Part shown: piece by piece, positions 1 to 34,877 of the stretch
Layout: every line of letters begins with the position of its first letter
Position numbering within the stretch: position 1 is the first letter of the stretch
Source: a virus
DNA length: 34,877 nt
Virus record (IMG/VR): IMGVR_UViG_3300035212_001456
Span: 1 to 34,877 of that record
Direction: 5' to 3' (one strand)
Program-made: the position numbers and the translations under genes
Notes under the pieces: model-generated
What the model was told of the DNA's origin: nothing
The model's input: only the letters and a program-made list of their open reading frames with translations
The model's database searches: none

Positions 1-3000
1 GGCTCGGCCGGCGCTCGCTATGTCGACGACGGCAATGGGGTCGTCGAGGTCGTGATCGACAAGGACGACCCGGCCATCGCCATCTTCACGCCCGAGAACA
101 TCGGCGAGGATGGCTTCTCCTACAGCTATAGCGACCGACTGACCCGGGCGAACGAGGTCACTGTCGAGTTCGTCAACCCGACGCTGAACTGGCAGCGGGA
201 CAAGCGCATCGTCCGTGATGACGCGGACATCGCCCTCTATGGTCGTATCCCCGAGAACTTCATCGCCGTCGGCTGTACCGATGTGGACGAGGCCCTCGCC
301 CGTGCCCGCCGCCGGCTGATCGGCGGTCTGACGGAGAAGGAGATCGCCACCTTCACGACGAACCGCAAGGGCCGGTTCCTCGCTGAGTGGAGCGTCATCC
401 TCCTTGGTGACCCAGAGATGGGTCGGGGCATCACCGGCCGTATCCGGGCCGTGACCGGTGCGCGGTCGGTCAGCCTGCGCGACCCGCTCGCCTTCGAGCC
501 GGGCATCACCTACTGGGCGTCGTTCGACATCGTGAACCCGGACTACCCGGCGACATCGTCGGAGCCGTTCAAGCTGGAGCGCCGCCAGATCACGAACTCG
601 GCCGGCGCGGATCAGACCACGCTGACGTTCGCGTCGGACCTGCCGGCCCTGCCGGAATACGCCACCTTCATTCTGGAAGCGCCGGATGTGGCTGGCTTCC
701 CGAAGCCCTATCGTGTCACGAACATCGGCGACGACAGCGGGACCGGTGACCAGATCCGCATCACCTGTCTCGAGTTGAACCGGAACAAGTGGGCCTACAT
801 CGACACCGGGGAGGGTGAGGGCGACCTCATTTACTCCGACTTTAGCTCGAAGATCGTGCTCCCACCGGTAAACCCCACGCTGGTGGTCACGACGCGCGCC
901 CGGGGCACGGGGGCAACCCGGGCCATCGAGGTGCGTTGGGACAAGTCACCCTCGCGCTGGGTCCGCCGCTACAAGGTCTACCACGCGGTGGACGGCGTGC
1001 CGCAGAAGGCCATCGACGCGACGACGACCTCCATCGAGATCGAGGGAGCCGAGAGCGGCACCCATACCTTCGCCATCGTGGCCATCGACATCCGGGGCCG
1101 CGAGAGCCTGCCCCTGACGCTGACCTACAACGTGACGGGCGACGCCCGCCCGGTCGCGCCGCCCACGAACCTGACCCTCGTGGGTGGGCTGCTGCCCACC
1201 GTGTTCGAAGACCTCAGCCCGAAGGTGATGTGGGACGCCCCGCCGGCCTCGCCCAACTTCAAGAACTACCGGCTGGTCATCAGCGACACCTCGTCGGATG
1301 CCCAGCTGCGGATCGTCGAGCTCGCGACGGAGCTGGAGTACCGCTACGACTTCCTGATGAACCGGGACGACGGGCTCGGCACCGCGACCCGCGACCTGAC
1401 GTTCACGCTCTACGCCGTGGATCAGGACGACAATCTCTCCCCTCCGGTCGAGCTGTCGATCAACAACCCCGCGCCGTTCGCCCCGACCATCACGGTCACG
1501 GCGACCATGGGCGGCGTCAACGTCGTCCTGTCGCCTTCCACCGAGCGCGACGTGGTCGGTGCGAAGCTCAGCGTCTCCACGGTCAGCGGCGTCACCGCCG
1601 TGGCTCAGGACGCCAATCAGGGCAGCTTCTTCGTGCCCCTCGCGGATGGGGATCTGCGCTACATCAAGGCGGCCTACTACGACAAGTTCTCCAGCTCGGA
1701 CCTGTTCTGGTCGGCGGAGAGCAGCGTCACGCGCGGCGGCATCGCGGACGTGGACCTGCCGGCCACCGCCCCCGCAACCGTCAGCGGCACGCCCACCCTC
1801 TCGTTCGCCTCGACCATCAACCCCGATGGGACGCAGGTCACGAACCTGACGGCAGGCTGGACGGCTGTTTCGGCCGCCACTGGCTACGACATCGAGATCA
1901 ACGATGGGGTGACCCCGTGGACCGAGTGGTCTCCGGTCGCCTCCATCAAGAACCTGCGGGTGCAGCCGGGCCGGACCTATACCGTCAAGGTCAAGGCTGT
2001 GGGGCGTACTGGGCTTCGCTCGGCCGCATGGTCCACCACCTCGGCCTCCGTGGCCGCCGGTGGCGACGTGACCGCGCCGAGCAACCCGACCAGCATCACC
2101 ATCACTGCCCTCGCCCGCCGGATCGTGTTGGCGTGGACGCCCTACGCTGACGCCGACTACTCGCACCTGAAGCTCTACCGCAACACTACGGGCACCAGCC
2201 CCGCGGGCACGGGTGAGGCCGACCTGTACCGACCCAATGTCACTGGGTCGATCTTCGCCGACACGAACGTCACGGCGGGGGTCCCCTACTACTACTGGGG
2301 CAAGCCGGTGGACCGGACCGGTAACGTCGGGGCACTCAACTACTTTGGCACCGCCACACCCACCTACGTCACCGTCGCGGGTGGGGACGTGCTGTCCACC
2401 GACCCCGTGCTGGTCACCAGTCAGGGCGTCGCGGCCTCCGTCTCGGGCCAGACCGGTTGGGCAACCTATGGCACCCTCACGCCGGCGACCGTCCAAGGCC
2501 GTGTTGGCAATCTGGACGCCTCTGGCAACCTGACCAGCCTGTCGAACATCAACACTCGCAGTCTGTCCCTCCTGACCGGTCGGACGGCCGATCAGCTGAC
2601 CTATGTATCGGGTGGAGCCACGGTCGAAAGCCTTCGCCCGGGCGAGGCTGGAGCCAACGTCACCGAAGGCCGTGTGGCCGCTTCGGTGACGGGTCAGACC
2701 TCATGGGCGACCTACGGCAGCTACACTCCGTCGCAGGTCGCCACACCTGTCGCGACATTCCTGTCCCCCCGCACCCAATCGTCTGTGGCCGTTGCGGCAG
2801 GTAGCGCCCGCTGGCACCGGGTGGCCCGCGTGGTCTCCTCCGTTGGCCGGGGTGCGATGCGGGTTACGCTGGGCTTCAACGGCGGTGGGGCGACCCCCTC
2901 GGCTCTGGTGCTGGACGTTTCCCGCGACTGGGACGTTAATGGGACCATCAGCATTGTCTCCAACGGCACGGGCTGCCCGATCACTCAGGCCCGTCTGTCG

Positions 3001-6000
3001 AGGGGAACCGGCGAAAGCTATCTGGACGTCTACATCGGGGCCAACAGCGCCTTCGACATGATGATCAGCGTGGAGCCTCTGCCCGGAACCGAAGGGGTCT
3101 GGGCCGTCAACTACGTCAGCAACCCCACGGTCGGGGCCACACTGATCGGCACCATCCCGCTGACCGACGCCAGCGGCGCGAACCGCGTCACCGGGGTGAT
3201 GACGAACGGGACCTACACACTGGTCAGCGCGGCCGGTGGCCTCGTGACCAACGGCGTGGCCGCGGTGAACGCCTCCGGGGTCAGCTTCGACGTCACGCAC
3301 GGGGCCGACCGTGCCGTGCTGGAGCGCGGTGCAAACATCACCGAGACCCGCACGGCCTCGGCCATCACCGGCCAGACCGGCTGGGCAACCTATGGCACCC
3401 TCACGCCGGCGACCGTCCAAGGCCGTGTTGGCAATCTGGACGCCTCCGGCAACCTGACCAGCCTGTCGAACATCAACACTCGCAGTCTGTCCCTCCTGAC
3501 CGGCCGGACGGCCGATCAGCTGACCTACGTCACCGGAGGCGCAACGGTCGAGAGCCTTCGCCCCGGCGAGGCTGGAGCCAACGTCACCGAGACCCGCACG
3601 GCCTCGGCCATCACCGGCCAGACTGATTGGGCGACCTACACGGGCCGCTCCGTCAACGCTCTGAACACCGCCATCTTCGCCGACGGCTACCTGCAATCGG
3701 GGTTGAACGCCCGCGTCAGGCCTCTCGAAATGATGGGCGGCATCGCGGGCACGAACCTCGCCCTGAACCCGGAGTTTGCTGACGGAAGTGCGGCCAACTA
3801 CAGCGTTTACAACAACGCAGGTGGGGCGAAGGTTACGATTGCGGTCGAGTACGAGAGCAACGCCCCGAACAATAGCCGGTACGTCCTCAAGGTCAGCTAC
3901 GACGGCACCGGGACGCCGAACAGCAACCCGTCGCCCGGCTTCGGGGGCGTCTATCAGGGTCTGACGTACACGACCGGGGCAGCCCGCCCCGGCCAGTACA
4001 CGCTCAACTCCCGCATCCTATACAAGGTGATGGCGCTGATCCCTGTTGGCCGCACCTTGACGTGGCACGGCAACTCCATGGGGGTGGGGAGCACGGTCAC
4101 CCCGCTCACCAGCATGGAGGGCACGGGAAGCTGGCAGCTTTACGTCTTCGAGGTCTTCACTGGTGCGCCGGGAGGGTCGCCCTCCAGCGTGGGCCACCTC
4201 GCGGTCCACAACGGAGCGAACACCTCCTTCGACTGGTATCTTGCCCGGTACGACCAGATCGACACGTCCGGTCCAGCCGCGACGTTCATCAATACCGGTC
4301 TGCGCGACAGCAGCGGTGCTCGTAGAGGCGACGCCGATCTGATCACGGTTCAAGGGGTTGCGGCCTCGTTCACCGGGCAGGGCGGTCTGGCGACGGCCAA
4401 CACGATCTCCGGCGACGGTCAGCTTTCAGGCGTCATTGCCAACCGCCTGCAAGGTGGCGATGTGGATGGGAACTACCTCAACGCGGGACGGATGCTGTAC
4501 CCCGGCACCGGTGGCGCGTCCGTCAGTTCGCTCCGCCCCGGTGAGTTTGGTGCCAACGTCACCGAGAGCCGGACCGCGGCGGCCATCACCGGTCAAGGCG
4601 TACTGGCCACGCGGGGCACGGTTGCAGCAACGCATATCGACGCCGGGGCGGTCACCCCCAGCAGGCAGAGCATCCGCGACACGTCCAACATGTTCCGCGA
4701 CAGCGATATGTCGGGGGACGCTTCTCTGTGGATCACCACGCCGGGGAGTTTCGTTTTCAACCCCTCGTCGGGCCTGTCTCTCGACGTCGCGTCCACGAAC
4801 TACGTCCTGATCACCACAGCAGGCTCCACTCGGGCCGTTCGGAGCAACTACGAGGGCTCGACCCCCGTTGAGCCGGGTAGGGTGTACTACGTCAGTGCCG
4901 TCGTATTCTCCTCCGTCCCCGCTGCAGCTGCCACGGCGTACGCGACCTTCTACGACCGAGCGGGAGCCCTGATCAGCAGCACTCCGATCATCGGTAGCAA
5001 CACCACGACCAGCCCCACGCGGGTCACCGCGCTGATCACCCCGCCGTCGAACGCCGTCCGCATGGGCTTCTGGTTCGAGGCTTACAACACCGGCTACGGC
5101 TACTTCGCCGAGCCGATCATTCGCCGCGCCAGCAGGCTGGGGGATCTGGTCTACCGGGAGACGGGCGCGGTCCTGACCGACGCGGTCGCCGTCACCAGCC
5201 TTGGTGTCGCCGCGACCATCGCGGGTCAGACCGCGTGGGCTACGGCCACCATCCCGGGGGGTCTGACCCCCACGATTGTCGGCAACCGCTCGCAGAACCT
5301 CGACAACACGACCGGGGCGTTCAACAGCCTGTCGAACATCACGACCCGCCCTTTGGACGCTCTGACCGGTCGGACCGCCGACAAGGTGAACTACATTGGG
5401 GGCGGCGGCGTCACGATGGAGGTCCTGCGCCCGCAGGAGGCCAACGCCAACGTCACTGAGACCCGGACGGCCTCGGCCATCACTGGCCAAGGTCCGGGCG
5501 CGACGGCGGTGTCCAACCGCGTCCTGAACGACCGCTATGAGGGCGGCGTCAAGCTGATCCAGCAGCCGGACGGGGGGCAACTCAACATTCCGACCTCGAA
5601 CCAAGTCGGCCAGCTTGAGATCGTCTTCCCGTTCGCTTGGAACGCGGTCTCGCCGATGATCACGTTCGACGTGGTGGTTCACGATTACTCTACCGGTCGC
5701 ACCAGCACATACACCGTCGCCGGTCACCACTACAACACGGGGAGTAACGGCTGGTGGGCGAACGTCACCGCGACGTTCAACGGTCCCCGCGCCTTCTCCC
5801 GCCCGGTCAAGTTTGGCTTCAACGCCGCAGGCAAGGCGACCATCTGGATCGGCTCGGTTGGTGATCTCTGGCAGTACCCGAATGTCACCATCCGCAACGT
5901 GCAGGTCGGCTACGCGTCGCAGGTCAACGACTGGGCAACCGGCTGGTCGATCAGTCTGAACAACACCGCCATCTCCGGCACCTACGTCAACATGACGACC

Positions 6001-9000
6001 CCTTACTGGGTCCGCATCGTGGATGTCCCCCGCAGCGGGGATCAGGTCTTCGGCGAGGGTCTGTTGGAGCAAGCTGGCGGGGCCGTGGCTACGCGCGCCA
6101 ACTTCCGTACGGACCAAGGTGTCGCCGCCTCGATCAGCGGACAGGCCGCTACCGCGACTTCATCTGACTTCGCCTCGGTCACGGGCGCAACCCGCCCCGC
6201 CAACAACGCCACGGTGGGTGCGGACTGGACGACCAACCTGACGAACCGCGCCCCGGTCACGCAGGGGGACAGCCTCACCGAAGACCCGTCCGGCGCTGAC
6301 CCCAGTGCGTGGGCTGGAGCGGTGGGCAGCTTCGTCTCGATCACGGACGGTGAGGTTGCCACCACCGCGATGCGCCTCACGGGGGGAACCCTGATTGGGG
6401 CTCGTCGTGTGCCGGTGGACGCGGCCAAGACCTACATGATCGAGTGCTGGATGCGCCGCACCGGTACAACCAACACCGCCTACGGGCTGGCCAGCCTTCG
6501 TGACGGCGCGGGCTCGGAGATCAATGGCGATGGATCGTACTGGCTCTACTGGCCGCAGGGCACGACCATCCCGGCGACGTGGACCTATTACAGCCGCGTC
6601 TTCGGCGCGGGCACCGGCAAGACCATTCCGGCCAACGCCGTCACCATGGCGGTGGGCGCTCTGCCGAACTACAACGGCGCGTCCGGCGCAGTAGAAATCC
6701 AAGGCCTCCGTATCGTTGAAGTGACCACCGTGGGCGGAAGTCTGCGGAGGGCGGACGGCAGCCTCGCCACCGAGGCGGCCCTTGTAACCGGCCTCGGCAC
6801 CGCTGCTTCAATCACGGGCCAATCCGTGCTTGCCACGAACTCCGACTTCGCGGGTGTGACCGGAGCCACGCGCCCCAGCCCCAATGCGGGCACGAGCGGC
6901 ATCCTGACCCCCCTCGGCTCTTTCTCGACGGTGGTCGGCAACAGCGTCAGCAAGTCGGGAACACACGGGGCTCTCGAAGGTGGGGCTGTCGGATCGGCGC
7001 AGCGTGGGTCGGCCTATATCCGCAGCAGCCTCTTGTCGGTGGCCGCCGGAGGCGGCTGGTACACGCAGCTTGCCCTTGATGACGACGCCACGACGTTCAA
7101 CACGAGCACTCAGAAATACTGGTGCCGGTACGTCACCGCCGGGGGTTCGCCGGGTAGCCTCGCCCTTTACAGCGGTGACACGACCCTCGCGTCCGCTACG
7201 ATCCCGGTCTTGACGCTCGCCTCCCGCATGACGCTGGGCTACGACGGCTCGACGGTGTTCGTGGACATTGACGGCGTCAGGTACTGCTCGTCCCCCGCCC
7301 CGGCGGGCCAGACCTTGTGGCCGAAGATCATCGACTTCTACAACTCAGCGGCCTCGACCTTCCCCGCCGCCATCGTTGATATCCAGTACGGCGCGTGGAC
7401 CGAGAACACCGCAGCGGTCGCGGCGCTGGTCCCGTACAACTCGGAGACTGTCGTATCGGGTAGCACCGCGACCAAGGTTGGTGGTTCGCACGGCTCTTGG
7501 GGCGGCGGCGTGTCGTCGCGCGACAAGTATGTTGGCGCAGCTTACTGCTCGTTCCGTGTAGGCGAGAGCGTCCAGCCCTACTTCATGGCGGGTCTGGCTG
7601 CCCCCGGCTTTGGCGGCGACTACAATACGATCAACTACTCGTGCTACACGACCGGGCTTCCGGGGTCTCAAGCTATGCGGGCCTACGCCGGGGGCATCGG
7701 GGAACTCGCCACGTTGGCCGCTGCCGGAGCATGGGCGCTCACGGACGTCTGGTCGGTCGTCTACGACGGCGTCCGGGTTCAGTGGCTCCAGAACGGCGTT
7801 GTGCGCTACACCTACGCCGCCGCCGCTGGCCAGACCCTCGGCTTCGCAGCATCGCAGGTGTACTTCGGAAACCAGCTTGCCGACATTCAGGTGGGACCGG
7901 CCAACCAAGTCGCCCGTATCGGCCACAACACCTATGACGATACGGGCGGGGCGCTTGTGGGCCGCACCGGCCTGATCACCAGCCTTGGCACCGCTTCCTC
8001 AATCTCCGGCCAGACCGCTGCCGCGACCGCTCCAGACGTTCAGGTCTTCAACGACCGCAAGCAGGGCAACGTCACGCACATTGCCCTTCCGGTCGGAGGC
8101 ACGAACGAGAACTCCGGCAGCGCCGACATGGGTGCGTGGCGCATCGTCCTGCCCGTGACGTGGAACTACGCCATGATCTCCTTTGAGGTGGAGGTCCAGC
8201 GGTACGGCGGCGGAGGTGCTGTGGTGTACCAAATCTACGGCTACACCTACGATTACGGCGGCGGCTCGCACGGCTGGATCAACAGTTCCGTCAAGGCGAC
8301 CGGAGATCGCTTTGGCTTCCAGAACGTCTACATGCACAAGGACCCGGCGACGGGCCGCCCCGCCGTGGACATTGGCCTCGTCAACAGCACGACGTGGCCC
8401 TACTCGAAGGTCTCGGTGAAGAACGTCCGCGTCGGCCACACGCCCGGCACGGTCGCCGACTGGGACGACGGCTGGACCGTCACCCTGACCAACGCCGCTC
8501 GCGGCGCAGACAGCTACACGATTGGCGCAGGCTCCATCGGGCAGGACGCGGTCTTCGGTGAGAACTGCTGGGAGACCGAGGCCAAGGCCACTCTCGCCAC
8601 CCGCGCCAACTTCCGCACGGACCAAGGCGTCGCTTCGTCTTACGCGGGCCAGACCCTACTGGCGACGCAGACGTTTCCGACCCACGCTGGCGTCGCTGCG
8701 GCCAAGGCGGCCGGCCTGACGGATGGCCGCCAGTTCTACGACAGCACCAATAGCAACCTGCTGACGGCGGTGACGAGCGCCGCGGGGGGCTTCGGGGCTA
8801 CGGCCAGCCACACCAACCGCTCGGGCTCGCGCTCCGGGGCCGGGTCTGTCACGACCTCGACCGTCACCGTGACGCCTACGGGCGCGGGTGGGTCGGTGTC
8901 TTACAGCTGGTACCGGATCAGCGGAGACACTGGGATCAGCGCCACCTCATCGACAGGCGCGGCCACCGCTTTCACCGGGTCGGTCGGGGTTGGGGAGACC

Positions 9001-9093
9001 AAGTCGGCCACCTTCGCCTGTGCTGCGACCGACGCCGGCACCGGCAAGACCGTCACTCTGCTCGTCACCGCCTCGATCACCGAAACCACTTGA
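1..9093 (+). CDS. Tail tip / central fibre protein (phage lambda J-like), 5' partial
   Basis: The frame is open from base 1, so the true start lies upstream; 3,030 residues are visible, ending in TGA. The first 250 or so residues resemble the C-terminal part of the J-like tail tip core. Five fibronectin type III-like beta domains follow (about bases 860-2390). The rest is a chain of predicted beta-rich, glycan-binding-like modules separated by a recurring linker of the form (Q/L)G(V/T)A(A/S)S-x-x-GQ...AT, seen about 12 times (for example near 2422, 2665, 3340, 4350, 5200, 6117, 6793, 7984, 8625). Several modules are paralogous pairs: 5540-6130 with 8040-8650, and 6900-7400 with 7400-7930. The last 90 residues look Ig-like. 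The family role is host recognition at the tail tip. It is the last structural gene before the lysis cassette. Function is inferred from architecture. Confidence 0.85.
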   Translation, partial: GSAGARYVDDGNGVVEVVIDKDDPAIAIFTPENIGEDGFSYSYSDRLTRANEVTVEFVNPTLNWQRDKRIVRDDADIALYGRIPENFIAVGCTDVDEALARARRRLIGGLTEKEIATFTTNRKGRFLAEWSVILLGDPEMGRGITGRIRAVTGARSVSLRDPLAFEPGITYWASFDIVNPDYPATSSEPFKLERRQITNSAGADQTTLTFASDLPALPEYATFILEAPDVAGFPKPYRVTNIGDDSGTGDQIRITCLELNRNKWAYIDTGEGEGDLIYSDFSSKIVLPPVNPTLVVTTRARGTGATRAIEVRWDKSPSRWVRRYKVYHAVDGVPQKAIDATTTSIEIEGAESGTHTFAIVAIDIRGRESLPLTLTYNVTGDARPVAPPTNLTLVGGLLPTVFEDLSPKVMWDAPPASPNFKNYRLVISDTSSDAQLRIVELATELEYRYDFLMNRDDGLGTATRDLTFTLYAVDQDDNLSPPVELSINNPAPFAPTITVTATMGGVNVVLSPSTERDVVGAKLSVSTVSGVTAVAQDANQGSFFVPLADGDLRYIKAAYYDKFSSSDLFWSAESSVTRGGIADVDLPATAPATVSGTPTLSFASTINPDGTQVTNLTAGWTAVSAATGYDIEINDGVTPWTEWSPVASIKNLRVQPGRTYTVKVKAVGRTGLRSAAWSTTSASVAAGGDVTAPSNPTSITITALARRIVLAWTPYADADYSHLKLYRNTTGTSPAGTGEADLYRPNVTGSIFADTNVTAGVPYYYWGKPVDRTGNVGALNYFGTATPTYVTVAGGDVLSTDPVLVTSQGVAASVSGQTGWATYGTLTPATVQGRVGNLDASGNLTSLSNINTRSLSLLTGRTADQLTYVSGGATVESLRPGEAGANVTEGRVAASVTGQTSWATYGSYTPSQVATPVATFLSPRTQSSVAVAAGSARWHRVARVVSSVGRGAMRVTLGFNGGGATPSALVLDVSRDWDVNGTISIVSNGTGCPITQARLSRGTGESYLDVYIGANSAFDMMISVEPLPGTEGVWAVNYVSNPTVGATLIGTIPLTDASGANRVTGVMTNGTYTLVSAAGGLVTNGVAAVNASGVSFDVTHGADRAVLERGANITETRTASAITGQTGWATYGTLTPATVQGRVGNLDASGNLTSLSNINTRSLSLLTGRTADQLTYVTGGATVESLRPGEAGANVTETRTASAITGQTDWATYTGRSVNALNTAIFADGYLQSGLNARVRPLEMMGGIAGTNLALNPEFADGSAANYSVYNNAGGAKVTIAVEYESNAPNNSRYVLKVSYDGTGTPNSNPSPGFGGVYQGLTYTTGAARPGQYTLNSRILYKVMALIPVGRTLTWHGNSMGVGSTVTPLTSMEGTGSWQLYVFEVFTGAPGGSPSSVGHLAVHNGANTSFDWYLARYDQIDTSGPAATFINTGLRDSSGARRGDADLITVQGVAASFTGQGGLATANTISGDGQLSGVIANRLQGGDVDGNYLNAGRMLYPGTGGASVSSLRPGEFGANVTESRTAAAITGQGVLATRGTVAATHIDAGAVTPSRQSIRDTSNMFRDSDMSGDASLWITTPGSFVFNPSSGLSLDVASTNYVLITTAGSTRAVRSNYEGSTPVEPGRVYYVSAVVFSSVPAAAATAYATFYDRAGALISSTPIIGSNTTTSPTRVTALITPPSNAVRMGFWFEAYNTGYGYFAEPIIRRASRLGDLVYRETGAVLTDAVAVTSLGVAATIAGQTAWATATIPGGLTPTIVGNRSQNLDNTTGAFNSLSNITTRPLDALTGRTADKVNYIGGGGVTMEVLRPQEANANVTETRTASAITGQGPGATAVSNRVLNDRYEGGVKLIQQPDGGQLNIPTSNQVGQLEIVFPFAWNAVSPMITFDVVVHDYSTGRTSTYTVAGHHYNTGSNGWWANVTATFNGPRAFSRPVKFGFNAAGKATIWIGSVGDLWQYPNVTIRNVQVGYASQVNDWATGWSISLNNTAISGTYVNMTTPYWVRIVDVPRSGDQVFGEGLLEQAGGAVATRANFRTDQGVAASISGQAATATSSDFASVTGATRPANNATVGADWTTNLTNRAPVTQGDSLTEDPSGADPSAWAGAVGSFVSITDGEVATTAMRLTGGTLIGARRVPVDAAKTYMIECWMRRTGTTNTAYGLASLRDGAGSEINGDGSYWLYWPQGTTIPATWTYYSRVFGAGTGKTIPANAVTMAVGALPNYNGASGAVEIQGLRIVEVTTVGGSLRRADGSLATEAALVTGLGTAASITGQSVLATNSDFAGVTGATRPSPNAGTSGILTPLGSFSTVVGNSVSKSGTHGALEGGAVGSAQRGSAYIRSSLLSVAAGGGWYTQLALDDDATTFNTSTQKYWCRYVTAGGSPGSLALYSGDTTLASATIPVLTLASRMTLGYDGSTVFVDIDGVRYCSSPAPAGQTLWPKIIDFYNSAASTFPAAIVDIQYGAWTENTAAVAALVPYNSETVVSGSTATKVGGSHGSWGGGVSSRDKYVGAAYCSFRVGESVQPYFMAGLAAPGFGGDYNTINYSCYTTGLPGSQAMRAYAGGIGELATLAAAGAWALTDVWSVVYDGVRVQWLQNGVVRYTYAAAAGQTLGFAASQVYFGNQLADIQVGPANQVARIGHNTYDDTGGALVGRTGLITSLGTASSISGQTAAATAPDVQVFNDRKQGNVTHIALPVGGTNENSGSADMGAWRIVLPVTWNYAMISFEVEVQRYGGGGAVVYQIYGYTYDYGGGSHGWINSSVKATGDRFGFQNVYMHKDPATGRPAVDIGLVNSTTWPYSKVSVKNVRVGHTPGTVADWDDGWTVTLTNAARGADSYTIGAGSIGQDAVFGENCWETEAKATLATRANFRTDQGVASSYAGQTLLATQTFPTHAGVAAAKAAGLTDGRQFYDSTNSNLLTAVTSAAGGFGATASHTNRSGSRSGAGSVTTSTVTVTPTGAGGSVSYSWYRISGDTGISATSSTGAATAFTGSVGVGETKSATFACAATDAGTGKTVTLLVTASITETT
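2448..2666 (+). repeat. Long direct repeat within the tail gene, copy 1
   Basis: This 219-base segment recurs 924 bases downstream (3372-3590) in the same reading frame with only scattered, mostly third-position differences, densest toward its 3' end. It encodes the linker motif followed by about 65 residues containing SNINTRSLSLLTGRTADQLT and SLRPGEAGANVTE. A third, diverged copy is visible at protein level at about 5257-5460. The near identity at DNA level implies recent duplication or gene conversion. Confidence 0.9.
3372..3590 (+). repeat. Long direct repeat within the tail gene, copy 2
   Basis: Partner of the copy at 2448-2666, offset by exactly 308 codons so both are read in frame. Substitutions are few and mostly synonymous at the 5' end and more frequent in the last 60 bases. 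Confidence 0.9.
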
Positions 9094-9150
9094 CACTAGA
9101 CTACTAATCGCCCCACTTCCCCCACACCCACCACCCTTGAGGACCAGACC

Positions 9151-9582
9151 ATGTTTGCAGATAACGGACCCGTCGCCGCCGTCAACGCGATGCGAGAGTT
9201 CATGGAAGACCACGGCAGCAAGATCTTTGCTGAGGTGAAGGAGAAGCTGCGCGAGAAGCTGCGCGAGATCTCGCCGGTGCCGGCGCTGCTGGGCGGCATG
9301 GAGGCGCTCTATGTGATCGCCACCGAGAAGCCCTTCTCCACCGCACCCGGCCGGGAGGCCACGCTCCAACTGCTTGGCATCGTGGCCACCGCCGTGGGCA
9401 CCGGCCAATATGGTGGGATCGAGAGCCGCGACCGGGCGTGGGCCATCGTGGCGTGGGCGGCCCACAAGTTGGCCCCATCCGGCGACGAGCCCCCGGCCCC
9501 CGCTGTCGACGCTGCCTTCTCCACGGTCGCCCCGGTCGTGGTCGACCCTGCGCCGGCCCCGCCGCCCGAACCCGAGGCATAA
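9151..9582 (+). CDS. Hypothetical protein, proline-rich C-terminus
   Basis: 143 residues starting at ATG with a GAGGA ribosome site about 9 bases upstream; the gap from the tail gene is 57 bases. The first 35 residues are probably helical and charged (repeated EKLREKLREI), the middle is a hydrophobic alanine-rich stretch (about residues 60-105), and the last 30 residues are low-complexity alanine/proline. I recognise no family. It lies directly before a strong terminator, so it is probably the last gene of the tail transcript. It could be a small tail-associated or lysis-associated protein, but nothing in the sequence decides this. Confidence 0.8.
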   Translation: MFADNGPVAAVNAMREFMEDHGSKIFAEVKEKLREKLREISPVPALLGGMEALYVIATEKPFSTAPGREATLQLLGIVATAVGTGQYGGIESRDRAWAIVAWAAHKLAPSGDEPPAPAVDAAFSTVAPVVVDPAPAPPPEPEA

Positions 9583-9602
9583 GGTCTCAGGCCAAAAGGA
9601 AG

Positions 9603-9635
9603 AGCCCGCCGTCACTGACGGCGGGCTTTTTATTT
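9603..9635 (+). terminator. Rho-independent terminator after the tail region
   Basis: Perfect 11-base stem AGCCCGCCGTC (9603-9613) paired with GACGGCGGGCT (9617-9627), three-base loop, followed by TTTTATTT. It sits 21 bases after the stop of the preceding gene and separates the tail unit from the lysis cassette. Confidence 0.92.
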
Positions 9636-9703
9636 GAGTATCCACTGGATGTTATGGGCATCTTCCACGGGAACTCCGAGCTGATCTATGCGATCCCACT
9701 GCC

Positions 9704-9883
9704 ATGGCGAAATCAGCTGGCATCATTGCGCGGGGAAAGCCCGACGACCGTTTGAAATTGGCCGCCATCGCGGACCATGACCAGAAGAGCGGGAGTACGG
9801 TCCTCATCGACCACATCCGCTCGCGGTACCAGCTGCTCTTCGGCGATATGGACCCTTCGCTCGCAGCGCCGCGGGGGGAGTAG
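9704..9883 (+). CDS. Small hypothetical protein (59 aa)
   Basis: Reading frame from ATG 9704 to TAG 9881-9883, 59 residues, basic N-terminus (MAKSAGIIARGKPDDRLKLA) and a helical, charged centre. The last base of its stop is the first base of the GTG start of the next gene, the sort of overlap used throughout this genome, which is the main support that it is real. The ribosome site is weak. It has no membrane segment. Position at the head of the lysis cassette is the only hint of role; some phages have a small terminase-like or regulatory gene in this place. Confidence 0.6.
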   Translation: MAKSAGIIARGKPDDRLKLAAIADHDQKSGSTVLIDHIRSRYQLLFGDMDPSLAAPRGE

Positions 9884-10257
9884 TGAGCGTGGCAGACCCC
9901 AATGAGATGCAGAACGTGATCCTGCCCCTTATCGACAGGCTCATCCTGCCCGTGGTTCAGCGTCTGGACCAGATGGACCAGCGGCAGCGCGAGGACGCGC
10001 AGATCCTGCACACGAAGCTCGACGGGGTCGCCAGCGTCGGCCACCGCGTTAACAGCGTCGAGAGCGTGGCCGAGACCCTGAAGAGCCGTCTCGACGACAT
10101 CGACGGACGGCAAGCAGATCACGCGGTCCAGTTGGCCCGCACCCAAGGTCGCAACGACGTCCTCATTGGGGTCATGAGCTGGGTCGGTGGCCCCGTCGTC
10201 GCCGCCCTGACCATTGCGGGCATCTCGAAACTGTTCAACGTGGATCTGGGCCTGTGA
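9883..10257 (+). CDS. Coiled-coil protein with C-terminal membrane segment, holin-like candidate
   Basis: 124 residues from GTG, preceded by a GGGGGAG ribosome site. Residues 10-80 are predicted helical with heptad-like leucine/isoleucine spacing (DRLILPVVQRLDQMDQ). Residues about 93-116 form a single hydrophobic stretch (VLIGVMSWVGGPVVAALTIAG). This layout, cytoplasmic coiled coil plus one C-terminal membrane segment, is like XhlA-type lysis accessory proteins. It lies just upstream of the endolysin and no other holin is obvious in the window, so a holin or holin-partner role is reasonable inference, not proof. It overlaps the next gene by four bases (GTGA). Confidence 0.75.
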   Translation: MSVADPNEMQNVILPLIDRLILPVVQRLDQMDQRQREDAQILHTKLDGVASVGHRVNSVESVAETLKSRLDDIDGRQADHAVQLARTQGRNDVLIGVMSWVGGPVVAALTIAGISKLFNVDLGL

Positions 10258-10409
10258 AATACTTCATCATCATCCCCCTTCTCCTGCTTGCCTCCTGTGG
10301 GCCGGAGCAACCCCCTTCCGGCCCCGGCGCGGCAGTGCCACACGCTCATCAACAGGACAGCACCCGATGCGCGCTGGAGCCGGAAGACCCGTTCTGTGAG
10401 CCGACCTGA
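10254..10409 (+). CDS. Small lipoprotein (51 aa)
   Basis: GTG start overlaps the preceding stop (GTGA); the ORF ends in TGA that shares its A with the ATG of the endolysin. The 51 residues begin with a short basic/hydrophobic signal and a clear lipobox (LLASC, cysteine at 15), then a proline-rich mature part with two further cysteines. Predicted to be lipidated in the envelope. It is in the lysis cassette but a more convincing outer spanin lies downstream (11936-12328), so this one may have another role, for example blocking superinfection or tuning lysis. Confidence 0.8.
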   Translation: MKYFIIIPLLLLASCGPEQPPSGPGAAVPHAHQQDSTRCALEPEDPFCEPT

Positions 10410-11623
10410 TGAAACCCGACGTCAACAACCGCCTGATCCTCGAGGCTGACCGACTGGTCAAGCAGTATGCCGTCTATGTGGCGGACCCCGCCCTGCACGA
10501 CAACTGGAAGTCCTTCGCCGACGACGTCGAGAAGGGCATCGGCTTCCGAGGCGATTGTGACGACTGGTCGATGACCACGCTGGAGATCCTGTTCCGGTGG
10601 GGCGTGCCGCGCACCCAGCTCTACCGTGCGCTCGTCAGCTCGACCGGTGCGGCCATCGACCACATGATCGGCATCGTCGAGCTGGACAACGGCGAGCGGT
10701 GGTCGGTCGGCGACACCTTCGGCCCGCCGCGGCGCGTGCGAGACGACATGGCCGGCCCCCACAAGATCCTGCAGACGAGCCGCATGGACGAGCGCCGCGG
10801 CGGCCTGCCGCTCTGGCGGCTCTGGGGCAAGGCCCCGATGACCCGCGAGACCAACACGGCCTCAATGGGGCTGTCGATCAGCGAACAGGCTCTGGGCTTC
10901 CTGAAGGCCCACGAGAAGTTCATGGCGCGGGCCTACGACGACTTCCGGCCGAACCACCCGCTGAAGGCTGGCGACAAGGTGCTGGGCACCCTGACCATCG
11001 GCTACGGCCACACGGGCACCGACGTGAAGATCGGGCAGATCATCAGCCTCACCGAGGCCGACCGTCTCCTGCTGAGGGATCTCTCCCGCTTCGAGGCCGC
11101 CGTGCGCCGGCTGGTCCGTGTGCCCCTGCAGCAGTGGCAGTACGACGCTCTGGTCTCCTTCGCCTTCAACTGTGGGGAGGGCAATCTCACCTCCTCGACC
11201 CTGCTGAAGAAGGTCAACGCCGTCGCTCCTCAGCACGAAATCCAGACGCAGTTCCGCCGGTGGACGCGGTCCAAGGGCAAGGTTCTGAACGGTCTCGTGC
11301 GGCGTCGCGAGGACGAGGCCCAGATGTGGGCCGGCGTCTACCCGGTCACCACCCACGCGGTGGCCACCCCGGCCGAGGCCGACGTCAGCCCCATCCCGCT
11401 GGTCGAAGAGCACAAGAACGCCGGCAAGTCGGTCACCCTGTGGCTGACCGGTCTCGTCACCGTCGCTCCGCTGGTCGTCGAGGCCGCGCGTGAGGCGCGT
11501 AACATGGGCGTCGAGATCGAGATGGGCTGGCTCACCCAAGGGGCGGGCTGGCTCATGGCCCTCGGCACCGGGCTGGTGTTCGCCAAGCGCATCTACGAGA
11601 TCACGCGGAGCGCACGTCGGTGA
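10409..11623 (+). CDS. Endolysin: cysteine peptidase-like domain + GH24 lysozyme + C-terminal membrane segments
   Basis: 404 residues. Residues 1-140 resemble bacterial transglutaminase-like cysteine peptidases: FRGDCDDWS with Cys50, then His85 and Asp102 in the expected order. Residues 155-310 are a T4/P21-type lysozyme (GH24): Glu169, Asp177/178, Thr196 in LTIGYGH, the FAFNCGEGNL motif (251-260) and GLVRRREDE near 295. It would cut the glycan strands of peptidoglycan. Residues 343-360 and 373-392 are hydrophobic, suggesting one or two membrane segments at the C-terminus. Most phage lysozymes have only the middle part, so this is a fusion. Its stop overlaps the inner spanin start (GTGA). Confidence 0.9.
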   Translation: MKPDVNNRLILEADRLVKQYAVYVADPALHDNWKSFADDVEKGIGFRGDCDDWSMTTLEILFRWGVPRTQLYRALVSSTGAAIDHMIGIVELDNGERWSVGDTFGPPRRVRDDMAGPHKILQTSRMDERRGGLPLWRLWGKAPMTRETNTASMGLSISEQALGFLKAHEKFMARAYDDFRPNHPLKAGDKVLGTLTIGYGHTGTDVKIGQIISLTEADRLLLRDLSRFEAAVRRLVRVPLQQWQYDALVSFAFNCGEGNLTSSTLLKKVNAVAPQHEIQTQFRRWTRSKGKVLNGLVRRREDEAQMWAGVYPVTTHAVATPAEADVSPIPLVEEHKNAGKSVTLWLTGLVTVAPLVVEAAREARNMGVEIEMGWLTQGAGWLMALGTGLVFAKRIYEITRSARR

Positions 11624-12048
11624 AGATCTGGATCTACCTGTTGGCCTCGGCCCTCCTGCTCGCCACCGGCTTCGGCGGGGGCTACCAGCTGCGCGACTGG
11701 CAGGCGACTGAGGCGTGGGCGGCCTGTGCCGCCGACATCCGCTTCCAGACGCTGGAGAAGTGCCCCACGGTCATCGTGACGGCCTTCGACGCAGTGAAGG
11801 GTGATCTGGCGATCAAGGAAATCGAATATCGTGACCGGGCCATTCCGGTTATCGTACAAGGGTCGAGCGATGACCGGGCCGCGCAGACCGCGCTGTTGGA
11901 TCGTATCGCCGCCCTGTCCGCTGTGGAGAAGACCAATGCGTGTGCTGCTAGTCCTGCTTTCGAGCTTCGCCGTCGCCAGCTGCTCGACGATCTGGCCGCA
12001 GAGGGTGCAGGTCCCTCCCCCGGTGGAGCGGACGAAGCTCCCCGCTGA
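11620..12048 (+). CDS. Inner-membrane spanin (Rz-like)
   Basis: 142 residues from GTG overlapping the endolysin stop. One N-terminal membrane segment (about residues 3-23, LLASALLLATGFGGG) is followed by a periplasmic part that is helical and charged with cysteines at 36, 48 and 108. This is the usual shape of an inner spanin, which fuses inner and outer membranes at the last step of lysis. Support comes mainly from the partner: an outer spanin lipoprotein begins inside its 3' end in another frame. I do not see strong sequence identity to a named Rz. Confidence 0.8.
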   Translation: MKIWIYLLASALLLATGFGGGYQLRDWQATEAWAACAADIRFQTLEKCPTVIVTAFDAVKGDLAIKEIEYRDRAIPVIVQGSSDDRAAQTALLDRIAALSAVEKTNACAASPAFELRRRQLLDDLAAEGAGPSPGGADEAPR

Positions 12049-12328
12049 ACTATTCGCGTGTGATGGTGAGCCCCGGCCGTGGGCGGCCGGTGCCGACGAC
12101 GTCACCACTGCGATCAACGAAACGGAGCGGACCGGTGCCGGACGCGATTGCCGACGGCAGCTTCGCAGGGTCTGCCTGACCCTGACGGCCATCGATCAGG
12201 TAACAGGAGAGTGCCCAGATGCTCGACACTTCCGTCCTTCGACCTCGACGCGAACCCCCCTTCTGGAGCAGCTAGCGACACCGGAGCCGTTCACCCCCGA
12301 CCTCGATCTTTCCACTGGAAATCATTGA
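11936..12328 (+). CDS. Outer-membrane spanin lipoprotein (Rz1/LysC-like)
   Basis: 130 residues starting at an ATG embedded in the inner spanin gene, overlapping it by 113 bases in a different frame, with a GGAG site 7 bases upstream. The first 16 residues are a lipoprotein signal (SFAVASC, cysteine at 16), followed by VPPPVERTKLP, the proline-rich segment typical of Rz1-type proteins, and a LysC-like pattern of AELFAC followed later by DC-x3-L. It is longer than classic Rz1 because the frame continues 280 bases beyond the inner spanin. The final 40 residues look unstructured. The nested arrangement with an inner spanin makes the call strong. Confidence 0.82.
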   Translation: MRVLLVLLSSFAVASCSTIWPQRVQVPPPVERTKLPAELFACDGEPRPWAAGADDVTTAINETERTGAGRDCRRQLRRVCLTLTAIDQVTGECPDARHFRPSTSTRTPLLEQLATPEPFTPDLDLSTGNH

Positions 12329-12402
12329 TCTTGTAGGTCTACTCTGAGCGAACGATATTGCAGCTTCGGCTGGCGTTTGCCCTTCTCCGGTCGTTCTGTG
12401 GG

Positions 12403-12435
12403 AGCCCCCGTCCGCCGCCTCGGACGGGGGCTTTT
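12403..12435 (+). terminator. Rho-independent terminator of the rightward late unit
   Basis: 12-base stem AGCCCCCGTCCG (12403-12414) with CGGACGGGGGCT (12421-12432), six-base loop, then a short T run. It follows the outer spanin and faces the leftward units. Bases 12329-12402 hold no gene that I can support. Confidence 0.9.
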
Positions 12436-12454
12436 GCGTTTGGGCACCAGACAC

Positions 12455-12483
12455 GAAAAAGGGCCGCTCCGAAGAGCGACCCT
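12455..12483 (-). terminator. Rho-independent terminator of the leftward metabolism unit
   Basis: Read on the minus strand: AGGGTCGCTC, TTCG tetraloop, GAGCGGCCCT, then TTTTTC. One pair is a G-T wobble. It lies 30 bases after the nrdB stop, so it ends the leftward operon and forms a back-to-back terminator pair with the rightward one. Confidence 0.9.
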
Positions 12484-12512
12484 CTCGGAGGCCGGTAGTA
12501 GGGTCGCCCTTA

Positions 12513-13628
12513 CTACCCCACCCGGGGCAGGGCGTCAAACCGATCCCAGACCTCGTCGTAGGTCCCCTCGGAAGCACCCTTCGAATACTCGGTCGGCGAT
12601 GCCTCGAAGAAGTTGGCGTGCTCCTGACCCGACAGCATGACCTGCAGCCACGGCAGCGGGTGCTCGGTGATCCCGAACGGGTCGGCCAGCCCCAGCTGGC
12701 GCATCCGCCAGCCGCCGATGAAGCGGATGTATCGCTTCACGTCGTCCGCGGTCATGCCCTCCACGTCGCCCAGCTCGAAGGCCAGATCGATGAAGGCGTC
12801 TTCCTGAGCGATCACCACCATCAGCGTGTCGAGGATGCTCTGGCGCACCTCCGGCGTGAGCGCGCCGGTCTCGTTGGCGAACTCGTGGAACAGCTGGATC
12901 ACGCCCTGACAGTGGATGCTCTCGTCACGCACCGACCACGACACGATCTGGCCCATCCCCTTCATCTTGCCGTGCCGGGGGAAGTTCATGAGCATGGCGA
13001 ACGAGGCGAAGAGCTGGAGCCCCTCGGCAAAGCCACCGAACATGGCCAGCGTCTTCAGGATGTTGGCGTCGGTGTCGACCTTGAAGGTCGACCAGTGATC
13101 CACCTTGGCCTGCATGGCCTCGTACTGGGCGAAGGCCGCGTAGTCGCTGTCCGGCATGCCCACGGTCTCCAGCACAACGCTGTAGGCGTCGATGTGGACA
13201 GGCTCGCGGCCGGCGAAGCCGGACAGCATCATGCAGATCTCGGTCGGCTTGAACAGGCCCCCGAGGCGCGTCATGTAGTTGTTGTTGACCTCCTCGTCGG
13301 ACTTCACGAACAGCCGGAAGATCTGCGTCAGGAGGTTCTTCTCACCCGGCGACAGGTTGCGCTCCCAATCCATGACGTCCTCGCCCATAGGCACCTCCTT
13401 GGGCAGCCAGTGGATCTCCTCATGGAGCTTCCACAGAGCGTAGGCCCATGGGTACCGCATCGGCTTGAACGGCCCCGGCGTACGGAGCCCCACCGGCATC
13501 AGCTCATGGATGGCGAGGATGGCCTCCTGCTTGACCTGCACCATAGTGGGCGAGCTCTCGCCGATGACGCCGTTGAGGTTACCGAAGTCATCGAAGGTGT
13601 AGGTGGGGATGGGGCGGTCTACTGACAT
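12513..13628 (-). CDS. nrdB: Ribonucleotide reductase class I, beta (R2) subunit
   Basis: 371 residues from the ATG at 13628 (a GTG nine bases further upstream is possible). R2 carries the diiron centre and tyrosyl radical that starts reduction of ribonucleotides to deoxyribonucleotides. The iron ligands are recognisable: Asp111 region, Glu142 and His145 in REPVHIDAY, Glu202, Glu236 and His239 in RDESIHC; Tyr149, four residues after His145, is at the radical position. Length is normal for the family. The start lies inside the last codons of nrdA, so the two are translationally coupled. It is the final gene before the leftward terminator. Confidence 0.95.
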   Translation of the reverse strand: MSVDRPIPTYTFDDFGNLNGVIGESSPTMVQVKQEAILAIHELMPVGLRTPGPFKPMRYPWAYALWKLHEEIHWLPKEVPMGEDVMDWERNLSPGEKNLLTQIFRLFVKSDEEVNNNYMTRLGGLFKPTEICMMLSGFAGREPVHIDAYSVVLETVGMPDSDYAAFAQYEAMQAKVDHWSTFKVDTDANILKTLAMFGGFAEGLQLFASFAMLMNFPRHGKMKGMGQIVSWSVRDESIHCQGVIQLFHEFANETGALTPEVRQSILDTLMVVIAQEDAFIDLAFELGDVEGMTADDVKRYIRFIGGWRMRQLGLADPFGITEHPLPWLQVMLSGQEHANFFEASPTEYSKGASEGTYDEVWDRFDALPRVG

Positions 13629-15439
13629 GCGAGGCACTCATCGTATTGAACCGGGGCCGGAGCCGCGATGGGGAAGGGGGAGGCGGCCTTGTCGGAGCCG
13701 GCGTGGGCGGCGCGAGCGACAGAGCGCGAGCGCAGATAATAGAGGGACTTCATGCCCCGCTCCCAAGCGGTCCAGTGCAGCATGTGCAGGTCCCACTTGT
13801 TGACGTTGCCGGGGATGAAGAGATTGACCGACTGCGCCTGACAGATGTCGGGGGTGCGGTCGACCGCATGCTCGACGATCCACCTCTGATCCAACTCAAA
13901 GCTGGTGCGGAACACCTTCTTCTCGTCTTCGTTCAGACAGTCGAGATGCTGCACGGAGCCGTCGGCTTCAAGGACGCTGTCCCATTGTTCGGCGAGCCAT
14001 TGTGTGCGAGGGGTGCCCGAGAAGCGTTGCTCCCACACGTCCTGCAGCAGCTGGTCGAGGTAGGGGTTCATGACCGCCACGGTACCGGAGAGGGTCTTAT
14101 GCGAGTAGATGTTCGAGGGGATGGGTTCGATCCCCGCCGACGTGCCGCCGCAGATGATCGAGATCGAGGCGGTCGGCGCGATGGCCAGCTTGTGGCTGAA
14201 CCGCTCCATCACTCCATGATCCGCCGCATCTGGGCAGGGGCCGCGCTCGACCGCCAGATCCACGCTGGCCTGATCGGCCTGCCGGCGTAGGTGACGGAAC
14301 AGACGCTTGTTCCACGACTTGGCCATCGGTCCCTCGAAGGCCAGTCCCTGCTTCTGCAGGAACGAGTGGAAGCCCATCAGGCCGAGGCCGACTGACCGTT
14401 CTCGCATGGCCGAGTAGACCGCGCTGGCCATAGGCGGAGGGGCGTTGTCGATGAAGCTCTGGAGCACGTTGTCGAGGAAGCGCATGATGTCGGGGATGAA
14501 CAGGGGCTCATCCTGCCAGTCGAGGAAGGTCTCGGCGTTGACGGAGGCGAGGCAACAGACGGCGGTCCGGTCCACGCCGAGGTGGTCCTTGCCCGAGTGC
14601 AGCGTGATCTCGGTGCAGAGGTTCGACTGACGCACCTGCAGCCCCGATTGGCGCTGGTGCATCGGCATCGCGTCGTTCACCCGGTCGATGAAGATCAGGT
14701 AGGGCTCCCCGGTCTGGAGCCGCGTGTCGAGGATCTTCTGCCACAGCTTGCGGGCGTCCACCGTCTTGATCACCTCGCCGGTCTTGGGCGACAGCAGGTC
14801 GAAGGTCCGGCGGTCGCGCACGGCCTCCATGAAGGCGTCGGTGACGTTCAGGCCGTGGTGGATGTTCGGAGCCTTGCGGTTGGCGTCCCCGGTCGGCTTG
14901 CGGATTTCGAGGAACTCCTCGACCTCGGGGTGGTGGACGTCGAGATAGACGGCGGCCGAGCCGCGCCGGAGGCTACCTTGGCTGATCGCCAGCGTCAGGC
15001 TGTCCATGACCCGGATGAAGGGGATGATGCCGCTCGTCACGCCGCGGCCTTTCACCTTCTCGCCGATGGAGCGCACACCGCCCCAGTAGGTGCCGATCCC
15101 GCCGCCGTTGGAGGCCAGAGCGATGTTCTCGTTCCAGATATGCTGGATGCCGTCGAGGCTGTCACCGACGGCGTTCAGGAAGCAGCTGATGGGCAGGCCC
15201 CGGTCGGTGCCCCCGTTGGACAGCACAGGTGTCGCCGGCATGAACCAGAGTTGCGAGATGTAGTCGTAGACGCGCTGCGCGTGGGCGTCGTCATCGGCGT
15301 AGGCTGCGGCGACCCGGGCGAACATATCCTGATAGCTCTCGCCCGGGAGCAGATACCGATCTCGCATCGTCTTCTTGCCGAAGTCGGTGAGCAGGTTGTC
15401 GCGCTCAGGGCACAGGGTGACGGCCGATGGATCGGGCAT
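13619..15439 (-). CDS. nrdA: Ribonucleotide reductase class I, alpha (catalytic) subunit
   Basis: 606 residues. Start chosen at the ATG with CTGGAGAACCACC in front; upstream in-frame codons have no such site. The active-site set is present: Cys86 in LPISCFLN, Asn273/Cys275/Glu277 in SNLCTEI, Cys295/296, and paired tyrosines in the YYLRSRS segment near the C-terminus. The protein ends CLACQ, so the C-terminal CxxC that is re-reduced by thioredoxin or glutaredoxin is kept. It is shorter than the E. coli enzyme (about 760) and lacks an N-terminal ATP cone, so dATP inhibition is probably absent. Partner of the downstream nrdB. Confidence 0.95.
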   Translation of the reverse strand: MPDPSAVTLCPERDNLLTDFGKKTMRDRYLLPGESYQDMFARVAAAYADDDAHAQRVYDYISQLWFMPATPVLSNGGTDRGLPISCFLNAVGDSLDGIQHIWNENIALASNGGGIGTYWGGVRSIGEKVKGRGVTSGIIPFIRVMDSLTLAISQGSLRRGSAAVYLDVHHPEVEEFLEIRKPTGDANRKAPNIHHGLNVTDAFMEAVRDRRTFDLLSPKTGEVIKTVDARKLWQKILDTRLQTGEPYLIFIDRVNDAMPMHQRQSGLQVRQSNLCTEITLHSGKDHLGVDRTAVCCLASVNAETFLDWQDEPLFIPDIMRFLDNVLQSFIDNAPPPMASAVYSAMRERSVGLGLMGFHSFLQKQGLAFEGPMAKSWNKRLFRHLRRQADQASVDLAVERGPCPDAADHGVMERFSHKLAIAPTASISIICGGTSAGIEPIPSNIYSHKTLSGTVAVMNPYLDQLLQDVWEQRFSGTPRTQWLAEQWDSVLEADGSVQHLDCLNEDEKKVFRTSFELDQRWIVEHAVDRTPDICQAQSVNLFIPGNVNKWDLHMLHWTAWERGMKSLYYLRSRSVARAAHAGSDKAASPFPIAAPAPVQYDECLACQ

Positions 15440-15465
15440 GGTGGTTCTCCAGAGTGGGGAGCGGA

Positions 15466-15497
15466 CCCTAGCGGGGGAGAAACTCCCACCGCTAGGG
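15466..15497 (-). other. Strong hairpin between dNMP kinase and nrdA, no U-tract
   Basis: CCCTAGCGGGGGAG (15466-15479) pairs with CTCCC-A-CCGCTAGGG (15483-15497): 14 base pairs, one bulged A, three-base AAA loop. It sits in the 73-base gap upstream of nrdA. On the minus strand it is followed by TCCGCTCCCC, not a T run, so it is not a typical intrinsic terminator. It may be an RNA processing, stability or attenuation element. Confidence 0.7.
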
Positions 15498-15512
15498 GGC
15501 AAAGGCGAGTAT

Positions 15513-16088
15513 CTAGTGGATGTTCAGCTTTTCGCGGAAGAAAGCTGCTGCCACCTGTTCGAAACCGAGGGCGGTGTCGGCGTCATTGACGAGGACGTGG
15601 TCGACATCCAGCTCGTCGATCTCTTGCTCCGAGGCATGGTCTTCGAGCACGCCGATGGGGCGACCGGGGCGCTCGACCCTGATGACCACACCACCGATGG
15701 CCTTGATGGCGTTGCACTCGTTGTGGAACCGGACGTCGGGGATGACGTAGCACTCCCCCGTGGCCAAGGCCTCCGTCAGGGCGGTGTCCACCCAGAGGCT
15801 GCCGTGGATGCACTGGCGGCCCCATTCAGTGCCGAGGGTCTGCATCGCGTGACGTGGGGTGTGGCCCCCGAACAGGGGCGACGTGATCTCCTTGAGGTCG
15901 CCCTCCATCATGCGCTCGATCAGCTCATGGTCGGCCCCCCGGGTGGAGAGCAGGGTGCGCAGCATGGCCTTGATCGGCTTGGCGAAGGACAGCTTCCGGT
16001 ACTCCCGGGGGAGCATGATGGCTGCGGTGTCCTTACCCGACCGCTTGCGGCCGGCGATGCCGATGAACTTAGGCGCTGTAGCGGTCAT
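15513..16088 (-). CDS. Deoxynucleoside monophosphate kinase (T4 gp1-like)
   Basis: 191 residues. The ATG at 16088 has GAGGAG eight bases upstream, so the longer in-frame extension is rejected. The N-terminal P-loop GRKRSGKDT (residues 13-21) closely matches the T4 gene 1 type of dNMP kinase rather than thymidylate or adenylate kinases. Downstream features such as the DVRFHNE segment (substrate-side acidic/arginine cluster) fit that family. The enzyme moves phosphate from ATP to dNMPs. It lies between ThyX, whose product dTMP it would use, and ribonucleotide reductase. The start overlaps the 3' end of thyX by 20 bases. Confidence 0.85.
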   Translation of the reverse strand: MTATAPKFIGIAGRKRSGKDTAAIMLPREYRKLSFAKPIKAMLRTLLSTRGADHELIERMMEGDLKEITSPLFGGHTPRHAMQTLGTEWGRQCIHGSLWVDTALTEALATGECYVIPDVRFHNECNAIKAIGGVVIRVERPGRPIGVLEDHASEQEIDELDVDHVLVNDADTALGFEQVAAAFFREKLNIH

Positions 16089-16866
16089 GTTCGATCTCCT
16101 CGCGAAACTGGATCCAGCCCCGGAAGTTCTTGTGGAACTCCCGATCACCGGACGGGGTGGCCTGATGCTCGACAGGCGACAGGTGGGGCGGGTTGGCTTC
16201 GACCAGACGCTGGAAGAGCGCGAGGTCGTCGGCCGCCGTCGGCCGCTGGCCGTCGTGGGTCAGGTAGCTGGTCCGCGCACAACGGGCGGCGGAGACCGCG
16301 CGGCCCTCGTCGGCCGCGTACGGCAGGTGCCACTGGCCCGGCTTCAGCACCAGCGGGGTGGAGGCTCGAGCGACGCAGTCCATGACGTAGGCCAGCTCGC
16401 GGATGGTCGGGTCGGCATCCTCGTGGAGCCGCAGGGCGAAGAAGTTCTCCCACTCGGTGGCGGTGACCACGACTGTGATGTGGCTGAACGGCTCGATCAG
16501 ACGGTTGACGATTTGCTTGTGCGCGCCGAGCGCCGCCATTCCGCGAGCGAACAGCACGGCAGCGCGACCCGCGGATCGCCACAGCAGGCGCGCGGCGACC
16601 AGACGCCAGCCGGACAGCTCCTCACGGGCCTGCATGCCCGGTTGGTTCTTGCCCCAGTGGACGGGCTCGGCCATGTCGTGCAGCACGGTGGCGATGAGGC
16701 GCTTGACCGGGATGGCGCGGCTGGACGAGGCGTTCCGGCTGAAGACCCGGTGGGTCATGAACTCGGCGTGGACGAAGCGGGGGTAGCGCAGTTCGAACGT
16801 CAACAGGCGGATGCGGGTGTCTTCGGCGACGCTGTCGGCGATGACCTTGGCGGAAATGGTGGTCAA
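16069..16866 (-). CDS. thyX: Flavin-dependent thymidylate synthase
   Basis: 265 residues from a TTG start that overlaps the previous stop (TTGA); no better start keeps the N-terminal sheet. ThyX methylates dUMP to dTMP using FAD, NADPH and methylenetetrahydrofolate. The family signature RHRxxSxNxxSxR is seen at residues 38-50 as THRVFSRNASSSR, so every fixed position matches except the first Arg, which is Thr. The C-terminal SPVEH and NFRGWIQFR segments also match ThyX. Length is normal. There is no thyA in the window. Placement between the ligase group and dNMP kinase fits a nucleotide operon. Confidence 0.92.
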   Translation of the reverse strand: MTTISAKVIADSVAEDTRIRLLTFELRYPRFVHAEFMTHRVFSRNASSSRAIPVKRLIATVLHDMAEPVHWGKNQPGMQAREELSGWRLVAARLLWRSAGRAAVLFARGMAALGAHKQIVNRLIEPFSHITVVVTATEWENFFALRLHEDADPTIRELAYVMDCVARASTPLVLKPGQWHLPYAADEGRAVSAARCARTSYLTHDGQRPTAADDLALFQRLVEANPPHLSPVEHQATPSGDREFHKNFRGWIQFREEIEHDRYSA

Positions 16867-17147
16867 GGGAACTTTCTCACAGAGAGGATGACGTACTCGG
16901 GGTCGAGCACTGCCGAGGAGACGGCGCAGGGGTGATGTCCCTCGTCGCGGCCCGTGATGTAGGTGATCTGCATCCGCAACGAGCGCCCGGTCGGGCGGCC
17001 GAAGCGGATGTCATATTCCTGCAGGTCGAGGGTGTCACCCACCTGATAGTGACGGTCGTTGCGACGAAGGTCGTGGGTCTTCTCGCCGGAGGCCATCGCC
17101 TCGAAGAGGTGACACCACGAGCGGACGACGTGGTTGGTCTGGGCCAT
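16863..17147 (-). CDS. DUF3850/ASCH-like (PUA fold) small protein
   Basis: 94 residues from the ATG that overlaps the ligase stop (TGATG). The segment HDLRRNDRHYQVGDTLDLQEYD is characteristic of DUF3850, a member of the ASCH/PUA-like group of putative RNA- or nucleotide-binding domains. The rest gives the expected short beta strands ending in VILSV. Such proteins are common in phages and plasmids and have no settled function. It is translationally coupled on both sides, to DNA ligase and thyX. A second PUA/ASCH-type gene lies at 22222-22614. Confidence 0.78.
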   Translation of the reverse strand: MAQTNHVVRSWCHLFEAMASGEKTHDLRRNDRHYQVGDTLDLQEYDIRFGRPTGRSLRMQITYITGRDEGHHPCAVSSAVLDPEYVILSVRKFP

Positions 17148-18292
17148 CAGAGCACCCGCCCTTCCAACCCCAGCCACGCCTTGACCGTGGCCATGCGGGG
17201 GATGCCGTCGGCCGTCAGACCGAAGTACTGGACGGTGGCCGAGTGCTGCGTCTCGCGCCAGTTGGTCAGCAGGTCAGCGTTGAACTTGGACTGACCGCCC
17301 TTGATGCCCGCGCCGAAGGTCCGGCCGTCGGCCAGCTTGAACGTCGCGCGCTTCGCGAAGCGGCTGTAGTTGCCCTTGCCCGGCTCGACGCCGACCAGCT
17401 CGAACTCGGCGCAGTCGAAGACCTTGCACTTCAGGTTGGACCACGACCGCTTGCCGACCCGGTAGGCCAGATCCAGCTTCACCATCGCGCCCTCGTACCC
17501 CTCGGCGATGAAGCGGTTACGGTAGACGTCGATCTCCCACGCGCCGACCACCGGGAAGTAGGCGTTCAGCTTGATGACGTCGCCACAGAACTCGCGCAGG
17601 TCGATGTTCAGCAGCTCACGACGCTCGCTGTAGGGCAGGTTGCGCACGTCCGGCGACGGGTAGTCGTAGACCCAGAACTGCATCCCCTTGGCGGCCTCGG
17701 CCAGCTCGGGGGTCATGTTCTGCTTCTTGAGGATGGACGACAGCTCCTCGAAGTCCTCCTTCAGGTCGTGGCTGTACAGCTCGCCGTGCAGCACCGCGTC
17801 GGGGAAGTCGCGGAAGAACTGCGACAGCGCCGACATGACGTGCGGTACGGCCACGATGGGCTGGCCCTCACGGCTGGTCAGGCCGGAGGCCTGAGCGATG
17901 CAGCAGAAGCCATCCAGCTTGGGCTCGACGAAGACGCCCTTACCCACCAGCGACCGGGCGCTGACCCGCTCGTTGGCGACCCGCTCGACACACTTCTCGA
18001 AGGTGGTGTCGGCCCACTTCTCGGCCAGCATGGGCGCGAAGAAGCGAGGCACGTCGATCTCGGCGACGGTCTCGAAGTACTTGCGCTTCAGCTGGTAGGT
18101 GTAGCCGGCGTCGATCTCGAAGGCGGCCTGCTCGACGTCGGTCCGCTTCTGCTTGCCGACGCAGTCGGTCCACTCAGAGGTGACGAGATTGCCGCCTTGG
18201 ACGCCATGGATGGTCCGGTGCCGGGCACCGTCCTGCTCCATGGCCCAGACGAGGACTTGGCCGGGCTTGCCCCGGCGATACAGGAACCGCAT
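17147..18292 (-). CDS. ATP-dependent DNA ligase
   Basis: 381 residues from an ATG overlapping the preceding stop (TAATG). Joins 3'-OH and 5'-phosphate nicks. The nucleotidyltransferase motifs are in order: motif I EPKLDG with Lys125 as adenylation residue, HGELY (motif III), EGYEGAMVK (motif IV) and LKCKVF (motif V), followed by an OB-fold. Residues 1-75 are an extra N-terminal domain of WGR-like type (GQVLVWAMEQDG...QLKRKYFETV) seen in some phage ligases. It would seal Okazaki fragments after the flap exonuclease and polymerase in this region. Confidence 0.93.
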   Translation of the reverse strand: MRFLYRRGKPGQVLVWAMEQDGARHRTIHGVQGGNLVTSEWTDCVGKQKRTDVEQAAFEIDAGYTYQLKRKYFETVAEIDVPRFFAPMLAEKWADTTFEKCVERVANERVSARSLVGKGVFVEPKLDGFCCIAQASGLTSREGQPIVAVPHVMSALSQFFRDFPDAVLHGELYSHDLKEDFEELSSILKKQNMTPELAEAAKGMQFWVYDYPSPDVRNLPYSERRELLNIDLREFCGDVIKLNAYFPVVGAWEIDVYRNRFIAEGYEGAMVKLDLAYRVGKRSWSNLKCKVFDCAEFELVGVEPGKGNYSRFAKRATFKLADGRTFGAGIKGGQSKFNADLLTNWRETQHSATVQYFGLTADGIPRMATVKAWLGLEGRVL

Positions 18293-18492
18293 TAGCGCAT
18301 CCCTCCCGTGAACAGGATCAACATCGCGAGGCTGTAGTAGCCGGCAGCGACGCCCTTCGCGCAGGTTTCAGGGGTCAGCTCGGGAAAGCGGGGGTACAGC
18401 AGCCAGCCAGCGCCATAGGCGATCCAGCAGAGTGCAGCAGGGAGGCCGATAAGCCCGGTAAACCAAGCGCGGCCTTCTTCGGTGGTCTTCAT
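18292..18492 (-). CDS. Small two-segment membrane protein
   Basis: 66 residues with GGAGAAGGG ten bases before the ATG. Two hydrophobic segments, about residues 11-32 (TGLIGLPAALCWIAYGAGWLL) and 48-63, joined by a short loop with a cysteine. No family is recognised. The stop overlaps the ligase ATG. Small membrane proteins scattered in phage early operons often alter the host envelope or exclude other phages; nothing here is specific enough to say. Confidence 0.7.
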   Translation of the reverse strand: MKTTEEGRAWFTGLIGLPAALCWIAYGAGWLLYPRFPELTPETCAKGVAAGYYSLAMLILFTGGMR

Positions 18493-18519
18493 GGAGTAGT
18501 GCCCTTCTCCGGTTGATGT

Positions 18520-18930
18520 TCAATAGCCGTGGGTGTGGAAGAACTTCCTCGCCCCGGTACGCTTCTGGCGGGGGATCGAATACTGGATGAACCAGTCGCG
18601 ATCCCGGCCCTGAACCATCTCGTGCGTCCCGGCCTCATAGTTGGCCCGGGCGAGCGCGATGGCAGACTGATGTTCCGTGGGCCACATGGGGTTGTCCGCA
18701 TGGCGCACGGCGACGATGTACTTCGGATTGGGAGCACCTTCACGGTGCCCCAGATCGGACGGCGGCGGCCGGCGTCGCGCCGGTGGGGTGGAAGCCGGGG
18801 CTACCTCCGCACCGAACTTCGAGACGAACTCGCTGTAGGGCAGCCCGAGGCGGGCGGCGACCTGTTCAAGGTCACCCCCGCACTCGTTGTACAGGTCACG
18901 AACCTGATCCGGGGTTGTCGCAGTCGTCAC
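18520..18930 (-). CDS. Hypothetical protein with possible N-terminal helix-turn-helix
   Basis: Start chosen at GTG 18930, which has a perfect GGAGG five bases upstream (GGAGGATTTAGTG); a longer ATG version would have no site. This gives 136 residues. Residues 8-38 (PDQVRDLYNECGGDLEQVAARLGLPYSEF) look like a helix-turn-helix of the kind in small regulators. Residues 40-65 are proline/arginine-rich linker, and the second half (KYIVAVRHADNPMW...) is a compact globular part I do not recognise. It overlaps the 3' end of the SbcC-like gene by 35 bases. Confidence 0.7.
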   Translation of the reverse strand: MTTATTPDQVRDLYNECGGDLEQVAARLGLPYSEFVSKFGAEVAPASTPPARRRPPPSDLGHREGAPNPKYIVAVRHADNPMWPTEHQSAIALARANYEAGTHEMVQGRDRDWFIQYSIPRQKRTGARKFFHTHGY

Positions 18931-21004
18931 TAAATCCTCCGAGCCTGACATGATGCGGCGCATCGACTGGCTTATGGGAGACGAGAAGTACTTGGGAGAC
19001 CCTTTCTTCCAACATCCGTAGGACATCTGCAGTCTGCTCGGAACGGAACTCATCCATGCTGGCGTCGATCTCGTCGGCCAGCATGATCGAGAAGACCCGG
19101 TTGGTCAGCACCTGCCCCAGCGCGATACGCAGGGCGAGGTTGGCGCAGGCCTTGCCGGAGCCAGACAGGGTGTCGAGGCTCTGGTCGTCGACCCTGACGT
19201 TGAAGTCGTCATCGACGTGGATGATGTTCCGCTGACCGCCCGTCATCTGCCGGAGCAGCTGGCTGGCCACGACGTTGAGCGACGGCACGACGTGCTGCTT
19301 GATCAGGCCGCGCAGGACGGCCATGACCTCGCGCACCTTGCGGTGCTCGTCGGCCTCGTCCTGCAGCCGGCCGACCTCGGCGACGCCCTTGACGTAGGCG
19401 TCGTGGGTGGTGCTGTAGGTCCGCTCGGCGTGCTCATAGCCCCGGGCCTGCTGTAGGCTGACCTCCATCTTGTCCCGGGCAGCCGGTGCGCCGGCCAGTT
19501 GGGTCTTGCGGGCCTGCTTCTTGGTCGCCTCAGCCTGCCAGCCCTCGTAGGCGGCCAGCTGGGTCTGGTAGGAGGCCAACATCGTCTCGTACTGGCGACG
19601 CTCCGCGAGCATCGCTTCGTAGTCGGCCATCGCCTCGAACTTCTTCTGGGCGACAGCCAGCTCCGCGGCCAGTGGTTCACGCTCGGCGACCTGTTCCAGC
19701 TGCCGCCGGTAGGTGTCGATCTCCCGGCGGGTCATGTCGGGCTTGGTCGCGCCGGGGTTCATGAAGAGCGCGGCATGACGGGCGTCGTCGGTGGTCTCCC
19801 ACGCGGCGACCAGTCGGTCGATCTCAGCCGACTTCAGCTTCGGCTCGTCCGGCTTCGGCTGCGAGGGCCTGATGTCCGACATACCCTGCTCGGCCAACTC
19901 CAGCTCTGCGCCAAGGCGCGCGGCGTGATCAGCGTGCAGCGCGAAGTCATGCTGACACGCGGGGCAGGTGACCTTCTCGACGTTTTCCAGCGCCGCGCGC
20001 AGCCGCTCGACCTCGCGGACCTGATTTTCGTAGTGGCCCCACTCGTTGCGCAGGTCCCACGCGACCTGCATCTGGATCAGATCGGCGTAGGGCGTCGTGG
20101 GCCGGGGGTTGGCCTTGGCCCACTGCACCTCGACCTCGAACGCGTCATAGGCGTCCCACGCCCGCTCAACGGCGTCCAGCGTGGTGGCGGGGAAGGCCGC
20201 TGAGGCCGGCAAGGCGTTGACGGCCACGGAGAGACCGGCGACCAGCTCGCGGGCGTCAGCGCGCTTCGCAGCGAGGCTGACGAGGTTCTCCGAGGGGAGC
20301 TCGACCTTGGTGGTCGGCTTCTCGGGTTTGCCCGGTGCCGGGGCGGCCAGCCAGCCCTCAATCCCGGCCAGCTCGTCGGCGTCCCGACGCAGTTCAGCCA
20401 ACCACGGCTCCAAGATGGCGACCGTCTGGTACCCCTCCGGCTTCTCGGGCGGCGCACCGGGCGGCGTCAGCCGCTCCTTCAGGCCGTCGGCCTGACGGTC
20501 GAGCAGCTTGGCTTCCTCGCCGGCCCACTTCGACACCAGATCCAGCACGGCCAGACCGAGGACGCTGTCGACCATCGCCTTGCGGGCGGTCGGCGTCATC
20601 GAGCCCAGCTTCTCCACCTCGCCCTGATTGATCGAGTTGGCGATGTCGAAGACCGACAGGCCGAAGCCCAGCTCCTCCACGACCTTCTGGTTCACCGGCT
20701 TGGTGCCAGTGGCCACGGCCGCCCCGTTGCGCTTCATGGTCGCGCCCCGGGCGGACCGGTCGATCTCGATCAGGTTGCCCTTGATCTCGAAGGCACCGTA
20801 GCCGACCAGCGTCTTGTAGTCGTCGGCCGTGCCGCGCAGGGCGGCGGTCCCGAACAGCAGCCAGCGGGCCACTTCCAGCACCATGGTCTTGCCGGTCTCG
20901 TTCGCGCCGGTCAGCGCGGTCAGGCCCTTCGAGAACGTCAGATCGGCGGACAGGGTCCGACCGGTCGAGGGGAAGGTGACGGAGTATTTAAGACGATGTA
21001 GCAT
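18896..21004 (-). CDS. SbcC/Rad50-like SMC ATPase (T4 gp46-type)
   Basis: 702 residues from the ATG at 21004. Walker A GANETGKT at 33-40, central coiled coils with a zinc hook TCPACQHDF (Cys347/Cys350), ABC signature LSGSGK near 613, Walker B SIMLADE near 640, then the D-loop and an LLVSH switch histidine. This is the ATPase subunit of an Rad50/Mre11-type nuclease that handles double-strand ends in recombination-dependent replication. Shorter than bacterial SbcC (about 1,000), like phage gp46. The nuclease partner is two genes upstream, at 21193-22173. The start overlaps a 71-residue gene by 17 bases. Confidence 0.92.
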   Translation of the reverse strand: MLHRLKYSVTFPSTGRTLSADLTFSKGLTALTGANETGKTMVLEVARWLLFGTAALRGTADDYKTLVGYGAFEIKGNLIEIDRSARGATMKRNGAAVATGTKPVNQKVVEELGFGLSVFDIANSINQGEVEKLGSMTPTARKAMVDSVLGLAVLDLVSKWAGEEAKLLDRQADGLKERLTPPGAPPEKPEGYQTVAILEPWLAELRRDADELAGIEGWLAAPAPGKPEKPTTKVELPSENLVSLAAKRADARELVAGLSVAVNALPASAAFPATTLDAVERAWDAYDAFEVEVQWAKANPRPTTPYADLIQMQVAWDLRNEWGHYENQVREVERLRAALENVEKVTCPACQHDFALHADHAARLGAELELAEQGMSDIRPSQPKPDEPKLKSAEIDRLVAAWETTDDARHAALFMNPGATKPDMTRREIDTYRRQLEQVAEREPLAAELAVAQKKFEAMADYEAMLAERRQYETMLASYQTQLAAYEGWQAEATKKQARKTQLAGAPAARDKMEVSLQQARGYEHAERTYSTTHDAYVKGVAEVGRLQDEADEHRKVREVMAVLRGLIKQHVVPSLNVVASQLLRQMTGGQRNIIHVDDDFNVRVDDQSLDTLSGSGKACANLALRIALGQVLTNRVFSIMLADEIDASMDEFRSEQTADVLRMLEERVSQVLLVSHKPVDAPHHVRLGGFSDDCDNPGSGS

Positions 21005-21203
21005 TGAGGTGAGCCTTGATCTTGTCGAACAACCGTCGCACCTCAAGAGCGCGGGGCAGGTTCGCCTGCCCCCACTCGTGGAGGGTGTTTCGGTGGGCGG
21101 CGGCGAGCATTTCGCGCAGCAGGCTGCGCTCGCCGTCGGTGATGATGGTGAGATTGTTGACGCAGTAGGTCAGTAGCCCGATAGCAGGGGCGTTATCCGA
21201 CAT
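20988..21203 (-). CDS. Small hypothetical protein between SbcD- and SbcC-like genes
   Basis: 71 residues; the ATG at 21203 has GAGG nine bases upstream while a start three codons earlier has the site with no spacing, so the shorter form is preferred. Mostly helical (GERSLLREMLAAAHRNTLHEW, then ALEVRRLFDKIKAHL). It overlaps both neighbours. No family recognised. Its place between the two subunits of a nuclease complex suggests it may act with them. Confidence 0.7.
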   Translation of the reverse strand: MSDNAPAIGLLTYCVNNLTIITDGERSLLREMLAAAHRNTLHEWGQANLPRALEVRRLFDKIKAHLNATSS

Positions 21204-22173
21204 TCTGGTCATCCTCGTGGAGCCGGTGCTCCTTCAGGCGCTCTCGCATGGCGGTGGCGACGGTCTCGCCGAGGCCGACCTCGTCGATGGCCCGCTTGAG
21301 CAGGGCCTCGAAGTCGAATGGCTCGAACTCAACATCCAGCGCCACAACCTCCTCCTCTTGGCCATCTCGGACCTGAGTAAGCTGGAGGCAATCAACCTGT
21401 ACATCGAGCACCTCCCCCGGCTGCAGCCGCACCCGGAGATGCTTGTCCTTGAAGCCGTCGAGGTTCGCAAGGACGTCGGCCAGATCCCTCGTCACATAGA
21501 GGCGTTCATCCTCATCTTGGCTGTGGTCATAGGGCTGCATCGACCCCGTGACGTGGACGTCGAGACCCTCGATCACCTCGTCGCGCTTGTTGTGGTCGTG
21601 GCCGGTCACGGCCCGCTTGACGCCCAGCGCCTTCAGGGTCACGGCCGGGATGTAGTTGGTGCTCTCGATCTGCCGGCGGTCGACGTCCCAGTGGCCGTAG
21701 ACCACGTCCGCACCGCGGATCAGGCTCTCATGCTCGAGGATCATCTCGCCGGCCGACAGGACCGGGTGCCACGGGATGAAGACGTGTCGCTCGCTGTCAA
21801 TCACCAGCATGAACGGCTCATCAGCAGCGACCATGACGGCTTCGCCCACGATGGCCGAGAAAATCTGGAAGGCCGTCACCTTCTCGACGTCGCGGCTGGC
21901 GTCGTGGTTGCCACGGTAGAGAATGTAGGAGCAGTGAGGGTTGGCCTCGGCCGCCCTCTGGTAAGCCATCGCGGCCCGCCAGATGACGCCGTAGGGGACG
22001 ATGGCCTCGTCGAACAGATCGCCGACCTGAATGTGGTGCGTAACGCCGGCCACGTCCATCAGGTTCGCCTCGAACTCGGCCCACTGCAGGCTCTCGCGGT
22101 CGCCGCGGCGAGCGAGGCTCACGCCGTTCTTCCACCGTTTGCCAAGGTGGACGTCTCCAAGGATCTTGATCAT
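21193..22173 (-). CDS. SbcD/Mre11-like metallophosphoesterase nuclease (T4 gp47-type)
   Basis: 326 residues, ATG with GAGAAG upstream. All calcineurin-like phosphoesterase motifs are seen in order: GDVHLG (6-11), GDLFD, GNHD, GHWD and GHDH, which together bind two metals (usually manganese). The last 70 residues form the capping region that would contact the SbcC-like ATPase. Expected to act as endo/exonuclease on DNA ends. The C-terminal end is charged and overlaps the start of the 71-residue gene. A hairpin lies just upstream of its ribosome site. Confidence 0.92.
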   Translation of the reverse strand: MIKILGDVHLGKRWKNGVSLARRGDRESLQWAEFEANLMDVAGVTHHIQVGDLFDEAIVPYGVIWRAAMAYQRAAEANPHCSYILYRGNHDASRDVEKVTAFQIFSAIVGEAVMVAADEPFMLVIDSERHVFIPWHPVLSAGEMILEHESLIRGADVVYGHWDVDRRQIESTNYIPAVTLKALGVKRAVTGHDHNKRDEVIEGLDVHVTGSMQPYDHSQDEDERLYVTRDLADVLANLDGFKDKHLRVRLQPGEVLDVQVDCLQLTQVRDGQEEEVVALDVEFEPFDFEALLKRAIDEVGLGETVATAMRERLKEHRLHEDDQNVG

Positions 22174-22191
22174 GGTCTTCTCACAGGGTGG

Positions 22192-22215
22192 CTGGCCGCC
22201 CCGGAGGGCGGCCAG
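22192..22215 (-). other. Perfect hairpin in the gap before the SbcD-like gene, no U-tract
   Basis: CTGGCCGCCC (22192-22201) and GGGCGGCCAG (22206-22215) form a perfect 10-base stem with a four-base loop in a 48-base gap. On the minus strand it is followed by CCACCCTG, so it lacks the T run of an intrinsic terminator. Possible processing or attenuation site. Confidence 0.7.
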
Positions 22216-22221
22216 AGGCGG

Positions 22222-22614
22222 TCAGGAAACGCGACGCAGGTACAGGACCGTGAAGCGCGAGTTGTCCTTGATGTCGTCGGGATAGTAACGACGCAGGTTG
22301 TCGTAGAGCAGCTCGGCGGCCTCGGCCGGCCCGAAGTGCGCGACCTCGTGATTGTCGCTGGCGAACGGCTTGACGGCATCCCACTGGCCGGAGTGGACCG
22401 AGACGACCTCGGCGGTGCCGAAGCCTTGGCCATCGGTGTTGGCCAGAGTGACCACGTCGTCCTTCTGGACGGCGTCGGCCCACTTGTCGCCGAGGCGATA
22501 GGTGTTGAACAGCTGGCCGGGCTTGACGCTGTCGGGGTTGCCGAACTTGATCACGGGGGTGGCGGGAGGCGCGGGAGGCGCGGGAGGCGCGGGCGGGGCC
22601 TTCTTGTCAGTCAT
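22222..22614 (-). CDS. ASCH/PUA-like protein with proline-rich N-terminus
   Basis: 130 residues. Residues 6-20 are a PPA tripeptide repeat encoded by a 9-base tandem repeat. Residues 30-130 look like an ASCH/PUA-type domain: FNTYRLGDKWADAVQKDDVV, a VVSVHSGQW strand, NHE, then a helix LLYDNLRRYYPDDI and the closing strand TVLYLRR. ASCH domains bind RNA or modified nucleotides; some are ribonucleases. The function here is unknown. It overlaps the exonuclease stop by eight bases. Confidence 0.75.
   Translation of the reverse strand: MTDKKAPPAPPAPPAPPATPVIKFGNPDSVKPGQLFNTYRLGDKWADAVQKDDVVTLANTDGQGFGTAEVVSVHSGQWDAVKPFASDNHEVAHFGPAEAAELLYDNLRRYYPDDIKDNSRFTVLYLRRVS
22562..22597 (+). repeat. 9-base tandem repeat encoding Pro-Pro-Ala
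   Basis: Unit GCGGGAGGC in three exact copies plus one imperfect copy, all in frame with the minus-strand gene 22222-22614. A slippage-prone sequence; changes by whole units keep the frame. Confidence 0.9.
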
Positions 22615-23206
22615 CGGTAGTCTCCTTCGGGGTGGTGGCGAACTTCGCCTTTGCGGTCAGGGTGACCACAATCTGGTGCAGGGTGTCATCGAGAGCATGA
22701 TGCTCGTTGCCGACGAACGGAACCTGCTTGTCGAACGCAGGAGCGGCCGGGTTCATCCGCATGCCCCTGATGAAGCTCTGCATATCGATACAGTCTCGGA
22801 AGTGGAAGGGGTTGTCCACTTCGGCGTCACGGAAGCAGCTCTCGATGAACGGCCACTCGAAGCTGATTGGCTTGGCCCAGAGCCTCGGGGCGTCCAGCAC
22901 CCCGGTGACCCTACGGACCCACTGCTGGTAGCGCCACATACCCTCCGTGAGGCTGACGGGGTTCTCGGTCGCGGCGGCGAACGTCTCGGTCTTCTGCTTC
23001 GACCACCACGCCCGGGTGTCCTCGTCCCAGCTGCGCCAGCCGGGCATCGCCATGGTGACGTAGAAGGTGTCGGGGGAAACCTGACCCTCGTGCCAGTTGA
23101 AGGCCACACCGGCCAGCGACATGACGTGGTGACGGTCCGGCCGGGTGCCGGTCGTCTCGATGTCCGTCATGATGTCGTAGTAGGAACAGATAGGCGCGTC
23201 GGTCAT
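22607..23206 (-). CDS. DEDDh-family 3'-5' exonuclease
   Basis: 199 residues from the ATG that overlaps the next stop (ATGA). The first exonuclease motif is DIETTG with Asp15 and Glu17; a later NEHHALDD with His169/170 and Asp174 is the DEDDh third motif. The middle motif is ISFEWPF with Glu117 where Asp is usual. It resembles the phage DexA/Rv2179c-type exonucleases of similar length rather than the DnaQ proofreading subunit. Likely substrate is single-stranded DNA or RNA 3' ends. The upstream in-frame extension is rejected because it would run into the neighbouring gene with no ribosome site. Confidence 0.85.
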   Translation of the reverse strand: MTDAPICSYYDIMTDIETTGTRPDRHHVMSLAGVAFNWHEGQVSPDTFYVTMAMPGWRSWDEDTRAWWSKQKTETFAAATENPVSLTEGMWRYQQWVRRVTGVLDAPRLWAKPISFEWPFIESCFRDAEVDNPFHFRDCIDMQSFIRGMRMNPAAPAFDKQVPFVGNEHHALDDTLHQIVVTLTAKAKFATTPKETTDD

Positions 23207-23646
23207 GGTACCCAGATCATATTGGTTCGCATCATTGCGAGGGGGATGGAAGACTGGCCGGCGGCCTTGGCGGCCAAGACCACACCGTAGGGGAAGCGGA
23301 ACCACTCGTCGGTGGCGATGTGGTGGTAGTAGACCCAGTAGGCCCCGCCCGCTGCGATAGCCTGAGCGCCGGCGGCGTTCTGACCCTTCTTCAGCAGTTT
23401 GAAGTCGAACCGGTCGTGCTCGGCGACCGACGACTTCACCTCGGCGAAGAACATCTGGCCGTCCAGAACCACCAGCCGGTCCGCGGGCTGCGCCTTGACG
23501 TTGACGAAGCCCGAGCCGACCCGGCCCTTGTTCATGCCCGTCACCTCGGAGGCGTCGGTGAACTTGTGGACGTAGGCCCGCTTGCCGAGGCGGGTGAAGT
23601 GGGTGTCGAAGATCTCCTCCGACGGCTTGCCGGTGTTCTTGGTCAT
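23203..23646 (-). CDS. PD-(D/E)XK nuclease, RecU-like Holliday junction resolvase
   Basis: 147 residues from the ATG overlapping the next stop (ATGA). Catalytic core: GKPSEEIF near residue 6-14, then QPADRLVVLDGQMFFAEVKS with Asp56, Glu69 and Lys71, which is the PD-(D/E)XK arrangement of RecU-type resolvases. RecU-like enzymes cut four-way junctions formed in recombination. It is somewhat shorter than bacterial RecU (about 200). A VRR-type or other small restriction-like nuclease is the alternative. The surrounding recombination genes fit. Confidence 0.75.
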   Translation of the reverse strand: MTKNTGKPSEEIFDTHFTRLGKRAYVHKFTDASEVTGMNKGRVGSGFVNVKAQPADRLVVLDGQMFFAEVKSSVAEHDRFDFKLLKKGQNAAGAQAIAAGGAYWVYYHHIATDEWFRFPYGVVLAAKAAGQSSIPLAMMRTNMIWVP

Positions 23647-23963
23647 CGTTCGATCTCGATATTGGGCATGGCCGGCAGGAACTTGCCCGGCTTCAGGCTG
23701 ATGGTCTTCCGGGGTGGCTGGACCGCGCAGCGGACGAAGGTCCACTTCTCGTCCCAATGTTGCCCGAGAGCTCGCATCTGGTCCGTGGTGCGCTCCGGCC
23801 ACTCGGTCATGTGCCCTCCGGCGTCGAGCCAGCGCACGTCAGCTTCGAGCGGGGTGTTCTCCTTCGAGACCGGGTCGAGCTGCCAGCGCACGGCGTAGGC
23901 GAAGTCTTGCCCCTTCGCCTTACCCTGCGCTGACAGGTCTTCGATGTACTCGCCGAACGTCAT
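23643..23963 (-). CDS. Hypothetical protein (106 aa)
   Basis: ATG start at 23963 overlaps the preceding stop (ATGA), and its own stop overlaps the RecU-like start, so it is firmly within the operon. Features are an acidic first half and a basic tail ending in PGKFLPAMPNIEIER, with one Cys. I recognise no domain. Its place between a zinc-ribbon protein and a resolvase only suggests a DNA-related accessory role. Confidence 0.7.
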   Translation of the reverse strand: MTFGEYIEDLSAQGKAKGQDFAYAVRWQLDPVSKENTPLEADVRWLDAGGHMTEWPERTTDQMRALGQHWDEKWTFVRCAVQPPRKTISLKPGKFLPAMPNIEIER

Positions 23964-24154
23964 GCCCGGTGCCTCCAACGGACGGTGGGGTACCGCTCGG
24001 TGAGCCAGATGATGTGCCCGGCGGGGCACTCGTGAGCCATCTGGGGCGGATTAGTCATCCGCATCGTCATGCTCGCTGGCTTCATCTCTTCTCCGCACTC
24101 GTCGCAATCGTAGGCGACCCCGTGGGGTTCAATAGGGAACTCGCGCTCACTCAT
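23960..24154 (-). CDS. Small zinc-ribbon-like protein
   Basis: 64 residues. Two cysteine pairs of zinc-ribbon type: CDECGEEM (Cys17/Cys20) and HECPAGH (Cys43 and a following His). Metal binding is likely, in a compact fold. The stop overlaps the next start and the ATG overlaps the polymerase stop (ATGA). Small phage zinc-ribbon proteins are often modifiers of host transcription or DNA enzymes, but no function can be assigned. Confidence 0.75.
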   Translation of the reverse strand: MSEREFPIEPHGVAYDCDECGEEMKPASMTMRMTNPPQMAHECPAGHIIWLTERYPTVRWRHRA

Positions 24155-26913
24155 GCTGATTGCCTCTGGTGCATCAAGAACTCGACGACTGATCTAGTCT
24201 GGTCGTCATTGAGACGCCCGCCCCATGCGCTCTCGGGGAGGAAGTCCAGCTTCGGGGCCTCGAACAGTTCGATCTGGCCGATCTGGCCCTTGATCGGCTT
24301 GTCGCCGTTCCAAGGCTCGAAGGTCAGGCCGACGGCCGGTGTGGCGTCCAGCTTCAACGTCTTGAAGATGTCGTCGTGCGACATCATCACCATGCGGGCC
24401 ATCGTGATGAACTCGACCACGAGGTCCTTGTGGACCGACCAGACCTTCTCGTCGTGGACGGGGATCTTGAAGTTGGCCTCACGCTTCGTCCAGCCGGCCT
24501 CGGCCAGCATCTTCTTCAGCCGAAGGATCGACCGCTTGATGATGAAGGCGTTGGTGCCCTGAACCTGTGCGTTGACCGCTTGGTTCTTGGCCCGCTTGTT
24601 GATGCGGCGGCAGATCTCACGGACGATGGGGCGCAGCTCCTGCGCGTCCGGCCACTTGGCCGAGAACGCTTGGATCCACTCCTCCGTGGCCTCGTAGCGG
24701 AACCGGCGGTGACCATCGAGGCGCTCGACGTAGCCGTGGATTTCGGCGTGCTGGATCGTGTCCATGCGCCACTGCTCGCCGCCCCAGAAGCGGTTCCGAT
24801 AGAACTCGGTCGCCTCACCGGTGCGCTGCAGACCCCAACCCATGCGCTGCCCGACGGTGGTCAGGAAGCCCGAGTACCAGTAGTTGAAGTTTGCACCCTT
24901 GCCGATCTCGGTCCGCCAGTACTTGGCGGCCTTGGCACCGGTCATCGCCTCGCCCTTCAGGTTGGTGAAGAGGCGGTCGCGTTCGAAGGCCTTGCACCCG
25001 TACTCCTTCTGGAAGTCGTCCGGGCTCTGGTAGTTCTTCAGGGTCTTGAAGATCTCCTCGCTCATCCACGGGATTTCGGCCCGGAAGATGTCGGCCGCCG
25101 CGCCGAGGTGCATGTCTTGGTGCGGCAGCTGGCCGAAGGCCTTGGCGAACTCCTCGTCGCCCGACAGCTCGCCGATGATGACCAGCTCGAAGGCCGACCA
25201 GTCGAGCGAGACGAGGACGTGGTCGTCGTAGTCCGGCAGGAAGAAGCCGCGGACGTAGGTGCTCTCACCGCGCTTGGCCAGCTGCATCAGGTTCGGCGTC
25301 GAGCCGGCGAGGCGCAGCGTGTTCAGCAGGCAGTTGACGGTCGGATACATCCGGTCCGTCTCGGGGTCGGTGAGGAAGGTGTAGGGGGTCAGGTACAGCT
25401 TCATGCGCTGCTCGACGCCGGCCATGGCCGTCATCACCTCGATCACCTTCAGCTTGGCCTCGGCGTTGTCGACTTGGTTCTGCTTCAGCCAGTCCTGCAC
25501 CTTGCCGCGCGCTTCGCCATCCGACTGGATCTTGCCCTTGTCGAACATCATCTTGGCGCGGATCAGGTCGTAGAGCAGGACCCGCACCGGCATGTAGTGG
25601 GTGATCGACAGCATCTTGGCCTTGGCCGAAGCCTTGAGCTCGACGCCCTCACGGTCCATCATCCATGCGTTGCCGACGGGCGACGAGATCTGGATGCACT
25701 GCTCGTAGTCGTCGGCGCTGTCGGGGCTGTTGGCCCAATCCTCCCACTGCCTGCGGTACTTGTGGTAGCCACAGGCCGCATCAGGCTTGTCCGGGTTGAA
25801 GTACCAGTCCTGACGCTTGGCCAGCTCGCGTTCAGGGCCGTCCTCGAACGGCAGCAGGGCGCGGATGGCCGGCTTCAGTTCACGCAGCAGCTTCGCGAAC
25901 TCGACGCGCTCCAGCGCCCGGCGTTCATCGATGGCGGGCTTGTTGACCCGCATCCCGTCGAGCCAGATGTCCGAGTAGACATGGATCATCGGGTTCTCTT
26001 GCTCGAAGAACGTCCCCAGCGCGTTGGGGCTGTTCAGAGCCAGCTCTTGCATCAGACGATGGAAGAGAGGGACGACCCAGTAGGCGTCGTCCGCGCCGTA
26101 CTCGACGACCTCATCGCCGGTCAGCATGCCCATGTGGGCGTTGCCATTCATGACCTCGTCGAAGGTGGTCATCTCGACGCCGAAGAACTTCTTGACGAGG
26201 TTCTTCAGGCCGTGGCCGTAGGCCATGTCATAGACATAGCCGTTGTAGGAGCCGTCGCTGTCTGCGGTCTTCGAGGTGATCTTGCCGATGATCTCGTCGA
26301 CCTTGCGGCTGAAGCGCCGGGTCTCCTCACCATCCTCGTCGGGGATCAGGTCCGAAGGCTGCGTCTCCATCGCGGCCATGAGCAGCGGCTGCAGGTGCAT
26401 CTTGATCGGGCCGAGGTCGCGAGCCCAGAACTCCCGCTTGTCGTAGTTGTCGTCGCCGAAGGCCGACACCGACATCTGCATAGTGCAGGTGATGTTCTCC
26501 AGCGCGTAGCTGTGGCAGGCCATGAAGGCGGTCAGCTCGTAGGGTGCGTTGTGCGCGACCCACAGGACGCTGCCCGGCTTGGCGTCGAGGAAGGGCTTCA
26601 CTTCCTCCCACGCCAGCCGGTTCTCGACGTCGGCGTGGGCCAGATTGATGTAGTAGGCGACGTCGTGGCCCTCGGGGTAGAGCGAGAAGCCGGTCATCAC
26701 CGTGCGGCGCATGTCGAAGACGAGGCGCTTGTTCTTGGCCTTGTGGCGCGTCTCCTCGTTGACCTTCATGAAGGCGTTGAGGCCGTCGTGCCGGGCGTCG
26801 TCTTGCGTCTCGCAGTCGATGCCGACGAGGCCCTTGGCCGCGGCCATCACCGCGAGGATTTTCGGACCCTCCTCCGCGATGCTGCGGCGGTCCACGAGGA
26901 CTGTGCGGATCAC
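24151..26913 (-). CDS. Family A DNA polymerase with 3'-5' exonuclease domain
   Basis: 920 residues from GTG that overlaps the preceding stop (GTGA). Exonuclease motifs: DCETQ with Asp33/Glu35, HNAPYELTAF (121-130) and EYGADDAYW (271-279). Polymerase motif A LDWSAFEL with Asp571, motif B region KGANFNYWYSG (672-682) with an upstream Arg, the QGTNAF helix near 785, and motif C VHDE (819-822). About 90 residues of extra sequence separate motif A from motif B, more than in E. coli Pol I, and motif A lacks the usual ELR. No 5'-3' nuclease is fused; that activity is a separate gene at 27170-27964. The likely replicative polymerase of this phage. Confidence 0.95.
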   Translation of the reverse strand: MIRTVLVDRRSIAEEGPKILAVMAAAKGLVGIDCETQDDARHDGLNAFMKVNEETRHKAKNKRLVFDMRRTVMTGFSLYPEGHDVAYYINLAHADVENRLAWEEVKPFLDAKPGSVLWVAHNAPYELTAFMACHSYALENITCTMQMSVSAFGDDNYDKREFWARDLGPIKMHLQPLLMAAMETQPSDLIPDEDGEETRRFSRKVDEIIGKITSKTADSDGSYNGYVYDMAYGHGLKNLVKKFFGVEMTTFDEVMNGNAHMGMLTGDEVVEYGADDAYWVVPLFHRLMQELALNSPNALGTFFEQENPMIHVYSDIWLDGMRVNKPAIDERRALERVEFAKLLRELKPAIRALLPFEDGPERELAKRQDWYFNPDKPDAACGYHKYRRQWEDWANSPDSADDYEQCIQISSPVGNAWMMDREGVELKASAKAKMLSITHYMPVRVLLYDLIRAKMMFDKGKIQSDGEARGKVQDWLKQNQVDNAEAKLKVIEVMTAMAGVEQRMKLYLTPYTFLTDPETDRMYPTVNCLLNTLRLAGSTPNLMQLAKRGESTYVRGFFLPDYDDHVLVSLDWSAFELVIIGELSGDEEFAKAFGQLPHQDMHLGAAADIFRAEIPWMSEEIFKTLKNYQSPDDFQKEYGCKAFERDRLFTNLKGEAMTGAKAAKYWRTEIGKGANFNYWYSGFLTTVGQRMGWGLQRTGEATEFYRNRFWGGEQWRMDTIQHAEIHGYVERLDGHRRFRYEATEEWIQAFSAKWPDAQELRPIVREICRRINKRAKNQAVNAQVQGTNAFIIKRSILRLKKMLAEAGWTKREANFKIPVHDEKVWSVHKDLVVEFITMARMVMMSHDDIFKTLKLDATPAVGLTFEPWNGDKPIKGQIGQIELFEAPKLDFLPESAWGGRLNDDQTRSVVEFLMHQRQSA

Positions 26914-27173
26914 TTCTGCTGCTCCCTGATCGCCTGCTCGATGCGGGCCAGCTTGCGGTCGTCTTCCTTCATGCGCTTGCGGGCCTTATTGCGCTCGATC
27001 TCGATGCGCAGCTTGGACATGCCCGGCTCGATGGGCATGGTGACGCCACGGACGGTCTCGTAGCGGACTTCGGCAGGCTGGCCGAAGTGGGCGTCGCCGA
27101 CTACAAACATCCGGTCACCCGGGTGCTGCTTCTCGGAAATCATCTGGTCGATGTGAGCTTGGTCGTCGGTCAC
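26910..27173 (-). CDS. Small hypothetical protein with basic coiled coil
   Basis: 87 residues from GTG, overlapping the flap exonuclease stop (GTGA) and with its own stop overlapping the polymerase GTG. The first half is a short beta-rich region (MFVVGDAHFGQPAEVRYETV); residues 53-87 form a very charged helix rich in Arg, Lys and Glu, probably a coiled coil or nucleic acid-binding tail. No family recognised. Because it lies between two replication enzymes it may be an accessory to them. Confidence 0.7.
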   Translation of the reverse strand: MTDDQAHIDQMISEKQHPGDRMFVVGDAHFGQPAEVRYETVRGVTMPIEPGMSKLRIEIERNKARKRMKEDDRKLARIEQAIREQQK

Positions 27174-27964
27174 AACATATACTCCGTGCAGAGGCGGTAG
27201 AGCGTGGCTTCGTCGCGCACGCCCTGTTTCAGGTGTTGGTTGATGGTGTCCCGCGGGACGGGCAGCGGGTCGATGATCCGGCGCATGACAGCCAGCTCGT
27301 CGACGTTGGCCTGCTCCTTGAGCCAGTTGCAGGTGCCCGGGCGGATGCCGATGGCCAGTGCGCGGGTGACCTCATCGTCGGCCAGAGGACGGCGCTCGTC
27401 GAGCAGGGTGGTGATGAGGGTCCGCAGACCGGCCTTGTCGCACTCTTCCCAGCCGCCCTTGCCGAAGCCCTTCATGCCCGGGATGGTGTCCGAGGGGTCG
27501 CCGACCGTGGTCTTGTACAGCCGGATGTCCTCGAAGGGCATCTTGGGGTCGAAGGTGCAGGTCACGCGGGGCGACAGGGCGCAGAGCGCAGCGATGTCGG
27601 CGTCCCGGCAGACGATGTTAATCGGCAGGCTGGTGGTGGACAGGAAGTGCTCGGTCAGGGCGGCGATCACGTCGTCGCCCTCGAACCCGGGCACCCGGAT
27701 TTGCCACGAGCCAGTGTAGCCCATCAGCTCCCGCACGAAGTTCAGGTCGCGCGTGACGCTGCCCTTCGGCTTGGTGCGGGTCTTGTAGGCAGGGAACAGA
27801 GCCCGCCGCGCCTTGTTCGCCCCCTCGCCATCCCAGACCCAGATGCGTAGGTCGTAGGGGTTGGCCGTCTGGTTCAGACACCCCACGAGGAAGTCGCGCA
27901 GCTTGGTCGTCTCCAGCTGCACCCGCAGGTAGGAGAGGCTGTCGTAGAGGACGATCTTTTGCAT
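27170..27964 (-). CDS. 5'-3' exonuclease / flap endonuclease (RNase H of T4 type)
   Basis: 264 residues. PIN-like nuclease with WVWDGEG (Asp45), RRALFPAYKTR (helical arch region), GFEGDDVIAAL (Glu95, Asp97, Asp98), CRDADIAAL (Asp121/Asp123) and the helix-hairpin-helix VGDPSDTIPGMKGFG (about 154-168) with further metal ligands. This removes RNA primers and flaps during lagging-strand synthesis. It is a separate protein, matching the absence of this domain in the polymerase. ATG start overlaps the preceding gene's stop (TGATG). Confidence 0.93.
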   Translation of the reverse strand: MQKIVLYDSLSYLRVQLETTKLRDFLVGCLNQTANPYDLRIWVWDGEGANKARRALFPAYKTRTKPKGSVTRDLNFVRELMGYTGSWQIRVPGFEGDDVIAALTEHFLSTTSLPINIVCRDADIAALCALSPRVTCTFDPKMPFEDIRLYKTTVGDPSDTIPGMKGFGKGGWEECDKAGLRTLITTLLDERRPLADDEVTRALAIGIRPGTCNWLKEQANVDELAVMRRIIDPLPVPRDTINQHLKQGVRDEATLYRLCTEYML

Positions 27965-28200
27965 CAGATCGTGTCGCGGATGTCAGCGCCCTGCACCGCA
28001 GCGAGGACGACGAAGAAGACGATCAGAGCGGTCCAGCCCACGATCTTGACGATGCCGCGCACCGAGTGGGGCCAGCTGTGCCAGATGCGGGACCGCCAAC
28101 CGCTGGTGTAGGCCAAGCCGACGAGGACAAGGATGTAGAAGGCGATCAGGGCAGCGAAGAAACCTGCGCCGTAGGCGAACGAGATGAGGTAGTCGAACAT
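27964..28200 (-). CDS. Small two-segment membrane protein
   Basis: 78 residues with GGAG before the ATG. Two long hydrophobic segments, about residues 9-31 (AYGAGFFAALIAFYILVLVGLAY) and 51-70 (IVKIVGWTALIVFFVVLAAV), joined by a basic loop. No family recognised. It comes directly after a terminator, so it must be the first gene of the next leftward transcript or be reached by read-through. No specific function can be given. Confidence 0.75.
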   Translation of the reverse strand: MFDYLISFAYGAGFFAALIAFYILVLVGLAYTSGWRSRIWHSWPHSVRGIVKIVGWTALIVFFVVLAAVQGADIRDTI

Positions 28201-28216
28201 GGTGGTCTCCAGACAA

Positions 28217-28247
28217 GGAAAAGGGCGGCGGCCGAAACCGCCGCCCT
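28217..28247 (-). terminator. Rho-independent terminator after gene 28274-29026
   Basis: On the minus strand AGGGCGGCGG, loop TTTCGG, CCGCCGCCCT, then TTTTCC. Perfect 10-base stem with a T run, 27 bases past the stop of 28274-29026 and just before the membrane protein gene, so the upstream gene has its own 3' end. Confidence 0.88.
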
Positions 28248-28273
28248 CCCAAGGGTCGAAGGTGTGGAGGGGG

Positions 28274-29026
28274 TTACCCCTCGTCGACCGCCGACCGCGA
28301 CACGGCGATGAAGTCGACGAAGTTGGCCTTGCCGTAGACGTTGCCGCCCCCGGTGGCTTCCTTGTGGACCAGCTTGCCGCGCAGCATCAGGTCAGCCGGG
28401 ATCTGGCCGGCAGCCTTCAGGTCGTCGTAGGGCTTGATGAAGCTCGCGAACTCCTTGAAGTTCGTGATCGACAGGGTCAGGCCCAGCGACTGACCCTTGG
28501 CCAGCAGCACCTTGCCGGCCTCGCCCTTGGCGGCGACGACGTCTTCACCGATGTAGGTGAAGGGGATGTCCGCCGAGGCGTAGTCGCCGCGGCAGCGGTC
28601 GTCGGAGCGCATGGCCTCGGCCACGCAATCGGCCCACGGCTTCTTCGTGCGGCTCTCGGTGAGACGGTCGAAGGAGCGGAGGTACTTGGCCGGGGTCGAG
28701 CCCCAACGCAGGCCGAAGAACGGCACGACATCGGACAGCTTGAACTCGACCTCGAGTTCCTCCTGCGGGTTCTTGGCGTCGGTGCCCAGCAGGAAGCCGG
28801 TCTTGTCGGCCTTCAGATAGACATCGACCCGCATGCCGCCCTGAGCGAGGAGCTCACCGAGCGAGACGGGGCGACCCGGCTGGACGGCGTTGGAGGCTGC
28901 GGGGGGTTGGAAGCCCTGCCCGACGGCGGGCGGGGTGGGGGCATCAGCGGCCTGTTGGATGACCGCACCGGCGTTAGCACGGGCGGCAGCGATCTGGGCG
29001 TTGATGTTTTCGAGAGCGTCGCTCAT
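28274..29026 (-). CDS. Unrecognised 250-residue protein, independently flanked; possible ssDNA-binding protein
   Basis: 250 residues from ATG. The first 50 residues are low-complexity alanine/proline-rich; residues 60-250 form a beta-rich domain. It lies alone between a 111-base AT-richer leader and a strong terminator, the pattern expected of a product needed in larger amounts than its neighbours. In a replication region an ssDNA-binding or annealing protein would fit, and LRGKLVHKEATG...ANFVDFI could be late strands of an OB-like fold. The leader has a purine-rich but poor Shine-Dalgarno sequence. Function is inference; I do not recognise a named family. Confidence 0.75.
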   Translation of the reverse strand: MSDALENINAQIAAARANAGAVIQQAADAPTPPAVGQGFQPPAASNAVQPGRPVSLGELLAQGGMRVDVYLKADKTGFLLGTDAKNPQEELEVEFKLSDVVPFFGLRWGSTPAKYLRSFDRLTESRTKKPWADCVAEAMRSDDRCRGDYASADIPFTYIGEDVVAAKGEAGKVLLAKGQSLGLTLSITNFKEFASFIKPYDDLKAAGQIPADLMLRGKLVHKEATGGGNVYGKANFVDFIAVSRSAVDEG

Positions 29027-29088
29027 TTGTTTTCTGTCTCTGTTTTTGAAAGTGATCTCGCCGACCGGTTGGCCGCCGAGAGAGGACT

Positions 29089-29115
29089 TTGATACTACTT
29101 TCCGGGCTGCCTCAA
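29089..29115 (-). promoter_or_regulatory. Possible promoter in the 111-base gap before gene 28274-29026
   Basis: Minus strand TTGAGG (29115-29110), 15-base spacer, TATCAA (29094-29089), in an AT-richer stretch upstream of a gene with its own terminator. The spacing is short and the match weak. The same gap has an imperfect palindrome CCGACCGGTTGG at 29061-29072. Confidence 0.25.
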
Positions 29116-29137
29116 GTCCCGAAATCCGTGTTGTCTA

Positions 29138-30577
29138 CTAGACATCATGCTTTTGTTCGTAGGAGTTGAACTGCAGGATTTCCCGGGTCGGATCGACGCG
29201 GTGGGCGTCCTTCGACTTGGTCTCCAAAATCTGCATGAAGCGCGGATCGAGGCTGTCGTAGTAGGCAAGAGTTGTGATCCGCAGCGGACGCTTGCGCTTC
29301 TCGCGGATGGTGCGGCGGTAGCCTTGGACGAAGTCGCTGTCCATGTAGCCGAGGCTGACGTTGATGACGTGGTCAACCTCCTGCCGGTATGGTCCCCAGT
29401 ACTGCCAGTTGAAGCCGACCGAGGCGACGCCCGGGGTGGCGATGACACCATCCAGCTCGCCAGCCCGGAAGGCCTCGTCCACCCGGTTCTTCTGGGCGCG
29501 GCTCATCGACCCGTTCATCAAGGCGACGCGTAGACCCTCGGCCTGAGCCAGCTCCAATATCTGGCGCTGCTGGGGGATGAGGGCGGCGAACAGGAGGAAC
29601 GGCTTGCCAGTCAGCTTGTGGTCGATGAAGTGGACCCGCAGGGCCTCGGCCTTGCCCGGCAGCTCGCCGGGCATGACGTCGACCGGTGGCAGGCCCAGCT
29701 TGTGGTCGGGGTCACGCAGATCAGGGAAGAAGTTCGGGTGCTCCATCAACTGGCGGGCACGGATCATGGCCGGCCCCGGCTGGGAGCCGTCGATGAAGAA
29801 GTCCTCCAGTTCGAGGAAAGCCTGCTCGCGGAACTCCTTGAACAGGGCTAGCTGCTTCGGGTGCATCGAGACCCATTGCACCTCACGGACCACCGACTGC
29901 GGCCCGAAGATCTGCTCGAAGGTGAAGCGGATGCCGTGGGTGCCGAAGATCTGCTTCAGCTTCTCGTGGCCCGACCAGAAGATCGGCCGGCCGTAGTCGT
30001 CCAGCGTGGCGTGCTCGGAGAGGAACGACAGCTCGTAGCCGAAGGGATAGTAGCGCGGACTGATGGCCGCGATGGCCGAGTAGCCGGTGTCGAGCCGGCC
30101 GTTGATCATCGTGCCCGTCATGAACACACTCTCTTCGGTGTGCTTCGCCAGTTCGAGGAAGGCGGTGGTGCGGGCGCTGGTGGCCCCGCCGAAGCACATG
30201 TGGTGCTCGTCGGTATCCATGGCCCGGACGCCCTGCTGGTGGATGGCCCCGTAGGTGGTCTTGAACCGGTCGGGGCCGACCATGAAGATCTGCGCCCCCT
30301 TCGTCATCTCCTTCTGGATCTTGACCGGGGTGCCGTCGAGGACGGCGATGGCCGACCGGGGTAGCCCGGTCCAGCGCATCACCTCGCCGATGTTCTTCTC
30401 GATCAGGGCCAGAGGCTGGACCCAGACCGTCTTCATGCCGTCCTGTACCCGCCGGCCCATGTTGACGCACACCGGCGGTGTCTTACCGGTGCCGGGGTCG
30501 GATAGATCCATGCACTTCCTCTGGCCGATGTAGAAGGCCAGTCGGGGCAGCTGGTCAGTCTCGCGGAGCTTCAGCAT
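29138..30577 (-). CDS. SNF2-family helicase-like ATPase
   Basis: 479 residues from the ATG at 30577; upstream sequence belongs to other genes in other frames. Superfamily 2 motifs: DPGTGKT (27-33, Walker A), DTDEHHMC (Walker B, DEHH), FMTGT (motif III), GVIATPGVASVGFNW (motif V) and QGYRRTIREKRKR (motif VI). The order and spacing fit DNA-translocating ATPases that remodel protein-DNA complexes or forks; such genes are common in large phages. The start overlaps the stop of a 49-residue gene. The 3' end is followed by the intergenic leader of gene 28274-29026. Confidence 0.9.
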   Translation of the reverse strand: MLKLRETDQLPRLAFYIGQRKCMDLSDPGTGKTPPVCVNMGRRVQDGMKTVWVQPLALIEKNIGEVMRWTGLPRSAIAVLDGTPVKIQKEMTKGAQIFMVGPDRFKTTYGAIHQQGVRAMDTDEHHMCFGGATSARTTAFLELAKHTEESVFMTGTMINGRLDTGYSAIAAISPRYYPFGYELSFLSEHATLDDYGRPIFWSGHEKLKQIFGTHGIRFTFEQIFGPQSVVREVQWVSMHPKQLALFKEFREQAFLELEDFFIDGSQPGPAMIRARQLMEHPNFFPDLRDPDHKLGLPPVDVMPGELPGKAEALRVHFIDHKLTGKPFLLFAALIPQQRQILELAQAEGLRVALMNGSMSRAQKNRVDEAFRAGELDGVIATPGVASVGFNWQYWGPYRQEVDHVINVSLGYMDSDFVQGYRRTIREKRKRPLRITTLAYYDSLDPRFMQILETKSKDAHRVDPTREILQFNSYEQKHDV

Positions 30578-30726
30578 CACCCGCCCCAGTGCGCGCCGAT
30601 GCCAAGCGGGCCGACGATCAGCCAGACAGCGTCGGGCTGGTGCCTCTGCCACGGGTGTCCGATTTGGAACCGCTTCCAGTCGAAGGGCGAGATATCGAAG
30701 CTGAACGTCAGATTGGGCCAGTGCAT
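30577..30726 (-). CDS. Tryptophan-rich small protein (49 aa)
   Basis: A 49-residue frame from ATG 30726 to a TGA that overlaps the helicase ATG (TGATG). It fills what would otherwise be a 150-base gap. Composition is unusual: five tryptophans and three histidines, with WLIVGPLGIGAHW at the end. Three bases separate it from the preceding stop. No family is recognised. The tight overlap and packing are the main evidence it is expressed. Confidence 0.65.
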   Translation of the reverse strand: MHWPNLTFSFDISPFDWKRFQIGHPWQRHQPDAVWLIVGPLGIGAHWGG

Positions 30727-30729
30727 CAC

Positions 30730-31122
30730 TCAAGTCTCCAGAGGTTCGGCGGCCCGTGCAGTCGATGACACAGGCGGTGAAAGCGGATCGACCACACCAG
30801 AAACTGGTTCTTCGTCCGGGCGTGGTCCTTGCGGCGTTTGTACTTCGCCAGCCGCCGACGCTGCAGTCGGTTTGCCATGGATTTTCCAGTACCATTTCTG
30901 GGAGGGGAAGTAGCGGGTGGAGCCTTGCCACGCCGCCTTCTGCCGGCCGCGCTTCAGGAAGCCCAGCCGCACCAGCTCCATGCAGCGCCGGGTTAGCCAG
31001 CCGTCGCGCCAGCGGTGGCTGACGTCGAAGTAGCCCTTGGACCGGGCGATGTGGACGATCTGGGCCGGCGTGTCGCGGGCCTTGCGCTCGGCCTCGGCCC
31101 TGTGGTCGTAGTAGACGGTCAT
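30730..31122 (-). CDS. Hypothetical protein, possible winged-helix DNA-binding
   Basis: 130 residues from the ATG overlapping the next stop (ATGA). Residues 12-85 (TPAQIVHIARSKGYFDVSHRW...LTRRCMELVRLGFLKRG) read like a helix-turn-helix followed by a small wing, as in small phage regulators. The last 40 residues are proline- and acid-rich and probably unstructured. It lies next to the helicase. The fold assignment is tentative. Confidence 0.7.
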   Translation of the reverse strand: MTVYYDHRAEAERKARDTPAQIVHIARSKGYFDVSHRWRDGWLTRRCMELVRLGFLKRGRQKAAWQGSTRYFPSQKWYWKIHGKPTAASAAGEVQTPQGPRPDEEPVSGVVDPLSPPVSSTARAAEPLET

Positions 31123-31460
31123 GACGACACCATATAGTCGACCATGTTGCACAGGACTTCCTGTAGGGCGGGGATGCTGTGCGCCCCACGGATGCGAACC
31201 CGCAGCCGCTCCTTGAAGTCCTCCATCGCCTGTTCGCGCTGCTGCTCCCGCTCCAGCTCACGCTGGCGTTCGAGCAGGGCGTTCCAATGGACGCCGCACC
31301 GGTCGCTGACGCTGTTGCGCTGTTGGTTGCAGCCGGTGACGGCGCACTTCGGGATCAGCCGACCCCGACGTCGGCGCTCGTCGCGGTCGGCGAGGTGGAC
31401 GGTGCAGAGACGGTCTTTGACCGCTTCCTGCCCACACCGGTCTCTGCTGCATCTACTCAC
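31119..31460 (-). CDS. Tandem zinc-knuckle protein with coiled coil
   Basis: 113 residues from GTG with GGGAGCACGACCT upstream. Two repeats of C-x4-C-x9/10-C-x2-H: Cys4, Cys9, Cys19, His22 and Cys39, Cys44, Cys55, His58, a pattern of two small zinc sites. Residues 60-95 are very charged helix (LERQRELEREQQREQ), likely a coiled coil. Predicted cytoplasmic nucleic acid- or protein-binding adaptor. The start overlaps the lipoprotein gene by eight bases. I do not recognise a named family. Confidence 0.8.
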   Translation of the reverse strand: MSRCSRDRCGQEAVKDRLCTVHLADRDERRRRGRLIPKCAVTGCNQQRNSVSDRCGVHWNALLERQRELEREQQREQAMEDFKERLRVRIRGAHSIPALQEVLCNMVDYMVSS

Positions 31461-31692
31461 AGGTCGTGCTCCCGTCCTTGCCAGCGATGCACTGCACCTC
31501 GTATCGAACGCACCAGCTGGTGGTGATCGGCGTGATGGTGGTCGAGACCTGCCCGTTTGCCCCGATGGTGGTGCCGACCGCGGTGGTGGTCGAGCTGTCG
31601 TAGTCCATGCAGACCTGCTGGTACTCAGCGTGGTCAGGTCGGGTGTCGCAGGCCGCCAACAACAGCAGGGTGGGGATCAGGATGTTCCGCAT
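31453..31692 (-). CDS. Small lipoprotein
   Basis: 79 residues from the ATG at 31692, GGAG nine bases upstream; the upstream in-frame extension is rejected as part of another gene. The signal has a lipobox LLAAC (cysteine at 15), then 60 residues rich in Thr and Ser with three more cysteines that could form disulfides in the periplasm. Envelope localisation is predicted; role unknown, with superinfection exclusion as one possibility. A lipoprotein amid early DNA genes is unusual. Confidence 0.78.
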   Translation of the reverse strand: MRNILIPTLLLLAACDTRPDHAEYQQVCMDYDSSTTTAVGTTIGANGQVSTTITPITTSWCVRYEVQCIAGKDGSTTCE

Positions 31693-32291
31693 TGGATGGT
31701 CTCCATGTGGCGGCGCAGCAATCCTGCGCCGATGGCTTCGAAGGGGGCGTCGATGGGAAAGTCGAAGGGCTCGATCCACTCAACGCCTTGGAAGATCGGG
31801 ATGCGGCTCTCGGCCACGATCAGCACCCGCCGGCCGTTGGCGGCGGCCAGCTCGACGTGGCGTTCGATCTCCCGGGTCCGGCCGACCGTGGCCGCCGTCC
31901 AGACCAGCGGGCCGATGTTGGTCAGCTGGTAGAGCGGGGCCAGCTTCATCGCTTGCCGCCACCAGATGGGGCGGATCAGCGTCTCGGTCGGGCTGGAGAG
32001 ACGCGCGAGCGTCTCCAACTTCGGGCCGAGGGTGCCGTCGGGGTCGACGATGATCTTGACGAACGAGCCCGGCACCGGGTGGAAGACCTGAGCCAGCGGC
32101 TCGTCGATCCAACCCGGGGCTGGGGTAGCCGAGGACAGGTTGATCTCATGCTGGCACAGGGCATTGCGCGGCTTGATCATCGCTTCGAACGGAGCGCGCA
32201 GCTCCGGCGAGATCAGGTTCTGGAACCCGTTTTTCTGGAGTAGGAACGGGATGCCGCCGGCGGTGTGCAGACCGAAGCGGCTGACGATCAT
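31677..32291 (-). CDS. Hypothetical protein (204 aa)
   Basis: ATG overlaps the previous gene's stop (ATGA). A single globular protein with no membrane segment. Segments PGSFVKIIVDPDGTLGPK and RRVLIVAESRIPIFQG look like beta-alpha units. I cannot place it in a family. The 3' end overlaps the start of the lipoprotein gene by 16 bases, so the two are probably co-translated. Confidence 0.75.
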   Translation of the reverse strand: MIVSRFGLHTAGGIPFLLQKNGFQNLISPELRAPFEAMIKPRNALCQHEINLSSATPAPGWIDEPLAQVFHPVPGSFVKIIVDPDGTLGPKLETLARLSSPTETLIRPIWWRQAMKLAPLYQLTNIGPLVWTAATVGRTREIERHVELAAANGRRVLIVAESRIPIFQGVEWIEPFDFPIDAPFEAIGAGLLRRHMETIQCGTS

Positions 32292-32482
32292 CCCGTGGCG
32301 ACCGCGACTTCGCGGTTCAGCAGCTTGCCGAGCAGGCGGCGCTCATGCTGGCTGGTGGTCCCGGCCGCCGTCGGTGCGACGGTGAACATCAGGAACTGCT
32401 CGCGTTCCTCGGGGGTCCTCAGTGCGGCCAGATGCTGGCCGTAGCGCCAGTAGGTCTTGGCGGCGTCTTCAAGAGTTTTCAC
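32288..32482 (-). CDS. Small hypothetical protein (64 aa)
   Basis: GTG start with AGGA about ten bases upstream, 13 bases after the regulator stop; the stop overlaps the next ATG. Mostly helical, charged (LEDAAKTYWRYGQHLAALRTPEEREQF). No family recognised. Confidence 0.65.
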   Translation of the reverse strand: MKTLEDAAKTYWRYGQHLAALRTPEEREQFLMFTVAPTAAGTTSQHERRLLGKLLNREVAVATG

Positions 32483-32495
32483 AGGGGCTGGTCCT

Positions 32496-32939
32496 TTACG
32501 CTCGGGTCACCGACACCAACGCGGGTGTCGTAAGGGTCTGGAAGTCCATCTTCAACACCTCGCTCAGCCGGTCGATCTGGCAGAGGGTGAAGTCGTGGGC
32601 ACCGACCTCCATGTTTCGCACCACCACCCGGCTGGCGTTGATCAGCATGCCGAACTGGGTGGGGGTGTGGTCGTGTTCCGCCCGGTACCGGGCGATCTGG
32701 ATGCCGATCCATGTGTGGCGCTTCGAAAGCGTCTTCTTGTCCACCATCAAGCGGGGATCGGCAGGCTTGGCAGTGCGGGGGCGTGGGCCGTTGAGGAGGG
32801 TGTCGGTTCGGATCAACTTGCTGATCGTCGAGTTGTCCCTGCCGGAGCGGGAGGCGATGGCCGCCACACTCTCCCCCTTATAGTACGCCTCCACCAGCTC
32901 CGCGTTGAGGGCGCGGATGTCGTCACGGCTTCCGGTCAT
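32496..32939 (-). CDS. Regulator with two helix-turn-helix domains
   Basis: 147 residues from the ATG at 32939, AGGA nine bases upstream; the longer in-frame version would run over the neighbouring GP88-like gene and is rejected. Residues 10-45 (GESVAAIASRSGRDNSTISKL) form a resolvase/homeodomain-like HTH. Residues 75-135 resemble a XRE-type HTH (QIARYRAEHDHTPTQFGMLINASRVVVRNMEVG). Two DNA-binding parts in one small protein point to a transcription regulator. It is the first gene after a promoter with a palindrome and probably controls it. It precedes the accessory genes and helicase. Confidence 0.82.
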   Translation of the reverse strand: MTGSRDDIRALNAELVEAYYKGESVAAIASRSGRDNSTISKLIRTDTLLNGPRPRTAKPADPRLMVDKKTLSKRHTWIGIQIARYRAEHDHTPTQFGMLINASRVVVRNMEVGAHDFTLCQIDRLSEVLKMDFQTLTTPALVSVTRA

Positions 32940-32964
32940 TGAGGGGTCCTGAGTTGTCCAGTGG

Positions 32965-32993
32965 AAGATGACGCACCGGTTAGGGTGCGTCAA
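32965..32993 (-). promoter_or_regulatory. Promoter with embedded perfect palindrome upstream of the regulator
   Basis: On the minus strand TTGACG (32993-32988), 17-base spacer, CATCTT (32970-32965), placed 26 bases before the regulator ATG. The arms TGACGCACC (32969-32977) and GGTGCGTCA (32984-32992) form a perfect 9-base inverted repeat with a six-base centre, overlapping the -35 and most of the spacer. This geometry suits an operator for the adjacent HTH protein. There is no T run, so it is not a terminator. Confidence 0.6.
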
Positions 32994-33003
32994 TAGCCCG
33001 GGC

Positions 33004-33657
33004 CTAGTGATAGTGGTAGTTGATGTCGCGCGTCGACCAGCAAGCGTCGCAGGAGAGACACTTGTTGCCCTGCTGGCTGGCCGGGCAGTCGTGCCGGGCA
33101 CCCGGGGCGCTGACCGTGGAGACCGGCAGGTCGAACGGACGCTGCTTGGGAGCGACGCCGATCTTGGGGCTCGAGGTGCGGACAACGAGGTTGGGCGGGA
33201 AGGACCCGCCGCCGGCCAGATAGGCGCGGACGACCGGCAGCTCGCGCGTCGGCAGCCAGTGCGAGATCTCGGGGGTGGCCCGGGCGATCTGCACGATTTT
33301 GTCCAACATCTCAACGTCCTGCAGGTCCCCGGCGTCGAACCAGCGGAAGCGGTTCTCCGGGACGCCGGGTCTCCGCTCGCGGCGCTGATGCTTGAGCAGG
33401 TGCTTCAGCACGATCACGAAAGCACCCACGAACCCCGGGTCACGCGCCGCGGCGAGGCGTCGCTCTTGGGCCGCGATGACGTTGTCGAAGCGGTAGTTGC
33501 CTTTGAGGGCGTAGCAGCCGGAGCAGACGGTGCCATCGACCTCGGCCAGTTTGGACCCGGTGATGCACTCGGTGGCCGATATGGACCATGACCACCACGG
33601 CATTTTGCTGGGCTTGCCAAGGCCGCCTACGGCTTGGAGGGCGTCGAGGTATTGCAC
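33004..33657 (-). CDS. GP88-like cysteine-rich protein
   Basis: 217 residues from GTG with a perfect AAGGAG eight bases upstream. Resembles the phage gene-product-88 family (PF17338), of unknown function. Cysteines at 31, 45 and 48 (VCSGCYALKGNY) and a C-terminal cluster Cys191, Cys200, Cys203, Cys206 (CPASQQGNKCLSCDACW) suggest a metal or iron-sulfur cluster. A conserved FRWFDAGDLQD segment lies in the middle. It overlaps the preceding gene by 31 bases. It ends just before the operator region of the HTH regulator. Confidence 0.8.
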   Translation of the reverse strand: MQYLDALQAVGGLGKPSKMPWWSWSISATECITGSKLAEVDGTVCSGCYALKGNYRFDNVIAAQERRLAAARDPGFVGAFVIVLKHLLKHQRRERRPGVPENRFRWFDAGDLQDVEMLDKIVQIARATPEISHWLPTRELPVVRAYLAGGGSFPPNLVVRTSSPKIGVAPKQRPFDLPVSTVSAPGARHDCPASQQGNKCLSCDACWSTRDINYHYH

Positions 33658-33881
33658 GATTTCATCTCCTTCACTGCGCGCCGGATGAACTGGCGAACCC
33701 AGTCCTCCTGATGCACTTCACGTTTTTTGCTGGGACTGTTCGACAGGGTCGTCTGCCGGCGGGCCTCACCAAGCGTCACCTCCATGAGGACGTGCTTAGA
33801 GCCCGGGCGGAACGAGATGGAGGCCCCCAACTTGGAGGCCTCCGCCATCGCCGCCGCGACGACCTTACGCGCTACCAGCAT
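33627..33881 (-). CDS. Small hypothetical protein, HicA-like fold possible
   Basis: 84 residues from ATG. The pattern (SKLGASISFRPGSKHVLMEVTLG...LSNSPS...RQFIRRAVKEM) is like small phage proteins with a dsRBD/HicA-type alpha-beta fold: helix, beta hairpin with a GKH-like turn, then a basic helix. It overlaps both neighbours (17 and 31 bases). A HicA toxin role is not supported because no HicB partner is adjacent. The start could instead be the internal ATG at 33848. Confidence 0.65.
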   Translation of the reverse strand: MLVARKVVAAAMAEASKLGASISFRPGSKHVLMEVTLGEARRQTTLSNSPSKKREVHQEDWVRQFIRRAVKEMKSCNTSTPSKP

Positions 33882-34728
33882 CGGCCGGCTCGGCCGGGTA
33901 GGCGCTGTTGTCGGTCACCGTCCCGTTGATGCGGTACAGAGTGGTGTCGTCCGTGGCGAGCAGCTGGCCCTTGTACTTGCCATTGTACTCGTGGGCGGCC
34001 CGGAAGGGCATCAGGACGACGCGGCTCGACAGGCGCACCGTGCCCTCATCATCGGTCCAGCGCAGCCGGTTGTGGTCGGGGCCGTGGGCGATGATCTCGA
34101 CGTCGCCCAGATCTTCAGCGAAGTCCTCGCCCTCCAGCACCCGGCGCTCGGCCGCCGTGTCACGGTTGATCGCCAGATCGGCGTCGAACTTGTTGGGGAA
34201 CCGCTCCAGCAGCTTGTCGATGTTCTGGCGGTCGTTCTCATCCACGGACTGGCCGACGGCGTTCAGGCCGATGGCGCGGTACCAAGCGACGTCGCCCAGC
34301 TCCTCTTGGAAGTTGACGATGTCGAACGCCTCTCCGTTGAACAGGGTCTTCACGGCGGCTTCGAGCAGCTCACCGCCCTCGGTCGCGATGCCGAGGATCG
34401 AGTGCAGGATGTGACCGTCCAGCTCGCCGGCGAAGACGGTGCCAGTGGTGGCGTCGGCGATGGGCTTCAGGGCGGCCGGCAGCGGCTTGCCGTAGGCGTA
34501 GGCCTTCTTGATGACGTCGAGGGCGGCCAGCGCGTTGATGGCGTTCATCATCGAGGACATCAGCAGCCCCGGGGGGACGGCGGTGGCGTGGTAGCCGTCG
34601 GGGCAGGTGCGCTGAGCGAGGGCGGCGTAGTTGAAGTCGGTCATGGTTCTCTCATGAAGGTGGGCGAAAACGCGTAGTTCGAGATCGGCGAAGTCGAGGC
34701 CGATCAGCTCGTAGTCCCGGGTGGTCAC
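33865..34728 (-). CDS. MazG-like nucleotide pyrophosphohydrolase with unusual N-terminus
   Basis: 287 residues from GTG 34728, which has a perfect GGAGG seven bases upstream and overlaps the preceding stop (GTGA). Residues 110-175 carry the MazG-type metal ligands Glu117, Glu120 (TEGGELLEA) and Glu143, Asp146 (EELGDVAWY), fitting hydrolysis of nucleoside triphosphates to monophosphate and pyrophosphate. Residues 7-24 (ELIGLDFADLELRVFAHL) look like motif A of family A DNA polymerases, see findings. An internal ATG at 34644 (residue 29) also has an AGAG-like site and would give a shorter product starting MTDFNYAALA. The C-terminal 100 residues are unassigned. Confidence 0.8.
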   Translation of the reverse strand: MTTRDYELIGLDFADLELRVFAHLHERTMTDFNYAALAQRTCPDGYHATAVPPGLLMSSMMNAINALAALDVIKKAYAYGKPLPAALKPIADATTGTVFAGELDGHILHSILGIATEGGELLEAAVKTLFNGEAFDIVNFQEELGDVAWYRAIGLNAVGQSVDENDRQNIDKLLERFPNKFDADLAINRDTAAERRVLEGEDFAEDLGDVEIIAHGPDHNRLRWTDDEGTVRLSSRVVLMPFRAAHEYNGKYKGQLLATDDTTLYRINGTVTDNSAYPAEPADAGSA

Positions 34729-34877
34729 GCGACGACCTCCGGCTCGGTCTCGGTGATGAGGATCATCTTCGCGCCGCAGGGGAGCAGGGCCTCGTCGGGC
34801 GAGTAGATCATCTCGCTAGGCCCAAGGCGGACCCTCATCCCGTACTTCGGCTTGCCCCTCTTGCCCTTCTGGATGCG
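34725..34877 (-). CDS. Hypothetical protein, C-terminal 50 residues only
   Basis: Open frame on the minus strand running in from the window edge and ending in TGA at 34725-34727, which overlaps the next GTG (GTGA). The visible part is basic at first (RIQKGKRGKPKYG) then acidic at the end (ITETEPEVVA). Too little is present to name it. Confidence 0.65.
   Translation of the reverse strand, partial: RIQKGKRGKPKYGMRVRLGPSEMIYSPDEALLPCGAKMILITETEPEVVA

Follow-up and report, generated by a model that had tools for sequence, protein, structure and literature searches.

The phage MazG-like pyrophosphatases (PHROG 229 / PF03819) have a common core and a set of invariant acidic residues, both of which are found again in residues 29-200 of the protein considered here; the latter differs from them in an added N-terminal peptide, absent from 77 of 80 loci, that resembles family A DNA polymerases (PolA). 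According to PMC6302109, more than 25% of the known dsDNA phages have polA, the gene of these polymerases. Two relatives of the protein resemble the PolA palm (PF00476) over about 45-55 residues, in which TGR, PxxQ and motif A have a similar sequence and follow one another in the same order; the window (the whole stretch of DNA analysed, 34,877 nucleotides) shares motif A alone. Unlike the palm, the peptide comes with shortened spacing, without the other polymerase parts and with scores under the Pfam cut-off. Motif A and the TGR stretch are standard terms for parts of the palm of family A polymerases. A third comparison is offered by a small protein of phages RDJL1, RDJL2 and RDJL6 and by gp192 of a Mesorhizobium phage, where TPTGR or PTGR is followed by a motif A-like peptide, as in the window's relatives, in phages that also have their own PolA; these proteins differ in that they are not fused to MazG, in their length of 122-171 aa, and in a similarity that is weak on its own. 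No description of a PolA-like peptide fused to MazG was found in the open-access literature of one library.

The MazG-like gene and its extension

The MazG-like gene and its upstream neighbours lie also, the gene at 100% identity, on a 54.9-kb IMG/VR contig, the twin of the window, which is itself a fragment. The features on which the argument turns are the following.

33865..34728, minus strand: MazG-like ORF, 287 aa, GTG start (ORF list; phrog_229)
34736..34740, minus strand: GGAGG ribosome site, 7 nt 5' of the GTG (sequence; duplex energy -10.7)
34725..34728, minus strand: GTGA, stop of the upstream ORF overlapping the GTG start (sequence)
34645..34728, minus strand: N-terminal extension, residues 1-28 (found in 3/80 MazG loci; pN/pS)
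34657..34707, minus strand: PolA motif A-like peptide LIGLDFADLELRVFAHL, residues 8-24 (Pfam DNA_pol_A; motif-only profile)
34642..34644, minus strand: internal ATG, counterpart of the start in most MazG relatives (weak ribosome site, -2.9)
34129..34644, minus strand: MazG-like core, residues 29-200, with E117, E120, E142, E143 and D146 (homologue alignment)
24151..26913, minus strand: own family A DNA polymerase (Pfam DNA_pol_A, E 6.7e-32)

In a profile search the ORF matches the MazG-like pyrophosphatases of phrog_229 at E 8.3e-43, and its Pfam MazG score of 12.9 bits is below the cut-off of 22. The five acidic residues listed above are the same in all 42 aligned homologues and make up the metal-binding motif ExxE...EExxD. 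The core is modelled as helical, with block-mean pLDDT mostly above 85, and a Foldseek structure search with the same model returned no PDB match at E <= 0.001. The product is a putative nucleotide pyrophosphohydrolase, a phage enzyme that would trim nucleotides.

The extension reads MTTRDYELIGLDFADLELRVFAHLHERT. The initial annotation had pointed to a motif A-like peptide at the start of this ORF and to an excellent ribosome site ahead of its GTG, and both are there: the peptide is in frame, and the GGAGG pairs with the anti-Shine-Dalgarno sequence at -10.7, against -2.9 for the internal ATG at 34644. The nearest named relative, gp080 of Caulobacter phage Seuss, is 42% identical from residue 8 onward and has SIVHMDFSEIELKVIAHLK at the same position, while a search with two N-termini yielded a third carrier, the 80.8-kb viral contig 3300034139_000007 (L018), with SLLHLDFADLELRVVAHMM. 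Judged by eye from the N-terminal sequences, the peptide is present in 3 of 80 MazG loci from viral contigs (the window's twin, the 80.8-kb contig and Seuss), and the remaining 77 either begin where the internal ATG lies, or close to it, or bear other, unrelated extensions. Homologues that all began at that ATG, with nothing conserved upstream, had been named beforehand as the sign of a chance resemblance; the two nearest homologues conserve the peptide, and this ground for reading it as chance therefore falls away.

Likeness to the palm of family A polymerases

Taken alone, the window's peptide aligns to positions 151-172 of the Pfam DNA_pol_A profile (E 0.051, 12.9 bits), which brings motif A with its catalytic aspartate onto D12, and all 19 of its phmmer matches among PDB sequences are PolA (best E 0.21). 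The first 73 residues of the Seuss protein reach E 1.2e-4 and 21.6 bits, residues 2-49 lying on profile positions 115-170; the alignment takes in TGRLS, the upstream stretch being STGRLSRHQPEIQ, and the upstream features TGRLS and PExQ lift the score from 14.6 to 21.6 bits. The corresponding stretch of the 80.8-kb contig is PTGRAYRSSPEWQ, so that in both phages a TGR...PExQ stretch stands 5' of motif A, in the same order as in PolA. A profile built from the three N-termini finds Taq Pol I as its best match among PDB sequences (E 4.1e-6), the best 60 of its 66 matches all being family A polymerases, and when the profile is restricted to motif A Taq Pol I again comes first (E 4.1e-4; 63 matched). 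A reversed-alignment control gave no PolA and a single non-polymerase match at E 1.1. The comparison of the N-terminus with PolA profiles, as had been proposed, supports a PolA origin for Seuss and for the three sequences together; for the window's peptide by itself it is suggestive and not significant.

Several results set the bounds of this likeness. The TGR half alone, used as a profile, matched nothing; the L018 N-terminus alone had 0 polymerase matches in the PDB, its whole MazG protein had no DNA_pol_A match, and its TGR half overlaps an upstream ORF lying in another frame. The curated cut-off of PF00476, 34.3 bits, was reached by no match, neither by the window's peptide nor by the Seuss N-terminus. 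No other part of the MazG ORFs matches PF00476, be it the rest of the palm, the fingers or the thumb (motifs B and C). Because the rest of the PolA domain is missing the extension is not a polymerase and cannot polymerise. The profile matches, the upstream TGR...PExQ and the low variation described below together lead us to regard the resemblance as most likely one of homology, with a PolA segment of some 20-50 residues that would have been selected for.

The main rival, which we regard as rather unlikely, is chance convergence, whereby an N-terminal helix that happened to resemble motif A arose in an ancestor and was kept for an unrelated structural reason. The motif A-like pattern is short, and equally good-looking peptides elsewhere look accidental, as in gp12 of Pectobacterium phage PP1, where the peptide replaces the CxC...CxxC stretch of the homologues; matches to a Klebsiella phage 71-aa protein, DoCa5 gp11, Alteromonas gp16 and Uliginvirus proteins have tblastn E values of 0.9-9, roughly those of chance. 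An exact DNA scan for DFADLELRV over 2.9 million viral contigs gave 3 matches, two of them MazG and the third an 848-aa ORF (DFADLEFRV). Against convergence stands the fact that Seuss, which had no part in finding the motif, displays the extra upstream PolA features TGRLS and PExQ, as well as the three-sequence profile, at E 4e-6, with nothing but polymerases among the best 60 of 66.

The phage's own polymerase has a motif A reading LDWSAFELVIIGEL, as the initial annotation had stated, and that of Seuss reads LDWSAFELVIIGQL. Both are odd, the aspartate and glutamate being retained and the usual arginine and histidine missing. A second or split polA gene, which had also been envisaged, is rejected: in the 54.9-kb twin PF00476 matches nothing but the phage's own polymerase (two pieces, one frame), and when the Seuss genome is scanned in six frames the MazG N-terminus (E 2.8e-5) is the sole match besides the own polymerase. 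No palm domain stands 5' of MazG among the N-termini of the 80 loci. In one contig, IMGVR_UViG_3300044297_000273 (L032/L118), a MazG-like gene is followed, about 560 bp downstream and on the same strand, by a PolA match. That the stray peptide is a copy of the phage's own polymerase was rejected where this could be judged: among 17 phages compared, the best local match falls on the own motif A, with differing sequence, in eight (Mesorhizobium, MAL1, MD18, Nerthus, S16c, DoCa5, Seuss and, partly via the TGR part, RDJL), and elsewhere in the polymerase for the rest.

Recurrence in other small phage proteins

The pairing of a TGR stretch with a motif A-like peptide is met again in proteins from the following loci.

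L150:2354-2869: Mesorhizobium phage gp192, PTGR...PEYQ...GIDFSGLEQRAIAHMM
L161:1534-1905, L162:2983-3387, L163:3001-3369: RDJL2, RDJL1 and RDJL6 small protein (phrog_28846, function unassigned)
L014:2357-2734, L101:1492-1872, L100:1480-1722, L149:580-828: Ruegeria/Phaeobacter phage small protein

A further protein carries a peptide of the same kind.

L011:2468-2683, L015:253-468, L148:568-783: Klebsiella T7-like phages, early 71-aa protein

The first, gp192 of Mesorhizobium phage Cp1R7A-A1 (171 aa; PTGRVQSQPEYQ...GVGIDFSGLEQRAIAHMM), is reached by tblastn from the L018 extension at E 0.5; it has five other distinct matches by tblastn, three of them annotated as DNA polymerases (E 4-8). From gp192 one reaches at E 2 the 123-aa protein of Roseobacter phage RDJL2 (MTPTGRKTSRPEPQ...LAEVDYSQIERRVL), whose relatives in RDJL1 and RDJL6 retain TPTGR and DYS..E.RV; in tblastn, residues 28-82 of this family also match DNA polymerases of Bacillus phages (E 1-8). 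A profile of the RDJL family only matches polymerases in 43 of 43 PDB cases, but weakly (best E 0.09), and the combined seven-sequence profile attains E 9e-8 (66 matched), a value that is partly circular, not independent, because it was their similarity to earlier rows that brought in the added ones.

Weaker look-alikes, at chance level taken singly, occur in Ruegeria/Phaeobacter phages and in several T7-like phages. The Ruegeria/Phaeobacter protein has PTGR or TTGR at its start and, in 2 of 4 members, a part of helical appearance followed by a motif A-like peptide. The DSS3_MAL1/MD18 family combines PTGR/TTGR with motif A-like peptides; its profile finds PolA at E 0.61, ranked behind two other proteins, and motif A is mostly lost in DSS3P8 and V10. 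We treat this family as a lead towards a wider recurrence of the pairing. In the Klebsiella protein DFADLELRVYAN is followed by a conserved basic, cysteine-bearing tail. The motif of the Nerthus type is partly retained in Alpheus and absent from Achelous, and the Mesorhizobium and Nerthus proteins touch phrog_12496 and phrog_8775, PHROGs without assigned function.

All 18 phages bearing the stray motif have their own PolA (15/15 and 3/3): each of the 15 phage records with the peptide matches DNA_pol_A with an E value of 1e-7 or better, 12 of them above the cut-off, and the other three are Seuss, the 80.8-kb contig and the window's twin. PolA was found in 7 of 26 and 4 of 32 controls (the second set minus the three carriers), which are records reached by the same searches, many of them fragments. 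This is a post hoc comparison, and 4 of the approximately 9 lineages belong to the T7-like phages, in which PolA is the rule. It is conceivable, if improbable, that a mobile mini-module of two PolA palm elements recurs in PolA-bearing phages, alone or on MazG, as a polymerase mimic; it might then serve as a replisome docking tag, regulate the phage polymerase, or divert a host factor by which phage PolA is recognised, as a decoy.

Retention of the extension and its likely role

Over 19 codons of the extension, the three phage pairs give pN/pS values of 0.40, 0.55 and 0.41, against 0.69, 0.90 and 0.87 for the MazG core, all of them rough figures because pS is near saturation. It is conserved in these phages, all three retaining D, F, E, L, V, A and H, with D12 invariant, and most likely it is at least as constrained as the core and kept under selection. 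The three extended proteins cluster together in a tree, at a very low split support (0.124). The 46 MazG rows, less one without an ATG start, came to 45; one alignment held 39 rows and the three extended proteins, and a smaller one 31 rows and the same three. In the AlphaFold2 models residues 13-28 form a helix, of middling confidence for the window and of low confidence for Seuss (block-mean pLDDT of the extension about 48-71 and 35-51, respectively). Among the matches listed from a scan of genome contigs for prophage copies there is one distant MazG. Phage MazG-like proteins carry several different, unrelated extensions (L023, L024, L037, L059, L070, L071, L082), and the MazG N-terminus looks like a place where small pieces get added.

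The initial annotation had offered three readings, a relic of PolA fused to MazG, a mimic, or chance. The PolA origin is supported by the profile searches; the idea of a decaying leftover is not, given that the constraint on the stretch matches that on the core of the enzyme. It is true that the window's N-terminus is some 22 residues shorter than that of L018, most of the TGR part being missing, as might be expected of an inert remnant of a lost polA, translated without function; yet the peptide is still conserved where synonymous changes are near saturation, and the residues common to all three phages include those shared with PolA, which makes such a remnant quite improbable. It is more doubtful still that MazG starts at the internal ATG, the upstream frame being open by accident or regulatory: the 77 loci that begin near there or have unrelated extensions, and the GGAAG that precedes this ATG in Seuss, would fit, but the upstream stretch is constrained at the protein level and the outer GTG has its strong ribosome site and its stop-start overlap. 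Duplex energies favour the outer start in L018 also (-5.9 vs -3.0) and slightly favour the internal ATG in Seuss (-3.0 for the outer, -4.1 for the internal start).

The reading that we prefer, while regarding it as an even bet, is the following: a PolA palm segment joined in frame to MazG in a Seuss-like ancestor, translated, selected, and given a docking or mimic role. A segment of the family A palm (motif A, with TGR...PxxQ too in two relatives) would make up the first 25 residues or so; it would have been fused in frame to the start of the MazG-like pyrophosphohydrolase in an ancestor of Seuss-like phages, with translation beginning at the outer start codon and selection retaining the peptide. 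As a short helix ahead of the MazG bundle it could bind a partner that normally contacts that part of the polymerase, and such docking might bring an enzyme that hydrolyses nucleotides into contact with the replication machinery, or regulate this enzyme. Because the peptide is conserved and is linked to PolA-bearing phages, a putative docking or mimic peptide is, we infer, its most likely role.

If it is indeed a working piece of a polymerase set on another enzyme, phages would have reused a motif of a catalytic core as a binding tag, and MazG, the role of which in phages is unsettled, would be physically tied to replication. Should the wider pattern hold, there would be a class of polymerase-mimic proteins overlooked by annotation, because their matches sit under the curated cut-offs.
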